Source: an uncultured Bacteroidota bacterium (GTDB lineage Bacteria; Bacteroidota; Bacteroidia; Flavobacteriales; Flavobacteriaceae). Taken from it: a stretch of DNA of 40,615 bases. The DNA is taken from NCBI GenBank assembly GCA_902517895.1, contig CABYEA010000002.1:73685-114299 (forward strand). The letters are read 5' to 3'. The position numbers and the translations under genes are program-made. Below, piece by piece: positions 1 through 40,615 of this stretch. The notes below the pieces were generated by a model. That model was not told the DNA's origin. It saw only the letters and a list, made by a program, of their open reading frames with translations, and made no database searches. Position 1 is the stretch's first letter, and every line of letters begins with the position of its first letter.

Positions 1-1
1 G

Positions 2-1414
2 GTTTATTTTGCTGAAAATTTGGTGGTTTATCACTCTGGTCTGAATATAAATCAAAGAGCTGAGCTTTGGAATGAAGTAATTAAAAATGAGAAGCCTCAG
101 GTTATCATTGGTGCAAGATCAGCTGTACTACTTCCATTTAACAAACTAAAGTTAATTATTGTTGATGAGGAGCATGAGCAATCATATAAACAATATGAAC
201 CTTCTCCGAGATACCATGCTAGAGATGGAGCTTTAATGTTAGGAAATATTCATAATTCAAATGTAATATTAGGTTCAGCTACTCCGTCATTAGAGAGTTT
301 TTATAACTCCAAAACCTCAAAAAAATTATCATTGGTTAAGTTAACCAGTAGATATGGAAACATTCCTCTTCCTAAAATTGAATTAATCAGCTTGTCAGAC
401 AAAGTTAAAAACGGAAAAATGTACGGTCTTTTTTCTGATAGCCTATTAAAAAGAATTAAGGACGTTGTTGACAATAAAAAACAAGTTATTCTTTTTCAAA
501 ATAGGAGAGGATATTCACCGGTTTTAGAGTGTAATTCATGTGGCCATTCTCCAAAGTGCATTAATTGCGATGTTACACTAACCTATCATTATTCTAAAAA
601 ATTATTAAAATGCCATTATTGTGGGTATAATGAGAAATTAAATAGTAATTGTTTTAAGTGTAACAGTGATGATTTATTATCCAAGGGGTTTGGTACTGAG
701 CAGGTAGAGTTGGAGTTAAAAGAATTTTTCCCAAAAATGAGGGTGGCAAGATTAGATTATGACACTACAAGAGCTAAAAATAAATTTAAAAACATAATTA
801 ATTCATTTGATAATCATGAATATGATGTTCTAGTAGGGACACAAATGATAACAAAAGGCCTAGATTTTAAGAATGTTAAATTAGTTGGTGTATTAAATTT
901 AGATAGTTCAATGAATTTTCCAGATTTTAGGTCATATGAGAGAAGTTTTCAGTTAATTCAACAGGTTTCTGGAAGAGCAGGTAGATCTAAAGAGCGAGGA
1001 GAGGTAATAATTCAAACATATAATTCAAAAAGTACCGCAGTCAATCAAATTATTACGGGTGATTATGAAATGTTTTACAATGATCAAGTTAATGACAGAG
1101 AAAAATTTAACTATCCTCCGTTTGTCAAACTTATAAAGATCACCATAAAGCATAAAGAATTAAATAAAGTTAACAATTCCTCAAATTGGTTTTATAAGAA
1201 GATATACCCTTATTTTAAAGAAAATCTATTGGGTCCAGAGTTCCCATATATTTCAAGAATAAGAAATAAATATCAGAAAAATATACTGATAAAAATCACC
1301 AACGATCAATCATTATCTGCTGTAAAAAATATCTTAAAAAAGTCAATTTTATCTTTTCAGTCAGTTGCGGATTTTAGACCAGTTCAAATTATTGTTGATG
1401 TTGATCCTTATTAG
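2..1414 (+). CDS. priA: Primosomal replication-restart helicase PriA, 5' end missing
   Basis: PriA is the 3'-to-5' DNA helicase that reloads the replisome at stalled forks. The reading frame is open to the left edge, so the gene starts outside the window. About 470 residues are visible, the C-terminal part of a protein usually 730-820 residues long. Visible pieces in order are the GARSA segment, the DEEH Walker B box followed by SYKQ, the RYHARD motif, a zinc-binding region with eight cysteines in four CxxC pairs (about positions 531-678), the FGTEQVE segment, and helicase motifs V and VI (GTQMITKGLDF and QQVSGRAGR). The N-terminal DNA-binding domain and Walker A are off-window. The TTG at position 20 lies inside the gene and is not a start. 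The 140 bp downstream hold the rpsF promoter. The identification is secure. Confidence 0.96.
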   Translation, partial: VYFAENLVVYHSGLNINQRAELWNEVIKNEKPQVIIGARSAVLLPFNKLKLIIVDEEHEQSYKQYEPSPRYHARDGALMLGNIHNSNVILGSATPSLESFYNSKTSKKLSLVKLTSRYGNIPLPKIELISLSDKVKNGKMYGLFSDSLLKRIKDVVDNKKQVILFQNRRGYSPVLECNSCGHSPKCINCDVTLTYHYSKKLLKCHYCGYNEKLNSNCFKCNSDDLLSKGFGTEQVELELKEFFPKMRVARLDYDTTRAKNKFKNIINSFDNHEYDVLVGTQMITKGLDFKNVKLVGVLNLDSSMNFPDFRSYERSFQLIQQVSGRAGRSKERGEVIIQTYNSKSTAVNQIITGDYEMFYNDQVNDREKFNYPPFVKLIKITIKHKELNKVNNSSNWFYKKIYPYFKENLLGPEFPYISRIRNKYQKNILIKITNDQSLSAVKNILKKSILSFQSVADFRPVQIIVDVDPY

Positions 1415-1520
1415 AATTAAATAAGCGGTAAATAATTAAATTTTATCAGATAAATTTTCTAAAATTCTTGAAATAAAAAATATTTGACAACAAAAATTAT
1501 CATAACATTATAAAATTATC

Positions 1521-1528
1521 TATTTTTG
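1521..1528 (+). promoter_or_regulatory. Bacteroidota-type -7 element of the rpsF operon
   Basis: TATTTTTG matches the Bacteroidota consensus TANNTTTG exactly and lies 26 bp before the rpsF ATG. No TTG sits at the expected 17-23 bp upstream, so only the -7 box is supported. It is well placed to drive rpsF-rpsR-rplI. Confidence 0.55.
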
Positions 1529-1554
1529 CACGCATTAAATTTAAAAATAACAAA

Positions 1555-1896
1555 ATGAATCATTACGAAACTGTTTTCATTCTTAATCCCGTTTTGTCTG
1601 AAGAACAGACAAAGGAAACAGTCCTAAAATATGAGAAATTTTTAACATCGAAAGGTGCAAAAATGGTATCTAAAGAGGATTGGGGATTAAAGAAGTTAGC
1701 TTACCCAATTCAAAACAAAAAGAGTGGTTTTTATCATCTTTTTGAGTACACTGTAGATCCAACTGTCATTTCTGATCTAGAAATAGAATTTAGAAGAGAT
1801 GAAAGATTCATGAGGTACCTTACTGTAAAACTTGATAAGCACGCTGTTGAATGGGCTGAGAAAAGAAGAACTAAGATTAACACTAAAGAAGCATAA
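1555..1896 (+). CDS. rpsF: 30S ribosomal protein bS6
   Basis: This is ribosomal protein bS6, which binds the central domain of 16S rRNA together with bS18. The 113-residue product begins [17 protein letters not shown], the usual bS6 first strand (YETVFIL-P), and contains the conserved [21 protein letters not shown] segment and the [11 protein letters not shown] motif near residues 79-89. Length is normal for the family. The ATG at 1555 follows the -7 box by 26 bp, and rpsR begins 2 bp after the stop, forming the classic rpsF-rpsR-rplI operon. Confidence 0.98.
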
Positions 1897-1898
1897 TT

Positions 1899-2195
1899 AT
1901 GGCAAGTATTCAAGAAGAAGCATCAGGGAAAAAAGGTGGAGAAATTAGATATTTAACACCCCTTAATATTGATCACAGTACAACAAAAAAGTATTGTAGA
2001 TTTAAAAAATATGGAATAAAATATGTGGATTACAAAGATTCAGGTTTTTTATTGAAATTCATAAACGAGCAAGGTAAATTATTACCAAGAAGAATTACAG
2101 GGACTTCATTGAAATATCAAAGAAAGGTTTCTGTTGCGGTAAAAAGAGCTAGACATCTAGCATTATTACCATATGTTGCTGATTTACTTAAATAA
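1899..2195 (+). CDS. rpsR: 30S ribosomal protein bS18
   Basis: This is ribosomal protein bS18, the bS6 partner on the small subunit platform. The 98-residue product carries the family core [17 protein letters not shown], then [20 protein letters not shown] and [21 protein letters not shown] at its C-terminal end. The first 20 or so residues ([18 protein letters not shown]) are a Bacteroidota-style N-terminal extension. It sits 2 bp after rpsF and 11 bp before rplI, so the three are almost certainly cotranscribed. Confidence 0.98.
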
Positions 2196-2206
2196 AAATT
2201 TACGGC

Positions 2207-2659
2207 ATGGAAATTATATTAAAAAAAGATGTTGAAGGAGTTGGTTTCAAGGATGATATTATTACTGTTAAAAATGGTTTTGGCAGAAATTTTTTGATTC
2301 CTAATGGATCGGCTATCCTAGCTACACCATCTGCAAAAAAAGTATTAGCAGAAAATATCAAGCAACAAGTTGTTAAGGACAAAAAAGTAATTGATGACGC
2401 TAACAAACTAGAAAAAAAAATAAACAGCCTTGAAATTAAAGTAAAGGCAAAGGTAGGCGAGGGAGTGAAATTGTTTGGTTCTGTAAATAATATTAATGTT
2501 CAAAAAGAACTAGCGGAAAGCGGAGTTGAAATAGACAAAAAAGCTATTATGATTTCTGGAAATAATATTAAGCAAGTAGGTAAGTATACTGCTAAAATAA
2601 GATTACATCGTGAGGTAATATTTGATTTTCCTTTCGAAGTAGTTCCGGAAAAAAAATAG
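2207..2659 (+). CDS. rplI: 50S ribosomal protein bL9
   Basis: This is ribosomal protein bL9, an elongated large-subunit protein. The 150 residues begin MEIILKKDVEGVGFKDDIITVKNGFGRNFLIP, the N-terminal rRNA-binding domain, followed by the long connecting helix rich in Lys and Glu (about 45-75), and a C-terminal domain with GVKLFGSVNN and the usual IKQVGKYTAKIRLH segment. Length is typical. It is the last gene of the rpsF operon; a strong intrinsic terminator begins 21 bp after the stop. Confidence 0.98.
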   Translation: MEIILKKDVEGVGFKDDIITVKNGFGRNFLIPNGSAILATPSAKKVLAENIKQQVVKDKKVIDDANKLEKKINSLEIKVKAKVGEGVKLFGSVNNINVQKELAESGVEIDKKAIMISGNNIKQVGKYTAKIRLHREVIFDFPFEVVPEKK

Positions 2660-2680
2660 ATAATAATAATGTTCTAATTT

Positions 2681-2712
2681 AAAAACACCTGCTTCCGTAG
2701 GTGTTTTTTTTT
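2681..2712 (+). terminator. Intrinsic terminator of the rpsF-rpsR-rplI operon
   Basis: A hairpin with stem AACACCTGC / GTAGGTGTT (one G-U pair) around a TTCC loop is followed by an uninterrupted run of about ten T. It separates the ribosomal protein operon from hisS. Confidence 0.9.
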
Positions 2713-2738
2713 TAATTTAACTTAAATTTAAATAAGAT

Positions 2739-4103
2739 ATGCAAAAGCCAATTTTACCTAAAGGTACTAGAGACTTTAATTCTGAAGATTATTATAAAAG
2801 AAATTATATAATTAACATAATTAGAGATAATTTTTCAAAATTTGGATTTAACCCGATTGAGACCCCAAGTTTTGAAAGATCAGAGACCCTATTAGGCAAA
2901 TATGGACAAGAGGGAGAGAAACTAATATTCAAAATCCTTAAATCAGGCGACTTTCTTAAGGGTGTTGACGGTAAAGATTTTGTGTATTCAAATATAGCTC
3001 CAAAAATTGTTGATAAAGCATTACGCTACGATCTAACTGTTCCTTTTGCTAGATATGTTGTTCAGAATCAAAACAATATTAATATTCCATATAAAAGATA
3101 TCAAATTCAAAATGTATGGAGAGCTGATCGTCCTCAAAAGGGTAGGTACAGAGAATTTCTTCAATGTGATGCTGATGTGATTGGCTCAAAATCAATGATG
3201 CAAGAAATAGATTTTATTTCTTTATTTGATTCGGTATTTAATGACTTAAATATACAAGGATGTATAATAAAAATTAATAGCAGGAAGTTATTGCTTGCAA
3301 TTTGTGAAATAAATGATTGTCTTGATAAATTTGGCATGCTAACTAATCAGTTGGACAAATTAGATAAAACTGATATAAATGTTGTAAAGAATAACTTGAA
3401 AGATAACGGATTTGACAAAAAAATAATAGATTCTTTATTTGAAGTTATTGAGCTCTCAAAAAACTTTAATGATAATTTAAGAGAAATAAAATTATATTTT
3501 AAATCTTCAGATATTGGATTAGAAGCTATTTCTGATATTGAATATATTTTCAACTATTTCTCCAAAAATAAATTAATCAAATCTAATCTGGTTTTCGATA
3601 TTAGCCTTGCAAGGGGTATTGATTATTATACGGGTGTAATTTTTGAAGTTCTTCCTCCTAAGAAAATAAGTATTGGGTCAATTGCAGGTGGAGGTCGTTA
3701 TGATAACTTGACTGAAATTTTTGGTTTAAAAAATATGAGTGGTATAGGAATTAGCTTTGGATTGGATAGGTTATTTTTAGTGATTAATGAATTAAAGCTC
3801 TTTCCAGCAACTTCTTATAATTCAGTAAAGGTTTTGATATTAAACTTTGGTGTAAGCTTTTCTTATGATTTGATTGAGTTAGCAAATTTTTTAAGATCAA
3901 ATAATGTTAATGCAGAATTTTACCCTGATTCCATTTCTTTGAAAAAACAGTTAAATTATGCTAATAAAAATGGTATTCCATATGTCTTATTTTACGGAGA
4001 TGAGGAAAAAGAAAAAAAATGTTATAATTTAAAAAATATGAAAACAGGCAATCAAGAAATCCTTAGTAGGGAGAAATTATTAAAAACTCTTAGGTTAAAT
4101 TAG
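2739..4103 (+). CDS. hisS: Histidyl-tRNA synthetase
   Basis: This class II aminoacyl-tRNA synthetase charges tRNA-His. The 454-residue protein starts KPILPKGTRDF (family N-terminal motif), has motif 1 around FNPIETPSFE, the YDLTVPFARYV segment, motif 2 as QNVWRADRPQKGRYREF-QCD, the histidine-binding LARGIDYYTGVIFEV segment, and motif 3 as GGGRYDNL with GISFGLDRL. An anticodon-binding domain forms the last 90 residues. Length fits Bacteroidota HisS. It lies just after the rplI terminator; no clear TANNTTTG box was seen in the 26 bp between. Its TAG stop directly abuts the 3' end of a tRNA gene on the other strand, leaving no room for its own terminator. A tRNA-His gene lies 22 kb away in the same window. 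Confidence 0.98.
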   Translation: MQKPILPKGTRDFNSEDYYKRNYIINIIRDNFSKFGFNPIETPSFERSETLLGKYGQEGEKLIFKILKSGDFLKGVDGKDFVYSNIAPKIVDKALRYDLTVPFARYVVQNQNNINIPYKRYQIQNVWRADRPQKGRYREFLQCDADVIGSKSMMQEIDFISLFDSVFNDLNIQGCIIKINSRKLLLAICEINDCLDKFGMLTNQLDKLDKTDINVVKNNLKDNGFDKKIIDSLFEVIELSKNFNDNLREIKLYFKSSDIGLEAISDIEYIFNYFSKNKLIKSNLVFDISLARGIDYYTGVIFEVLPPKKISIGSIAGGGRYDNLTEIFGLKNMSGIGISFGLDRLFLVINELKLFPATSYNSVKVLILNFGVSFSYDLIELANFLRSNNVNAEFYPDSISLKKQLNYANKNGIPYVLFYGDEEKEKKCYNLKNMKTGNQEILSREKLLKTLRLN

Positions 4104-4177
4104 TAGCGAGACCGAGATTTGAACTCGGGACCTCCGGGTTATGAATCCGACGCTCTGACCAACTGAGCTATCTCGCC
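4104..4177 (-). tRNA. tRNA with CAT anticodon, probably elongator tRNA-Met
   Basis: A 74-nt cloverleaf on the minus strand. The acceptor stem GGCGAGA / TCTCGCT has a G1-U72 wobble and discriminator A; D stem GCTC/GAGC; anticodon loop TTCATAA; T stem CCGAG/CTCGG with loop TTCAAAT. The anticodon stem TCGGA/CCCGG has an A31-C39 mismatch at the loop end. CCA is not encoded. The G1-U72 pair argues against initiator tRNA; elongator Met is favoured, but tRNA-Ile2 (lysidine-modified CAT) is not excluded. The 3' end touches the hisS stop codon. A good promoter lies upstream at 4193-4223. Confidence 0.93.
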
Positions 4178-4192
4178 ATTTATAAATGGCAG

Positions 4193-4223
4193 CAAATATA
4201 AAATTTAAATTTTTTAGATTCAA
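4193..4223 (-). promoter_or_regulatory. Promoter of the CAT-anticodon tRNA
   Basis: On the minus strand, TTG (4221-4223) is followed after 20 bp by TATATTTG (4193-4200), which fits TTG-N(17-23)-TANNTTTG. The -7 box ends 15 bp before the tRNA 5' end, nearly the same geometry as the tRNA-His promoter in this window. Confidence 0.7.
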
Positions 4224-4302
4224 CATATGACCAAGAAATTATTTATAGAAATCTTGCTGTAAAAAAGAATAAATGTATATATTACAACCCTAATTATTGG
4301 AT

Positions 4303-4692
4303 ATGAGTGACAGAATTAAATTCGAAATGGAGTTTCCTATAAAGGTCTCACAAAAACTTCTTTTTCAATATATTTCTACACCTTCAGGATTGTCTGAGTG
4401 GTTTGCTGACAATGTAAATTCAAGAGGTGAAATTTTTATTTTTATTTGGGATGATTCTGAAGAAAGTGCAAAATTAATTAGAAAGATAAATAATGAAAAG
4501 ATTCAATTTCAATGGCTCGATGATGAGGGAACTAACTACTATTTTGAGTTAAGAATACAGTTTGATGAAATTACTAAAGATGTTTCTTTAATCGTTACTG
4601 ATTTTGCAGATGATGAAGAAGAAGTTGATGAGTCAAAATTATTGTGGACTAATCAAATTTCTGATTTAAAGAAAGTTTTAGGATCTACCTAA
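4303..4692 (+). CDS. START-like (SRPBCC/AHSA1-fold) domain protein
   Basis: A 129-residue single-domain protein resembling the Bacteroidota START-like/AHSA1 family of small lipid- or ligand-binding folds. It begins SDRIKFEMEFPIKVSQKLLF, and has the STPSGLSEWFADNVN segment near residue 30 and an acidic DFADDEEEVDESK stretch near 105-117 before the final amphipathic helix. The ATG at 4303 is preferred over an in-frame TTG two codons upstream. Nothing indicates export. Ligand and role are unknown. It converges on yqgE, and the two coding regions overlap by 4 bp at their 3' ends. Confidence 0.82.
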   Translation: MSDRIKFEMEFPIKVSQKLLFQYISTPSGLSEWFADNVNSRGEIFIFIWDDSEESAKLIRKINNEKIQFQWLDDEGTNYYFELRIQFDEITKDVSLIVTDFADDEEEVDESKLLWTNQISDLKKVLGST

Positions 4693-5237
4693 TTATCCTG
4701 TGGATTTTCTGGAGCATTTGACCAGATTTTAAATTTTTCATCTATCTCTTTCATGTTCTCACCCCACAATTTTTTAATATCCTTTTTAAACAAGTAATTG
4801 GTTTTATTTTTTACTACTACCCAAGATCCATTGTTTATTTCACTTATTAGCTGATTATAAGTCCAACCGGAATAACCAGAAAAGAATTTTATCGATGAAT
4901 TGTCAATTTTCATTTTATTTATCATATCAATAATATTTTTAAAATCACCTCCCCAGTGTAAATCATTAAAAAAATTTATACTATTATCAATTAAATGTGG
5001 GTGTTTATGAATAAAATAAAGATTATCTTGATTTACGGGCCCTCCACTATAAATTTTTATACCTTTTTCTAGAACTTTATTATCCAAATCACTGAGCGTA
5101 TAATTAATTTCCTTATTAATGATAAATCCAACAACTTCCTCATCACTCACTTCCGTAAGTATAATTATTGATCTATTAAAATAATAATCACCTAAACTTT
5201 CAGGAGTAGAAATAAGTAAATCACCTTTATTAATCAT
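4689..5237 (-). CDS. YqgE/AlgH family protein (UPF0301)
   Basis: A 182-residue UPF0301 protein; the family's biochemical function is not established. Characteristic parts are the N-terminal KGDLLISTPESLGDYYFNRSI, VGFIINKEI, the YSGGPVNQDNLYFIH motif near residues 63-77, and FSGYSGWTYNQLISEINNGSW near 118-138. Length is typical. Its ATG overlaps the fmt stop by 4 bp (ATGA), so it is the last gene of an ATPase-fmt-yqgE operon. Its 3' end overlaps the convergent START-like gene. Confidence 0.93.
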   Translation of the reverse strand: MINKGDLLISTPESLGDYYFNRSIIILTEVSDEEVVGFIINKEINYTLSDLDNKVLEKGIKIYSGGPVNQDNLYFIHKHPHLIDNSINFFNDLHWGGDFKNIIDMINKMKIDNSSIKFFSGYSGWTYNQLISEINNGSWVVVKNKTNYLFKKDIKKLWGENMKEIDEKFKIWSNAPENPQDN

Positions 5238-6187
5238 TTAACCATTCTAAAATTCTCTATATTAAACCCATTTAGAAATGAAGATGTATTCATTCTTTTT
5301 TTTCCTTCCATTTTTAAATTTTTAATTTTAATAAAACCATTATTACATGTGATTTTTATAAAATCTTTTTCTTTAATTATTTTTCCTTTTTCCAAATTAT
5401 GATCTTCAATAAAATATTCAGATTCGTAAAATACGACTCTTTTAACATTTCCGTTATTATTAATCAGAGATGCTCTTGCACCAGGAAACGGCGATAATCC
5501 CCTGATTTTATTATAGATTTCAAGGCAATTTTGATTCCAGTCAATTTTAATATTTTCTTTATTCAGTTTATATGCTGTTCTATAATTTCCATCATGCTCT
5601 TGCTTTTTTTGTGTCAAACTATTATTCAAAATTTCTTCAATAGTTTTTTTAACGGTGCTAGCACCAATTACTTTTAATTTATCATGTAACTCACCAGCAT
5701 TAATTTTCTTATCAACTTTTATTTTTTCCTGTAGTAATATATCCCCAGTATCAATTTTATCATCAATAAAAAATGTTGTTACGCCCGTAAAATCTTCATT
5801 ATTAATAATTGCCCAATTTATCGGTGCAGAACCACGATAGTTTGGCAGCAAAGAGGCATGAAGGTTAATCGTTCCATATTTTGGGATTTGCCAAATACTT
5901 TTTGGTATCATTCTAAATGCGACTACAACAATAATGTCCGGGTTTATCGATGTTATTTTGTCTGTAAGACTTTGGTCTTTTAAATTTTTTGGCTGAAAAT
6001 ATTTTATATTATTACTTATTGCAAACTTTTTCACCGTGGAGAATTCAATTTTTAATCCTCTGCCAGATGGCTTATCGTAATTTGTAATAATTGTATCGAG
6101 ATTAAAATTATCTTTTAAAACTTTAAGGGTAGGTATTCCAAATTCGGCAGTACCCATAAATAATATCTTTACCTCTTTATTATTCAT
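5234..6187 (-). CDS. fmt: Methionyl-tRNA formyltransferase
   Basis: Fmt transfers a formyl group from 10-formyl-tetrahydrofolate to initiator Met-tRNA. The 317-residue protein starts with a Rossmann-like strand VKILFMGTAEFGIPTL. The formyltransferase core reads TINLHASLLPNYRGSAPINWAI and has the catalytic triad Asn108, His110 and Asp146 (in IDDKIDTGDI), equivalent to E. coli Asn106, His108 and Asp144. The C-terminal anticodon-arm domain has IRGLSPFPGA. Length is normal. It overlaps the upstream ATPase gene and the downstream yqgE by 4 bp each (ATGA junctions), implying translational coupling. Confidence 0.97.
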   Translation of the reverse strand: MNNKEVKILFMGTAEFGIPTLKVLKDNFNLDTIITNYDKPSGRGLKIEFSTVKKFAISNNIKYFQPKNLKDQSLTDKITSINPDIIVVVAFRMIPKSIWQIPKYGTINLHASLLPNYRGSAPINWAIINNEDFTGVTTFFIDDKIDTGDILLQEKIKVDKKINAGELHDKLKVIGASTVKKTIEEILNNSLTQKKQEHDGNYRTAYKLNKENIKIDWNQNCLEIYNKIRGLSPFPGARASLINNNGNVKRVVFYESEYFIEDHNLEKGKIIKEKDFIKITCNNGFIKIKNLKMEGKKRMNTSSFLNGFNIENFRMVK

Positions 6188-6711
6188 TTAATTGATTCAA
6201 TTATAAAATTTGTTCTTTCTTGAACCGAACTTTTTGGAAGTGTAATAAACTTTTGAGCATAATTAGAGTATATTTTTTTTATGTATTTATTAATAACTTT
6301 TAAGTCCTTAAAAGATTCATATCTTTCATTGTCTTTCTTGTATATACCCTCCCATGGCTCAGCTAAAAAAATAAAATCGTACTTATACTTTTTTGATGCT
6401 AATTCTAATTCCTTTCCATATGAAATTTTCTTATAATTCAAATAAGCTATAATATCTGGAATACCTCTATCAAAAAATTTAATATCAGAGTCTGATTTAT
6501 TGGACTCTTCAAACTGTATAATTCTATTTTTTAAAAGTATTTCTGAAAATTTAACAGGATCTGATAAAAAAAATTGATCATGACCTAATTTTTTATATTT
6601 TCTGATTATTTCTCTAGAACTTTCATGAAACACATCGTGTCCAAGACTCTCTAATTTGTTAATTATCGAAGTTTTTCCGGTTCCAGGACCACCAGTAATT
6701 ACAATCTTCAT
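6184..6711 (-). CDS. NadR/Ttd14-like P-loop ATPase (AAA_28-type)
   Basis: A 175-residue P-loop protein. Walker A is GGPGTGKT at residues 7-14, followed by SIINKLESLGHDVFHE and the REIIRKYKKLG helix; FFDRGIPDIIAYL near 85-97 is the Asp-Arg motif typical of the AAA_28/NadR C-terminal kinase-like group. Such proteins are common in Bacteroidota and their substrate is generally unknown; a nucleoside or small-molecule kinase activity is possible. The ATG at 6711 (MKIVITGG) is chosen over an upstream TTG because it places the P-loop at the normal distance from the N-terminus. It heads the leftward operon with fmt and yqgE. No standard -7 element was found on its strand in the 75 bp shared with the divergent DUF493 gene. 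Confidence 0.85.
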   Translation of the reverse strand: MKIVITGGPGTGKTSIINKLESLGHDVFHESSREIIRKYKKLGHDQFFLSDPVKFSEILLKNRIIQFEESNKSDSDIKFFDRGIPDIIAYLNYKKISYGKELELASKKYKYDFIFLAEPWEGIYKKDNERYESFKDLKVINKYIKKIYSNYAQKFITLPKSSVQERTNFIIESIK

Positions 6712-6768
6712 GAAAATATTTTTTATAAAATTCGACAATAATGTTTAAACAGAAAAAATAATTAACAA

Positions 6769-6776
6769 TATATTTG
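6769..6776 (+). promoter_or_regulatory. -7 element upstream of the DUF493 gene
   Basis: TATATTTG matches TANNTTTG and ends 10 bp before the ATG of the DUF493 gene, implying a leaderless or very short-leader transcript. No clear -33 TTG is present at the right distance. Confidence 0.45.
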
Positions 6777-6786
6777 TCCTAAAGAA

Positions 6787-7074
6787 ATGGGTGAGGAGAA
6801 TAAAAATTTTTATAAAAATTTAAAGCAACTTCTAGATGACACAAGCAGTTGGCCTTCAGAATATATATATAAATTTATTTATAGTTCTAAACCTGAGAAT
6901 ATTGAAATATTAAGAGATATTTTTAAACCCTCAAATGCAGATTTTAAAATTAAAACCTCTAAAAAAGGCAATTATACCTCGGTTTCGGTAAAAATTATTG
7001 CTAAAAATCCAGATTTAATAATCGAAAACTACAAGAAGGTTGCTGATAAGATTGAAAATGTAATTTTATTATAA
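6787..7074 (+). CDS. DUF493 (YbeD-like) family protein
   Basis: A 95-residue protein with the small alpha-beta DUF493 fold, similar to E. coli YbeD, whose function is unclear. Visible hallmarks are the WPSEYIYKFIYSS strand near residues 19-31, the GNYTSVSVKIIAKNPDLIIENYKKV segment, and the hydrophobic C-terminus ENVILL. Length is usual. It starts a rightward group, DUF493, DUF4290, murA, an order that recurs in Bacteroidota. A -7 box lies just upstream. Confidence 0.88.
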   Translation: MGEENKNFYKNLKQLLDDTSSWPSEYIYKFIYSSKPENIEILRDIFKPSNADFKIKTSKKGNYTSVSVKIIAKNPDLIIENYKKVADKIENVILL

Positions 7075-7129
7075 TTTCTGCACATATTTTTCGTATTTTG
7101 CCTCATATTAACCTGTAAAATCTATAAAG

Positions 7130-7762
7130 TTGATTGAAAATTTAGAATATAATACAATAAGGGAAGGCTTAATTATTCCTGAATATGGAAGACATATTCA
7201 AAAAATGATAAATTATGCATCCTCGAGAGAAAGTAAAGAAGAAAGGAATAAATTGGCTAATTCAATTATTTCAGTTATGGGTAATTTGCAACCACATCTA
7301 AGGGATGTGCCTGACTTTCAGCATAAATTATGGGATCAGTTATTCATTATGTCAGATTTTAAACTAGATGCCGATTCGCCATTTGAAAAGCCCTCCAAAG
7401 AAGTACTAAATGCTAAACCAGAACCATTAAGTTATCCTCAGAATTTCCCTAAATATAGATTTTATGGAAATAATATAAAAATCATGATTGATGAAGCTGT
7501 AAAATGGGATGCTGGTGAAATGAAAGAAGCATTAGTTTTAACAATTGCTAATCACATGAAAAAGTGCTTCTTAAATTGGAATAAAGATAGCGTAAAGGAT
7601 CAGGTTATATTTGATCATCTTTATGAGCTGTCAGATTCTAAGATAGATATTAGAGATTCAAAAGAAGAGTTATTGGATTCAGCTCTTTTGCTAAGGTCTA
7701 AGAAAAGGTTTTCCAATAAGAAATTCCCAAAGAAAAATAATAAAAACAGAAAAAGATATTAG
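7130..7762 (+). CDS. DUF4290 domain protein, TTG start
   Basis: A 210-residue DUF4290 protein, a Bacteroidota-specific family of unknown function. Family features are LEYNT-REGLIIPEYGRHIQKMI at the N-terminus, MGNLQPHLRDVPDFQHKLWDQLFIM near 50-75, and the YRFYGNNIKIMIDEA segment. The last 25 residues are strongly basic (KRFSNKKFPKKNNKNRKRY), suggesting RNA or ribosome contact; that is inference. The conserved N-terminus is only covered if translation starts at the TTG at 7130, because the next ATG is 25 codons in. A near-consensus -7 box, TATTTTG (7094-7100, one T short), lies 29 bp upstream. murA follows after 10 bp. Confidence 0.87.
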   Translation: MIENLEYNTIREGLIIPEYGRHIQKMINYASSRESKEERNKLANSIISVMGNLQPHLRDVPDFQHKLWDQLFIMSDFKLDADSPFEKPSKEVLNAKPEPLSYPQNFPKYRFYGNNIKIMIDEAVKWDAGEMKEALVLTIANHMKKCFLNWNKDSVKDQVIFDHLYELSDSKIDIRDSKEELLDSALLLRSKKRFSNKKFPKKNNKNRKRY

Positions 7763-7772
7763 TCTTTATAAA

Positions 7773-9080
7773 ATGCAAGCTTTTAAAATACTAGGAGGAA
7801 AAAAACTCAAAGGAGATGTAAAACCACAGGGGGCAAAAAATGAGGCACTTCAAATTATTTGTGCAACACTTTTAACTCCTGAGGAGGTTGTAATCAATAA
7901 TATCCCTGATATTATTGATATAAATAAACTCATTTCTCTTTTAAAATCTTTAGGTGTAAAAATTAATAAGCTAGACTCAAATAAGTATTCATTCAGAGCA
8001 GATAATGTCGATTTAGATTATTTGAGTTCTGATCAATTTAAGACTGACGGTAAAAGTCTAAGAGGTTCAATTATGATAGTTGGCCCTCTATTAGCTAGAT
8101 TTGGTAAAGCATTTATTCCAAGACCTGGAGGTGATAAAATTGGTAGAAGGAGATTAGATACACATTTTGAAGGTTTAATTAAACTTGGTGCAAAATTTTC
8201 CTATAACAAAGAGGATTACTTTTATGGGGTAGAATCAAAAGTGTTAAAAGGTGCATACATTTTAATGGATGAAGCTTCTGTTACAGGCACTGCTAACATA
8301 TTAATGGCTTCTGTTCTGGCTGAAGGAAAAACTACTATATATAATGCTGCATGTGAACCATATATACAGCAATTATGCAGGCTTTTATGTAAAATGGGAG
8401 CAAAAATTGAAGGTATAGGTTCAAATTTATTAGTGATTGAAGGAGTTGATTCTTTAACTGGTGCTAATCACTCTGTATTACCAGACATGATTGAAATAGG
8501 AAGTTGGATTGGACTGGCAGCTATGACAAAAAGTAACATTAGAATAAAAGATGTTAGTTGGGATAATCTTGGTGTTATTCCAAATGTTTTCAAATCACTT
8601 GGCATTTCGTTGATAAAAGAAGGAGATGATATTGTTATTCCAGAGCACAAAAATGGATACGAAATTAGTAATTATATTGACGGCTCTATTTTATCAATTT
8701 CTGATGCTCCATGGCCAGGTTTCAGTCCTGATTTACTCAGTATTATTCTGGTTATTGCCACTCAAGCAAGAGGTAGTGTTTTAATTCATCAAAAAATGTT
8801 TGAAAGTAGATTATTCTTTGTTGATAAATTAATTGATATGGGTGCTAAGATAATTTTATGTGATCCACATCGTGCAACAGTTATTGGACATGACTTCAAA
8901 TCTTCTTTAAAAGCCACGACCATGAGCTCACCTGATATTAGAGCAGGAATTTCACTACTAATCGCAGCCTTATCCGCAAAAGGTGAGTCTGTTATTCAAA
9001 ACATCGAACAGATTGACAGAGGTTATGAAAATATTGATGAGCGATTAAGGGTTCTAGGCGCATCAATTGAAAGGGTTTAA
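7773..9080 (+). CDS. murA: UDP-N-acetylglucosamine 1-carboxyvinyltransferase MurA, Cys-to-Asp type
   Basis: MurA transfers enolpyruvate from PEP to UDP-GlcNAc, the first committed step of peptidoglycan synthesis, in the cytoplasm. The 435 residues begin QAFKILGGKKLKGDVKPQGAKNEAL, with the catalytic Lys22. The active-site loop reads RPGGDKIGRRRLDTH; Asp121 (codon 8133-8135) stands where E. coli has Cys115, the residue alkylated by fosfomycin. Other family parts are EASVTGTANILMA, the DMIEIGSW segment, and SSPDIRAGISLLIAAL. Full length and intact. It follows DUF4290 by 10 bp, and its 3' end overlaps the convergent M20 gene by 4 bp. Confidence 0.97.
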   Translation: MQAFKILGGKKLKGDVKPQGAKNEALQIICATLLTPEEVVINNIPDIIDINKLISLLKSLGVKINKLDSNKYSFRADNVDLDYLSSDQFKTDGKSLRGSIMIVGPLLARFGKAFIPRPGGDKIGRRRLDTHFEGLIKLGAKFSYNKEDYFYGVESKVLKGAYILMDEASVTGTANILMASVLAEGKTTIYNAACEPYIQQLCRLLCKMGAKIEGIGSNLLVIEGVDSLTGANHSVLPDMIEIGSWIGLAAMTKSNIRIKDVSWDNLGVIPNVFKSLGISLIKEGDDIVIPEHKNGYEISNYIDGSILSISDAPWPGFSPDLLSIILVIATQARGSVLIHQKMFESRLFFVDKLIDMGAKIILCDPHRATVIGHDFKSSLKATTMSSPDIRAGISLLIAALSAKGESVIQNIEQIDRGYENIDERLRVLGASIERV

Positions 9081-10507
9081 TTTTGATTAATCGGAGGAGG
9101 ACCATCAATCATTGGTTCATAAATATGATCACCCTTTCTCATTAAAAATTCATCCTTTATTTCTTTCACAAGTTTATCACTTTTAAATAAGTCAGACATT
9201 GTAAAAGCCATTGCCTTTGACGCATAGATCGCACCTTTGTGTCCAATACTCATTCCACCGCAAGCTACTACAGCCCATGAGTGCCATGGTGTTTCGTATG
9301 GTGCTGTTGTAACAGATAAATTAATATTTGGAACATTCCAACTAACATCTCCAACATCAGTAGATCCACCGCCACCGTTAATTATTGTTTCTCTAAGTGG
9401 GTATATCATTCCATTTAAGCCAACTTGTGGCTTGTCTAAAGTAAGCTGTAATTCTTTGGCAAATTTTATTTCATCACTATTGTATTCTATTGGACCCAAT
9501 AGCTCTAAATTTTTTTGCATAATTTCACCACCCCTTCTATTGACTAAAACCTCATATATTCCGGAAATTAATGTCACTTTATAATCTACATTTGCAAGTA
9601 TTGAGGCACCTTCAGCCATTTCCATTACCCTTTCATAAACTGGGGCCATTCCGGCTCTTTCTGAATCTCTGATACGAACCCATAATTTAGAGTAATCAGG
9701 AACCACATTCACAACCTTTCCACCATCCTGAATGTGATAATGCATTCTAACAGTTGGTTGAACATGTTCTCGATAATAATTTATTGCAGAGGTATATAAT
9801 TCTAAGGCATCAGAGGCACTTCTTCCGTTCCATGGATCCATTGATGCGTGAGCTGCCTGACCAAAAAATTCAACTTGAAAATCAATTAAAGATAATGTTG
9901 ACTGAACATCAGACTCGGTATAGTATCCAGGGTGCCAGCTTATATTTACATCTACATCATCCCATAAACCTGCTTCAACCATCCATATTTTACCAAAAAA
10001 TTTTTCTTCTGAAGGTGTTCCAAAGAATTTTATAGTCCCTTTTAGATCTCCATTTTCAATCTGTTCTTTAATAGCAATTGCAGAAGCAAGACTTGCAGCC
10101 CCAAATAAGTTATGCCCACAACCATGGCCATTCCCGCCTTCTGTCAGGGGTTTTTTAGTTGGAGTAGTATCTTGAGATAGGCCAGGAAGAGCATCAAATT
10201 CACCTAAAACACTTATGACTGGTCTACCCTGCCCATATGTTGCAACAAATGCAGTAGGCATTCCAGCTACACCTCTTTCAAGACTAAAACCATTTGCCTC
10301 AGCATAATCAGACAGAAGTTTAGATGATTCATATTCGTTGAAAGCTGTTTCTGCTAATTTCCATATTTCATCACTGATTTTTATTATTTCTTCTTCGTGA
10401 TTTTCAATAGATTTTATAATATTTTTTTTTGTTTCATCATAATTTTGAGAAAAAACATTAAGGCTTACAACAAACAACAGAGCAAAGACTAATACATTCT
10501 TTATCAT
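9077..10507 (-). CDS. Exported M20-family amidohydrolase (AbgB-like)
   Basis: A 476-residue metallo-hydrolase of the M20/AbgB group, whose members cleave amide bonds such as p-aminobenzoyl-glutamate or N-acyl amino acids. Residues 1-20 are a signal peptide ending FSQ, so it acts in the periplasm or beyond. Metal-site candidates are GEFDALPGL (about 102-110), GHGCGHNLFG with Cys130 and His132, the PSEE pair near 166, and the NISWHPGY histidine. A dimerisation domain is inserted (about 205-320). A late GGGGSTDVGDVSWNVP segment is typical of AbgB. The substrate cannot be read from sequence. It lies 31 bp downstream of the class I photolyase and may be the tail of that operon. It overlaps murA by 4 bp at the 3' end. 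Confidence 0.88.
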   Translation of the reverse strand: MIKNVLVFALLFVVSLNVFSQNYDETKKNIIKSIENHEEEIIKISDEIWKLAETAFNEYESSKLLSDYAEANGFSLERGVAGMPTAFVATYGQGRPVISVLGEFDALPGLSQDTTPTKKPLTEGGNGHGCGHNLFGAASLASAIAIKEQIENGDLKGTIKFFGTPSEEKFFGKIWMVEAGLWDDVDVNISWHPGYYTESDVQSTLSLIDFQVEFFGQAAHASMDPWNGRSASDALELYTSAINYYREHVQPTVRMHYHIQDGGKVVNVVPDYSKLWVRIRDSERAGMAPVYERVMEMAEGASILANVDYKVTLISGIYEVLVNRRGGEIMQKNLELLGPIEYNSDEIKFAKELQLTLDKPQVGLNGMIYPLRETIINGGGGSTDVGDVSWNVPNINLSVTTAPYETPWHSWAVVACGGMSIGHKGAIYASKAMAFTMSDLFKSDKLVKEIKDEFLMRKGDHIYEPMIDGPPPINQN

Positions 10508-10538
10508 AGTAAATGGTGTTTGAATAAATATAATGATT

Positions 10539-11834
10539 TTAGTCTAAATACATTTTGTAGGTATCTAAACATCTTTGTCTGGCAACTTTGTGATCAACAA
10601 TCTCACCTGGGTAAGATTTAGAATCAGTATTTACCCACTTATTAATGTACTCCCTACTATTATCAAATTTTATAATTTGAGTATGAGGATTGAAGATTCT
10701 GAAGTAAGGTGCTGCGTCAACCCCTGATCCACTTGCCCACTGCCAATTACCAACGTTACTAGCCATTTCATAGTCATTAAGTTTTAGAGCAAAATATTTT
10801 TCTCCTAATCTCCAATCAATTAATAGATGTTTACATAAAAAGCTTGCAGTAATCATTCTAACTCTGTTGTGCATAAAACCAGTGTTATTAAGTTCTTTCA
10901 TGCCTGCGTCAACTAAGGGGAAACCAGTTTCTCCATTTTTCCATGCTTTAAATGATTTAGGATCATTTGACCATATAATTTTATCATATTTTGACTTGAA
11001 ACTTTTTTTCGCAGTATGAGGAAAATGAAACAGTATTTGCATAAAAAACTCTCTCCAAATAAGTTCATTTAAAAATGTTTGATCTTTAAAATTTATTAAC
11101 CCAGAAACAATTTTTCTTATACTAACTGTTCCAAATCTTAGATAAGGACCAAGTTTTGATGTTGAATTAATCGAAGGAAAGTTTCTTGTATCAGCATATT
11201 TTGTAACTATATCCTTGTTTAATTTGAAGACTTCTATTTTTTTATCATTTTCGATAAAACCATATTCCTTTAATTTCATTAGACCAGAAATGGAAGAGTT
11301 GTAAAAATTATTTATAATCTCCTTTTCAGCAAGTTTTGAAAGATCTTCATTCAAATTTGATTTCCATTTATTCATATATGGTGTATAAACAACATATGGA
11401 TTACCATCATCTTTTACAACTTCATTTTTTTCGAAGATTACCTGATCCTTAAAGGATTTAAATTCAATTTGATTCTTTTTTAATAAATTCTTAATCGATC
11501 TGTCTCTTGAAATGGCATATGGTTCGTAGTCGTTATTTGTAAAAACAGAATTTATTTTATAACCCCTGATTAACTTCTTGAAAATTTCTTTAGGATTCCC
11601 TTTAAATACATTAATTGAGGAATTAAATTTCTTTTTTAATTCTAAATCAATTTTTACTAAGTTGTCGAATATAAAGTTTATTCTCCTATCATTATTGGGC
11701 AGTTTATCGGTTATTGAAGTGTCAAAAATAAATAATGGTATGACTTTAATTTTGGAATGCGTTGCTGCAGATAATCCTGAATTATCATATAATCTTAAAT
11801 CTCTTCTGAACCAAAAAATACTGACCTCTTCCAT
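10539..11834 (-). CDS. phr: Class I deoxyribodipyrimidine (CPD) photolyase
   Basis: A 431-residue FAD protein of the photolyase/cryptochrome family, which uses blue light to split UV-induced pyrimidine dimers. The N-terminal antenna domain starts SIFWFRRDLRLYDNSGL. The FAD domain has LGPYLRFGTVSIRKI (about 220), LNELIWREFFMQILFHFP, WKNGETGFPLVDAGMKEL, TGFMHNRVRMITASFL, and the DYEMASNVGNWQWASGSGVDAAPYFRIFNP signature, all as in class I CPD photolyases. It is somewhat shorter than the 470-residue E. coli enzyme. Its ATG overlaps the SRPBCC stop (TAATG). It is the last or next-to-last gene of the photoprotection run. A cryptochrome role is possible but the motifs favour repair. Confidence 0.95.
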   Translation of the reverse strand: MEEVSIFWFRRDLRLYDNSGLSAATHSKIKVIPLFIFDTSITDKLPNNDRRINFIFDNLVKIDLELKKKFNSSINVFKGNPKEIFKKLIRGYKINSVFTNNDYEPYAISRDRSIKNLLKKNQIEFKSFKDQVIFEKNEVVKDDGNPYVVYTPYMNKWKSNLNEDLSKLAEKEIINNFYNSSISGLMKLKEYGFIENDKKIEVFKLNKDIVTKYADTRNFPSINSTSKLGPYLRFGTVSIRKIVSGLINFKDQTFLNELIWREFFMQILFHFPHTAKKSFKSKYDKIIWSNDPKSFKAWKNGETGFPLVDAGMKELNNTGFMHNRVRMITASFLCKHLLIDWRLGEKYFALKLNDYEMASNVGNWQWASGSGVDAAPYFRIFNPHTQIIKFDNSREYINKWVNTDSKSYPGEIVDHKVARQRCLDTYKMYLD

Positions 11835-12295
11835 TATAATTTACCGAAGATTTCCACCAACTTTTTTTCTCTGTAGTTAAAAATTTCATTCAACTTTGGT
11901 TTGATAATGAAAGGATGAAAAAACAATCCTATAAACCCAAAAGGTAGTACATAATCTAAAATATCAATTACTTTAACCCCACCATCTATTACTTCAAATT
12001 TATGTTTATGATGCCAAAAATTATATGGACCAAACCTTTGCTCATCAACAAAAAATTTATATTCTTTTACATGAGAAATTTCTGTTACCCATTTCATGTT
12101 TATTCCAAAAATTGGAGTTACATTGTATTTGATAATCTGACCTGAATACATTTTTGTATTTTCTTCATCAATTATATTAAACCCCATGTAGTCTGGGGTA
12201 ATTATTTTGAGATTTTTTGGACAAGAAAAGAATTCCCAGCAATCTTCAATTGTAATTGGCAAATTGATGGATTTTTCTAATCTAAAAATTTTCAT
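11834..12295 (-). CDS. SRPBCC family ligand-binding protein
   Basis: A 153-residue SRPBCC (START/Bet v1 fold) protein of the kind often found next to photolyase genes. It begins KIFRLEKSINLPITIEDCWEFFSCPKNLKIITP, the usual first strand and helix pair, followed by SGQIIKYNVTPIFGINMKWVTEI and the RFGPYNFWHHKHKFEV segment, and ends with a C-terminal helix containing FNYREKKLVEIFG. No signal peptide. The bound ligand is unknown. The ATG overlaps the upstream GPx stop by 4 bp (ATGA), and its stop overlaps the photolyase ATG (TAATG), so synthesis with both is probably coupled. Confidence 0.88.
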   Translation of the reverse strand: MKIFRLEKSINLPITIEDCWEFFSCPKNLKIITPDYMGFNIIDEENTKMYSGQIIKYNVTPIFGINMKWVTEISHVKEYKFFVDEQRFGPYNFWHHKHKFEVIDGGVKVIDILDYVLPFGFIGLFFHPFIIKPKLNEIFNYREKKLVEIFGKL

Positions 12296-12849
12296 TTAAT
12301 GTAATTGGTAATTTTAGAACTCATAGGACTCGTTAAAGAGTACCAGTAGTCGATCAAATTCCCTTCACTATCAACTAGATATTTTTGAAAATTCCACTTT
12401 ACACTGGAATCTTTTCTGCCATTTAACTCCTTTGATGTTAGCCATTCATAAAGAAGATGTTTATTTGAGCCTCTAACACGTATCTTTTCAGTCATCGGAA
12501 AAGAAACATTATATTTCTGTGAACAAAATATTGAAATTTGATCTTCGTTTCCTGGTTCTTGAGCACCGAATTGGTTACATGGTATTCCAATTACTACTAA
12601 TTTATCTGAGTTTTGATCATAGAGGTTTTGGAGGTCTTTATATTGTCTGGTAAATCCGCAATTTGATGCAACGTTTACAAACAGCATATACTTGCCCTTG
12701 TAATCACTAAGTGATATTTCAGTTCCTTGAATATTATTAATAGAGATATCATAAATGGACATAGGCGTTTTTTTTGATTTTTTTTCGTTGAAATCACTAT
12801 TTATTAGTGAAAACATAATAAATAATAATATTTTACTAATCTTTATCAT
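12292..12849 (-). CDS. Glutathione peroxidase-family thiol peroxidase
   Basis: A 185-residue GPx-fold peroxidase that reduces H2O2 or lipid hydroperoxides. The peroxidatic Cys64 lies in VNVASNCGFTRQY (Cys, not selenocysteine); Cys91 and Gln98 lie in GIPCNQFGAQEPGNEDQI; and the WNFQKYLVD motif holds the conserved Trp and Asn. Residues 1-19 are hydrophobic and may be a signal anchor, suggesting export, although a signal-peptidase site is unclear. Bacterial non-seleno GPx enzymes usually take electrons from thioredoxin, which fits a cell that makes bacillithiol (bshB1 at 25.7 kb). It lies 5 bp after the SDR gene in the photoprotection run. Confidence 0.94.
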   Translation of the reverse strand: MIKISKILLFIMFSLINSDFNEKKSKKTPMSIYDISINNIQGTEISLSDYKGKYMLFVNVASNCGFTRQYKDLQNLYDQNSDKLVVIGIPCNQFGAQEPGNEDQISIFCSQKYNVSFPMTEKIRVRGSNKHLLYEWLTSKELNGRKDSSVKWNFQKYLVDSEGNLIDYWYSLTSPMSSKITNYIK

Positions 12850-12854
12850 AACTA

Positions 12855-13538
12855 TCAGCTTTTAAATGTTACTATTCCCGCATCCATATTAAAAATTTGG
12901 CCGGAAATTGATGATGCATGTTCAGATGTAAGAAAAGAAGCCATTTTTGCAACCTCTTTTGATGATAGAATTTTTTTGAGTGGATGCCTTTCTACTATGT
13001 TTTCAACAATCTTTTCGTTTCTTAATATTTTTGAGGCGAGATCGGTATTTGTGATAGTTGGTGCAATTGCATTAATCCTGACATTTGGAGCTAATTCAGA
13101 ACCTAATGTTTTGACAAGTCCATCCACACCTGACTTTGCCACAGAAACAGAAGCATGATAAGGCATTCCGAGTTTTGTAGCCACTGTACTAAATAATAAT
13201 ATTGATGCTGAAGCAGATTTTTTAAGTAATGGTAAATACTTTTTTATTGCCCTAATCGCTCCTATAACATTTATTTCAAAATCGTTCTTGAAATCTTCAA
13301 TGGATAAAGTTGATATGGGTTTTAAATTGATGCTTCCTGGACAATAAATTAAGCAATCTAAATCATTCGCTTCTGGGTATTCATCAGTTAATGCATCAAA
13401 TACGTAATGTTTATAGTTTTTGTGTTCAAAATCAGTTTTATTTCTACTAAGACAAATTATTTTATTCTGACCCACAAGATCTTCTACTATTGATTTTCCA
13501 ATTCCTTTAGTACCACCAATTACAATTATATTTTTCAT
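12855..13538 (-). CDS. Atypical short-chain dehydrogenase/reductase lacking the YxxxK Tyr
   Basis: A 227-residue SDR. The nucleotide-binding GGTKGIG is at residues 8-14, the NNAG-like site is replaced by YCPGSI (65-70), and Asn90 is in FEINVIGAI. The catalytic region reads LLFSTVATKLGMPYHASVSVAKSGVDG. Ser117 and Lys135 line up, but the position four before the Lys is Val131, not Tyr; the only nearby Tyr is Tyr127, eight before the Lys. The C-terminal APTITNTDLA and GQIFNMDAGI segments are typical. Activity therefore needs a non-canonical Tyr, or the protein is a non-catalytic NAD(P)-binding relative. The ATG overlaps the stop of the 78-residue gene upstream (TAATG). Confidence 0.87.
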   Translation of the reverse strand: MKNIIVIGGTKGIGKSIVEDLVGQNKIICLSRNKTDFEHKNYKHYVFDALTDEYPEANDLDCLIYCPGSINLKPISTLSIEDFKNDFEINVIGAIRAIKKYLPLLKKSASASILLFSTVATKLGMPYHASVSVAKSGVDGLVKTLGSELAPNVRINAIAPTITNTDLASKILRNEKIVENIVERHPLKKILSSKEVAKMASFLTSEHASSISGQIFNMDAGIVTFKS

Positions 13539-13774
13539 TATGCGTTAGGTCTTCCTTTAAGTCTCTTTTCTACTTTCCTTTTGATAATAGTAAGCCTCTT
13601 CATAATATCCATTATTTCAGAATCTTTATTTTCTTTGTAAACTTCATTTAACTCAAGAATTAAATTTTTTACTTCTCTGGAGGCAACTATTTTTTCGTTT
13701 GTACTTTTGTAAACATGCTTTCTTTTTTCAAACTCTAATGCCCTGTCAATTATTTCAGTATCTTTTACTTCCAT
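13538..13774 (-). CDS. Small charged hypothetical protein (78 aa)
   Basis: No family is recognised. The 78-residue product is helical-looking and highly charged (rich in Lys, Glu and Arg), without a signal peptide or membrane segment; the pattern EVKNLILELNEVYKEN near 34-49 and IMDIMKRLTIIKRKVEKRLKGRP near 54-76 suggests a short helical hairpin or coiled coil. Its ATG lies inside the end of the DUF2805 gene (20-bp overlap, different frame), and its TAA overlaps the SDR start codon, so it is held tightly between the two. The embedded position suggests a partner of DUF2805 or the SDR; this is inference. It has an intact frame and is probably real. Confidence 0.7.
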   Translation of the reverse strand: MEVKDTEIIDRALEFEKRKHVYKSTNEKIVASREVKNLILELNEVYKENKDSEIMDIMKRLTIIKRKVEKRLKGRPNA

Positions 13775-14048
13775 TTTTCTTAGTTATTTTGTTTTGATTT
13801 ATGTTTCCTTGTCTAGAGCACTTAAACCTTCCAAGTTGGAAATTTCTCTTGGCCAAATGTTTCGTTTTTCTTCCACTAACTCTTTTTCGCCAATGTCTAA
13901 AACTTGAAGGTCTCAGGTTTCGCCTCATTAAAATGATAACCTCAGACTCAGTTAAACCAAATGTTTTTAAAATAGCATCAAAAGTTGTTCTGTCTTCCCA
14001 TGCCATTTGAATGATTCTATCAATATCTATGCCATTTAAATTTTTCAA
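13755..14048 (-). CDS. DUF2805 / TIGR03643 family protein, TTG start
   Basis: A 97-residue member of the DUF2805 (TIGR03643) family, small proteins of unknown function often found near photolyase or cryptochrome genes. The family core IDRIIQMAWEDRTTFDAILKTFGLTESEVIILMRRNLRPSSFRHWRKRVSGRKTKH is complete; it resembles a helix-turn-helix followed by a basic arginine-rich segment, consistent with nucleic acid binding (inference). The start is TTG at 14048, because no ATG precedes the conserved helix. The last 35 residues are basic and low in complexity (KRNFQLGRFKCSRQGNINQN). It begins 1 bp after the stop of the 140-residue gene and overlaps the next gene by 20 bp. Confidence 0.86.
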   Translation of the reverse strand: MKNLNGIDIDRIIQMAWEDRTTFDAILKTFGLTESEVIILMRRNLRPSSFRHWRKRVSGRKTKHLAKRNFQLGRFKCSRQGNINQNKITKKNGSKRY

Positions 14049-14049
14049 T

Positions 14050-14472
14050 TTATATCTGATTACTGTGTTTATTAAAGTTGAATTTATGTTCGAGTAGTTT
14101 TTTAAAGAAAACCAAATTTTCTTTGTGGTTTAATTTATTACTGTATCTAATAAAAGTTCCTTCTGAGTGAATGGAAAAAGAGGGTGTTTTATAGATGACT
14201 AATTTATAAAATGGAATTACCCATGTATACCTTTTTTGTCTATCTACTATGTAGACAATAATACCCTTATTTCTTAGCTCGATATTTGAATATATGATAT
14301 CACTTTTCTGTTTGATCAGATCCTTGAGCTTAGAACCTAATTCGTCGACGATTAGTCTCTTAGATCCAATTCCTCCTAGTCTTATAGATTTTAACAGATT
14401 ATATTTTTTCCCCACAAGGCTATTGGCTTCAATTTCTTTTTCTAGATCATTATATGTCGAATTATATATCAT
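14050..14472 (-). CDS. Hypothetical protein in the photoprotection run (140 aa)
   Basis: Not recognised. The 140 residues show an N-terminal helical half (YNDLEKEIEANSLVGKKYNLL, then SKLKDLIKQ) and a beta-rich half with alternating hydrophobics (IELRNKGIIVYIVDR, YTWVIPFYKLVIYKTPSFSIHSEGTFIRY), recalling a small beta-barrel or PH-like fold, followed by a basic tail. There is no signal peptide or clear membrane segment. Its ATG overlaps the stop of the PhrB-like photolyase by 4 bp (ATGA), and DUF2805 follows after 1 bp, so it is translated with both. It could be an accessory factor of the photolyase-like protein; this is inference from position only. Confidence 0.72.
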   Translation of the reverse strand: MIYNSTYNDLEKEIEANSLVGKKYNLLKSIRLGGIGSKRLIVDELGSKLKDLIKQKSDIIYSNIELRNKGIIVYIVDRQKRYTWVIPFYKLVIYKTPSFSIHSEGTFIRYSNKLNHKENLVFFKKLLEHKFNFNKHSNQI

Positions 14473-15944
14473 TTTAGTTTTGATAAAAATGTTTCAGAAA
14501 TTTCAAGATGGTTTTCAAGTTTTTCCTTATTCATTTTCCCTAATGTCCTTATCATCATGGATAGTCTGGGATTAGATTTAAAAAAAGATTGATTTTTATA
14601 TATAAACCTCCAATATAGACCATCCCATATTTTTTGCCAATCTCCCTTATTGTAGTTGCTCATTTTCATTATGTAATTACTGCTACTTATGTATGGTTTT
14701 GTTGACATTAATCCACCATCAGCGAATTGACTCATACCGTAGACATTAGGTACCATTACCCAATCATATGAATCAATAAACAACTCCATAAACCATTTAT
14801 ATACTTCATCGGGATTAATTTCACACAAAAACATAAAATTCCCAACAACCATTAGTCTTTCAATATGATGTAAGTAAGCATGTTTATTGAGTTTATTAAT
14901 ACAGTCATCAACAGGTTCAATATTGGTGGTAGCTGAGTAAAAGGATTCAGGCATTTTTTTGGTAAATCCCCAATAGTTTTTTGTTCTTTCAATACTTCCC
15001 TTGGTGATATAAACTCCCCTAATAAACTCCCTCCAACCGATAATTTGTCTAATGATGCCTTCGTAAGAGTTAATAGGTATATTTTTTTTGGATGCAAATT
15101 CGTTCAATTCATTGATTACAAATGACGGGGTTAATAATCCACAGTTTATAAGTGGAGAAAGAAGACTGTGGTTTAATATTGATTCATGCTGAACAATAGC
15201 ATCTTCATAATCTCCAAATTCAAGGAATCTTTGTTCTAAAAAATCGTTTAACCAGTTTTTAGCATCTAGAAAGTCTGTTGGATATTTTATTTCTGATTCA
15301 AGTTTCCCGAAATTATTCGCATAATTAGATTCTACATAAAATTTTGCTTCTTTGTGTAAATCAGAATCTTCTTTTGGGTATTTAATTGATGGTGGTATTT
15401 TATTTTTAGGATATTTTTTTCTGTTTTCATCGTCGTATGTCCATTTACCTCCTTCAGGATTATTATCATCCATCAAAATATCCATTTTTTTTCTTTGTAG
15501 CTTATAAAAGCTAGTTTGAAAATATTTTTTTTTATCTGGATTAAAAAAAGTTAAATTCTCCTCGGCGGAATTTAAAAATTGTGGAGATTCTATACAATTG
15601 AAAACTATCGAGTCATTTACACGCTTCATTCTTTTATTAATCCAGTAATCACATGGATCTATATAATTAATCTTATTTATCTCTTGGGTAATAAGTAAGT
15701 CTAATAAAACTCTAATGTCAGAATTTTTGTCTGTGGAATCTATGTATTCAATTTCATCAATATAATTTTTACAATAATCAGCATATTTTTTCATGCTAAC
15801 TCGATGAAAGAAAATCTTTTTTTTGTGAAATTTATAATGTCTAAAAAAAAGATATTCCTCAATTATAAATGTTTTAACATTATTTTTGAACAATGGGGAT
15901 TCTTCAAAAAGTTGATTAGGAAAAATTAAGTTTACCTCTTCCAA
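14469..15944 (-). CDS. PhrB-type photolyase/cryptochrome family protein lacking most iron-sulfur ligands
   Basis: A 491-residue member of the iron-sulfur bacterial cryptochrome/photolyase (FeS-BCP, PhrB or DPRP) group, whose known members repair (6-4) photoproducts or sense light. Matches include [15 protein letters not shown] at the N-terminus, [16 protein letters not shown] (295-310), [17 protein letters not shown] (354-370), and the [28 protein letters not shown] block (398-425). Of the four cluster cysteines known in Agrobacterium PhrB (350, 438, 441, 454), only the first has a counterpart, Cys348. The segment after KMSNY reads [16 protein letters not shown], with no cysteines. Flavin binding looks intact. 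The start is TTG at 15944, inside the DUF2256 gene (29-bp overlap); an upstream stop and absence of ATG support it. Confidence 0.9.
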
Positions 15945-16065
15945 TTTTACTACATTTCTTACTACAATAAATCACGTTTTCCCAGTCTCTTATCCACTTT
16001 TTTCTCCATTTAAAAGGAAAATTACATACTGGACATGTTTTTTCGGGTAAAAATGTTTTCTTCAA
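15916..16065 (-). CDS. DUF2256 zinc-finger-like microprotein (49 aa), TTG start
   Basis: A 49-residue reading frame matching DUF2256, small cysteine proteins typically encoded beside cryptochrome/photolyase genes. It starts [10 protein letters not shown], then [15 protein letters not shown] and [11 protein letters not shown]. The four cysteines (11, 14, 34, 38) in CxxC and CxxxC pairs could bind zinc, and the FKWRKKW core is the family hallmark. No ATG is available; the TTG at 16065 overlaps the flavin reductase stop as TTGA, and the 3' end overlaps the photolyase-like gene by 29 bp. The tail after Cys38 ([11 protein letters not shown]) has no visible family match. The fit to the family and the overlapped operon position make it a real gene despite its size. 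Confidence 0.88.
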
Positions 16066-16682
16066 CTTTTCTGGGGTGTCTGATATCCTTTTCTTGAATT
16101 TGATGTTGGAAACGAATAACCATCACAACCACTAATTGTTGCTACTTCCGCATCACTAAGATTAATAAACCCATCTTCAGAAATTAGATGATCCTCAATA
16201 TTTAATTCTACAATTTTACCCACAATTAATCTTGACTTATTATAATTAATTTTTATCTCCTCTACAAACTTCATTCCAATCTTTACAGAGGAGGATTTTA
16301 CGAATGGAGCAGGGAAATTGTTGATATACTCAGGTTCTATTTTTGTAATGTCAAATTCGGAAATCTCTCTGTCATACTTGGCCGATGTGTGGTGTGCCTT
16401 ATCAACGAATTTAAATTGCACAGAATTAATAGTATAATATGGGTTATGCTTGATATTTAAGTACGTGTGTCTTGGAACAATCTCAGTTGGTCTTAAAAAA
16501 AAACCTAATAAGGGTGGGTTAGAACCAAGATGCGTAATTGAACTGAATATTGCTAAATTATTAATACTGGTTTCCGATGAAGAGCCGATTAAATTTGCAG
16601 ATTTGTATCCAGAACATGAGTTAATCAGGTTAATTCTAAATACTTTTTCAAGGTTTTCAATATCCTCTTCACTGTAATGCAT
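16062..16682 (-). CDS. Flavin reductase-like FMN-binding protein
   Basis: A 206-residue protein of the flavin reductase (DIM6/NTAB, split-barrel FMN-binding) family. Typical segments are [45 protein letters not shown] (about 21-66), [28 protein letters not shown] and the [10 protein letters not shown] strand. It may supply reduced flavin or use FMN as cofactor; in a photolyase operon a flavin-supplying role is attractive but unproven. It is cytoplasmic. The ATG overlaps the aquaporin stop by 1 bp (TAATG), and its TGA overlaps the DUF2256 start. Confidence 0.86.
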
Positions 16683-17308
16683 TAACCGTATAGTTTTTTG
16701 TACAAATAAGATGCAACAACTGAACCAATTATTGCAGAAATTAAATAATATAAGAAGAAGTCGCTTGATGATACATTATTTCCGACTACTTGAGGATCAA
16801 TAAAACTGAAAAATGAAGGACCGAAACTAACAGCGGGATTAAATACGGCACCAGAAATGCCACCAACAGTAAATGCCCCAGCAGTAACTGTTAAGCCAAT
16901 GGCAAGTCCATAAAACTGATTTCCCTTAAGGTTTTTATTAAGCGCAACATTGAGAATAACAAAAACAAGCAAAAAAGTAAATAAAATTTCAGCTAAAAAA
17001 AAGCTAGAAATATCGCTTGTATTTGAAACAACATTAAAATCATCATTTCCAAGTAACACAACTAAGTATGCAGCAACGACAGAGCCTAAAAGTTGACTTG
17101 CGACATAAAACGAAAACTCCTTTAACTCAATTTGTTTATTTATTAACATTGAAAGGCTGACGGCAGGGTTGTAGTGCGCTCCAGAAATATGTGCACCCAT
17201 ATATACCAATACTGCCAGGCCAAGTCCAATAGCTATTGGGTTTTGGCTTAAACCAATGATTAATACAAGAAATAATGTTCCGAGAAATTCTATAATATAT
17301 TTATTCAT
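16682..17308 (-). CDS. Aquaporin/MIP-family channel with a non-canonical selectivity filter
   Basis: A 208-residue inner-membrane channel with six membrane segments and two half-helices ending in NPA motifs: HYNPAVSL (Asn47) and VFNPAVSFG (Asn157). The architecture is that of MIP channels. At the aromatic/arginine filter, the Arg that normally follows the second NPA is Val160, and the helix-5 His of AqpZ corresponds to Ala145; the helix-2 aromatic corresponds to Ile27. This makes a wide, apolar filter unlike a water-selective AqpZ. The cargo could be a small neutral solute, dissolved gas or peroxide; this is open. It is the first gene of the leftward photoprotection run. The 54 bp shared with the divergent DUF2911 gene show no housekeeping -7 box on its strand. 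Confidence 0.92.
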   Translation of the reverse strand: MNKYIIEFLGTLFLVLIIGLSQNPIAIGLGLAVLVYMGAHISGAHYNPAVSLSMLINKQIELKEFSFYVASQLLGSVVAAYLVVLLGNDDFNVVSNTSDISSFFLAEILFTFLLVFVILNVALNKNLKGNQFYGLAIGLTVTAGAFTVGGISGAVFNPAVSFGPSFFSFIDPQVVGNNVSSSDFFLYYLISAIIGSVVASYLYKKLYG

Positions 17309-17319
17309 AATTAATTCGT

Positions 17320-17327
17320 TAAATTTG
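17320..17327 (+). promoter_or_regulatory. -7 element upstream of the DUF2911 gene
   Basis: TAAATTTG matches TANNTTTG and lies 35 bp before the DUF2911 ATG, within the divergent region shared with the aquaporin gene. No proper -33 TTG was identified. Confidence 0.4.
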
Positions 17328-17362
17328 AAAACTTAAGTCGAATATAAAAATTATTTAGAAAC

Positions 17363-18211
17363 ATGAGAGCATTTATTTTTACAATATTATTATTTGTTGG
17401 TTATTTAGGTTTTTCTCAAATTGATACACCAAGATTTAGCCCAGCTTCCGAGATAAAACAAATGGTAGGTTTAACAGAAATTGAAGTTAAATACAGTAGG
17501 CCATCAATGAGAGGAAGAGAGATTTTCGGAAATTTAGTTCCTTATGGAAAAATTTGGAGAACTGGTGCAGATAGTAGCACTAAAATTAGTTTTTCTACAG
17601 ATATAATGATTGACGGAAAACCGATTAAGTCAGGAACATATTCCATTTTTTCAATACCTTCTAAAAATAATTGGGTTTTAATGTTATATTCTGATGTAGA
17701 CCTGTGGGGGGTTCCCAGGGACTGGTCTGATGACAAAATAGTTTTTAGCTCAACCTACCAAATTAATAAAATCATTCAACCTGTGGAATCATTTTCAATT
17801 TATTTTGATGATTTATCAAATAATGATGTAAATATGATTCTTTCGTGGGAAAATACTTCAATTCATATAAGTATTAATGTGCCTACAAGATCAATGGTTG
17901 AAAAAAATATTAACGATGTTCTAAGCGATAATCCAAAAGCATCTGATTACTATGCAGCAGCAGTTTTTTACAGACAAGAGAATATAAATTTAGATCTAGC
18001 ATTATCGTGGATGAATAAGGCAATAGAAATGTTTGAAACCCCTAGATTCTATCATTACAGACAGCAATCTTTGATAATGGCAGCCAATAATAAATTCTCG
18101 GATGCTATTAATGCAGCCAAAAAATCATTAGATGATGCTGTAGCTTCAGATAACATGAGTTATGTAAAAATGAATAAAGAGTCCATAGCTGAATGGTCTA
18201 ATAAACTTTAA
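17363..18211 (+). CDS. Exported DUF2911 protein with C-terminal TPR-like region
   Basis: A 282-residue exported protein. Residues 1-19 form a signal peptide ending GFSQ. The DUF2911 domain (about 22-165) has RFSPASEIKQMVGLTEIEVKYSRPSMRGREIFG, VPYGKIWRTGADSSTKI, and GTYSIFSIPSKNNWVLML, all strongly conserved in Bacteroidota homologues of unknown function. Residues 175-280 are helical, with an NLDLALSWMNKAIEMFETPRFYHY-like repeat that resembles tetratricopeptide units. A -7 box lies upstream. Its 3' end overlaps the convergent symporter gene by 14 bp. Confidence 0.92.
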   Translation: MRAFIFTILLFVGYLGFSQIDTPRFSPASEIKQMVGLTEIEVKYSRPSMRGREIFGNLVPYGKIWRTGADSSTKISFSTDIMIDGKPIKSGTYSIFSIPSKNNWVLMLYSDVDLWGVPRDWSDDKIVFSSTYQINKIIQPVESFSIYFDDLSNNDVNMILSWENTSIHISINVPTRSMVEKNINDVLSDNPKASDYYAAAVFYRQENINLDLALSWMNKAIEMFETPRFYHYRQQSLIMAANNKFSDAINAAKKSLDDAVASDNMSYVKMNKESIAEWSNKL

Positions 18212-19880
18212 AGATTTTAAAAAATAAGTGAGTCATAAAAGATATCATTATTACTAAACCGCAACCAAAAACATTTAGCCAAAGAAATGGCATCCAATCA
18301 TAAAACCAGGCTATTATTATTACAGCTTGGGTTATGATAGCACCAGTAAATACAGCATTTGATTTTAGTGTTTTTATGAAAAATGCAATTAAAAAAATTC
18401 CTAGCACATTTCCATAGAATATTGACCCTATAATATTTACCAGTTGAATCAGGTTGTCTGCAAGATATGCTACACACGCTAAAGCTATGGCACACAAGCC
18501 CCAAAACAGTGTCATTAGTTTTGTATAATAAACAATATTATCATCGTTAACATAGTCAAAATTTCTTTTAAGAATATCAATTGATGTTGTAGTAGCTAGA
18601 GCATTAATTTCGCTTGAAGTTGAAGACATTGCAGCACTTATTATCACTGCTAGTAGTAAGCCGATTAAGCCTTTTGGAAGATTTTCAAGTATAAAATTAA
18701 TAAAGACATAGTCTTTATCATTTGTTTCAACTTTTACATTCTTATCTTTTGCAGCTTTTCCGATTAAAATTTTAGCTCTATCTCTTATGTTTTTTTCTTC
18801 ATAGTTTAGATTGTCAATTTTTTCCTTTACTTCGATTTTATCTTTTGATAAAATATCATTTAATATGTACGTCTTCTCATCAAAGTTTTTTTTCAAATTT
18901 TCCTCAAGTTCTTTGTATTCTTTCTCATAATTAGAATTAGAAATTGTAATTTTTCCTTGGGGGTTAAAATTTAATGGAGAGGGATTAAATTGGTAAAAAA
19001 CAAAAACCATTACTCCTATAAAAAGAATAAAAAATTGCATTGGAATTTTAAATATTCCATTAAAAATCATTCCTAGCTGCATCTCTTTGAGAGATTTTCC
19101 GGAAAGATATCTTTGAACTTGACTCTGATCAGTACCGAAGTAGGACATCATTAAAAAGGTTCCACCGATAATGCCACTCCAAACAGTATATCTGTTTTCA
19201 AGATCAAATGAAAAGTTTAAAACATCCATTTTTGAGTTAGCTGAAGCTATTTTAATTGCCTTATCAAAGTCAATATCATTTGGTAGTAGGTTAAATATTG
19301 TAAAAAGCACTATAACTAGTCCGATTACAATTATAACCATTTGATACTTTTGTGTGAAGTTAACAGCTTTTGTCCCTCCAGTAACGGTGTAAATTATTAC
19401 TACCGAACCTATAATGATATTTGTTATTATTAAGTCCCAAGCGAGTACTGTTGATAGAATTATTGCAGGAGCAAAAATGGTGATACTTGCAGATAAACTT
19501 CTTTGAATTAAAAAGAGAACAGCTGTTAGAGATCTTGTTTTTAAATCAAAACGGCTTTCTAAAAACTCATATGCTGTATACACCTTTAATTTATGATAGA
19601 TAGGAATAAATATGGTGCAAACGATAACAACTGCAATTGGCAAACCAAAATAAAACTGAACAAAGCCTAATCCATCATTATAAGCCTGGCCAGGGGTAGA
19701 TAAAAAAGTAATTGCACTGGCTTGTGTAGCCATGACTGATAGACCTATTGTCCACCATTTTGCTTCATTTCCTGCTTTTATATAATCATTAGCGGTTTTT
19801 GCACCACTAGTTTTAATGGTTCCGTAAAGAACAATGACCAGCAAAGTAAAAATTAACACAAACCAATCTAAATTATGCAT
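18198..19880 (-). CDS. Sodium:solute symporter (SSS family)
   Basis: A 560-residue inner-membrane transporter of the SSS family, which couples sodium entry to uptake of sugars, amino acids or organic acids. It has about 13 hydrophobic segments. Family marks include ASAITFLSTPGQAYNDGLGFVQFYFGLP (55-81), YTAYEFLESRFDLKTRSL (101-118), TVTGGTKAV, MMSYFGTDQSQVQRYLSGKS (244-263) and LAVIISAAMSSTSSEINALATT (410-430). A hydrophilic, helical insert of about 95 residues (300-400) separates two membrane segments; it is rich in Lys and Glu with coiled-coil character. The substrate is not evident. It begins 2 bp after a 33-residue membrane microprotein gene, downstream of kdsC. Confidence 0.93.
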   Translation of the reverse strand: MHNLDWFVLIFTLLVIVLYGTIKTSGAKTANDYIKAGNEAKWWTIGLSVMATQASAITFLSTPGQAYNDGLGFVQFYFGLPIAVVIVCTIFIPIYHKLKVYTAYEFLESRFDLKTRSLTAVLFLIQRSLSASITIFAPAIILSTVLAWDLIITNIIIGSVVIIYTVTGGTKAVNFTQKYQMVIIVIGLVIVLFTIFNLLPNDIDFDKAIKIASANSKMDVLNFSFDLENRYTVWSGIIGGTFLMMSYFGTDQSQVQRYLSGKSLKEMQLGMIFNGIFKIPMQFFILFIGVMVFVFYQFNPSPLNFNPQGKITISNSNYEKEYKELEENLKKNFDEKTYILNDILSKDKIEVKEKIDNLNYEEKNIRDRAKILIGKAAKDKNVKVETNDKDYVFINFILENLPKGLIGLLLAVIISAAMSSTSSEINALATTTSIDILKRNFDYVNDDNIVYYTKLMTLFWGLCAIALACVAYLADNLIQLVNIIGSIFYGNVLGIFLIAFFIKTLKSNAVFTGAIITQAVIIIAWFYDWMPFLWLNVFGCGLVIMISFMTHLFFKIFKVY

Positions 19881-19882
19881 GA

Positions 19883-19984
19883 CTAATAGTTTGTGGTTAT
19901 AAAAAGGAAAATTAAAAAGTAGATAAAGTTGATAAAAAGTAGAATTGTATATTCTTTACTCCATTTGAAATTTTTTAAATCCAT
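19883..19984 (-). CDS. Putative 33-aa single-span membrane microprotein
   Basis: A short ATG-initiated frame not matching any family I know. The product begins MDLKNFKWSKEYT, then has one strongly hydrophobic stretch (ILLFINFIYFLIFLFI) and ends TTNY. Its ATG lies within the last codons of kdsC (10-bp overlap), and its TAG is 2 bp before the symporter ATG, which is exactly how a translationally coupled gene would sit. A charged N-terminus and single membrane span would place it in the inner membrane beside the symporter. It may be a small transporter subunit or merely a coupling leader; no direct evidence exists. Confidence 0.55.
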   Translation of the reverse strand: MDLKNFKWSKEYTILLFINFIYFLIFLFITTNY

Positions 19985-20478
19985 TTATTTTGAATCTTCA
20001 TTACTTGCTCTATGACATCCCTTACACATCCTTTTCCTCCATTTTTTTGAGAAATATAGTTAGAAACGGCTTTAACTTCTGGAACAGCATCTTGAGGGCA
20101 ACAACCAATGCCTGCCAACTGAATAATTGGAATGTCAGGAATATCATCACCCATAACCAAAACATTTTTTTTGTTCAGGCTATACTTACTTAAAAAATTA
20201 TTAAAAGGGACAATCTTATCATGTGATTTTAAGTGAATTTCGTCAATTCCAAGACCATTTAGTCTTTTTCTAACAGAATCGTTGGTTCCTCCAGAAATAA
20301 TTCCAATTTTATAACCATTATCAATAGCGAATTTCATAGCGAATCCGTCTTTCACATTCATTGTTCTTAACAGCTCTCCGGATTCACTTATTATTAAACT
20401 TCCGTCAGTAAGGACTCCGTCTACATCAAAAATGAATGAATTAATATCAGCTAATTTTTCTTTGTAATTAATTTCCAT
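19975..20478 (-). CDS. kdsC: KdsC-type HAD phosphatase (KDO-8-phosphate phosphatase)
   Basis: KdsC removes phosphate from KDO 8-phosphate in lipopolysaccharide core synthesis, in the cytoplasm. The 167-residue product has the HAD motif I as FDVDGVLTDG (about 17-26), the family's DGFAMKFAIDNGYKIGIISGG segment (motif II), and motif III/IV as VLVMGDDIPDIPIIQLAG, followed by CPQDAVPEVKAVSNYIS and GGKGCVRDVIE. It is a cap-less C0 HAD, with the typical short length that assembles as a tetramer. Its start overlaps the DUF2520 gene by 11 bp. The phosphatase identity is good; the exact sugar substrate is inferred from family. Confidence 0.92.
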   Translation of the reverse strand: MEINYKEKLADINSFIFDVDGVLTDGSLIISESGELLRTMNVKDGFAMKFAIDNGYKIGIISGGTNDSVRKRLNGLGIDEIHLKSHDKIVPFNNFLSKYSLNKKNVLVMGDDIPDIPIIQLAGIGCCPQDAVPEVKAVSNYISQKNGGKGCVRDVIEQVMKIQNKWI

Positions 20479-21214
20479 ATTTTTTATTTATCATATGACT
20501 AATAGTCTTGTATAATGTTTTAATATCATCATTTTTCAACATTTCCTCATGCATTTTCATAATGTTTTTATCATTTCTTAAAGCTGGTCCAGTCTGAGCA
20601 TTAACAGGGTCTAATTTATGAATTTTATTAACCGTTTCCTTAATTAAAGGTTTTAAAATATTAAAATCTAAATTCTTTGAATCAGTCAATTCCTTGGAAA
20701 GACTAAATAAAAAGTTTGTGAAGTTGTTAGAAATAATAGCAGCCAGATGTAAAGTTTTTCTTTCTTCAAAGTTAATTTCATGATAGTTACAGCCTAAAAT
20801 TTTTGATAACTCCTTCAAGTTATTCAGATCATCTAAATATTCTGCTTCAATACATATTGGAATTTCAGAATAATTTAACTCTTGTAATTTAGAAAAGGTT
20901 TGAAGAGGATAAAAAACACCTCTTCTGTTTTTTTTATTCATGACATTGTATGCTGTGCTTCCAGATGTATGAACAACTAATTTTCCCTCACTTAGAATCT
21001 TATCACTTACCTTTTCGATAGAATCATCATTAACACAAATAATATAAATATCAGATTCTCCTAAGGCTTCAATTTGATTAATAACTCTAACCCTAGAGTC
21101 AAACTTTAATGAACGTGAGTACCACTCATACAGTTTAATTTTTTTTGAATTGTAAAATAAATTAACGAGATGAAATCCAACATTTCCTGATCCCAATATT
21201 GTGACTTTTATCAT
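20468..21214 (-). CDS. Rossmann-like and DUF2520 domain protein
   Basis: A 248-residue protein similar to ketopantoate-reductase/pyrroline-carboxylate-reductase-like oxidoreductases. It begins IKVTILGSGNVGFHLVNLFY, a GxGxxG-type dinucleotide-binding fold, has IYIICVNDDSIEKVSDKI and VVHTSGSTAYNVM in the first domain, GVFYPLQTFSKLQELNYSEIPICIEA in the linker, and the DUF2520 domain with LHLAAIISNNFTNFLF and TGPALRNDKNIMKMHEEML. The substrate is unknown. It leads the leftward DUF2520-kdsC-microprotein-symporter group; no -7 box on its strand was seen in the 95 bp before the divergent ccsBA gene. Confidence 0.9.
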   Translation of the reverse strand: MIKVTILGSGNVGFHLVNLFYNSKKIKLYEWYSRSLKFDSRVRVINQIEALGESDIYIICVNDDSIEKVSDKILSEGKLVVHTSGSTAYNVMNKKNRRGVFYPLQTFSKLQELNYSEIPICIEAEYLDDLNNLKELSKILGCNYHEINFEERKTLHLAAIISNNFTNFLFSLSKELTDSKNLDFNILKPLIKETVNKIHKLDPVNAQTGPALRNDKNIMKMHEEMLKNDDIKTLYKTISHMINKKYGN

Positions 21215-21284
21215 GAGCCTAATGATTAGTCAAAATTTACAAAATAAATAATATAATTAGGTATAAAAAAAGCCAAAATGGTAT

Positions 21285-21292
21285 TAAATTTG
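21285..21292 (+). promoter_or_regulatory. -7 element upstream of ccsBA
   Basis: TAAATTTG matches TANNTTTG and lies 17 bp before the ccsBA ATG. The upstream -33 region lacks a clear TTG, so this is a -7-only call. Confidence 0.45.
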
Positions 21293-21309
21293 TAAACCAT
21301 AAAATTCGA

Positions 21310-24300
21310 ATGAATACACTAAAAAAAATATTATTTTCCAATAGGCTCACGGGGGTATTATTTGTTGTATTTGCTGTCGCCATGGCAATTGGAACATTTA
21401 TGGATGCTGGTCAAGAAACATCTCCAACCCCATTAACCAGAAATTTAATTTATAATGCATGGTGGTTTGAAGCTATTATGCTTCTTTTCGTGATAAATTT
21501 TATCGGAAATATATTTAAATATAACCTATTAAGCATAAGAAAATGGCCTGTTTTATTACTTCATTTATCATGGATTTTTATTTTACTTGGTGCTTTTGTT
21601 ACTAGATATATAAGTTTTGAGGGTGTTATGAGTATTAGAGAGGGAGCTACTGAAAACTCTTTTTTGTCTGAAGAAACTTATTTAACTGTTTACATTGACG
21701 GCGATCATGTGATAGACGGATTACCTCAGAGATGGTATACCGAAAGACCTGTTGACTTTTCACCCAGATTAGAAAACAAATTTAGCTTCAATGCTCAATA
21801 TGCAGATATGCCAATCTCGATCAAATTAACTGAATTTATAAATGGTGCAGAGGAAGATGTGGTTTTTGATGAAAATGGAGACTACTATTTAAAAATTGTT
21901 GAGTCGGCAGGGGGTATGCCTCACAACCATTTCCTCAAAGATGGGTCCACAGAAAATATTCATGGAACACTCTACACGTTAAATAATTACATTGAGGGAG
22001 CTGTAAATATTACATTCGACGAGAATTATGATTTATTCATTAATTCCCCCTACGAAGGTGAATATATGGTTATGGCATCAATGACACAGGGTTTTCTCCC
22101 TAAAAACTCTGACGAATTATTAAATCTAAGGGCAAGATATATTATTAATGGGCAACAGCTTGTTTTTCCAAAACCGGTCATTAAAGGTGTCTTTGATATT
22201 GTCAAGAAATCGGAGCTATTAAAATCTGATCAGGATGGTCTTGAATTACTTATTTCAACTCCAGTTGAGTCTAAGGCTGTAAGGGTTATTGGTGGTAAAG
22301 GAACAAATAACGCATTTAAGACATTTTCTGTTGGTAATCAAAACTTTACAATTAGATATGGTTCAAAAGTATATGATTTGCCGTTTAGTATTAAGTTAAA
22401 CGACTTTATAGCTGAAAAATATCCTGGAACAGACAACAGCTATTCTTCTTTTGCGAGTGAGGTTACGGTTGTTGATGATGAGACATTTGATTACCGAATT
22501 TACATGAATAATATTCTTAATTATGAAGGGTACAGATTTTTTCAGGCTTCCTTTGACCCTGACGAACAAGGGACAATTTTATCTGTAAATCATGATTTTT
22601 GGGGCACATTATTTACATACATTGGTTACATTTTATTATACTTTGGGTTGTTAATAATACTTTTTGCCAGATTTACCAGATTTGATTTCTTAAAAAAGCA
22701 ACTAGATATTGCAAGAAATAAAAAAACAAAGCTATTAACTTCTCTTCTAATTTTAATTTCTCTAACAATTAATGCTCAAGGTTTTGGAGTTCATAGCTCA
22801 TCAGCATCTGATATTGAAAAGATTGATTCCATATTAGATGTTAACATTCCTTCAAAGGAACAAGCGGGAAAATTCGGCAGATTAGTAATGCAAGATGTTG
22901 GAGGGAGAATGATGCCGGTAAATACATATTCTTCTGAGCTTCTAAGAAAATTAAGTAAGAAAGATCATTATAAAGATTTTGATTCCAATCAGGTTTATTT
23001 ATCAATGCAGGAAAGCCCATTGTTATGGTATAGTGTTCCTCTAATATTCTTAAAAAGTAAAAAAGCGGACTCTATAAGAAGCATAATTGGTGTTGAAAAA
23101 GACCTAAAGCATGCTTCATTGGTAGATTTTTTCACTGAACGGGGAGAATATAAGTTAGGTCCATTTCTAGAAGAGGCTTATCGAGCGGCTGTTCCCAATG
23201 CTTTTCAAAAAGAATTTAGAGAGACTGATCAGCGTGTAAACCTATTATACAATGCGGTTCAGGGTACTACTTTGAAGATTTTTCCTGTTCCAGATGATGA
23301 AAACAATAAATGGATATCACCAAGTGAAAATAGATTTAGCGTAATCTTAACAGATTCTTTGTACTCTAATTTTATTAATACAGGTTTCAAAACATACTTA
23401 TATTTCCTGAATGAAGGTAAAAAATCAGCTGACTTCTCTAATGCTGATGAAATTTTGGTTGCGATTACTAATACCCAGAACAGATATGGTTCGAAGGTTA
23501 TGTTAACCGCAAATAAAGTTGATGCTGAAATTCTGTATAATAAACATGATATTTTTAAAAGTTTATTTAGTTGGTATTTGTATGCCAGTACTATTTTGTT
23601 CATAGCACTTATCTTTCAGATTTTTAACAGAAATAAATTTGTTAATAGTATCATCGCTATCTCTAAATATGCTGTCTACGCACTTTTCATAATACATGCT
23701 ATAGGATTAATTTCAAGATGGTATATTTCTGGTCATGCCCCTTGGAGTGACGGATATGAATCAATGATTTATGTGGCATGGGCAACAATGTTATTTGGGA
23801 TTTATTTTGGTAAAAAAAGCGAGCTAACCTTAGCCTCAACAACATTTGTTACATCAATGATCTTAATGATTGCTCATTGGAGCTGGATGGATCCAGCTAT
23901 AGCCAATTTAGTTCCTGTATTGGATAGCTATTGGCTAATGATTCATGTTGCTGTTATTGTCGGAAGCTATGGTCCGTTTACAATCAGTATGATTCTCGGG
24001 ATAGTTTCTTTGATATTGATGATTTTGGTAAATAAAAAAAACAGAGAGTTGCTTGATATTAACGTTAAAGAGCTGGTTTTAATAAATGAAATGTCAATGA
24101 CAATTGGACTGGTAATGCTTACTATCGGAAACTTTTTGGGTGGAATGTGGGCAAATGAAAGCTGGGGTAGATATTGGGGTTGGGACCCTAAGGAAACATG
24201 GGCATTAATTAGCATAATGGTCTATGCTTTTGTGATTCACATGAGATTAATCCCTGGATTAAAAAGTAATTTTGCTTTTACAGTGGCTTCAATACTGTCT

Positions 24301-24480
24301 TTTGGTTCAATCATAATGACTTATTTTGGTGTTAATTTTTATCTAGCAGGACTACATTCTTACGCAAAAGACGATCAAGAAATCAGTCTAGTATTTATCA
24401 GTATAGCTCTTTTAATAATCCTAATTCTTTCTTTACTAGCATATCCCAAGTATAAAAAATATCTAAAAAATAATCGCTAA
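21310..24480 (+). CDS. ccsA: Fused cytochrome c biogenesis protein CcsBA (ResB-CcsA)
   Basis: A 1056-residue integral membrane protein fusing the ResB/CcsB and CcsA parts of System II cytochrome c maturation; it carries haem across the inner membrane and attaches it to apocytochromes. The N-terminal ResB part has three membrane segments in the first 100 residues (including LLHLSWIFILLGAFVTRYISFEG), then a large periplasmic region (about 100-430) and a fourth span. A second periplasmic region (about 490-740) follows a LLILISLTINAQG hydrophobic stretch that resembles a signal peptide. The CcsA part has GHAPWSDGYESMIYVAWA, HVAVIVGSYG, the WWD domain WANESWGRYWGWDPKETWALI and a late YLAGLHSYA histidine. 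A -7 box lies 17 bp upstream. The transsulfuration gene follows after 10 bp. Confidence 0.95.
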   Translation: MNTLKKILFSNRLTGVLFVVFAVAMAIGTFMDAGQETSPTPLTRNLIYNAWWFEAIMLLFVINFIGNIFKYNLLSIRKWPVLLLHLSWIFILLGAFVTRYISFEGVMSIREGATENSFLSEETYLTVYIDGDHVIDGLPQRWYTERPVDFSPRLENKFSFNAQYADMPISIKLTEFINGAEEDVVFDENGDYYLKIVESAGGMPHNHFLKDGSTENIHGTLYTLNNYIEGAVNITFDENYDLFINSPYEGEYMVMASMTQGFLPKNSDELLNLRARYIINGQQLVFPKPVIKGVFDIVKKSELLKSDQDGLELLISTPVESKAVRVIGGKGTNNAFKTFSVGNQNFTIRYGSKVYDLPFSIKLNDFIAEKYPGTDNSYSSFASEVTVVDDETFDYRIYMNNILNYEGYRFFQASFDPDEQGTILSVNHDFWGTLFTYIGYILLYFGLLIILFARFTRFDFLKKQLDIARNKKTKLLTSLLILISLTINAQGFGVHSSSASDIEKIDSILDVNIPSKEQAGKFGRLVMQDVGGRMMPVNTYSSELLRKLSKKDHYKDFDSNQVYLSMQESPLLWYSVPLIFLKSKKADSIRSIIGVEKDLKHASLVDFFTERGEYKLGPFLEEAYRAAVPNAFQKEFRETDQRVNLLYNAVQGTTLKIFPVPDDENNKWISPSENRFSVILTDSLYSNFINTGFKTYLYFLNEGKKSADFSNADEILVAITNTQNRYGSKVMLTANKVDAEILYNKHDIFKSLFSWYLYASTILFIALIFQIFNRNKFVNSIIAISKYAVYALFIIHAIGLISRWYISGHAPWSDGYESMIYVAWATMLFGIYFGKKSELTLASTTFVTSMILMIAHWSWMDPAIANLVPVLDSYWLMIHVAVIVGSYGPFTISMILGIVSLILMILVNKKNRELLDINVKELVLINEMSMTIGLVMLTIGNFLGGMWANESWGRYWGWDPKETWALISIMVYAFVIHMRLIPGLKSNFAFTVASILSFGSIIMTYFGVNFYLAGLHSYAKDDQEISLVFISIALLIILILSLLAYPKYKKYLKNNR

Positions 24481-24490
24481 ATTAGACACC

Positions 24491-25648
24491 ATGTCTGATA
24501 AAAATATTTTTAAGGGTGTAAATACCATATGTACTCACGTAGGCCAAGTCAAGGATGAACAATATGGTGGTTCAGTTTCTCCAATATATCCTGGTACATC
24601 GTATGAATACATTGATAAAGAAATTGATAGATATCCAAGATATAGTTCAACTCCAAATCAAGAATTTCTAGCAAAGAAAATAGCTGCTCTTGAGGACACA
24701 GAAGATGCAATTATTTTAGGCTCTGGAATGGCTGCGATTAGTACTTCATTACTTGCTTTTCTAAGTTCAGGAGATCATATTGTAATTCAAAATGATATTT
24801 ATGGAGGTACTAGAAATCTTGTTGAGGCTCAATTTAAAAGATATGGCATAGAATATTCCTTTACTGATGGATTAGAAGTAAAATCTTTTGAAAAGGAAAT
24901 AAAGCCAAACACAAAGGCTGTTTATATTGAAACACCATCAAACCCTTTACTAAAACTTGTTGATATTAAAGAAATTGCTGATTTATCAAAGAGCAATGGA
25001 TTAATTTCTTTTATCGACAATACTTTTGCAACTCCATTAATTCAAAAGCCTCACAAGCTTGGAATTGATATAATATTGCATAGTGCAACTAAATATTTTG
25101 GTGGACACAGTGATATATGTGCAGGTGCAGTAGCATCAACAGGTGAACACAGGGAAATAATATGGAATCTTTCAAAAAATATTGGCGCTAGTCTTAGTGA
25201 TTATACAGCATGGCTTTTGGAGAGAAGTATGAAGACATTATCTGTAAGATTTTTTGCTCAGCAAAAGAATGCAGTTGAACTTTCAAAATATTTGATTGAT
25301 TGCAAACATATTGATAAAGTTTTTTACCCTGGTTTAGAAGACCATATTAATCATGATATTGCAAAAAAACAAATGGATGGTTTTGGAGCGGTAATTTCAT
25401 TTGAATTGAATAAAAAAATGAATCCAAAAACTTTTTTAAAATCATTAAAAATGATTAATCCATCAATGAGTTTTGCTGGAGTAGAAAGTACTATGTTATC
25501 TCCAGCAGAAACTTCTCATTATTTGTTAACTCCTGAAGATAGAATAGCTCAAGGTATTACTGATAATTTAATTAGATTTTCAGTCGGTATTGAAGATGTA
25601 CCCGATATTCAAAATGATATTGAGCAAGCATTTAACAATTGTAAATAA
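24491..25648 (+). CDS. Transsulfuration-family PLP enzyme (cystathionine gamma-lyase/synthase type)
   Basis: A 385-residue cytoplasmic PLP enzyme of the Cys/Met metabolism family. The PLP lysine is Lys201 in HSATKYFGGHSD; Tyr104 in NDIYGGTRNL, Asp176 in FIDNTFATP, and the ETPSNPLLKLVDI segment are in place. The N-terminal YPRYSSTPNQEFLAKKIAALE is typical of cystathionine beta/gamma enzymes. Cystathionine gamma-lyase, gamma-synthase and O-acetylhomoserine sulfhydrylase are hard to separate by eye; the neighbour bshB1, which works in bacillithiol synthesis and needs cysteine, makes a cysteine-forming lyase the favoured guess. It starts 10 bp after ccsBA and ends 7 bp before bshB1. Confidence 0.92.
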   Translation: MSDKNIFKGVNTICTHVGQVKDEQYGGSVSPIYPGTSYEYIDKEIDRYPRYSSTPNQEFLAKKIAALEDTEDAIILGSGMAAISTSLLAFLSSGDHIVIQNDIYGGTRNLVEAQFKRYGIEYSFTDGLEVKSFEKEIKPNTKAVYIETPSNPLLKLVDIKEIADLSKSNGLISFIDNTFATPLIQKPHKLGIDIILHSATKYFGGHSDICAGAVASTGEHREIIWNLSKNIGASLSDYTAWLLERSMKTLSVRFFAQQKNAVELSKYLIDCKHIDKVFYPGLEDHINHDIAKKQMDGFGAVISFELNKKMNPKTFLKSLKMINPSMSFAGVESTMLSPAETSHYLLTPEDRIAQGITDNLIRFSVGIEDVPDIQNDIEQAFNNCK

Positions 25649-25655
25649 AAGTGTT

Positions 25656-26372
25656 ATGAAAGTTGATATTTTAGCTATTGGATCACATCCAGATGATGTT
25701 GAATTAGGTTGTTCAGGAACAATTGCAAAAGAAATTGTAACAGGAAAAAAGGTAGGTATTCTTGATTTAACCAGGGGAGAGCTAGGTACTAAGGGTACCG
25801 CTGAAATCAGAGATTCAGAAGCAAAAAATGCAGCTGATATATTAGGGGTTTCATTCAGAGAAAATTTAAACTTCAAAGATGGTTTTTTTAAAAATGATGA
25901 AGCGCACCAATTAAAGCTAATTAAAGTAATCAGAAAATATAGACCAGATATTATATTATGCAACGCCCCTGATGATAGACATATTGATCATCCAAAGGGT
26001 GCTAAATTAGTTGTTGATGCTTGTTTTTTAAGTGGACTCAAAAAGATTGAAACTATTGAAGATGGTGTGGTTCAAGAGCCTTGGAGACCCATTAATATTT
26101 ATCATTACATACAATGGAAAAGTTTGAAGCCTGATTTTGTTGTTGATATTAGCAATCACTTTCAAACAAAGATTAAAGCTGTCAAGGCTTTTAAGTCTCA
26201 ATTTTATGATGGAAATGAAACTGTACATAGCACACCTATTTCAACAAAAAATTTCTTAGATAGTATTGAATACAGGGCTAGAGATTTAGGTCGATTAACT
26301 AATGTTGATTATGGTGAAGGTTTTATTGCAGCACGTTTGCCTCTAATAGAAAATATCAGCGACTTGAAATAA
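25656..26372 (+). CDS. bshB1: Bacillithiol biosynthesis deacetylase BshB1
   Basis: BshB1 removes the acetyl group from N-acetyl-glucosaminyl-L-malate, the second step of bacillithiol synthesis. The 238-residue product has the PIG-L/LmbE zinc site as HPDD (residues 11-14) and RHIDH with His112. The BshB1-type segments VELGCSGTIAKEI, LDLTRGELGTKGT and RDSEAKNAADILGV are conserved, and the C-terminus has ALGR-like RARDLGRLTNVDYGEGF. The ATG at 25656 is chosen because it precedes the first strand VDILAIGSHPDD; an upstream in-frame start overlaps the previous gene and adds non-family sequence. It is coupled with the transsulfuration gene. A tRNA-His promoter starts 14 bp after the stop, with no terminator in between. 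Confidence 0.95.
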   Translation: MKVDILAIGSHPDDVELGCSGTIAKEIVTGKKVGILDLTRGELGTKGTAEIRDSEAKNAADILGVSFRENLNFKDGFFKNDEAHQLKLIKVIRKYRPDIILCNAPDDRHIDHPKGAKLVVDACFLSGLKKIETIEDGVVQEPWRPINIYHYIQWKSLKPDFVVDISNHFQTKIKAVKAFKSQFYDGNETVHSTPISTKNFLDSIEYRARDLGRLTNVDYGEGFIAARLPLIENISDLK

Positions 26373-26385
26373 TTTTTATTTCTTG

Positions 26386-26417
26386 TTTTGCTGAGAAACA
26401 CAAAAAAATTACATTTG
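26386..26417 (+). promoter_or_regulatory. Promoter of tRNA-His
   Basis: TTTTG (26386-26390) is separated by 19 bp from TACATTTG (26410-26417), a full match to TTG-N(17-23)-TANNTTTG. The -7 box ends 12 bp before the tRNA. This is the clearest promoter in the window. Confidence 0.82.
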
Positions 26418-26429
26418 CACTCCTATTAT

Positions 26430-26504
26430 GGTGGTTGTAGTTCAGTTGGTTAGAACGCCTGATTGTGGTTCAGGAGGTCGCCGGTTCGAATCCGGTCTTC
26501 CACC
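26430..26504 (+). tRNA. tRNA-His (anticodon GTG)
   Basis: A full cloverleaf: D stem GTTC/GAAC, perfect anticodon stem CCTGA/TCAGG with loop TTGTGGT, and T stem GCCGG/CCGGT with loop TTCGAAT. G-1 is encoded at 26430 opposite discriminator C73, the identity mark of tRNA-His. The acceptor stem GTGGTTG / CTTCCAC has two adjacent U-U oppositions at 5:68 and 6:67. CCA is not encoded. It has its own promoter and terminator and marks the left edge of an accessory-looking region. Confidence 0.95.
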
Positions 26505-26514
26505 CAAAAGTAAG

Positions 26515-26539
26515 CCCTCAAGAAATTGAGGGTTTTTTT
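26515..26539 (+). terminator. Intrinsic terminator after tRNA-His
   Basis: A perfect 7-bp stem, CCCTCAA / TTGAGGG, closed by a GAAA tetraloop, is followed by seven T. It starts 10 bp after the tRNA. Confidence 0.92.
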
Positions 26540-26716
26540 GTGTATTTAACCTATTATATTCAACTAAAAAAGTTGTTTATAGGGATTTTATCTATTGACT
26601 ATTAAACATCTCAAAGAACACTCTAATTTACTAAAATTGACAGACATTTGGCAGACATTTATATAATTGAAAAATGATTGATTAATCAATTATTTACAGA
26701 GAACAACAGATAAGTA

Positions 26717-26752
26717 TTTTTGTTTAAAACTACGCCTTTTTGTTAAAAACTA
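26717..26752 (+). repeat. Two adjacent imperfect 16-bp direct repeats
   Basis: TTTTTGTTTAAAACTA (26717-26732) and TTTTTGTTAAAAACTA (26737-26752) differ at one base and are separated by CGCC, giving a 20-bp period, about two helical turns. This spacing would suit a dimeric or tandem DNA-binding protein. Confidence 0.65.
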
Positions 26753-26944
26753 TTATTGACTATTGAAAATATATTTTATAACTTCAAATGATATAAGATA
26801 TATAAATTGTTTTCTTTTTAATATCAATCTCAATAATTAATTAATAAATAATTAAATCTAAATATATATCTATATATCTAAATCATAAGATTTTCAATAC
26901 AGGATAGTTATGTTCAATAATTAATCAACAGCATATTAATGAAG

Positions 26945-26957
26945 TGCCCTGCGGGCA
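26945..26957 (+). other. GC-rich short hairpin upstream of the lipoprotein gene
   Basis: TGCCC-TGC-GGGCA forms a 5-bp stem with a 3-nt loop in an otherwise extremely AT-rich region, 50 bp before the ATG. No T-tract follows, so it is unlikely to be a terminator. It may be an mRNA leader structure. Confidence 0.45.
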
Positions 26958-27007
26958 GTTGTTTAGTAAAAGAGTTGTAAATTGTATTTACATAAACTAT
27001 ATATCTT

Positions 27008-29671
27008 ATGCTATCTATCTACAACTTTCTCAAAGTCAAGCTATGTTACAGAACCTATTGGAAGCAATGGTTAGCATTCTTTACTATCTGTATTTTAGTC
27101 TTTGGTTGTACAGACGATGAACCTTGTGACACATCCCCTTCTTTTTCTAGTGTTACATCAAGTAATATTTCATACACCTCATTATCTCTTTCTGGTACTA
27201 TTTCAGCATCTGATTGTGATTCAAATCTAGTTACTCAGGGAATGGCATATTCAACAAGTGAATTGCCAAGTCAATCTAATTCAACAATTATTTTTTCTGA
27301 CGAATCATATAATTTAGAGGTTACAGGATTAGCTACATCAACAACATACTATTTTAGACCATTTTTTGTTAATCAGGATGGTGTATTTTATGGGAATCAA
27401 ATTTCTGTAACAACCTTAAGTACAGATATAGTATTTAGTAATATTGAACACACCCCATACATTACAACAATTGATGCTAGTGGAAATTATAGTTTTCTTC
27501 AGGGACAAGGCGTAAATGTAATAAGTAAAGGAGTTAGAGTATTGTCCAATACATATATTGATAATGAATCTCCTAATGGGGTTATTTCACTAGAAGGAGT
27601 TGGTAGTTTAATTGCTGACTCACCTGCAACTTTTGAATTATTTGTAGAAACTGAATTTGGTTTCACTTTTTCGGAAACAGTAGATTTTAATACAACTAGT
27701 ACTAACTCAGAGGTAAGTACTACTGATGTAACTGATATTGATTTTACATCGGTTAATTTATTCGCAACATATGAAAACCAGTACAATGGTAATGACATAA
27801 CAAGTGAAAAAGGTTTTGAGATATCTATAAATGAAAACTTCAGCAATAGTATTTTTGTAAATTCTACCTCAGCTGAGCTCACTATTGAGTCTGAGCTCAC
27901 AAATTTAAACGCCACTAGTCAATATTATGTTAAAGCTTTTGTTACAAACGAATATGGAACTAATTATGGAGCTGTAAATTCATTTTCTACATTAGATGCA
28001 GGCTCAGAGTTCACAACGGTAATAATTTCAGAAATAGGATTTGATACCGCAACTTTTTCATCATCTTATGAGAATTTATATGAAGGTGAAGATTTAACTT
28101 ATGAAAGGGGTTTTATTATTGCAGATAATCCTCAATTTAATTCCCCTCAAATATTTAATTCTGATGAAAATGGATTAGACATAAACTATTCAGCCTCTAA
28201 TTTAGAGCTTAATACAACTTATTACATTAAAGCTTTTGTTACAAATCAATATGGTACTACATATTCTGAATCATCAACATTTGAAACACAAAACTTAGAA
28301 TATAGTTTTTCGTATATAATCAATGGAAATGGTTATGATTATTTAGACGTTAGCTCTAACTACAGCCAAGTTTCAGGGAATAACGTTGAAATAATTGAAA
28401 AAGGAATAAAAGTTAGTAACGGTGTTTCTACTTATAACGTTATCGATTCAAGTAGTCAAGAAGGTGAAATAAATTTAAACATCAATAATTTAAGTCATAA
28501 CACGAATTATTCTTTAACCGGGTATTTAACTACTCAATTCGGAGAATATTTATTTGACTCATTAAATTCTGACACAACAAATGCTACTCCAACATTTAAT
28601 TCCGAAAGTTATCCTGCATTCGCTGATTCTGAAATACTTGTTGAAATCACTTATGCTCCTGAAACAGAAAACTCAGTTGTTAGATTAGGGTTAGAGAATC
28701 AATTTGGAAATTATGATTATTATGAATTAGATAATGAGGCTGAAAGTCAATATATTCTAATATCAAATTTAAACACCTCAACCGAATATAACTATGTGCT
28801 TGAAGTTGTGAATCAATATGGTAACTTTGTTTCAGAAGCTTATAGTTTTATCACTATGAATGATGAGCCTAATATTGATTTTAGCTATGAGTTAACTGGA
28901 GATAATCAAATTACATTAAGTGGTACTATTGTACCTGCTGATGAATTGGATTTTACAATAGATGGTATTTCAATAAGATACAAGCATCACGAACAGGATA
29001 ATTATTCAACAATAAATCTAGATAGTTCAAATTATTCAATCCTTGAGGTATTAGATGATTTAATTCAAGGACCTAACTATAATTTCAAGCTAGTGGTCAC
29101 TACTCAGTGGAACACATTTGAAAGTGATTTATATTATAATTTACCTGTAACATATGAGGTTGGAGATTATATGTTTGGTGGAGTCATTGCATATATTGAT
29201 AATACAGGTTATCACGGATATGTTGTTTCTGAATTAGAGTATGTTCAAAACTTACAATGGAGTGATGATAAAAATGCATCAGATGAACTTATTTACCTTA
29301 GTGATTATGATGATTATAATGATGGAGCTGAAAACACACAACTAATCGTAGATTTTCATTCAACTATATCAGCATCTGCTCCTGCAGCTGAATATTGTGC
29401 TAATTTAAATATTAATGGCTACGATGACTGGTATCTTGGTTCTGAAGAAGAATACAGTATTGCGCACGGCCCACTTTGGTATCAATTGATTGTTTTAAAT
29501 GGAGCTCCTCATAATACGATTTGGACATCTAATACAAGGTTTTTTTATGAATATCCTGAGTTGCTATATTTTGCAACACAAAGATCCTACACCGGCTGTA
29601 GTGGTAATAATTGTAGTACTCATCAAGATAAGGAAGTAGAAGTATCCGTTTGGCCAATAAGAAAGTTTTAA
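27008..29671 (+). CDS. Large surface lipoprotein with tandem fibronectin-like repeats and C-terminal DUF1566-like domain
   Basis: An 887-residue predicted lipoprotein. A long basic N-region (1-20) is followed by a hydrophobic core and lipobox VFGC with Cys34. Residues about 40-710 hold around seven repeats of 85-100 residues, each ending in a motif like YYVKAFVTNEYGTNYG, YYIKAFVTNQYGTTYS or YNYVLEVVNQYGNFVS, resembling Bacteroidota fibronectin type III-like modules. From about 715, VGDYMFGGVIAYIDNTGYHGYVV, YCANLNINGYDDWYLGSEEE and the final VSVWPIRKF resemble the DUF1566 (Lcl-type, C-lectin-like) domain. It is likely anchored outside the cell with a binding domain at the tip. The next gene starts 13 bp later. 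Substrate unknown. Confidence 0.85.
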   Translation: MLSIYNFLKVKLCYRTYWKQWLAFFTICILVFGCTDDEPCDTSPSFSSVTSSNISYTSLSLSGTISASDCDSNLVTQGMAYSTSELPSQSNSTIIFSDESYNLEVTGLATSTTYYFRPFFVNQDGVFYGNQISVTTLSTDIVFSNIEHTPYITTIDASGNYSFLQGQGVNVISKGVRVLSNTYIDNESPNGVISLEGVGSLIADSPATFELFVETEFGFTFSETVDFNTTSTNSEVSTTDVTDIDFTSVNLFATYENQYNGNDITSEKGFEISINENFSNSIFVNSTSAELTIESELTNLNATSQYYVKAFVTNEYGTNYGAVNSFSTLDAGSEFTTVIISEIGFDTATFSSSYENLYEGEDLTYERGFIIADNPQFNSPQIFNSDENGLDINYSASNLELNTTYYIKAFVTNQYGTTYSESSTFETQNLEYSFSYIINGNGYDYLDVSSNYSQVSGNNVEIIEKGIKVSNGVSTYNVIDSSSQEGEINLNINNLSHNTNYSLTGYLTTQFGEYLFDSLNSDTTNATPTFNSESYPAFADSEILVEITYAPETENSVVRLGLENQFGNYDYYELDNEAESQYILISNLNTSTEYNYVLEVVNQYGNFVSEAYSFITMNDEPNIDFSYELTGDNQITLSGTIVPADELDFTIDGISIRYKHHEQDNYSTINLDSSNYSILEVLDDLIQGPNYNFKLVVTTQWNTFESDLYYNLPVTYEVGDYMFGGVIAYIDNTGYHGYVVSELEYVQNLQWSDDKNASDELIYLSDYDDYNDGAENTQLIVDFHSTISASAPAAEYCANLNINGYDDWYLGSEEEYSIAHGPLWYQLIVLNGAPHNTIWTSNTRFFYEYPELLYFATQRSYTGCSGNNCSTHQDKEVEVSVWPIRKF

Positions 29672-29684
29672 ACCAACATACTAT

Positions 29685-31292
29685 ATGAAAAAGCTAATAC
29701 TATTACTATTTATTCCACTTGTTTCTTTTGGGCAAGAAATCACTATCGTTTCAGTTGAGGACGAACCTGTAATTTTTTCAGAGGAAACTATTGATTTTAT
29801 TAATGGTTATGGGTTTAGTGAAGGAAATATTGGAGATAGTCAAAAAATTTATGTTGATTTTGATAATGATGGCAATAAAGATATTATTTCAATGATTGCA
29901 GGTGACCCATATAACCCTTTTACACTATGTATATTTCTTTGGGATGAATCACAGGGTAAATACATTGATAATCACGAATATTTAATGCTAACTCAGGGAG
30001 AGTCAATGTTATTTAATAATACCGTTGCAGATTTTAACTCTGACGGATTAAATGATATCTATGTTGCAATTGAAAATTATCACGGTGAACCCGGTCAAGA
30101 GCCAGATTATTATCCTGAAAATTCATATTATATGCCTGGTCATTTATTTTTGAATAACGGACAGGGTTTTGATTCTCAATTTATAGACGATTCTACATAT
30201 GGTGATGGAAGCTATCCAAAATTTTCGGATGGTTATGTCTTAGATATTGACGGAGATGGAATTATTGAGATTATCAATCCATCTATTAATGACCACCCAG
30301 AAAACACCCCTTTAAATAGCTATTTAGTTACGAGTTATGAAGTTAACAGTAATAATGAAATTTCTTATTCATTTTTAATGCCCTGGGAAGACACCTTTGG
30401 AGCACAAGACATTAATGATGATACTTTTAATGTAAGAGCAGGAATTGTAAGGGATTATAACAACAGAACATATATTCAATATGTTGGATTTCAAGAAGAT
30501 TTGGCGAATGGGTGTAAGCGTTACCATCCAGAGGTAAGTATTTATGAAAAAGAACTTGATGCTAATGGTCAGCCCATACTTTACAATAAATTTAGATTGG
30601 AAAGAAATGAGGAAATACAAAACTTCAATAGCTTTGTTTCAAGAGACTCTTTTTATATCGATGATTTAGATAATGACGGGAGTGAAGAAATTATTATTCA
30701 AATGACAAATGATTGTGAAATGGGTGCTGGTTTAGCTGTATTTGATAATGAGGGAAATGAAATAACTGATTTATGGTTTGAAGACGGAGATAATATGGGT
30801 AATTCAGCTAATGGTTTTCACTTTGTAGATTTAAACAATGATGGTAAAAAAGATATTATAATGGTAAGCAACTACAATGATAATTATAATGATACAGTCC
30901 TATATTTAAATAATGGTGAAAAATTTGAAAAAAAGATTGTAGAAACAGACCATCAATGGAATTTCCCAGTAGACTCTAACGGAGATGGATATTATGAAAT
31001 AATGACCTCAAGTAGCTCTGATTCAAAACTTTATTTTCTTGACTATTCTAATGCACTTGGAATTAGTGATTTTCAAACTGGTATAAAGATTTATCCAAAT
31101 CCTTCATTTGATTACATTAATATTAGTGCTGACTCAAATCTAGAAGCTATTCTATATGACTTTCTTGGAAAAGAATTGATTCGAGAAAATGTAACAGATA
31201 AACTTGATATTAGTTCTTTAGAAAAAGGCACATATATTCTCAATCTATCAGACGGTATAAATACCTCAACTCATAAAATAATCAAAGAGTAA
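29685..31292 (+). CDS. Secreted VCBS/FG-GAP repeat protein with type IX secretion sorting domain
   Basis: A 535-residue secreted protein. Residues 1-17 are a signal peptide ending SFGQ. Repeated calcium-loop motifs occur: YVDFDNDGNKDIISM, VADFNSDGLNDIYVA, LDIDGDGIIEIINPS, IDDLDNDGSEEIIIQM, FVDLNNDGKKDIIMVS and VDSNGDGYYEIM, as in FG-GAP/VCBS beta-propellers. The C-terminal 75 residues contain GIKIYPNPSFDYINI, then LYDFLGKELI, and end in GTYILNLSDGINTSTHKIIKE, a type A Por secretion (T9SS) sorting domain. It is expected on the cell surface or released. It lies in a tight trio, 13 bp after and 8 bp before its neighbours. The ligand is unknown. Confidence 0.92.
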   Translation: MKKLILLLFIPLVSFGQEITIVSVEDEPVIFSEETIDFINGYGFSEGNIGDSQKIYVDFDNDGNKDIISMIAGDPYNPFTLCIFLWDESQGKYIDNHEYLMLTQGESMLFNNTVADFNSDGLNDIYVAIENYHGEPGQEPDYYPENSYYMPGHLFLNNGQGFDSQFIDDSTYGDGSYPKFSDGYVLDIDGDGIIEIINPSINDHPENTPLNSYLVTSYEVNSNNEISYSFLMPWEDTFGAQDINDDTFNVRAGIVRDYNNRTYIQYVGFQEDLANGCKRYHPEVSIYEKELDANGQPILYNKFRLERNEEIQNFNSFVSRDSFYIDDLDNDGSEEIIIQMTNDCEMGAGLAVFDNEGNEITDLWFEDGDNMGNSANGFHFVDLNNDGKKDIIMVSNYNDNYNDTVLYLNNGEKFEKKIVETDHQWNFPVDSNGDGYYEIMTSSSSDSKLYFLDYSNALGISDFQTGIKIYPNPSFDYINISADSNLEAILYDFLGKELIRENVTDKLDISSLEKGTYILNLSDGINTSTHKIIKE

Positions 31293-31300
31293 GAAACGAT

Positions 31301-32803
31301 ATGAAAAAGTTTTTTTTTCTTTTACTATTTCTATTGGCTTTTGGATGTAGTAAGGATAGCGATGAAATCCCAGACGTTCCTGATGGACCAGATATACAAT
31401 TTTATACACTCACTATTTCAACGACTACAGGCGGTTCTGTTGATTCAGAAGGTGGTACATATGAACAAGGTGAACAGATTACTATAACTGCTACACCTGA
31501 AGATGGATATTTATTTCAAAATTGGACTGGCGATGAAAATTCAAATGAGAATCCGTTAACAATAACAATGAATGATGATATTGATATTACAGCAAATTTT
31601 GCTGTAAATGAGGTTTATTCATATAATTATAATGTTCCATCTCATGATTGGGAAAATTATTATACTCCGTGGTTAAGTGTTTATGAAATTTTATTTGAAG
31701 CTGGTTTGGAACAAACTCACTGGATGTCTCATGTAAACACCTATTATGGTATTGGTGATTTTAATCTAGATGGATATTTAGATTTTAACACCAGTATTCC
31801 AAACAATGATGATACTTTACATCATTATGATTATTTTATTTTAGATAATGGTTTAGGAGAGTTTTTTTTAGATGAGAATTTTCCATATGAATCAGACACT
31901 GAAGTTTTTGGTTCAAGAAAAACCATAGTTGGTGATTTTAACTTAGACAATAAACCTGATGTATTTAGGCCTGCAGGTGGACATGACCGTTTAGGATATC
32001 CAAATATTGTTCTTAGTGGTCAAGATGGATATTCTCATATTATTATAAATAACACTCCATTACTTCAGCCCCATACAGTTTGTTCTGGAGATATTGATAA
32101 TGATGGTGATTTGGATGTTTTTCTTGCTCAAAGCGGTGAGAGTGATGGCTTTTTAATTAATAATGGAGATGCTACTTTTGAGTGGAAATGGATCTCTGAA
32201 GTAATAGAAGATTTTGATAGTGGATATGTATATCCCGATGGAGGTTATGGTTATGGTGGTATTTGGAGTTCTGAAATGACAGATGTTGATAATGATGGAT
32301 TTGTAGATTTAATTGTAGGAGGAAATTATAAGGATGAAGATTATGATTCTTTATTTGATGGGCCAACAATATTTTGGGGAGATGGAAGTGGAAAATTTTA
32401 TAATTCAAATTCTACTACTATATTTAATGAGCAAGATGTTGTTGGTTATGCAGGATCAGATATTACACTCTCACAAGATTATGCTGTTAATGATGTAGAT
32501 GGAGATGGTATTAATGATATTGCTGTCTATTCTACTTTAGATAATGAGGGGTATTTTTATCAAATAATAAAGGGACTTGCTAATAGAGAATTTGAAGATA
32601 AAACTGTTGATTGGTTGCCAAGCAATGTTATTAGTGGGACTTCACAGACCACAAATCGTGTATGGGTGAAATTAATGGATGTAGATAATAATGGCTTAAT
32701 GGATATTGTTGAGGGTGAGCCATTAATTTATATACCTGATGGTGTTTTTAGAGCTTCCGTTAGATGGGAGTGGAATGGAGGAGGTTTCACTAAAATTAAC
32801 TAA
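31301..32803 (+). CDS. Lipoprotein with InlB-type repeat and VCBS/FG-GAP repeats
   Basis: A 500-residue lipoprotein: signal peptide with lipobox AFGC (Cys16), then a short acidic Pro linker (DEIPDVPDGPD). Residues 33-102 form one InlB B-repeat-like domain (YTLTISTTTGGSVDSEGGTY, then GEQITITATPEDGYLFQNW and ITANF). Residues 105-500 carry VCBS/FG-GAP units with calcium loops such as IGDFNLDGYLDF, VGDFNLDNKPDVF, SGDIDNDGDLDVFLA, MTDVDNDGFVDLIVGG, VNDVDGDGINDIAV and LMDVDNNGLMDIVEG, consistent with a seven-bladed propeller. No T9SS tail, in contrast to its upstream neighbour. The pair looks like a lipid-anchored and a secreted version of a propeller binder. Confidence 0.9.
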   Translation: MKKFFFLLLFLLAFGCSKDSDEIPDVPDGPDIQFYTLTISTTTGGSVDSEGGTYEQGEQITITATPEDGYLFQNWTGDENSNENPLTITMNDDIDITANFAVNEVYSYNYNVPSHDWENYYTPWLSVYEILFEAGLEQTHWMSHVNTYYGIGDFNLDGYLDFNTSIPNNDDTLHHYDYFILDNGLGEFFLDENFPYESDTEVFGSRKTIVGDFNLDNKPDVFRPAGGHDRLGYPNIVLSGQDGYSHIIINNTPLLQPHTVCSGDIDNDGDLDVFLAQSGESDGFLINNGDATFEWKWISEVIEDFDSGYVYPDGGYGYGGIWSSEMTDVDNDGFVDLIVGGNYKDEDYDSLFDGPTIFWGDGSGKFYNSNSTTIFNEQDVVGYAGSDITLSQDYAVNDVDGDGINDIAVYSTLDNEGYFYQIIKGLANREFEDKTVDWLPSNVISGTSQTTNRVWVKLMDVDNNGLMDIVEGEPLIYIPDGVFRASVRWEWNGGGFTKIN

Positions 32804-32823
32804 ATCATCTGCATATCTTCTTC

Positions 32824-32847
32824 TTTTTATTTTTATTTTTATTTTTA
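32824..32847 (+). repeat. Four-copy TTTTTA hexamer repeat just before the GH3 start codon
   Basis: Four perfect TTTTTA units end 4 bp before the ATG of the GH3 gene. Such simple repeats in the translation-initiation region can change copy number by slippage and alter expression. With four units this is only a candidate. Confidence 0.85.
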
Positions 32848-32851
32848 TGAA

Positions 32852-35179
32852 ATGAAAGTTTTCCAAATTCTTCTACTTCTTACCTCATCATTCATTTTTT
32901 CTCAAAACAGCTATTATCCCTACCTAGATTCTAATCTTGAGTTTGACGTAAGAGTTGAAGATCTACTGAGTAGAATGACTCTTTTTGAAAAAGCATGCCA
33001 AATGAACCAGTTCGTTGGACTTGAGCATATGAAAAAAGCAGAAAAAGATTTATCGCCTGAGGATATGAAAAAAAATGATGCTCAGGGTTTTTATAAAGGC
33101 GTATTTTCTGATGATGTTAAGCAAATGATAATTAATGGACAAATAGGTTCTTTTTTACATGTAATTACCGCTAAGGAGGCTAACTATTTACAGGCTTTGG
33201 CTAATAAATCTAAGTTGAAAATACCATTACTTATTGGTATTGATGCAATACATGGAAATGCCCTGTACAGAGGAGCTACTGTTTACCCATCCCCAATAAC
33301 AATAGCTTCCACTTGGGATGAAAATAACTCATATGATGTTGGTGTCCAGACCGCTTTTGAAATGAGATCTACGGGATCTCATTGGGCATTCACACCTAAT
33401 ATTGATATTATGAGAGATGCAAGATGGGGTAGAGTTGGTGAAACCTTTGGAGAAGATCCATTTCTAGTAACCCAAATGGGTATTTCCATGATAAATGGAC
33501 TTCAACAGCGAGATTTTACAGGAATTAATAAAGTTATTGCTTGTGCAAAACATCTAATAGCTGGGAGCGAACCAATTAATGGTCTAAATTTATCACCAAT
33601 GGATATTTCTGAAAGAACCTTAAATGAGGTATATCTACCACCATATAAAAGTGCTGTTGATTCAGGCGTATTTTCGATTATGGCAGCTCATAATGAGGTA
33701 AACGGAGTGCCATCACATTCAAATAAAAAACTAATGTCTAATATTATTAGAAATGAATGGGGGTTTGATGGTTTTTATGTTAGTGACTGGTTAGATATTG
33801 AAAGATTAGAAACTTTACACAAAGTTGCAAGAAATTTCAAAGAAGCCATATATCTTGCCGTTGATGCAGGAATTGATATGCATATGCATGGTCCAAACTT
33901 TCCTGAATTAGTTGTTGAATTAGTAAATGAAGGTTTATTGTCAGAAGAAAGAGTTAATTATGCATGTTCAAAAATATTAGAGGCAAAATTTAAGTTGGGT
34001 CTATTTGAAAATAGATTTGTAGATGAAGATGATATTTCAGAAAAAATATTTAATCAGTACCACACAGAAACAGCTTTAAAACTAGCTAGACAAGGCATAG
34101 TTTTGTTAAAAAATAATGATGTATTACCAATAAGAAGCCCAAAAAATTCAAAAAACAGAATATTAGTAACAGGACCAAATGCCAATAACCAATCAATATT
34201 AGGGGATTGGCATAGTGCTCAACCTGATGAAAATGTATACACAGTATTTGAAGGAATTAAAAAAATTGGAACTGAAATGGGTTATTTAGTTGATTACCAC
34301 GATTCCAATGAAAATATTAAGAGGATTTCAGAAAAAGATATCAATAAAACAATTGAAGTTGCTAATGAATATGATGTAGTTGTACTTGTAGTTGGAGATA
34401 ATTCAATGAGATATAAGTGGAATCAAAAAACAGCTGGAGAAAACACAGCTAGAGCTGAACTTAATTTAGCGGGAAAGCAATTAGAGTTGGCAATGAGATT
34501 AAAGGAGTCTGGAAAGAATTTAATTGTTGTATATGTGAATGGAAGACCAATTTCAGAGCCATGGATATCCGAAAATATAAATGCAATAATTGAAGCATGG
34601 GAGCCAGGAAGTTTTGGTGGATTGGCGGTTGCTGAAATTATATTTGGTAAAATAAACCCAAGTGGAAAGTTACCCTTGACTGTTGCAAGGACAGTTGGTC
34701 AATTAAAGATGTTTTATAATCATAAGTACTCAATGTATTTTAGAGACTATGCTATGCAAACTAATAAACCGCTCTATTCATTTGGATTTGGTCTTAGCTA
34801 CACAAAATTTGATATTAGCAAACCAAAAATACAAAGATCAAAATTTAAAAAAGGTATATTGAGTGTTTCAGTTAATGTAAAAAATATTGGTGAAATTTCT
34901 GGGGATGAGATTGTTCAGCTTTATATTTCTGACAAATATAGTAGTATAACCAGGCCTATCAAAGAATTAAAAGCCTACCAGAGGGTTAGTTTGAAGCCAG
35001 GGGAATCAAAAGAAATTATATTTGAATTGAACAAATCGGCTTTTGCTTATTATGATTCAGAAATGAATTATATTGTTGAGGCGGGTGATTTTGATATTCT
35101 TGTGGGTAATTCATCTAGGGATCAAGACCTGAAGAATACAAACTTTAATGTTGAAAAAACATTTTATATAATAGATTAA
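32852..35179 (+). CDS. GH3-family beta-glucosidase (BglX-like)
   Basis: A 775-residue exported glycoside hydrolase family 3 enzyme that releases terminal beta-linked glucose or similar sugars. A signal peptide (1-18, ending FSQ) precedes the TIM-barrel domain, with IGIDAIHG (128-135), RDARWGRVGETFGEDPFL (188-205), the KH pair (Lys233, His234), and the nucleophile Asp312 in GFYVSDWLDIE. The second domain has ILLTGPNAN-like segments and an AGENTARAEL stretch that may hold the acid/base Glu. The C-terminal fibronectin-like domain (about 650-775) has GDEIVQLYISDKYSSITRPIKELKAYQRVSL. Length fits BglX. The upstream 48 bp have a TTTTTA repeat; a lipoprotein gene trio precedes it. Fine substrate specificity cannot be told. 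Confidence 0.94.
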   Translation: MKVFQILLLLTSSFIFSQNSYYPYLDSNLEFDVRVEDLLSRMTLFEKACQMNQFVGLEHMKKAEKDLSPEDMKKNDAQGFYKGVFSDDVKQMIINGQIGSFLHVITAKEANYLQALANKSKLKIPLLIGIDAIHGNALYRGATVYPSPITIASTWDENNSYDVGVQTAFEMRSTGSHWAFTPNIDIMRDARWGRVGETFGEDPFLVTQMGISMINGLQQRDFTGINKVIACAKHLIAGSEPINGLNLSPMDISERTLNEVYLPPYKSAVDSGVFSIMAAHNEVNGVPSHSNKKLMSNIIRNEWGFDGFYVSDWLDIERLETLHKVARNFKEAIYLAVDAGIDMHMHGPNFPELVVELVNEGLLSEERVNYACSKILEAKFKLGLFENRFVDEDDISEKIFNQYHTETALKLARQGIVLLKNNDVLPIRSPKNSKNRILVTGPNANNQSILGDWHSAQPDENVYTVFEGIKKIGTEMGYLVDYHDSNENIKRISEKDINKTIEVANEYDVVVLVVGDNSMRYKWNQKTAGENTARAELNLAGKQLELAMRLKESGKNLIVVYVNGRPISEPWISENINAIIEAWEPGSFGGLAVAEIIFGKINPSGKLPLTVARTVGQLKMFYNHKYSMYFRDYAMQTNKPLYSFGFGLSYTKFDISKPKIQRSKFKKGILSVSVNVKNIGEISGDEIVQLYISDKYSSITRPIKELKAYQRVSLKPGESKEIIFELNKSAFAYYDSEMNYIVEAGDFDILVGNSSRDQDLKNTNFNVEKTFYIID

Positions 35180-35219
35180 TACTAACTTTACTCAATTAAC
35201 AAAACAAATATTAAATTTT

Positions 35220-35741
35220 ATGAAAAATATTTTCTTATCTATTTTAATGTTATCATTAATGTATAATTGTGATAATAATACTGTTCCCTCATCCGAAGAC
35301 ATTGCAACTTTTAATAAAAATGTTGAATCATGGAAAGATGTTGTAAGTGGCTTTAGTTCTGAGGAACCAGAAAAAGTTATGAGTATTTTTGCAGATTCGC
35401 TAAAATGGAACAACCCAGAGGCTTTAATGAATGTCAACAAATCAAAAGAAGATTTAACCGCGGCCGTAAATTTTTACGTCAGTACATTTGATAATATAAA
35501 ATTTACTGAGGATGTTTATTATGGTGGTAGTTTATATTCATCAGAGGAAGCATCAGCTTCACCCGATGGTTTAAGAATATATGGTAATTGGGTTTTTAAC
35601 GATCCTGAAACAGGTGTGGAAGTTTCATACAAGTGGATGGGCGTAGCTCAATTTAATGAAGATGGAAAAATTCATAACTTCGCAGATTGGTTTGATGTTA
35701 GTAGTATTCCTAGTCAGATTGCGGGAACCTATCAACGATAA
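35220..35741 (+). CDS. SnoaL/NTF2-like lipoprotein
   Basis: A 173-residue protein with a hydrophobic leader MKNIFLSILMLSLMYNC that ends in a lipobox-like Cys17 (the Asn before it is unusual), so it is probably a lipoprotein. The mature part resembles the NTF2-like SnoaL fold: FNKNVESWKDVVSGFSSEEPEKVMSIFADSLKW, a short loop, AAVNFYVSTFDNIKF, and beta strands GLRIYGNWVFNDPETGVEVSYKWMGVAQFNEDGKIHNFADWFD. Such folds bind or process small molecules; the ligand is unknown. It lies 40 bp after the GH3 gene and is followed by a bidirectional terminator. Confidence 0.82.
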   Translation: MKNIFLSILMLSLMYNCDNNTVPSSEDIATFNKNVESWKDVVSGFSSEEPEKVMSIFADSLKWNNPEALMNVNKSKEDLTAAVNFYVSTFDNIKFTEDVYYGGSLYSSEEASASPDGLRIYGNWVFNDPETGVEVSYKWMGVAQFNEDGKIHNFADWFDVSSIPSQIAGTYQR

Positions 35742-35760
35742 AAACTTTTTGATTTAATAA

Positions 35761-35787
35761 AAAACCCTCATTTATGAGGGTTTTTTT
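35761..35787. terminator. Bidirectional terminator between SnoaL and M28 genes
   Basis: A 9-bp stem AAACCCTCA / TGAGGGTTT around a TTTA loop, with a T run on the right and an A run on the left, serves both the rightward SnoaL gene and the leftward M28 gene that ends at 35790. Confidence 0.9.
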
Positions 35788-35789
35788 AT

Positions 35790-37283
35790 TTATTTTAATT
35801 TTATTTTCTCCTTTGAATTAGCTAACTCCCATGCAGTGTGAAAAATCAACTTAACTCTTCTTTTATATGGTTCATATAAGATTTTCTCAGCTGTATCTGT
35901 TGGCTTATGATAGTCCTCATGTACACCACTGAAATAGAAAATAGCAGGTATGTTGTTTTTTATAAAATGAAAATGGTCTGACCTGTAGTAGAATTGGTCA
36001 GGATGATCAATACCATTAAATCTAAAATCTAGTTCAAGATTAGAATATTTATTGGCATCGATATTAATATCATGTAAATCATCTGATAGCACATCAGAGC
36101 CGATGATATATACATAATTTAAATTTCTTACACCACGTTCCGGATCAGCTCTTCCCATCATATCCATATTTAAATTTGCTATCGTTTGTTTGATTGGAAC
36201 TAATGGGTCGTAATCTGTATAATATTTTGAGCCAAGCAATCCTCTTTCTTCAGCCGTAACATGTAAAAAAATTATAGATCTTTTAGGTTCTTTACCCATT
36301 TGTTTTGCTAAAGCAAAAGACTCTGCAATTTCAAGTAATGCTACGGTACCTGAGCCATTGTCGTCAGCGCCATTATAAATTTTTCCATTTCTAGGTAAAA
36401 CATGATCAAGGTGCGCCGTTAAGACTACATACTCATCTGGAAATTCATAGCCTTTAATAATAGCAGCGACATTATCCGCACTAATTTTTTCGATATCTTT
36501 TTTAAATGACATGTTAAAAGTTAAATTGTCTTTTGATAAAAATTCTTTAAACTTGTAAGGAAATAACAACACTTGAAGGTCATTTTCTTCATTGTTTGAA
36601 AGAGTCATTCTTTTTTCGGAATAACCTAAGTCACTATTTCTATATCTTTCACTGTATCTACCATGAAGATAATTATCGATAATAATTACAGCTAAAGCAC
36701 CATTACTCCTAGCCACTCTTTTCTTATTATCAATTTCTTGTCTTAAAATAGACCACTTTGACTTATTTTTTCCGTTTATAAAATACTCGTCATTCTTATC
36801 TTTTGGCTCTCCTCCAAGAGCAACTACTACTTTATCCTTTACGTTGATATTTCTATAATCTGAATAATTAGGATCATCAATTCCATAACCTACAAAAACA
36901 ATTTCTTTAGATTTATACTCTTTATCAGGACCATTTAAGTAAGAAACATAATCTCGATAATAAAGAAATTTCTGACCTGAAATATTAAGACTTATTTCAG
37001 GTTTATCTTCCAATTGAAGTGGTACTGCTTGTAAATAAGTATCCATTTTTACTGATGGAATACCTAAATTTTTATAGTGATTTACTAAATATTCAACAGC
37101 AAGTTGTTGTCCCTCACTGGGTGTGCCTCTTCCGTCAAATTCGTCAGAGGAATATATATACATTTTTTTCTTTAGATCATTAATTTTAATGGATTTAGAG
37201 GCTTCCATTAAAATTTTATTCTGACTATAAGTAAAAATTACACTAATTAGTAAAAAACCTGAAAATATAAATCTTAATTTCAT
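35790..37283 (-). CDS. Exported M28-family zinc aminopeptidase
   Basis: A 497-residue exported metallopeptidase. The ATG at 37283 is chosen because it opens a signal peptide (KLRFIFSGFLLISVIFTYSQ); a longer frame would run into the nitroreductase gene. A PA-like domain (about 100-270) precedes and interrupts the catalytic region. Zinc-site motifs: VLTAHLDH, NGADDNGSG with two Asp, TAEERGLLGSKYY with the catalytic Glu pair, MDMMGRADPE, and HEDYHKPTD with the last His. It should cleave N-terminal amino acids from peptides outside the cytoplasm. It follows nitroreductase by 10 bp and shares a terminator with the SnoaL gene. Confidence 0.92.
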   Translation of the reverse strand: MKLRFIFSGFLLISVIFTYSQNKILMEASKSIKINDLKKKMYIYSSDEFDGRGTPSEGQQLAVEYLVNHYKNLGIPSVKMDTYLQAVPLQLEDKPEISLNISGQKFLYYRDYVSYLNGPDKEYKSKEIVFVGYGIDDPNYSDYRNINVKDKVVVALGGEPKDKNDEYFINGKNKSKWSILRQEIDNKKRVARSNGALAVIIIDNYLHGRYSERYRNSDLGYSEKRMTLSNNEENDLQVLLFPYKFKEFLSKDNLTFNMSFKKDIEKISADNVAAIIKGYEFPDEYVVLTAHLDHVLPRNGKIYNGADDNGSGTVALLEIAESFALAKQMGKEPKRSIIFLHVTAEERGLLGSKYYTDYDPLVPIKQTIANLNMDMMGRADPERGVRNLNYVYIIGSDVLSDDLHDINIDANKYSNLELDFRFNGIDHPDQFYYRSDHFHFIKNNIPAIFYFSGVHEDYHKPTDTAEKILYEPYKRRVKLIFHTAWELANSKEKIKLK

Positions 37284-37293
37284 ATTAATTGTA

Positions 37294-38025
37294 TTATATT
37301 TTTTTATATACTCTTTCAAAGGGCACCCTAAATCTTTCAGAATAAACTCCGTTATCTGCCCGAATACCACAACCAATTATCATAGTTATTTCAGCTTTTC
37401 GAGGTAGGTTAAGTATTTTTTTTACCCTGTTGGTATCTGATCCTTCCATTGGACATGTGTCATATCCTATTTCTGCCATGCTGAGCATAAAGTTTTCAGC
37501 AGCTAATGCTACACTCTTGTGGGTGATAACTCTCACATCTGAAAATAATACTTCCCTGTAAATAGGCCTAAATAAACCGATAAAAAATGATAATAATTTC
37601 TTATAATAACCAACAATTCCTAGAAAGTCAGTATAGATTGTAGGCATTAATTTTTTATAGTATCTTCTTGAAACTTTTCTTCTTCTCTCAACATCGATTC
37701 CTTTTTTTTCTTGTTTATCAAACATATCCTCCAAGAAATCTAAATTATATTTTGCTCTTTCTTTCCATTTGTCTCTTCTAGCAACAAATACAACCATATT
37801 AATTGCAGTTTTAGCAGCATTTTGATCAAAACATGCTTTTGATAGTTTTTTTAATGTTTCAATATCAGTTACATGATAAAACTCCCATAATTGCATATTA
37901 CTGCTATTTGGAGCTAATGTTGCATTTTTAATACAGTTTTTTACCTTCTCTTCATCCAATTGAATGTCAAGATATTTTCTAACTGATCTTCTATATTCAA
38001 TTGCTTCACTGACTGTTTTTAACAT
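37294..38025 (-). CDS. Nitroreductase-family FMN oxidoreductase
   Basis: A 243-residue protein of the nitroreductase family (FMN- and NAD(P)H-dependent). The N-terminal motif SEAIEYRRSVRKYLDIQ and APNSSNMQLWEFYHVTD are typical, as is the AAENFMLSMAEIGYDTCPMEGSD segment (about 180-200) and the LPRKAEITMIIGCGIRADNG end. An insertion (about 95-150) rich in Lys and Arg separates the two halves, longer than in NfsB. The electron acceptor is unknown. It lies 8 bp after galK and 10 bp before the peptidase. Confidence 0.89.
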   Translation of the reverse strand: MLKTVSEAIEYRRSVRKYLDIQLDEEKVKNCIKNATLAPNSSNMQLWEFYHVTDIETLKKLSKACFDQNAAKTAINMVVFVARRDKWKERAKYNLDFLEDMFDKQEKKGIDVERRRKVSRRYYKKLMPTIYTDFLGIVGYYKKLLSFFIGLFRPIYREVLFSDVRVITHKSVALAAENFMLSMAEIGYDTCPMEGSDTNRVKKILNLPRKAEITMIIGCGIRADNGVYSERFRVPFERVYKKI

Positions 38026-38033
38026 AATTATAT

Positions 38034-39140
38034 TTAAATTAAACTCATTTGTATTCCTTGATCCAAATTTGCGATAATTGGATTTAATTTCCTCTTAAAT
38101 TTAGAAAAATATTCTTGTTTAATCTCTTTAATGAATTTATCGATCAAACTATCCTTTATTAGGCTTAGGGTACAACCTCCAAAACCACCTCCCATCATTC
38201 TTGAACCTAATATTTGGTCATAATTCATCGAATATTCTACCAGGAAGTCTAATTCTTTACAGCTAACTTCATAATCATTTTTAAGACCAAAATGTGATTC
38301 ATACATGAGTTGGCCAAATTCTTTAAGTTTATTATTTTTTAAAAATTCTACTGAATTAATTACTCTTTGGTTTTCATTAAACACGTATGAGGCTCTTTTG
38401 TAAAGAGTTCCCTCTAGTTTTTCTTTTGATAAGCTCAAATCAAGTCTATTTACCTGAGATAAATTAGTATAATTCTTTTTACACAATTTGTTAATTATTT
38501 GCATTGATTCTTTACATTCACTAACTCTTTGATTATACTCTGTGTTAGCTAAATTATGCTTTACGTTTGTATCTAGTAAGAGTAGTTTATACTCTTTAAA
38601 CTCTAGTTTTATGAATTTTGAATCTAGCTTTTCACAGTCAAGTAAAATTGCTGTATTTTTTTTTGCATTCAAAATTGTAAACTGGTCCATAATTCCTCCC
38701 AATAGCCCAATATATTTATGCTCTACATTTCTACTAAGATTTATTATTTCTGAATTTTCAAGTTTAATTTCATTTAATTTACTTAAGCCTTTTATTAAGC
38801 CACAAACAAGGGCAGAGGAGGAGCTAATCCCAGCTCCTGATGGTAATGTTGATATTATTGAACATGAAAAATTACTCAATTTAAATTTAATTTGCTTTAG
38901 CTCATTGATAACTCCTAATACATAATTTTCCCAATGATTATTGCTTTTTTTTAATGTAGTGTTTACATCAAAAGACATGCTATATCCTAAATCGGTTTTA
39001 ACATATGATTCATTTGATTTTTTTTCAATAAAAAGCTTGATTGTTAAGTCCAAGGCACAAGGAAGAACGTATCCTCCATTATAGTCGGTATGTTCACCAA
39101 TTAAATTAACTCTTCCAGGTGATGTGACTTTTATTTTCAA
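38034..39140 (-). CDS. galK: Galactokinase
   Basis: GalK phosphorylates alpha-D-galactose to galactose 1-phosphate (Leloir pathway), in the cytoplasm. The 368-residue product has the galactokinase signature GRVNLIGEHTDYNGGYVLPCALD (9-31), the GHMP ATP-binding LPSGAGISSSSALVCGL, the MDQFTIL catalytic-Asp segment, and GGGFGGCTLSLI at the C-terminus. Length is normal. It starts 18 bp after the sulfatase stop and precedes nitroreductase by 8 bp, which suggests that galactose or a related sugar is released by the sulfatase-linked catabolism. Other hexosamine kinase activity cannot be excluded. Confidence 0.95.
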   Translation of the reverse strand: MKIKVTSPGRVNLIGEHTDYNGGYVLPCALDLTIKLFIEKKSNESYVKTDLGYSMSFDVNTTLKKSNNHWENYVLGVINELKQIKFKLSNFSCSIISTLPSGAGISSSSALVCGLIKGLSKLNEIKLENSEIINLSRNVEHKYIGLLGGIMDQFTILNAKKNTAILLDCEKLDSKFIKLEFKEYKLLLLDTNVKHNLANTEYNQRVSECKESMQIINKLCKKNYTNLSQVNRLDLSLSKEKLEGTLYKRASYVFNENQRVINSVEFLKNNKLKEFGQLMYESHFGLKNDYEVSCKELDFLVEYSMNYDQILGSRMMGGGFGGCTLSLIKDSLIDKFIKEIKQEYFSKFKRKLNPIIANLDQGIQMSLI

Positions 39141-39158
39141 ACTATGACTATAAAATTT

Positions 39159-40615
39159 TCATTTTTTGCCCTTGTTTGATTCTAATCCACCAAAATCATT
39201 ATCAGAAATAAATCTTAATTCCTCCAGTGATAAATTATTACCATAAATATCCTTTAGATTGTACAAGTCGGATTTTAAGTCAGAAATTATATCAGCGTAT
39301 TTATCATTACCAATTAAGTTGTTAAGCTCATTTGGATCTTTGTGTAAATCGTACAACTCCCATTGATCAATATCATAGTAAAAGTGTATTAATTTATATC
39401 TTTCGTTCCTTAAGCCATAATGAGGTTGAACGTGATGGTAATATGGGTATTCATAGTAATGGTAATACATTGATTGCCTCCATTTTTTTGTGTTTTTTGA
39501 AGTTAAATTCCTTAAAAAACTTTTTCCTTGAACACTAGAAGGAATTTTTATGTTTGCCATATCTAGTAATGTAGGGGCAAAATCAATATTTGTAATGATA
39601 TCTTCGTTAACAGTTTTTGGTTTAATTTTCCCTGGATATCTAATTACGAATGGCATTCTACTAGATTCTTCATACATGAATCTCTTATCAAACCATCCAT
39701 GTTCACCAATGAAAAACCCTTGATCAGATGTATATATTACAATCGTATTTTCTTCTAAATCATGTTCTTTTAAATAATTTAATACTCTTCCTATATTATC
39801 ATCAACGGACCTAACAGTAGCCAAATAGTCTTTAATATATTTTTGAAACTTCATATTCCTATTTTCCTCAAGCGAAAGGGTTGAGTCTAATAAAACTGTT
39901 TCATTTCTTTTAAAACCATAAAATAACCATTGTCTTTTTTCTTTATTTGACAGAGAATCAGGGGGTGCTAATTTCATATCTCTTCTTGAAAAATAATCAA
40001 CTGTCATTTCAGTATTTCCAGCTGTTAGTTCTCTAGAACTATAATCATCATTATATGTTTCTGGATAAGCTAAATCAATATCTTCCCAAAGATCCTCGTA
40101 TTTTTTATCAGGCGCCCATTCTCTATGAGGAGCCTTGAACTGAAGAAGGAGGCAAAAAGGATCTTTAGATTTTCTATTATTAAGCCATTCTAATGCAAAA
40201 TCTGTTGTAAGGTTAGTTGCATAACCTTTTTCCTTTACTTTTTTACCGTTTTCATTGTATATAGGATCCCAATAAAACCCTTGTTGACCAAGATTATCAT
40301 GATATTTATAATAATCAAAACCTGTTGGTTCCGATGCAAGATGCCATTTCCCAACTAGCGCAGTGTTATATCCATTATTTTGAAGTTCTTTTGGGAATGT
40401 CCAAAGACTATTATCAAAAACACCTCCTTTATAATTTTTATTATAACCATGAATATGGCTATAAGTTCCTGTTAGAATGGATGCGCGACTTGGCCCACAA
40501 ATTGAATTAGTCGCAAATGTATTTTTTAAAATTGCTCCATCATTTGCAATTTGATCAATATTTGGGGTAGGCGCAATGTCTTTATAAATACCTCCATATG
40601 CCGATATAGCATTAC
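39159..40615 (-). CDS. Type I sulfatase, 5' end cut by window edge
   Basis: A type I (FGly) sulfatase; the reading frame is open to the right edge, so the N-terminal signal and first metal site are off-window. About 484 residues are visible. The FGly signature is NSICGPSRASILTG (visible residues 37-50; Cys39 would become formylglycine), followed by LVGKWH (86-91) and the second metal site YTSDQGFFIGEHGWFDKR, then TNIDFAPTLLDMANI. The C-terminal LYDLHKDPNELNNLIG is typical of polysaccharide or GlcNAc-6-type sulfatases, yet a sulfatase subfamily cannot be fixed. An ATG at 40007 lies far inside the gene and is not its start. It likely removes sulfate from algal or host-type polysaccharides in the periplasm, and is upstream of galK. 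Confidence 0.93.
   Translation of the reverse strand, partial: NAISAYGGIYKDIAPTPNIDQIANDGAILKNTFATNSICGPSRASILTGTYSHIHGYNKNYKGGVFDNSLWTFPKELQNNGYNTALVGKWHLASEPTGFDYYKYHDNLGQQGFYWDPIYNENGKKVKEKGYATNLTTDFALEWLNNRKSKDPFCLLLQFKAPHREWAPDKKYEDLWEDIDLAYPETYNDDYSSRELTAGNTEMTVDYFSRRDMKLAPPDSLSNKEKRQWLFYGFKRNETVLLDSTLSLEENRNMKFQKYIKDYLATVRSVDDNIGRVLNYLKEHDLEENTIVIYTSDQGFFIGEHGWFDKRFMYEESSRMPFVIRYPGKIKPKTVNEDIITNIDFAPTLLDMANIKIPSSVQGKSFLRNLTSKNTKKWRQSMYYHYYEYPYYHHVQPHYGLRNERYKLIHFYYDIDQWELYDLHKDPNELNNLIGNDKYADIISDLKSDLYNLKDIYGNNLSLEELRFISDNDFGGLESNKGKK

Follow-up and report, generated by a model that had tools for sequence, protein, structure and literature searches.

A gene for a probable cluster-free prokaryotic (6-4) photolyase in an uncultured member of the Flavobacteriaceae

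A photolyase gene in a same-strand gene run

The window, a 40,615-nucleotide stretch of DNA from an uncultured bacterium of the Flavobacteriaceae, contains a run whose main genes, from position 17308 down to 10539, share one strand. Genes for a MIP channel and a flavin reductase-like protein (16062..17308, minus strand; ORFs and Pfam) lead the run and lie upstream of the gene described here (14469..15944, minus strand). This is followed by a gene for a 140-aa protein (14050..14472, minus strand) that overlaps the photolyase stop and has no match in Pfam or NCBIfam, a DUF2805/TIGR03643 gene (13755..14048, minus strand; Pfam and NCBIfam), SDR, glutathione peroxidase and START-like genes (11834..13538, minus strand; ORFs, Pfam and neighbourhood counts), and a class I-like photolyase gene (10539..11834, minus strand). 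The last is recognized by PF00875 and PF03441, and its best NCBIfam matches, TIGR03556 and PRK10674, are both under cut-off. One protein of the 11834..13538 segment has no Pfam or NCBIfam match, and we take it to be START/SRPBCC-like. Judged by strand and spacing, the run may constitute a single operon.

The gene under study is a conserved 491-aa ORF with a TTG start, and Pfam, phmmer, AlphaFold2 and VIA-align all bear on its assignment. Pfam identifies the DPRP family (PF04244) at 9.2e-48, FAD_binding_7 (PF03441) scores 25.3 bits, just under its cut-off of 27, and no domain besides DPRP and the FAD-binding family was found in the whole 491 aa. The closest solved structures by phmmer are the PhrB chains 4dja and 5kcm (8.4e-74 to 4dja), so that the combination typical of prokaryotic (6-4) photolyases, a DPRP N-terminal domain with a PhrB-type FAD domain, is present. 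An AlphaFold2 model built from 56 sequences (mean pLDDT 91.5) aligns with 4dja in VIA-align 2 with a Z of 45.8 and an rmsd of 2.2 Angstrom over 483 residues, and identity to PhrB of Agrobacterium over this structural alignment is 30%. The alignment extends from residue 2 to 491, which suggests that the roof-like region is kept in the modelled protein. An earlier note on this DNA had described a 491-residue protein on a PhrB scaffold, citing the blocks [12 protein letters not shown] and GMSQFADGG, and had proposed that its structure be modelled; both blocks are present, and the ORF, the PF04244 match, the nearest structures and the model, with a PhrB fold over its whole length, bear this description out.

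Within its own genome (1.26 Mb, 68% completeness) the window protein is the sole match of its kind. Full-length copies at 64-90% identity are present in 15 of the 20 other genomes of the genus, with no internal stops among the matches listed. The small genome, and the five same-genus genomes with no full-length match, could be taken to indicate a decaying, non-functional copy, but those five genomes are merely 56-81% complete, and dN/dS is 0.08-0.16 in four genus pairs, showing that the protein is under selection. Decay is thus exceedingly improbable, and a pseudogene was rejected on the dN/dS values.

All four cluster-ligand columns lack cysteine

Members of the FeS-BCP group are defined by four cysteines that bind a [4Fe-4S] cluster, and the earlier note had proposed that the window protein has lost three of these and retained one, with Cys348 matching PhrB Cys350. 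Opposite Cys350, phmmer alignments with chains of PhrB, CryB and the V. cholerae enzyme place Pro344 (codon 14913..14915, minus strand), as does an alignment of 206 homologues made with MAFFT; Cys348 (codon 14901..14903, minus strand) follows four residues further on and lies opposite PhrB Val354. At the other three ligand columns the window protein has gaps (438 and 441) and Lys438 (454), and the segment [16 protein letters not shown], reported earlier as cysteine-free, is indeed present and without cysteine. By these alignments all four of the PhrB [4Fe-4S] ligands are absent, including the one that had been thought to remain.

The pattern is sharply divided among the relatives. In the MAFFT alignment 73 of 206 proteins have cysteine in all four ligand columns, 133 have none, and there are no intermediates; the set is non-random, as 80 of its members are the best 80 of at least 581 confirmed relatives recovered with a cluster-free alignment as query, and one short, different photolyase-like protein (L030) was excluded. 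With five plasmid sequences added, the totals become 134 cluster-free and 77 four-cysteine proteins. The Cys348 column holds cysteine in 19 of the 133 cluster-free and 21 of the 73 four-cysteine proteins and is thus variable in both types, so Cys348 is not a relic ligand. Twenty-four relatives of the window protein with 50-90% identity also have no ligand cysteines, and the pattern therefore reflects neither chance nor assembly error; four more distant relatives (35-38% identity) have all four.

The window protein has six cysteines (58, 98, 117, 268, 348 and 374), and these could in principle supply a [4Fe-4S] or other cluster through a different set of ligands. However, Cys374 (Cys in 130 of 134) is the sole one of these to be conserved in a majority of the cluster-free proteins, and one cysteine cannot hold a four-cysteine cluster; the former ligand loop is also shorter by ten residues and is predicted to be helical. 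We consider a cluster bound in this manner extremely unlikely, and a substitute cysteine site was rejected on the conservation of Cys374 alone. The column of Cys374 (14823-14825) is Thr or Ala in 64 of the 77 four-cysteine proteins.

What stands in place of the ligand loop

The region corresponding to the Cys438/Cys441/Cys454 loop of PhrB is a shortened segment at residues 428-445 (14610..14663, minus strand), as indicated by the alignment, the AlphaFold2 model and the tree set. The stretch from Met428 to Trp445 comprises 16 residues in 133 of 134 cluster-free proteins versus 26 in 75 of 77 four-cysteine proteins, and contains conserved residues of its own: Trp436 and Trp440 are each present in 132 of 133 cluster-free proteins and Asp441 in all 133. 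The column of Cys350 is likewise not simply vacant, being Pro in 131 of 133 (132 of 134 with the plasmid sequences). The AlphaFold2 model has a helix over residues 435-450.

In PhrB, the C350S, C438S and C441S mutants are insoluble or unexpressed (PMC4619345; this and the other papers are cited from the portions of their text available to us), and a compensated scaffold is therefore expected in cluster-free forms. A plausible form of compensation is that the ligand loop, shortened by ten residues, has become a helix carrying Trp436, Trp440 and Asp441 while Cys350 has been replaced by Pro, and that the roof-like subdomain, which depends on the cluster in PhrB, would be held by protein packing instead. 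Trp436 and Trp440 may fill the cluster cavity.

The antenna pocket is remodelled

The six most conserved residues of the pocket for the antenna chromophore DMRL are Leu8, Gly9, Asp10, Glu33, Lys47 and Met55, and a Glu37-Arg108 salt bridge favours DMRL (PMC9178010). The columns of Glu33, Lys47 and Met55 are kept in 134, 133 and 131 of the 134 cluster-free proteins, respectively, the window protein included. The remainder of the pocket has changed in most or all of the cluster-free set, with Leu8 replaced by Phe (131 of 134), Gly9 by Pro (all 134), Asp10 by His or Asn (all 134), Glu37 by Phe or Tyr (all 134), and Arg108 by Trp in 100 of 134, again including the window protein. In the latter, the remodelled pocket spans residues 8-51 (15792..15923, minus strand), with Phe8, Pro9, Asn10 and Phe33 aligned to PhrB Leu8, Gly9, Asp10 and Glu37. 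Because Leu8, Gly9, Asp10, Glu37 and Arg108 are all changed, DMRL is a doubtful antenna for the cluster-free type. The window protein thus lacks the DMRL pocket of the FeS-BCP enzymes, a feature that is not universal among them, as SePhrB binds 8-HDF.

Aromatic side chains in place of Glu37 are reminiscent of 8-HDF binders (PMC9178010), and cofH (TIGR03551) served as a marker for 8-HDF synthesis in 40 genomes, including that of the window. None of the 40 has a cofH match above the family cut-off; 23 have matches with E <= 0.001 (the same-genus genomes are 56-86% complete), and 3 of 14 control genomes pass the cut-off. Eight matches score 295-317 bits and come from four genomes of the same order; we presume these to be related menaquinone enzymes. 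An 8-HDF antenna for the window protein is not supported. The antennas of subgroup M, the published subgroup of these enzymes with no four cysteines, are said to need investigation (PMC9178010).

The two types are distributed as alternatives

A census of 296 Bacteroidota genomes, less biased than the 206-homologue set, yielded 100 genomes with one PF04244 match each (the window's genome included), of which 69 encode a four-cysteine and 31 a cluster-free protein. Both types were found together in none of the 296, against an expectation of 7.2 (Fisher p 2e-4, ignoring relatedness). With the ligand regions omitted from the alignment, the cluster-free proteins form one clade in an unrooted tree of 46 sampled sequences (SH-aLRT/UFBoot 100/100), separated by a long branch (split length 1.3). 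FastTree gives the same split a support of 1.0 in an unrooted tree of 211 sequences, also without the ligand regions; the value of 0.38 at the cluster-free node appears after re-rooting of this same tree. The published view is that a missing cluster reflects loss, and the trees here are unrooted.

A four-cysteine locus (L220) and a cluster-free locus from a Flavobacteriaceae MAG (L100) are co-linear, with the (6-4) enzymes in the same slot. Each of the 15 L220 ORFs has a counterpart in L100, with two short ones sharing a single counterpart, and the neighbours are 54.5-78.2% identical versus 35.5% for the (6-4) enzymes. Part of this block is also present at a second four-cysteine locus (L223). 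As far as the sequences indicate, this is the pattern that would be left by replacement of one enzyme with another that performs the same job. By Pfam, L100 includes a TetR-type regulator, an ABC1-type kinase, a DUF2867 protein, two further photolyase-type proteins and TspO; several of the 15 ORFs of the block are photolyase- or stress-related.

Gene neighbours were counted for 81 loci of the cluster-free type, of which 80 belong to genome_contigs and one to a plasmid, and for a subset of the four-cysteine loci (20 of 69, picked for belonging to the same family or class); since the two sets were sampled differently, their rates are not comparable. Near cluster-free genes, the counts are photolyase 63, DUF2805 43, flavin reductase 39, SDR 29, 140-aa protein 27, START-like 20, glutathione peroxidase 20 and MIP 4, with 239 of 245 neighbour homologues on the same strand as the gene, the 63 photolyase hits included. 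Near four-cysteine genes they are photolyase 12, flavin reductase 8, DUF2805 5, SDR 4, two each for the 140-aa protein, START-like and glutathione peroxidase, and MIP 0, all on the same strand. The photolyase query picks up several photolyase classes, and by comparison with the window's class I-like protein 51 of the 63 photolyase neighbours of cluster-free genes are less than 35% identical, one is at 35-40%, and 11 are at 40% or above; 9 of the 12 near four-cysteine genes are at 23.6-28.0% identity. A photolyase-type neighbour is common, but it is mostly a different photolyase.

One of the five plasmid sequences compared, out of 87 matching plasmid records, is cluster-free and comes from Persicobacter (Bacteroidota); 43 stretches of viral_contigs matched a pattern with none confirmed, and the search of phages gave no match. 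The cluster-free loci include, among the matches listed, records titled Dyadobacter sediminis, Haliscomenobacter hydrossis and an 'Erken' isolate. We take these three to be non-marine, which counts against a purely marine cause. Marine iron limitation has reportedly been suggested for PromaPL, a cluster-free enzyme said to carry out Mg2+-stimulated (6-4) repair (Ma et al. 2019, FEBS J 286:1765).

Repair residues are invariant and the electron chain is altered

The columns of PhrB Asp179, Asp254, His366, Leu370, Met410, Tyr424 and Tyr430 are invariant in all 134 cluster-free and all 77 four-cysteine proteins, and all seven of these residues linked to repair in prokaryotic (6-4) photolyases are identical in the window protein. 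His360 (14865..14867, minus strand) corresponds to the catalytic His366, and the segment from Tyr418 to Tyr424 (14673..14693, minus strand) to PhrB Tyr424, a lesion-binding residue, through Tyr430. In PhrB, repair is abolished by H366N and Y424F and lowered by Y430F and L370M; Met410 contacts His366, itself one of the few residues common to FeS-BCP and eukaryotic (6-4) enzymes (PMC4619345). Asp171 (15432..15434, minus strand) and Asp248 (15201..15203, minus strand) align with PhrB Asp179 and Asp254 and would form a Mg2+ site, as predicted for Asp178 and Asp253 of the Caulobacter enzyme (PMC12082625). At the neighbouring His365 position the window protein has His, and 15 of the 134 cluster-free proteins have Asn.

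The electron-transfer chain is less well conserved. Among the 134 cluster-free proteins Trp390 is kept in 133, Tyr391 is replaced by Phe in all 134 and Tyr395 by Phe in 109, and at the distal position (PhrB Trp342) 114 have Tyr and 20 have Trp. The window protein has Trp384, Phe385 and Phe389 at the medial and proximal positions (14778..14795, minus strand; by alignment to PhrB Trp390, Tyr391 and Tyr395) and Tyr336 at the distal one (14937..14939, minus strand). A Phe pair is known in Methanothermobacter (PMC12082625). With the distal Trp and the proximal Tyr pair substituted in the majority of members, photoreduction may differ in the cluster-free type. The Glu403 site of PhrB holds Met in all 134 (Met397 in the window). 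At the Tyr460 position, 105 of the 134 have Phe and 28, the window protein among them, have Tyr; among 464 FeS-BCP members Tyr460 is kept in 93%, and the other 7% also have no Cys ligands (PMC4619345).

We propose that FAD would be reduced via Trp384 and an aromatic relay ending at Tyr336 rather than at the usual Trp, and that reduced FAD would donate an electron to the (6-4) lesion, held in place by Tyr418 and close to Tyr424. His360 would act as the proton donor, presumably assisted by Mg2+ at Asp171 and Asp248. We infer (6-4) repair activity in a protein that would contain no iron, together with the electron path and tryptophan packing outlined above. On sequence, model and context, the gene quite probably encodes a cluster-free prokaryotic (6-4) photolyase, with repair as its predicted function.

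Two other functions have to be weighed against this. The cluster-free members could have switched substrate and repair CPDs rather than (6-4) lesions, as was proposed for picocyanobacterial Phr2 on the grounds that the cluster is missing (PMC9426592), and the deep separation of the clade (split length 1.3) is consistent with such a change. Yet the His366, Leu370, Met410, Tyr424 and Tyr430 columns are invariant, a class I-like photolyase is already encoded in the same run, and the two types were not found side by side in any of the 296 genomes searched and fill the same slot in a single pair of loci; we regard a CPD switch as unlikely. It is less likely still that the protein is a blue-light sensor, a cryptochrome without repair, as the earlier note had suggested. 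Rhodobacter CryB has the same scaffold and is reported to regulate gene expression (PMC9178010), and the related block in L100 includes the TetR-type regulator, but the residues for lesion binding, proton donation and predicted Mg2+ binding are all invariant, Pfam recognizes no additional domain in the protein, and the gene shares its same-strand run with a second photolyase. These features, together with the slot shared with a four-cysteine enzyme, argue against that suggestion, and the predicted role of the window protein is likely repair over sensing.

Relationship to described enzymes

Cluster-free prokaryotic (6-4) photolyases are not new and are already in print as PromaPL and subgroup M. 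The name 'prokaryotic 6-4 photolyases' has been proposed for the whole group, PromaPL being named as one without a cluster and subgroup M (20 of 110 sequences) as the sole subgroup without the four cysteines; a non-intact electron chain and the usual Met at Glu403 are also seen in subgroups Chl, HC and Ac (PMC9178010). The window protein shares with PromaPL and subgroup M the absence of the four ligand cysteines, the broken electron chain (Tyr336, Trp384, Phe385, Phe389) and Met397 at the Glu403 site, where the likeness is to the published description and our cluster-free proteins were gathered from searches and records of Bacteroidota. It most likely belongs to this already described kind and is not a new light sensor.

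Several orthologues miss the cluster cysteines (PMC12082625), as do most Phr2 proteins of marine picocyanobacteria (PMC9426592). V. cholerae Phr2 was also listed as without the cysteines (PMC9426592), which is contradicted by the V. cholerae structure paper (PMC9852545). The marine Synechococcus Phr2 proteins have a PhrB-like N domain, as the window protein does. Strain RS9916 presumably belongs to subcluster 5.1, whose strains have a cluster-free Phr2. Loss of phr2 in RS9916 lowers UV-B survival about 1,000-fold, and the gene gives nearly ten-fold, light-dependent UV-B protection in E. coli; the difference from our reading, in a comparison made by description, is that its authors guessed at CPD repair, which weighs against our reading (PMC9426592).

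PhrB of Agrobacterium (4DJA) is alike in its whole-length fold and in its catalytic His, lesion Tyr and Mg2+ Asp columns, and differs in having four Cys ligands, a ligand loop ten residues longer, a DMRL pocket with Asp10 and the Glu37-Arg108 pair, and the Trp342/Tyr391/Tyr395 chain. SePhrB of Synechococcus elongatus (8IJY) is a prokaryotic 6-4 photolyase with an antenna other than DMRL, as may also hold for the window protein; it differs in having a cluster and binding 8-HDF, and is 26% identical.

The role of the [4Fe-4S] cluster in prokaryotic (6-4) photolyases was called unclear in 2025 (PMC12082625). A cluster-free lineage that occupies the same slot as the cluster form provides matched pairs with which to ask whether the cluster is only structural, in keeping with the earlier proposal that a cluster-free protein on the PhrB scaffold would be a useful natural comparison. 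We suggest tentatively, as a reading that is less likely than not, that the [4Fe-4S] cluster and the DMRL antenna were both lost, with another antenna or none in its place, and that the enzyme was swapped in place within a conserved UV-repair block. If so, gene sets that otherwise match would accomplish one task either with the cluster or without it, and such pairs would reveal what the cluster contributes. The Pro/Trp/Asp replacement, the joint change in the antenna pocket and the in-place exchange are not mentioned in the available text of the literature searched, and no priority is claimed for them.

The window's own genome also encodes a third photolyase-like protein of 363 aa (L214:1057-2148, contig C17) with a match to the FAD-binding family. 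We suppose that it is perhaps of the reversed-domain, single-strand photolyase type.
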